Origin: Promethearchaeota archaeon
Lineage (GTDB): Archaea > Asgardarchaeota > Lokiarchaeia > Sigynarchaeales > SOKP01
DNA: 9,695 nucleotides
Direction of reading: 5' to 3'
Assembly (NCBI GenBank): GCA_016839425.1
Contig: JAEOUI010000423.1
Location: 1-9,695, forward strand
In this document: positions 1 to 9,695 of the stretch, in pieces
Numbering within the stretch: the first letter of the stretch is position 1
Layout: each line of letters opens with the position of its first letter
Notes under the pieces: model-generated
Told to the model about the DNA's origin: nothing
Databases searched by the model: none
Seen by the model: the letters and a program-made list of their open reading frames with translations, nothing else
Made by a program: the position numbers and the translations under genes

Positions 1-92
1 CAACATGTAGTTTATATGTAATAAATTAATGATTGGAAGCACTTAAATTTTATTAATAGACTCATTTCAACTACGATTAAATATCAATAAAT

Positions 93-100
93 AAAAAAAA
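93..100 (-). terminator. T-tract terminator after the five-helix membrane protein gene
   Basis: Eight A on the plus strand give a run of eight T on the minus strand, 7 nt after the stop codon of the gene ending at 108. Archaeal RNA polymerase stops at such T-tracts without a hairpin. The other minus-strand genes in this window have similar tracts, which supports the reading. Confidence 0.5.
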
Positions 101-107
101 GAATTGA

Positions 108-875
108 TTATTTTTTTATATCTTCTTCTGAAAGCAACGCTAATTCGGTCAATCCTTTTTTGAGATATTTTCCCTGCGATAAGAATTTTCCGTAAAAATA
201 ATACCCTGGTAAACTAAGAAAGGCAAAAATTATGGGAAATAAAGCTGAGAAGATAACATCGCTCATCCAATATGGTCTTTCATTCACAGTCGTAAAGAAA
301 TACACGATACTATAAAAAAAAATGATAGCGCTTATTCCCGAAAAACCTCGCAAAATCGATGAGTACCTGATATGAATCGGTTCAATTTCGTAAAGTTCGT
401 AACCAACTCGATCGTCGAACTTGTAATGCATCAACCCACTATCTTCCAATGCCCAACTGATTGCCCATAAGCCCGTAGTTATTGGTAATATTATTGCAGT
501 TACGGTGAATAATACGCCCAAGCTATATTGAGCAGGAATGCCTTGTATCTCGTAGCTTTCAGCCATCTCAGTGCCAAGGATCACATTTGGATCTATTATT
601 GGCAGGAGGAACGCTAAAAATCCAAGTATGAGTAGAAATATATACAGTACTCTAAGCAAGATTTTTTTTTTTTTAAACACGAATGAGGTTTTTAGAACAT
701 AACCGTTTTTGTATCTCCAAAAAACTTTATTTTTTATCTTTACAAACAAAGGTGCAAGAATTCTTGGCATTACAATTGCGGCTATGATTGATCCTATAAC
801 CGAGACGGCAATCATCACTACCGCATGCGTGCCCTCATCAAGACCCGTAAGACCGATAATGTCTTGCAAAATCAT
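108..875 (-). CDS. Five-helix integral membrane protein of unknown function
   Basis: I do not recognise a family for this 255-aa protein. Five hydrophobic segments are visible, at about residues 18-40, 73-95, 118-143, 174-195 and 206-228. A basic loop lies between the first two (residues 46-71, rich in K, R and F), with a polar segment at 144-172 and a charged C-terminal tail from 230. By the positive-inside rule the basic 46-71 loop is probably cytoplasmic. No catalytic motif, signal peptide or cysteine pair is seen. The ATG at 875 is preceded by an AGGA-containing Shine-Dalgarno-like stretch (884-887 on the minus strand), 8 nt away, which supports this start. It stands alone, divergent from the 7TM-RING gene across a 328-bp spacer, and ends at a T-tract. 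It could be a transporter subunit or a structural membrane protein; nothing here decides. Confidence 0.75.
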   Translation of the reverse strand: MILQDIIGLTGLDEGTHAVVMIAVSVIGSIIAAIVMPRILAPLFVKIKNKVFWRYKNGYVLKTSFVFKKKKILLRVLYIFLLILGFLAFLLPIIDPNVILGTEMAESYEIQGIPAQYSLGVLFTVTAIILPITTGLWAISWALEDSGLMHYKFDDRVGYELYEIEPIHIRYSSILRGFSGISAIIFFYSIVYFFTTVNERPYWMSDVIFSALFPIIFAFLSLPGYYFYGKFLSQGKYLKKGLTELALLSEEDIKK

Positions 876-936
876 TTAACTTTTCCTACTTTTTTGTTAA
901 ATAACATTGAATTGTTACTATCTTAATTTCTACTGG

Positions 937-945
937 TTTATAAAA
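937..945 (-). promoter_or_regulatory. TATA box for the gene starting at 875
   Basis: The minus strand reads TTTTATAAA, about 62-70 nt upstream of the ATG at 875. Transcription starting about 25 nt downstream would give a leader of roughly 40 nt, consistent with this gene having a Shine-Dalgarno-like AGGA while most genes in the window appear leaderless. Confidence 0.4.
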
Positions 946-1016
946 TTAACATTAAACCTCAACTTCTCGTGGATATAAATTCAAACAATAATCCCCTCTT
1001 ATCTTTTAACAGATGC

Positions 1017-1045
1017 TTTTTCAAAAGGACTTCTTATTTGAAAAA
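1017..1045. repeat. 9-bp inverted repeat with an 11-nt spacer
   Basis: The arms TTTTTCAAA (1017-1025) and TTTGAAAAA (1037-1045) are perfect reverse complements. They lie over 100 bp from either TATA box, so a classical operator role is uncertain. In DNA this rich in A and T a chance origin is possible. Confidence 0.3.
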
Positions 1046-1148
1046 ACCTAATGAAAATATAAAGAGTTTAAGAAATTAACAAATCATTATTCTTAGTTTA
1101 AAATATAATATCTAAGTATTTTCTTTTGACAAAAAGATCAAAACCTTT

Positions 1149-1158
1149 TTATATAAAA
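1149..1158 (+). promoter_or_regulatory. TATA box for the 7TM-RING-like gene
   Basis: The sequence TTATATAAAA is preceded by a purine-rich ATCAAAACC stretch that could serve as a BRE. It lies about 46-55 nt upstream of the ATG at 1204, which implies a leader of roughly 20-25 nt. No good Shine-Dalgarno sequence is seen before the ATG. Confidence 0.55.
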
Positions 1159-1203
1159 GAATGATAAAATATCAAAAGAGAATCAAAATACAAAAATATT
1201 ATC

Positions 1204-2238
1204 ATGTTATCTCCACTAAGTATTCTAGATGGCATTACATCTTCAGGTATTATTATTTCGTGCACGGTTATTGGAATTTATTCGCTTTATAAAGCTTGGG
1301 AGTTAAAGGCTCAACTCCTCCTTGCAACATCGTTTTGTATTATACTAACGGGTTTATTTTGGCTTGGACCATTTTTAGATTTTCTTAGCGTTCTCACAAC
1401 AGGGAGAAATTTAGAACCTATTTTTATGTACGGATTTTTAAGTTATTCCTGGATTGCCCCTGCGGCTATTTTTGCCGTATATTTAGGTGCAGAGATTTTA
1501 CTCCCGAGAAAAAAATGGACAATTGTAGGTTTTTATGGAATAATTGGAGTGATTTATCTTTTTTTATTATTCGTTGATTGGAATTACGCCATTAGTTTCA
1601 TACTTGAGAAACCCGGTGAGGATCTAATAGATCTCAGTTTTAACAGGTCTCACGCCTTATTTTTTGTAATAACATTTTATTTGGTTTCTAATCTAGTTTT
1701 TATAGCAATTGGATTCTTTCTTAAAGGAAGACAAACGAAAGGTCCCCTAAAAAAAAAATTCTATTATGTGTCAATTGCGTACTGGATTCTAAATATAACA
1801 GGAGCAATGGATATAATTCTCCCCGTTGGTCCAGCTATTGGTATTATTCGAGGATTCATGATGACCTACGCAATATGGATGTATTTTGGATTAAGACCGT
1901 CCACGGAAGAAATAGAAGATCAAGCACCTGAAATCCTACGATTAGTTGATGGATTAGGAATTGATTACATCAAACCTAACGATCTATCAGAAGAAGAAGT
2001 CGCCTTTTATCGGGATCAAACAATTTGCTTGGTATGTAAAAAACAACTGATTGGATTTTCAAATATCTTTATCTGTGGTGATTGTGGTTCTTTTTATTGC
2101 GAATCGTGTGCGAAAGCACTCATGACACTTGAAAACATGTGTTGGTCGTGTGATAATGCAATGGATAAGAATAGAAGAATAACACCTTTAGAGACAGACG
2201 AAGACAAGGAGATCGTGATAGAAGGTAAACAAAGATAA
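1204..2238 (+). CDS. Seven-helix membrane protein with a C-terminal RING-like zinc domain
   Basis: The 344-aa product has seven hydrophobic segments at about residues 11-29, 35-60, 75-100, 106-126, 148-173, 185-206 and 208-230. A polar linker (232-272) follows, then a compact eight-cysteine domain: C275-x2-C278-x12-C291-x2-C294-x4-C299-x2-C302-x10-C313-x2-C316. Eight ligands in four pairs fit a cross-brace zinc fold binding two Zn, close in spacing to C4C4 RING fingers such as CNOT4; two tandem zinc ribbons are the alternative. With an even number of loops between seven helices the two ends lie on opposite sides; a cytoplasmic tail would put the N-terminus outside, as in GPCR-like proteins. 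A membrane-bound sensor or a membrane E3 ligase would both fit, but no ubiquitin, E1 or E2 gene is in the window. It has its own TATA box and a 110-bp gap to the next gene. Confidence 0.8.
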   Translation: MLSPLSILDGITSSGIIISCTVIGIYSLYKAWELKAQLLLATSFCIILTGLFWLGPFLDFLSVLTTGRNLEPIFMYGFLSYSWIAPAAIFAVYLGAEILLPRKKWTIVGFYGIIGVIYLFLLFVDWNYAISFILEKPGEDLIDLSFNRSHALFFVITFYLVSNLVFIAIGFFLKGRQTKGPLKKKFYYVSIAYWILNITGAMDIILPVGPAIGIIRGFMMTYAIWMYFGLRPSTEEIEDQAPEILRLVDGLGIDYIKPNDLSEEEVAFYRDQTICLVCKKQLIGFSNIFICGDCGSFYCESCAKALMTLENMCWSCDNAMDKNRRITPLETDEDKEIVIEGKQR

Positions 2239-2318
2239 TATTAGATGCAATTTTAATATAATTACATTTCAACAACAATAGTATTATTAAATCTTGAAGA
2301 TTATGTAAACCATCGTTA

Positions 2319-2326
2319 TTTTATAA
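2319..2326 (+). promoter_or_regulatory. TATA box for the triple zinc-ribbon gene, leaderless spacing
   Basis: TTTTATAA is centred about 27 nt upstream of the ATG at 2349. That is the archaeal TATA-to-transcription-start distance, so the mRNA probably begins at or next to the start codon. No Shine-Dalgarno sequence is present, which agrees. Confidence 0.5.
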
Positions 2327-2348
2327 TTATGTTAATATTTATCAAAAT

Positions 2349-2837
2349 ATGCCAAACATTCAAAAAAAGACCAAGATGCGGTTGTGGGCATTAATTTTGG
2401 CCGTGTCCATTATCGTGGTCGTTGCCGATGCGATTTTTTTACGAGAAACATGGTGGGCCTGGTTAATCGTGCTTGTGCTCGTGATGATTGGGTGTGTTTT
2501 CTCGTTTTCAGGTTATTTTTTCGTTCCTAAAAAGCACTGCCCTCGATGTAATACCGAAGTCCCCTCTCAATACACTCAAAACTGCCCGAAGTGCGGATTG
2601 AAACTCGTGACGAGATGCATGGATTGTGGGAAGTATATTTCCGTTTATCAATACGGAAAACCTTCGAAGTATTGCAACCAATGCGGTCTCGAATTGGATT
2701 TGAAGGAGGTTCAAATCGAAGTAATCGAAAATCCTTATGTGAGTGATAAAAAGATCCGCTTTTGCCCGAACTGTGGCGTGAACATCGAGGAAGACAACTT
2801 GAGGTTTTGTGCTCTTTGTGGGACTAAGATTTATTAA
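2349..2837 (+). CDS. Membrane-anchored protein with three zinc ribbons
   Basis: The 162-aa product begins with two hydrophobic helices (about residues 11-30 and 36-58), separated by a short charged, tryptophan-containing turn. The hydrophilic remainder is built from six CxxC knuckles that pair into three zinc ribbons: C64/C67 with C79/C82, C90/C93 with C109/C112, and C139/C142 with C154/C157. The last ribbon ends the protein, as in many double-zinc-ribbon (DZANK-type) proteins. The helical hairpin would place all three ribbons on one face of the membrane, most likely cytoplasmic, as a docking platform for protein or nucleic acid; this is inference, and no enzyme motif is present. It follows the 7TM-RING gene in the same direction but has its own TATA box, so the two may be functionally linked without forming an operon. 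Its codons are richer in G and C than those of the gene upstream. Confidence 0.8.
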   Translation: MPNIQKKTKMRLWALILAVSIIVVVADAIFLRETWWAWLIVLVLVMIGCVFSFSGYFFVPKKHCPRCNTEVPSQYTQNCPKCGLKLVTRCMDCGKYISVYQYGKPSKYCNQCGLELDLKEVQIEVIENPYVSDKKIRFCPNCGVNIEEDNLRFCALCGTKIY

Positions 2838-2840
2838 TTC

Positions 2841-2846
2841 TTTTTT
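2841..2846 (+). terminator. T-tract terminator after the triple zinc-ribbon gene
   Basis: Six T lie 3 nt after the stop codon at 2835-2837, in a non-coding stretch. This matches the usual archaeal T-tract termination signal. Confidence 0.4.
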
Positions 2847-3132
2847 AACCTTATTATAAAATCTATTGAAAATCTAAATAAGAGAGAAAATAATAATTTG
2901 TTCTAATATTTTTGAAAATCATAGATTAGGGCTATTTAATTAGGGAACTAAAAAAAGAAAAAAGACTTTAAACAATATAATTGTCTCCTATAATATTTCC
3001 AGGGGTATTTTGTAAATGAGCTAATTCCTTACTATTCAGATAATATGGTGCTTGCTTGTTAGTGGATCACAATCTTCTACTTTTCTTGTATTCTTGTATG
3101 ATTTTATAAATTGGTTTTATTTTTTATTAAGG

Positions 3133-3140
3133 AAGGAGGT
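3133..3140 (+). promoter_or_regulatory. Isolated strong Shine-Dalgarno sequence before a 12-codon ORF
   Basis: AAGGAGGT is the best match to the archaeal anti-Shine-Dalgarno sequence in the window. A TATA-like TTTTATAA lies about 25-30 nt upstream (3102-3109). The only ORF in reach starts at GTG 3153 and encodes 11 residues, ending at TAA 3186-3188, just short of the tRNA-Trp gene on the other strand. It may be a decayed gene start or a very short peptide. The GTG spacing of 12 nt is long. Confidence 0.25.
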
Positions 3141-3186
3141 TCGAATAAAAAGGTGTTTAAAGAACAAAGATTATTAATTATGCAAT

Positions 3187-3193
3187 AAAAAAA
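3187..3193 (-). terminator. T-tract terminator of tRNA-Trp
   Basis: Seven T on the minus strand begin 1 nt after the discriminator base at 3195, as expected for termination of an archaeal tRNA transcript. CCA is not encoded. Confidence 0.6.
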
Positions 3194-3238
3194 GTGGGGA
3201 TGGCCGGATTTGAACCGACGGCCAACAAGTCTGGAGCC

Positions 3239-3267
3239 TTACAGTCGGAATTATAATAAGTTCCGAT
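3239..3267 (-). other. tRNA-Trp intron 2, between positions 29 and 30
   Basis: This 29-nt intron carries a 6-bp hairpin, TCGGAA (3261-3266) with TTCCGA (3245-3250) around a 10-nt loop. The bulge-helix-bulge is exon GCGG (3270-3273) paired with intron CTGT (3241-3244) through two Watson-Crick and two G-U pairs. Its bulges are CA^A and AA^G. Sliding the junction by one base still gives a pairable stem (GCAAG/CTTGT), but only this cut has both bulges of three with cleavage after the second base. Confidence 0.65.
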
Positions 3268-3282
3268 TGCCGCGATACCGGG

Positions 3283-3312
3283 TTGCGATTAAGCTTAGAG
3301 TTTAAGCAAAAT
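3283..3312 (-). other. tRNA-Trp intron 1, in the D-loop between 15 and 16
   Basis: This 30-nt intron forms a hairpin with stem GCTTA/TAAGC around loop AACTC. The bulge-helix-bulge central helix is exon GCGA (3315-3318) paired with TCGC at the intron's 3' end (3285-3288). Its bulges are AG^A and AA^C, and TT/AA pairs continue inward. Without its removal the D-loop would be 39 nt. Confidence 0.7.
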
Positions 3313-3343
3313 CTTCGCCACATCCCCGGAAGATTTTTTTTTT

Positions 3344-3356
3344 CTTTTAAGTAAAA
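3344..3356 (-). promoter_or_regulatory. TATA box of tRNA-Trp
   Basis: The minus strand reads TTTTACTTAAAAG, centred about 23-27 nt upstream of tRNA base 1 (3327). This is the spacing expected if transcription starts at or next to the mature 5' end. Confidence 0.4.
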
Positions 3357-3487
3357 TCGAATCAATCTTTTTTACTTTGTATGATAAAAAATTATCCCAT
3401 TTTTTTATAGTTTTCCTAATTAATGATATTATAAAAAAGAGCTTTACTATTCGTTGTTATTCCTAAAATCTTTTCTTCATAATAAAT

Positions 3488-3494
3488 AAAAAAA
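3488..3494 (-). terminator. T-tract terminator after the 65-aa zinc-ribbon gene
   Basis: Seven T on the minus strand lie 24 nt after the stop codon of the gene ending at 3519. The type matches the other minus-strand gene ends here. Confidence 0.4.
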
Positions 3495-3518
3495 GTATTT
3501 TAAAATATGGTTCGCAAA

Positions 3519-3716
3519 TTAGATTGGTTGACCACATTGATCGCAAAATTTCGCATTTTCATCATTTAAAGTATCGCACGCTCGACACCTGATTTTAATT
3601 ACTTGTTCTTTATTGCTGTCGGTATCAAATTTAATTCCACCAGCATATATGACTGTTTCATCATCTTCCAGTGCGAGCGCGATGTATTGATTTACCTTAA
3701 ATTCTTTTTCTCTCAT
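3519..3716 (-). CDS. Small protein with a C-terminal zinc ribbon
   Basis: This is a 65-aa protein. Residues 1-40 form a short, probably beta-rich segment (FKVNQYIALALEDDETVIYA), and residues 44-61 a single zinc ribbon: C44-x2-C47-x10-C58-x2-C61, with the CxxCGxxI ending typical of such ribbons. The N-terminal pattern, a charged start then KVNxYIxLxLE followed by a TxIY strand, reminds me of the opening segment of many uncharacterised Lokiarchaeal proteins; this is from memory and unverified. The function is unknown; an adaptor or nucleic-acid-binding role would fit the ribbon. It stands alone on the minus strand between tRNA-Trp and the 82-aa gene, with about 200 bp of non-coding DNA on either side, and ends at a T-tract. 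Upstream TATA candidates are weak and no Shine-Dalgarno sequence is clear. Confidence 0.65.
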   Translation of the reverse strand: MREKEFKVNQYIALALEDDETVIYAGGIKFDTDSNKEQVIKIRCRACDTLNDENAKFCDQCGQPI

Positions 3717-3891
3717 TGTTTATTTATTAAAGGTTCTTTAATTCCTCATTAGCTTTAACTCTTAGTACACGATTTAAGTACTTAGATAAATATCAAACTA
3801 AAATCGCTGAAAAATTTTTTTATCTAGCAAGATTAATACATTGCCCCATAGATATTGTTAAAATGATTGAATATCAAATAAGCGTGTTTTG

Positions 3892-3899
3892 AAAAAAAA
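3892..3899 (-). terminator. T-tract terminator after the 82-aa gene
   Basis: Eight T on the minus strand lie 15 nt after the stop codon of the gene ending at 3915. Confidence 0.5.
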
Positions 3900-3914
3900 G
3901 CTTTATAACTAAAA

Positions 3915-4163
3915 CTAAAAATTTAGAGGGAGTTCCTTCTTAGGAGTGAGACTAAGTTCGTTTACTATAGTCATTCGCTTGACAATCTTCCTGACCTTAG
4001 TTTTTACATCAATTTCATGAATCTCGACCACTCCTTCGTCCCCCTCGTTCACATAATCAAGTATTTCTCTCAGAACTTCTTCCATTGAATATCTCGTGAT
4101 CTTCCATTTTCTGGCGTTCTTACCAAAAAAAATTGCTTTGTATGATTTCTTATATAGTTCCAT
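3915..4163 (-). CDS. Small uncharacterised basic protein, 82 aa
   Basis: I do not recognise this protein. It is soluble, with a basic N-terminal third (residues 1-24, many K and R), a predicted helix at about 25-40 (SMEEVLREILDYV) and two predicted strands (VVEIHEIDV, IVKRMTIVN) in the second half, followed by a short proline-containing tail. This suggests a small alpha/beta domain. There are no cysteines, membrane segments or catalytic motifs. A TATA-like AAATATAG on the minus strand (4191-4198), about 28-35 nt upstream of the ATG, and a T-tract just after the stop bracket it as an independent transcription unit. That, together with ordinary codon use, is the main reason to accept it as a real gene. 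Confidence 0.6.
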   Translation of the reverse strand: MELYKKSYKAIFFGKNARKWKITRYSMEEVLREILDYVNEGDEGVVEIHEIDVKTKVRKIVKRMTIVNELSLTPKKELPLNF

Positions 4164-4190
4164 GCTATTGATGTGTTAAAAGTGTATTTT

Positions 4191-4198
4191 CTATATTT
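4191..4198 (-). promoter_or_regulatory. TATA box for the 82-aa gene
   Basis: The minus strand reads AAATATAG, 28-35 nt upstream of the ATG at 4163. It implies a leader of only a few nucleotides. No Shine-Dalgarno sequence is seen. Confidence 0.4.
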
Positions 4199-4231
4199 GT
4201 AACTCATTCGCGTCTATTTAAAGGGATCTGG

Positions 4232-4238
4232 TATAAAA
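4232..4238 (+). promoter_or_regulatory. TATA box in the gap upstream of a possible 44-aa ORF
   Basis: TATAAAA sits in GGTATAAAAGTG, a near-consensus archaeal TATA box. A start of transcription near 4260 would precede the ATG at 4277 by about 15 nt, across a pyrimidine-rich run. It may instead drive a small RNA. Confidence 0.4.
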
Positions 4239-4276
4239 GTGCAATAGTTTTCTTCGTTTTTTTTCTTTTAATTAAA

Positions 4277-4411
4277 ATGACTTTCAAAGAAGATCATCGT
4301 GGGATGGAAAATGTGAATTATTCGATTTTAATGCCCATTTTTAAAGATTTTTGGATTTTTAAAAAGCCTGTTATTTTTGAATATAAACGAAGGCTTAATT
4401 CAAGAGTTTAG
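4277..4411 (+). CDS. Possible small protein, 44 aa
   Basis: An ATG at 4277 opens 44 codons ending at TAG 4409-4411. The predicted peptide has a charged start (MTFKEDHRGMENV), an aromatic and hydrophobic middle (ILMPIFKDFWIF) and a basic end (YKRRLNSRV). It matches no family I know. In favour: a near-consensus TATA box about 40 nt upstream and an otherwise unexplained 236-bp gap. Against: its small size, no Shine-Dalgarno sequence, and a 3' end that overlaps the last codons of the convergent OsmC-family gene by 12 nt. An untranslated RNA from the same promoter is an equal alternative. Confidence 0.3.
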   Translation: MTFKEDHRGMENVNYSILMPIFKDFWIFKKPVIFEYKRRLNSRV

Positions 4412-4939
4412 AACGATCTCTTCAGAAAATCTTTTCGGACTCACGAGGGAACCTCTAACAGGACAATTTTTTTCTACTTTCTTGAGAACTTGTTTGATCT
4501 TTCGGATGTTTTCGTCCGATTGAATGAACCATATGATCTTATAATCGTAAAATCCGGGAGATGGCGCATTTTTAAGGTTTAAAACGGCTCGCTTGTCGTA
4601 AGTTGCCTCAACCTTGACTTTCAGCGATTTAATTTCGAGATTAGCAAAAGTAAAATACAGCAACGCAGAAATTTGGAGGCAATTGTTAAAAGACGCGAGT
4701 AATTGGTTCATAGCCGTGGCAATCGTGCCTGATCCACCCAATTCTCTCGGTGCATCGCATTCAATCGAAATATCTCCGATTTTTGTTCGAACATGAAGAT
4801 TTTCAACCTGTTCTGTCTCGGCCACCATTTTTGAAATGTAAAGTTTATCCCCCTCTTCTGTGAATTTGTATTTATTCATACTATCGAGTCGATTCTTGTA
4901 GGCGGTAACAATTTCTTCACTTATCAACCTCTTGCTCAT
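4400..4939 (-). CDS. OsmC/Ohr-family thiol peroxidase-like protein
   Basis: OsmC/Ohr proteins are cytosolic dimers that reduce organic hydroperoxides with a reactive cysteine. Numbering from the ATG at 4954, the hallmarks are visible: the ELGGSG segment with the conserved Glu (E71), a helix carrying the peroxidatic Cys (C92, in NNCLQIS), and the second Cys (C164) in the typical CPVRGSL context. An additional Cys (C66) lies just before E71. The fold order, N-terminal strands, long central helix with C92, then strands and the helix with C164, matches the family; about 180 aa is slightly long because of an N-terminal extension of about 40 residues. I prefer the ATG at 4939 (MSKRL..., 179 aa) over 4954 because the palindromic TATA at 4958-4969 lies only 3 nt from 4954 but at leaderless distance from 4939. 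It is divergent from proS. Substrate and thiol partner are unknown. Confidence 0.8.
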   Translation of the reverse strand: MSKRLISEEIVTAYKNRLDSMNKYKFTEEGDKLYISKMVAETEQVENLHVRTKIGDISIECDAPRELGGSGTIATAMNQLLASFNNCLQISALLYFTFANLEIKSLKVKVEATYDKRAVLNLKNAPSPGFYDYKIIWFIQSDENIRKIKQVLKKVEKNCPVRGSLVSPKRFSEEIVLNS

Positions 4940-4957
4940 GTTTAGCATAGTCATGCG

Positions 4958-4969
4958 TTAAATATTTAA
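4958..4969. promoter_or_regulatory. Palindromic TATA element between the OsmC-family gene and proS
   Basis: TTAAATATTTAA is a perfect 12-bp palindrome and the only TATA-like sequence in the short divergent spacer. Its centre is about 25 nt from the minus-strand ATG at 4939 and about 35 nt from the plus-strand ATG at 4999. One element could therefore seat TBP in either orientation and serve both genes. Confidence 0.5.
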
Positions 4970-4998
4970 TTTTGGATTAATTTTCAATAGTGATTACA

Positions 4999-6474
4999 AT
5001 GGCTAAAAAGAAGAAAGACGCGCCAATCACGGGAATTACTGTATCGAAAGAAGAAGACTTTTCTGCGTGGTACACAGATGTATTAACCAAGTGCGAATTG
5101 GCAGATATTAGGTACAACATCAAGGGATTCGTGTGTTATCTCCCTTGGGCAACGATAACTATAAAAAAAATGTATCAAAAATACGAAGAATTACTCGAGA
5201 AGAACGGACACCTTCCATTAGTTATGCCTTCCTTGATCCCCGAACGGAACTTTCACTTGGAAGCTGATCACGTGGAAGGTTTTGCTCCAGAGGTTTTTTG
5301 GGTGACCGAAGCGGGCAGTTCTGGACCCTTGAGTGAACGCCTTGCCTTGCGACCCACGAGTGAGACCGCTCTTTATATGATGTATTCTTACTGGATACGA
5401 AGCTACAACGACCTCCCGTTCAAGCGATACCAATCGTGTCAAGTGTGGCGCTACGAAGGAAAAATGACCAGGCCATTTTTTCGAGGCAGAGAATTTCACT
5501 GGATAGAAGCGCACAATGTATTTGCATCCGAAGAAGAAGCAATGCAACAAGTGCATCAAGATATGGAAATGACTTATCAGATGATTCAAGAAGAATTTTG
5601 CATTCCCATCATCTTCTTTCAAAGGCCAAAATGGGACAAGTTTGCGGGGAGCGTCAATTCTTACGCTGCTGACGCGTTAATGGGTTCCGGCAAGGTTTTA
5701 CAACTGCCTTCTACGCATTATCTCGGCCAGAACTTTTCGAAACCTTTTAATGTGAAGTTCGTCGACAAGGATGGCGAAGAAAAATACGGATACATTACTT
5801 GCTACGGACCCGCCATCAGCAGGATTTACGGGGCAATGATTGCCTACTTGGGAGACGATGATGGATTGATATTACCATTCGACTTGGCTCCAATCCAGAT
5901 AGTAATAATTCCTATTCTATATAAGGGAAAAGAAAAAATCGTACTCGATAAATGTAAGGAAGTCATAAAAATTTTCCAAGAAAACTTTAGAACCAAGTTA
6001 GACGATTCAGATAATTCTCCTGGTAGTAAAAGGTATTTATGGGAAATGAAGGGTGTTCCTATCAGGATAGAAATTGGTCCAAGGGATTTGGAAAATAATC
6101 AAGCTGTCGTGATAAGAAGATATGATAGGAATAAAACTAATGTTCCTTTAAAAGAACTCAAGAAAAAAGTGCTTGAAATGGCTACAAATTACACATTAGA
6201 GTTGAAAAAGAGCAAGCTCCTGGATTTTGAAGAGCAGATAGAACCATGCCACGAGCTCGATTCCGCAAGAGAGGCTTTAGAGTCAGGAAAGATAGTATGT
6301 TGTGGTTTTTGTTCGATCGAAGAAGACGGCGAACGATGTGCGGAAATAATTGAGAAAGATCTTGGTGGTTTCGTACGCGGCAAGCGCGTTGACAATGAAA
6401 AGCACGAATTTGCAACCTGTATTAATTGCGGGGAACCCGCAACTTGTACGGTCTATATAGCAAAAAGTTATTGA
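4999..6474 (+). CDS. proS: Prolyl-tRNA synthetase, archaeal/eukaryotic type
   Basis: ProRS attaches proline to tRNA-Pro in the cytosol. Residue numbers here count from the GTG at 4990; subtract 3 for the ATG at 4999. This is a class II enzyme: motif 1 around 72-84 (NGHLPLVMPSLIPE), the proline-binding RPTSET at 121-126, motif 2 at about 147-170 (RYQSCQVWRYEGK...RGREFHW), and motif 3 at about 272-300 (GPAISRIYGAMIAYLGDDDG). The anticodon-binding domain covers about 300-410. The C-terminal zinc domain (about 435-494) has C438/C441 and C477/C480 as likely ligands and ends in Tyr (KSY), as in archaeal ProRS. There is no bacterial-type editing insertion, and the length is usual. The start is ATG 4999 (MAKKKK) or in-frame GTG 4990, which falls near the predicted transcription start. 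Codon composition is AT-richer at about 5890-6235 than on either side. Confidence 0.95.
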   Translation: MAKKKKDAPITGITVSKEEDFSAWYTDVLTKCELADIRYNIKGFVCYLPWATITIKKMYQKYEELLEKNGHLPLVMPSLIPERNFHLEADHVEGFAPEVFWVTEAGSSGPLSERLALRPTSETALYMMYSYWIRSYNDLPFKRYQSCQVWRYEGKMTRPFFRGREFHWIEAHNVFASEEEAMQQVHQDMEMTYQMIQEEFCIPIIFFQRPKWDKFAGSVNSYAADALMGSGKVLQLPSTHYLGQNFSKPFNVKFVDKDGEEKYGYITCYGPAISRIYGAMIAYLGDDDGLILPFDLAPIQIVIIPILYKGKEKIVLDKCKEVIKIFQENFRTKLDDSDNSPGSKRYLWEMKGVPIRIEIGPRDLENNQAVVIRRYDRNKTNVPLKELKKKVLEMATNYTLELKKSKLLDFEEQIEPCHELDSAREALESGKIVCCGFCSIEEDGERCAEIIEKDLGGFVRGKRVDNEKHEFATCINCGEPATCTVYIAKSY

Positions 6475-6479
6475 TTCGT

Positions 6480-6489
6480 TTTATTATAT
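6480..6489 (+). promoter_or_regulatory. TATA box for the first MBL-fold gene
   Basis: TTTATTATAT lies 27-36 nt upstream of the ATG at 6516, in the 41-nt gap after proS. This fits an independent, nearly leaderless transcript and supports 6516 as the start. Confidence 0.45.
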
Positions 6490-6515
6490 TCAACATTTTA
6501 ACAAATATTTTTATC

Positions 6516-7421
6516 ATGAACGATATCGCACGAGTTATTTCAGAAGATTACAATTCAGTATTATTTGTTGAGGGAAAAAATCAAGGTAGTTATCCCTATT
6601 CGAATTCCCTGCTCATAGGAAATTATCTTTTTGATACTGGAATATCTGAACTATTCCTTCAAAAATTAAAACAAGATCATTCTATCAAACATGTGGTTCT
6701 TAGTCATTGGCATGAGGACCATATTTCTGGAAATAAATATATTAATAATGCTATTTTTTATTGCCATTGCAAGGATAAGGAAATCATTGAAAATATCGCT
6801 AAAATGGATATTTATTATGGAGTTGAAGATCTTCAGACGATAGGCGTCTACGAGGGAATAATGAACATGCTAGATCTCAAAAACACCAAAGTTAATTCTG
6901 TTTTTGATGGTGGTGAATATATTATAAAAGATGACAATGTTCATTTAAGGATAATTCACGCACCAGGACATTCTGCCGGACATTGTTGTTTTTACGACGA
7001 GATCTCAAAAATTTTGTTTTTAGCGGATATTGATCTTTCGAATTTCGGTCCCTGGTATGGCGCATTAGACTCAAATGTAATTGAATACGAGCAAAGTATT
7101 GAAAAATTGATGAATTTAAACTCTGAATTTGCGTTTACGAGTCACTCAGGAATAATAATTGGGTCAAAAATAATTAAAGAAAATTTAATGGGAGTTCTTT
7201 CAATAATCCACAACAGAGACGAAGCCATACTTTCATATCTAAGCGAAAGAAAACCTAAATCCATAGAAGACTTCAGAAACAAAAATATTACATATAAAAA
7301 TTATGGAATCATGAAAAACTACGAGCTTTTGGCAGAAAAAATAATGATTCAATATCACTTAGACAAGCTAATTAAGAAAGGAAAAGTCTCAATAAAGCAA
7401 AATGGCTATGTCTTATCTTGA
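6516..7421 (+). CDS. Metallo-beta-lactamase-fold hydrolase with winged-helix C-terminus, copy 1
   Basis: This 301-aa protein has a complete dinuclear metal site of the MBL superfamily: H64, H66, D68 and H69 in SHWHEDHISGN, H152 in PGHSAGH, D171 in ADIDLS and H210 in FTSH. The C-terminal segment of about 60-80 residues ends in a helix-helix-wing pattern (IMIQYHLDKLIKKGK...NGYVLS) like the winged-helix tail of LACTB2-type MBL proteins. It therefore resembles the LACTB2/glyoxalase II branch; a thioester hydrolase or RNase activity are both possible, and the substrate is unknown. The frame is open upstream to 6426 inside proS, but the ATG at 6516 is chosen because the paralogue aligns exactly from there and a TATA box sits 27-36 nt upstream. 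It shares YPYSNS (26-31) and FGPWYGALDS (177-186) with copy 2, probably substrate-pocket segments. Confidence 0.85.
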   Translation: MNDIARVISEDYNSVLFVEGKNQGSYPYSNSLLIGNYLFDTGISELFLQKLKQDHSIKHVVLSHWHEDHISGNKYINNAIFYCHCKDKEIIENIAKMDIYYGVEDLQTIGVYEGIMNMLDLKNTKVNSVFDGGEYIIKDDNVHLRIIHAPGHSAGHCCFYDEISKILFLADIDLSNFGPWYGALDSNVIEYEQSIEKLMNLNSEFAFTSHSGIIIGSKIIKENLMGVLSIIHNRDEAILSYLSERKPKSIEDFRNKNITYKNYGIMKNYELLAEKIMIQYHLDKLIKKGKVSIKQNGYVLS

Positions 7422-7462
7422 TCAATTATGGGAGATATTATCCATAAAAGAGTGATAAAGAA

Positions 7463-8368
7463 ATGGAAAACATCGCAATAAAAATTTCAGAAGATTTTCA
7501 AGATATTTACTATGTTGAAGGAAAGGAAAAAGGAAGATATCCCTACTCAAATTCCTTCCTCGTAGGAGATTACATTGTAGATACGGGAATATCACCTAAT
7601 AGGATAAACGAGCTTAAAAAACGATATCGAATAACCAATGTACTTTTAAGTCATTGGCACGAGGATCACATTTCAGGGAATCGATTTTTTAAAAACTCAA
7701 GGTTTTGGAGCCATCCCACCGATAAGCCCGTCGTTGAGGATATATCTAAAATGACCGATCATTTTGAAATGCACGATCCGGCTTCCAATGATTTTTACGG
7801 AGAAGTAATGAGAATGTTAAATTGTCAAAATACGAAAGTCGATTCTGTCTTTATGGATAACGACGAGTTCACTATTGATGGGGGTTATCAACTTCAAGTA
7901 ATTCACACTCCTGGTCATAGTGCAGGTCATTCTTGTTTTCGAGAAAAAAACTCTAAAATTATATTTCTAGCAGATATTGACCTTTCCGATTTTGGACCGT
8001 GGTACGGGGCATTAGATTCGAGCGTTGAGGCCTTTGAGAATTCAATTCTCAAACTAATAGACGATCGTTTTGATCATGCTTTTACTAGCCATACAAATGT
8101 AATAGAAGGATCCAAGAATATTAAATCCAAACTCCAAGATTATTTATCAAAGATTTACGAAAGAGACGATACAATCCTTTCAGGCCTTTCCGAACGAAGT
8201 TCTAAAAATGTAAGCGATTTTAGCGGTCAAAGTATAATATATAAGACCTATAGTAAGGCCAAAATTTATGAAATCTTTGCCGAAGAAATTATGATTCAAT
8301 ATCATCTCAATAAACTCCTTAAGATGAATAAAATCGTGCAGGATAAGAACGGATATGTTTTAAGCTGA
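7463..8368 (+). CDS. Metallo-beta-lactamase-fold hydrolase with winged-helix C-terminus, copy 2
   Basis: This tandem paralogue of the preceding gene is also 301 aa and aligns without a single gap. By hand count 156 of 301 residues are identical (about 52%). All metal ligands keep the same numbers (H64, H66, D68, H69, H152, D171, H210), and so do the YPYSNS and FGPWYGALDS segments and the C-terminal winged-helix-like tail (IMIQYHLNKLLKMNK...NGYVLS). Both copies therefore look catalytically competent. The most divergent parts are residues 43-60, 98-112 and 131-145, which in this fold are likely surface or substrate-facing loops, so substrates may differ. The 41-nt gap to copy 1 has a weak GTGAT Shine-Dalgarno-like stretch 6-7 nt before the ATG and no clear TATA box, so co-transcription with copy 1 is likely. 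Confidence 0.85.
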   Translation: MENIAIKISEDFQDIYYVEGKEKGRYPYSNSFLVGDYIVDTGISPNRINELKKRYRITNVLLSHWHEDHISGNRFFKNSRFWSHPTDKPVVEDISKMTDHFEMHDPASNDFYGEVMRMLNCQNTKVDSVFMDNDEFTIDGGYQLQVIHTPGHSAGHSCFREKNSKIIFLADIDLSDFGPWYGALDSSVEAFENSILKLIDDRFDHAFTSHTNVIEGSKNIKSKLQDYLSKIYERDDTILSGLSERSSKNVSDFSGQSIIYKTYSKAKIYEIFAEEIMIQYHLNKLLKMNKIVQDKNGYVLS

Positions 8369-8391
8369 ATAAAACATACAAATCAAAAGCA

Positions 8392-8399
8392 TTTTATAT
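8392..8399 (+). promoter_or_regulatory. TATA box for the winged-helix gene
   Basis: TTTTATAT is centred about 25 nt upstream of the ATG at 8421 and only about 19 nt from the ATG at 8415. This favours a leaderless mRNA starting at 8421. Confidence 0.45.
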
Positions 8400-8420
8400 G
8401 TTTAATCATTTTGAATGCAC

Positions 8421-8597
8421 ATGAACAATAAAGATAAAGTAATTGATGCGTTTAAGAAGGCAAACAGGCCCCTCCGACCAGGAGATATCGCAAAAGAGAC
8501 GGGGATCGACTCAAAAGAAGTTTCAAACATTATCAAGGAATTGCGTGAGGAAGGAAAGGCTCATTCTCCAAAGAGATGTTATTATGCTTTAAAATAA
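8421..8597 (+). CDS. Small winged helix-turn-helix DNA-binding protein
   Basis: The 58-aa product (60 aa if the upstream in-frame ATG at 8415 is used) is almost entirely one winged-helix domain. Helix 1 is DKVIDAFKKA, then a short RPLR turn, helix 2 PGDIAKETG, recognition helix DSKEVSNIIKELREEG, and a wing with KAHSPKRCYYAL. The GIDSKEVSNIIKELREEGK pattern is typical of archaeal MarR/ArsR-like minimal repressors. There is no ligand-binding domain, so it is likely a constitutive DNA- or chromatin-binding factor, or it works with a partner. It lies between the MBL pair and taw1 with its own TATA box. Its target is unknown; the palindromic or inverted-repeat elements in the window are not obviously its sites. 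Confidence 0.8.
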   Translation: MNNKDKVIDAFKKANRPLRPGDIAKETGIDSKEVSNIIKELREEGKAHSPKRCYYALK

Positions 8598-8654
8598 TAT
8601 ATTTTAAATGATTTATTTGTGGTTTGGAACAATGATACATTTAAAAAAATTAAA

Positions 8655-8668
8655 GCTTGCAAACAAGC
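8655..8668. repeat. Small perfect hairpin between the winged-helix gene and taw1
   Basis: GCTTG (8655-8659) and CAAGC (8664-8668) form a 5-bp stem with a 4-nt loop. On the minus strand it is followed by a T-rich run (from 8654 downward), resembling an intrinsic terminator, but no minus-strand gene is seen here. Its role is unknown. Confidence 0.25.
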
Positions 8669-8736
8669 CAATTTGGAAAAACACTTATAATTTTTAATAG
8701 GTGTTTTTATCTTATTTTGTATTATATTTTCATTAT

Positions 8737-9695
8737 ATGAGCCCGTTCATTGTGGACAACAAGATAACGAACGAATTCGTGGAAGCCTACACGAAAACAA
8801 CCTATCGGATCGTGGGGAAAAACAAGCATTCTGCGGTGAAACCGTGTCATTGGTTTGAGCAACGACTCATGACCGGGCGAGATAATAGAAATTGCTACAA
8901 GGGCGTTTTCGGAGTAAAGAGCCACTTATGTCTTCAAAATACGCCTTCCATACCGTTTTGTAACCATCAATGCGTTTTTTGCTGGAGAGATGTGGAATCA
9001 GGAGCCTTGGGAAACGAATTTATCGTAGAACCCGACGATCCAAAACTTGTCATTGACGAGATGATCAAGCAACAACAAGACATCGTGAAAAACCACCTCC
9101 CACTCAAACGATATCTCGAAAATTACGAGATAATGATCGACATCATCCATTTCATGTTAAAAAGCAAGGAACGGCAAAATGTAAAGTCGATGTACGATTA
9201 TTTGGACGCAAGCAAGACTAAAATAGAGCGCGGATTTACCCTACTGAAGAATCGAGAATTTATTAGACCAACGGATATCACACTTCAGAATTTCGAACTC
9301 GATGGAGATATCTCTTGCTGCTTGGAATCACGAGAAGAGGTACAGGAACTGGTCGATCGGGAATTAACAACTCCAGAGGATATCATGAACGCACATTACG
9401 AAGCACTCACCCCAAAACACGCAGCAATATCGCTCGATGGAGAGCCGCTTTTATATCCCAGAATGAGTGAATATGTAGAAGAATTTAAGAAACGACATAT
9501 GACGACTTTTATCGTTACCAATGGCACCTTACCAGAGAAGATAGAGCAACTCGAAGTACTTCCCTCTCAATTGTATGTGACCCTTCCAGCGTACGACGAG
9601 CAATCTTATAAGAAAATCTGCCGCCCAACAATTAGGGGAGGATGGGACAAATTGAATAAAACGCTTGAAATGCTCCATTCCTTATCTTGTAGGAC
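8737..9695 (+). CDS. taw1: tRNA-Phe 4-demethylwyosine synthase Taw1 (TYW1), 3' end beyond the window
   Basis: Taw1 is a radical-SAM enzyme that condenses pyruvate with N1-methylguanosine 37 of tRNA-Phe to form the tricyclic imG-14 base. The frame is open for 319 codons and runs off the end. The radical-SAM motif is C75-x3-C79-x2-C82 followed by WRD, as in Taw1. C37, C53 and C65 match the spacing of the three cysteines that bind the second [4Fe-4S] cluster. Later Taw1 signatures are LTPKH (224-228), SLDGEPLLYP (232-241), TTFIVTNG (256-263), QLYVTLPAYD and KICRP. Between residues 115 and 210 lies an extra stretch of about 80 residues with a winged-helix-like pattern: helix 131-142, helix 149-157, helix 159-173, then a strand pair. 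From memory, other Taw1 proteins have only about 60 residues between CWRD and LTPKH; here there are about 140. The eukaryotic flavodoxin domain is absent at the N-terminus, as in archaea. Confidence 0.93.
   Translation, partial: MSPFIVDNKITNEFVEAYTKTTYRIVGKNKHSAVKPCHWFEQRLMTGRDNRNCYKGVFGVKSHLCLQNTPSIPFCNHQCVFCWRDVESGALGNEFIVEPDDPKLVIDEMIKQQQDIVKNHLPLKRYLENYEIMIDIIHFMLKSKERQNVKSMYDYLDASKTKIERGFTLLKNREFIRPTDITLQNFELDGDISCCLESREEVQELVDRELTTPEDIMNAHYEALTPKHAAISLDGEPLLYPRMSEYVEEFKKRHMTTFIVTNGTLPEKIEQLEVLPSQLYVTLPAYDEQSYKKICRPTIRGGWDKLNKTLEMLHSLSCR

Follow-up and report, generated by a model that had tools for sequence, protein, structure and literature searches.

The window, the whole 9,695-nt stretch of DNA analysed here, very probably carries a functional Lokiarchaeal gene for tRNA-Trp(CCA), with a 133-nt precursor containing two BHB-type introns, at positions 15/16 and 29/30 (Table 1). 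Both sites are noncanonical, lying outside 37/38. Removal of both introns leaves a canonical tRNA, as is expected of noncanonical BHB introns: the product has 74 nt, 21 of 21 stem pairs and G18G19, so the restored cloverleaf described in the first-pass annotation is upheld. Splicing would most likely proceed through a host endonuclease of alpha and beta subunits with a broad-specificity loop, which would cut both pairs of bulges, after which RtcB, presumably the exon-joining RNA ligase here, would join the exons into the 74-nt tRNA. The run of seven Ts just past the gene is a likely transcription stop.

Table 1. Positions of the tRNA-Trp gene parts in the window, and of features at locus L201 of the sister genome G001.
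Feature	Position	Strand	Remarks
tRNA-Trp(CCA) gene	3195-3327	minus	G1 at 3327, A73 at 3195
Exon 1, positions 1-15	3313..3327	minus	same joint in intronless G011 orthologue
Intron 1, 30 nt, at 15/16 in D-loop	3283..3312	minus	4/4 central-helix pairs possible
Exon 2, positions 16-29	3268..3282	minus	same joints in intronless G011 orthologue
Intron 2, 29 nt, at 29/30 in anticodon stem	3239..3267	minus	4/4 central-helix pairs possible
Exon 3, positions 30-73	3195..3238	minus	anticodon CCA at 3232-3234; without 37/38 intron
Seven-T run, one base past the gene	3187..3193	minus	from sequence; likely transcription stop
L201 (G001) features	about 612-648, 3475-4803	minus	
L201 (G001) features	1269-2549	plus	

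Detection relied on a profile built from the spliced tRNA-Trp of four relatives, with the window left out and introns permitted anywhere. It scored the locus at 99.5 bits and placed introns at 15/16 and 28/29. With the gene masked, the best score in the window was at most 16.0 bits, and 60 dinucleotide-shuffled windows gave a mean best score of 6.4 and a maximum of 16.5 bits; the extent and identity proposed by the first-pass annotation proved exact. ARAGORN, run with the bacterial code, called no tRNA at this locus, and the only Rfam match over the gene was to tmRNA (22.7 bits, E 4.8e-6), under the cut-off of 47. Common tRNA searches can therefore miss such genes, as ARAGORN under bacterial settings and the Rfam cut-off did here. 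The two-intron tRNA-Trp of the sister genome G001 is recognised as a tRNA by Rfam (37.3 bits).

A 4-bp central helix with cuts in 3-nt bulges, as the first-pass annotation had proposed, is possible for both introns (4/4 pairs in each), but it does not belong to the local MFE fold of either. In intron 1 the central helix would be GCGA (10-13)/UCGC with bulges AG|A and AA|C, and another pairing is preferred by 1.1 kcal/mol; in intron 2 it would be GCGG (24-27)/CUGU, including two G-U pairs, with bulges CA|A and AA|G, and another pairing is preferred by 3.3 kcal/mol. The outer helices amount to about one pair, at an energy cost, rather than the full outer helix of the strict motif. Since the outer helix is nearly absent and the MFE folds differ, the introns are at best of the relaxed BHB type.

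The backing for these putative helices is comparative. For each intron, pairing was scored between the exon bases at -6 to -3 ahead of the cut and the intron bases at -6 to -3 from the intron end, taking the best among equivalent cut positions. In 55 distinct introns of the tRNA-Trp set, which are not independent because many are related by descent, 29 pair at 4/4, 23 at 3/4 and 3 at 2/4. Shuffled introns given the same treatment reached 4/4 in a mean of 1.9 cases (sd 1.4, maximum 7; 500 rounds), a control that covers the 4/4 class only; slid offsets gave 0 or 1 introns of this class, against cut sites that had been pre-chosen for best pairing. The 15/16 introns also covary with the D-stem, the helix being GCGA/UCGC in the window and GTGT with GCAC or GCAT elsewhere.

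The Lokiarchaeal affiliation of the window is indicated by its ProRS, which shares 89% identity with the ProRS of JAFGGO010000149.1 (L001 in G001). They are paired with 100/100 support in a ProRS tree whose 24 rows are the window and 23 of 30 loci (L013, L015, L026 and the distant L027-L030 were omitted); the deeper forks of this tree are unresolved. Gene order is also shared: a small ORF, OsmC, ProRS, two MBL proteins and a radical SAM protein occur in both, with the tRNA on the same strand and side and a zinc-ribbon gene beyond it. The two metallo-beta-lactamase-fold proteins are paralogous and lie in tandem, at 6426-7421 and 7463-8368 of the window and likewise in G001. Some ProRS genes have unexpected labels. 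Those of L021 and L022, from two MAGs labelled Nanoarchaeota or Nanoarchaeia, are 66% identical to the window's, more than those of L027-L030 (24-36%), possibly through gene transfer or a binning error, and L015, a contig titled Cloacimonadota with a Lokiarchaeal-type ProRS (72%), is probably misbinned.

The intron joints claimed in the first-pass annotation are borne out by these relatives. The tRNA-Trp of G011 is intronless and its exon joints are identical to those of the window, and that of G001 has a 29/30 intron with the same hairpin stem. The G001 gene lacks the 15/16 intron and has a 32-nt intron at 37/38, where exon 3 of the window is indeed uninterrupted; G006 has a 37-nt intron at 29/30 and a 30-nt one at 37/38. 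Sequence comparison thus points to a 29/30 intron that predates the split of the window lineage from its sister. On the simplest reading, the window branch would have lost the 37/38 intron and gained the one at 15/16.

A survey covered 79 genomes of the order, with further searches over 17 and 12 of them, and gave 50 scored rows, of which 44 were accepted, one being the window and the other 43 coming from 42 genomes (42 of the 79 by hand count, among the matches listed). Six rows with scores of 90 or less were dropped (G031, G060, G078, G079, G041 and G029); that of G031 resembles a genuine tRNA-Trp interrupted at 37/38. Among the matches listed, 40 further candidates from 16 genomes included no other clean tRNA-Trp. 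As multi-intron genes get lower scores and more easily escape detection, the proportions hold for the genes found. Within the accepted genes among the matches listed, 43 of 44 bear introns (none in 1, one in 19, two in 21 and three in 3), 40 have at least one noncanonical intron, and 66 of the 70 introns are 29-32 nt long. Under the best BHB reading there are about ten sites: 15/16, 20/21, 22/23, 29/30, 37/38 (or 38/39, its one-base equivalent), 42/43, 43/44, 56/57, 58/59 and 59/60. Only the window and G038 combine two noncanonical introns with the absence of the canonical one, among these same matches, and the 15/16 intron is found in seven genes, the window and six others. Just one of those six, G023, is represented on the ProRS tree, where its clade is separate and well supported; both separate gains and an old intron that was often lost would explain the pattern. 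Among the matches listed, one of the 42 genomes has two tRNA-Trp genes and the others have one. In that MAG, G045, the two genes (L108 and L179) differ, also in their T-loop intron sites, and may represent a second copy or a mixed bin.

In Haloferax and other euryarchaea, tRNA-Trp carries a 37/38 intron that serves as a box C/D guide. The likeness to the window is limited to an intron in the gene for the same tRNA: the window has no 37/38 intron that could act as a self-guide, and the 25 introns found at 37/38 or one-base neighbours among the matches listed are of 24-40 nt and lack a C box. Indeed, the consensus RTGATGA is absent from every intron of the 44 accepted genes among the matches listed. 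To say that the two introns 'replace' a guide-type intron, as the first-pass annotation did, was an overstatement. A 37/38 intron is missing from 19 of the 44 accepted genes among the matches listed, the intronless one included. Lack of a guide-type intron is the usual state here: none of the genes found has an intron of the self-guide type, and this lack has no tie to the two introns of the window.

Two other explanations of the locus were weighed. It could be a pseudogene or decayed copy bearing two insertions, with another tRNA-Trp serving the cell, and the pair of tRNA-Trp genes in G045 and the 3' tRNA-Trp fragment in sister G001 give examples of extra or broken copies. Decay is very improbable here, given that every one of the 21 stem pairs is intact, both inserts can form the full 4/4 helix, and introns interrupt 43 of 44 related genes among the matches listed. 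The acceptor stem differs from that of G001 by two compensatory pairs (5-68 and 6-67), along with G-C for G-U at 4-69; such differences, whichever side changed, are as expected if selection acts on the spliced tRNA.

The other explanation concerns how intron 2 would be removed, either by a cut at 28/29 or from a different local fold such as the MFE structure. The cut of intron 1 at 15/16 has no sequence-equivalent shift. For intron 2, the cuts at 28/29 and 29/30 are equivalent by one A and would yield identical mature tRNAs, and its MFE fold pairs GCA with UGU. Of these two equivalent cuts, however, only that at 29/30 provides the 4-bp helix, which is also possible in G001 (CCGT) and G006 (CCGC), and the local MFE fold of G001 includes it. 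This alternative is accordingly given very little weight, and a working gene with introns at 15/16 and 29/30 is preferred.

The first-pass annotation also anticipated an endonuclease of broad specificity, and the relatives do encode one of a suitable kind, from which the enzyme of the window genome and its assembly are predicted. PF01974 matches occurred in all 12 relatives' genomes searched, with the catalytic and structural subunits encoded separately: beta in each of the 12 (partial in G011, in a 105-aa frame; G006 has a further partial beta-like match) and alpha in 11 of 12, none being found in G003. The G001 alpha subunit has as its best PDB match 3p1z_B (E 5.5e-35), which we take to be the catalytic chain of Aeropyrum pernix, and the two align without gaps over the stretch where each has KPR, presumably the Crenarchaea-specific loop of 3p1z_B. 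All 11 alphas have the loop motif FFGxPxGxxKPR, with its Lys, together with the Y/H and K motifs. The G001 beta subunit has no His where the alphas have EH, and this His-less motif is shared by 11 of the 12 betas (G003 having F in place of Y), G011 L052 being the one that did not match. An (alpha-beta)2 assembly is thereby suggested for the relatives' enzyme. According to passages of PMC6379350, relaxed motifs are cleaved by enzymes of the (alpha-beta)2 and epsilon2 types, the loop as well as the enzyme type is linked to broad specificity, and one loop-less (alpha-beta)2 enzyme has narrow specificity.

Noncanonical introns are probably not private to tRNA-Trp in this group, to judge by 19 loci of G001 that were examined with a generic fold scorer. 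On best reading, tRNA-Gly(CCC) has one in the D-loop, at 15/16 or beside it, tRNA-Lys(CTT) at 59/60, tRNA-Arg(TCG) where the D-loop ends, tRNA-Thr(TGT) in the D-stem, at an uncertain position, and tRNA-Gly(TCC) in the variable region; L218 gave no clear reading. At L201 of G001 a 3' fragment of tRNA-Trp, running from about position 37 to position 73 and differing from the G006 type by one mismatch, adjoins the zinc-ribbon gene, the place taken in the window by the whole tRNA-Trp. Between the fragment and the complete gene are a DDE transposase and also a reverse transcriptase (PF00078, PF13655). No group II intron RNA was detected beside this gene by Rfam. The arrangement resembles that described in part of PMC3293823 for Caldiarchaeum, where a tRNA-Thr with changed introns is accompanied by an inserted element and a tRNA fragment.

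It could be speculated that Lokiarchaeal tRNA-Trp is an intron hotspot, in which introns of about 30 nt enter and leave at few sites through the endonuclease and ligase acting in reverse on the tRNA, with a reverse transcriptase then copying the product into DNA. The facts bearing on this are the presence of 15/16 introns both in the clade of the window and in the separate one of G023, the similarly placed D-loop intron of G001 tRNA-Gly(CCC), and the reverse-transcriptase gene beside G001 tRNA-Trp; it is a long shot. A transposed origin of intron 1 was also considered: when as many as 3 mismatches were allowed, the 23-nt core of this intron had 2 matches in the 79 genomes. A reversed-pattern control gave more, so there is no evidence for such an event, and the match in G010 is inside an apparent coding gene and probably due to chance.

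tRNA-Trp is essential. As it is nearly always encoded by a single gene in these genomes, among the matches listed, yet the genes differ by whole introns, it offers a good test of intron gain and loss in archaea close to eukaryotes.

The splicing mechanism itself is already known, as are introns of this kind, which have been described, in the parts of the literature covered, in Thermoproteales and in the Asgard Atabeyarchaeia and Freyarchaeia; the new detail is the lineage and the turnover of introns within it. No paper on Lokiarchaeal tRNA-Trp introns was found in the open-licence literature, and for Asgard or Lokiarchaeal noncanonical tRNA introns the open-licence matches listed included one relevant Asgard paper (PMC11291895). 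The sites 20/21, 22/23, 29/30, 56/57 and 59/60 are on a list in PMC4090602; 15/16 is not, but the list ends in 'etc.', so this site may be known as well. In passages of PMC8450103, archaeal tRNA genes are said to have as many as three introns each, and 673 noncanonical introns are counted in 217 genomes; the words Asgard and Lokiarch- are absent from its main text. The tRNAs of Thermoproteales and other Crenarchaeota, as far as described in the sources cited, share with the present set short introns in the D-arm, anticodon stem and T-arm, several per gene, but they belong to a different phylum. Nearer to the window are the three Atabeyarchaeia and Freyarchaeia genomes of PMC11291895, where, in the main-text passages, 92-95% of tRNA genes have introns, often noncanonical, and over half have several. 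These are soil genomes of other lineages, and those passages make no comparison with Lokiarchaeal tRNA-Trp; what they have in common with the window is noncanonical tRNA introns in Asgard archaea.
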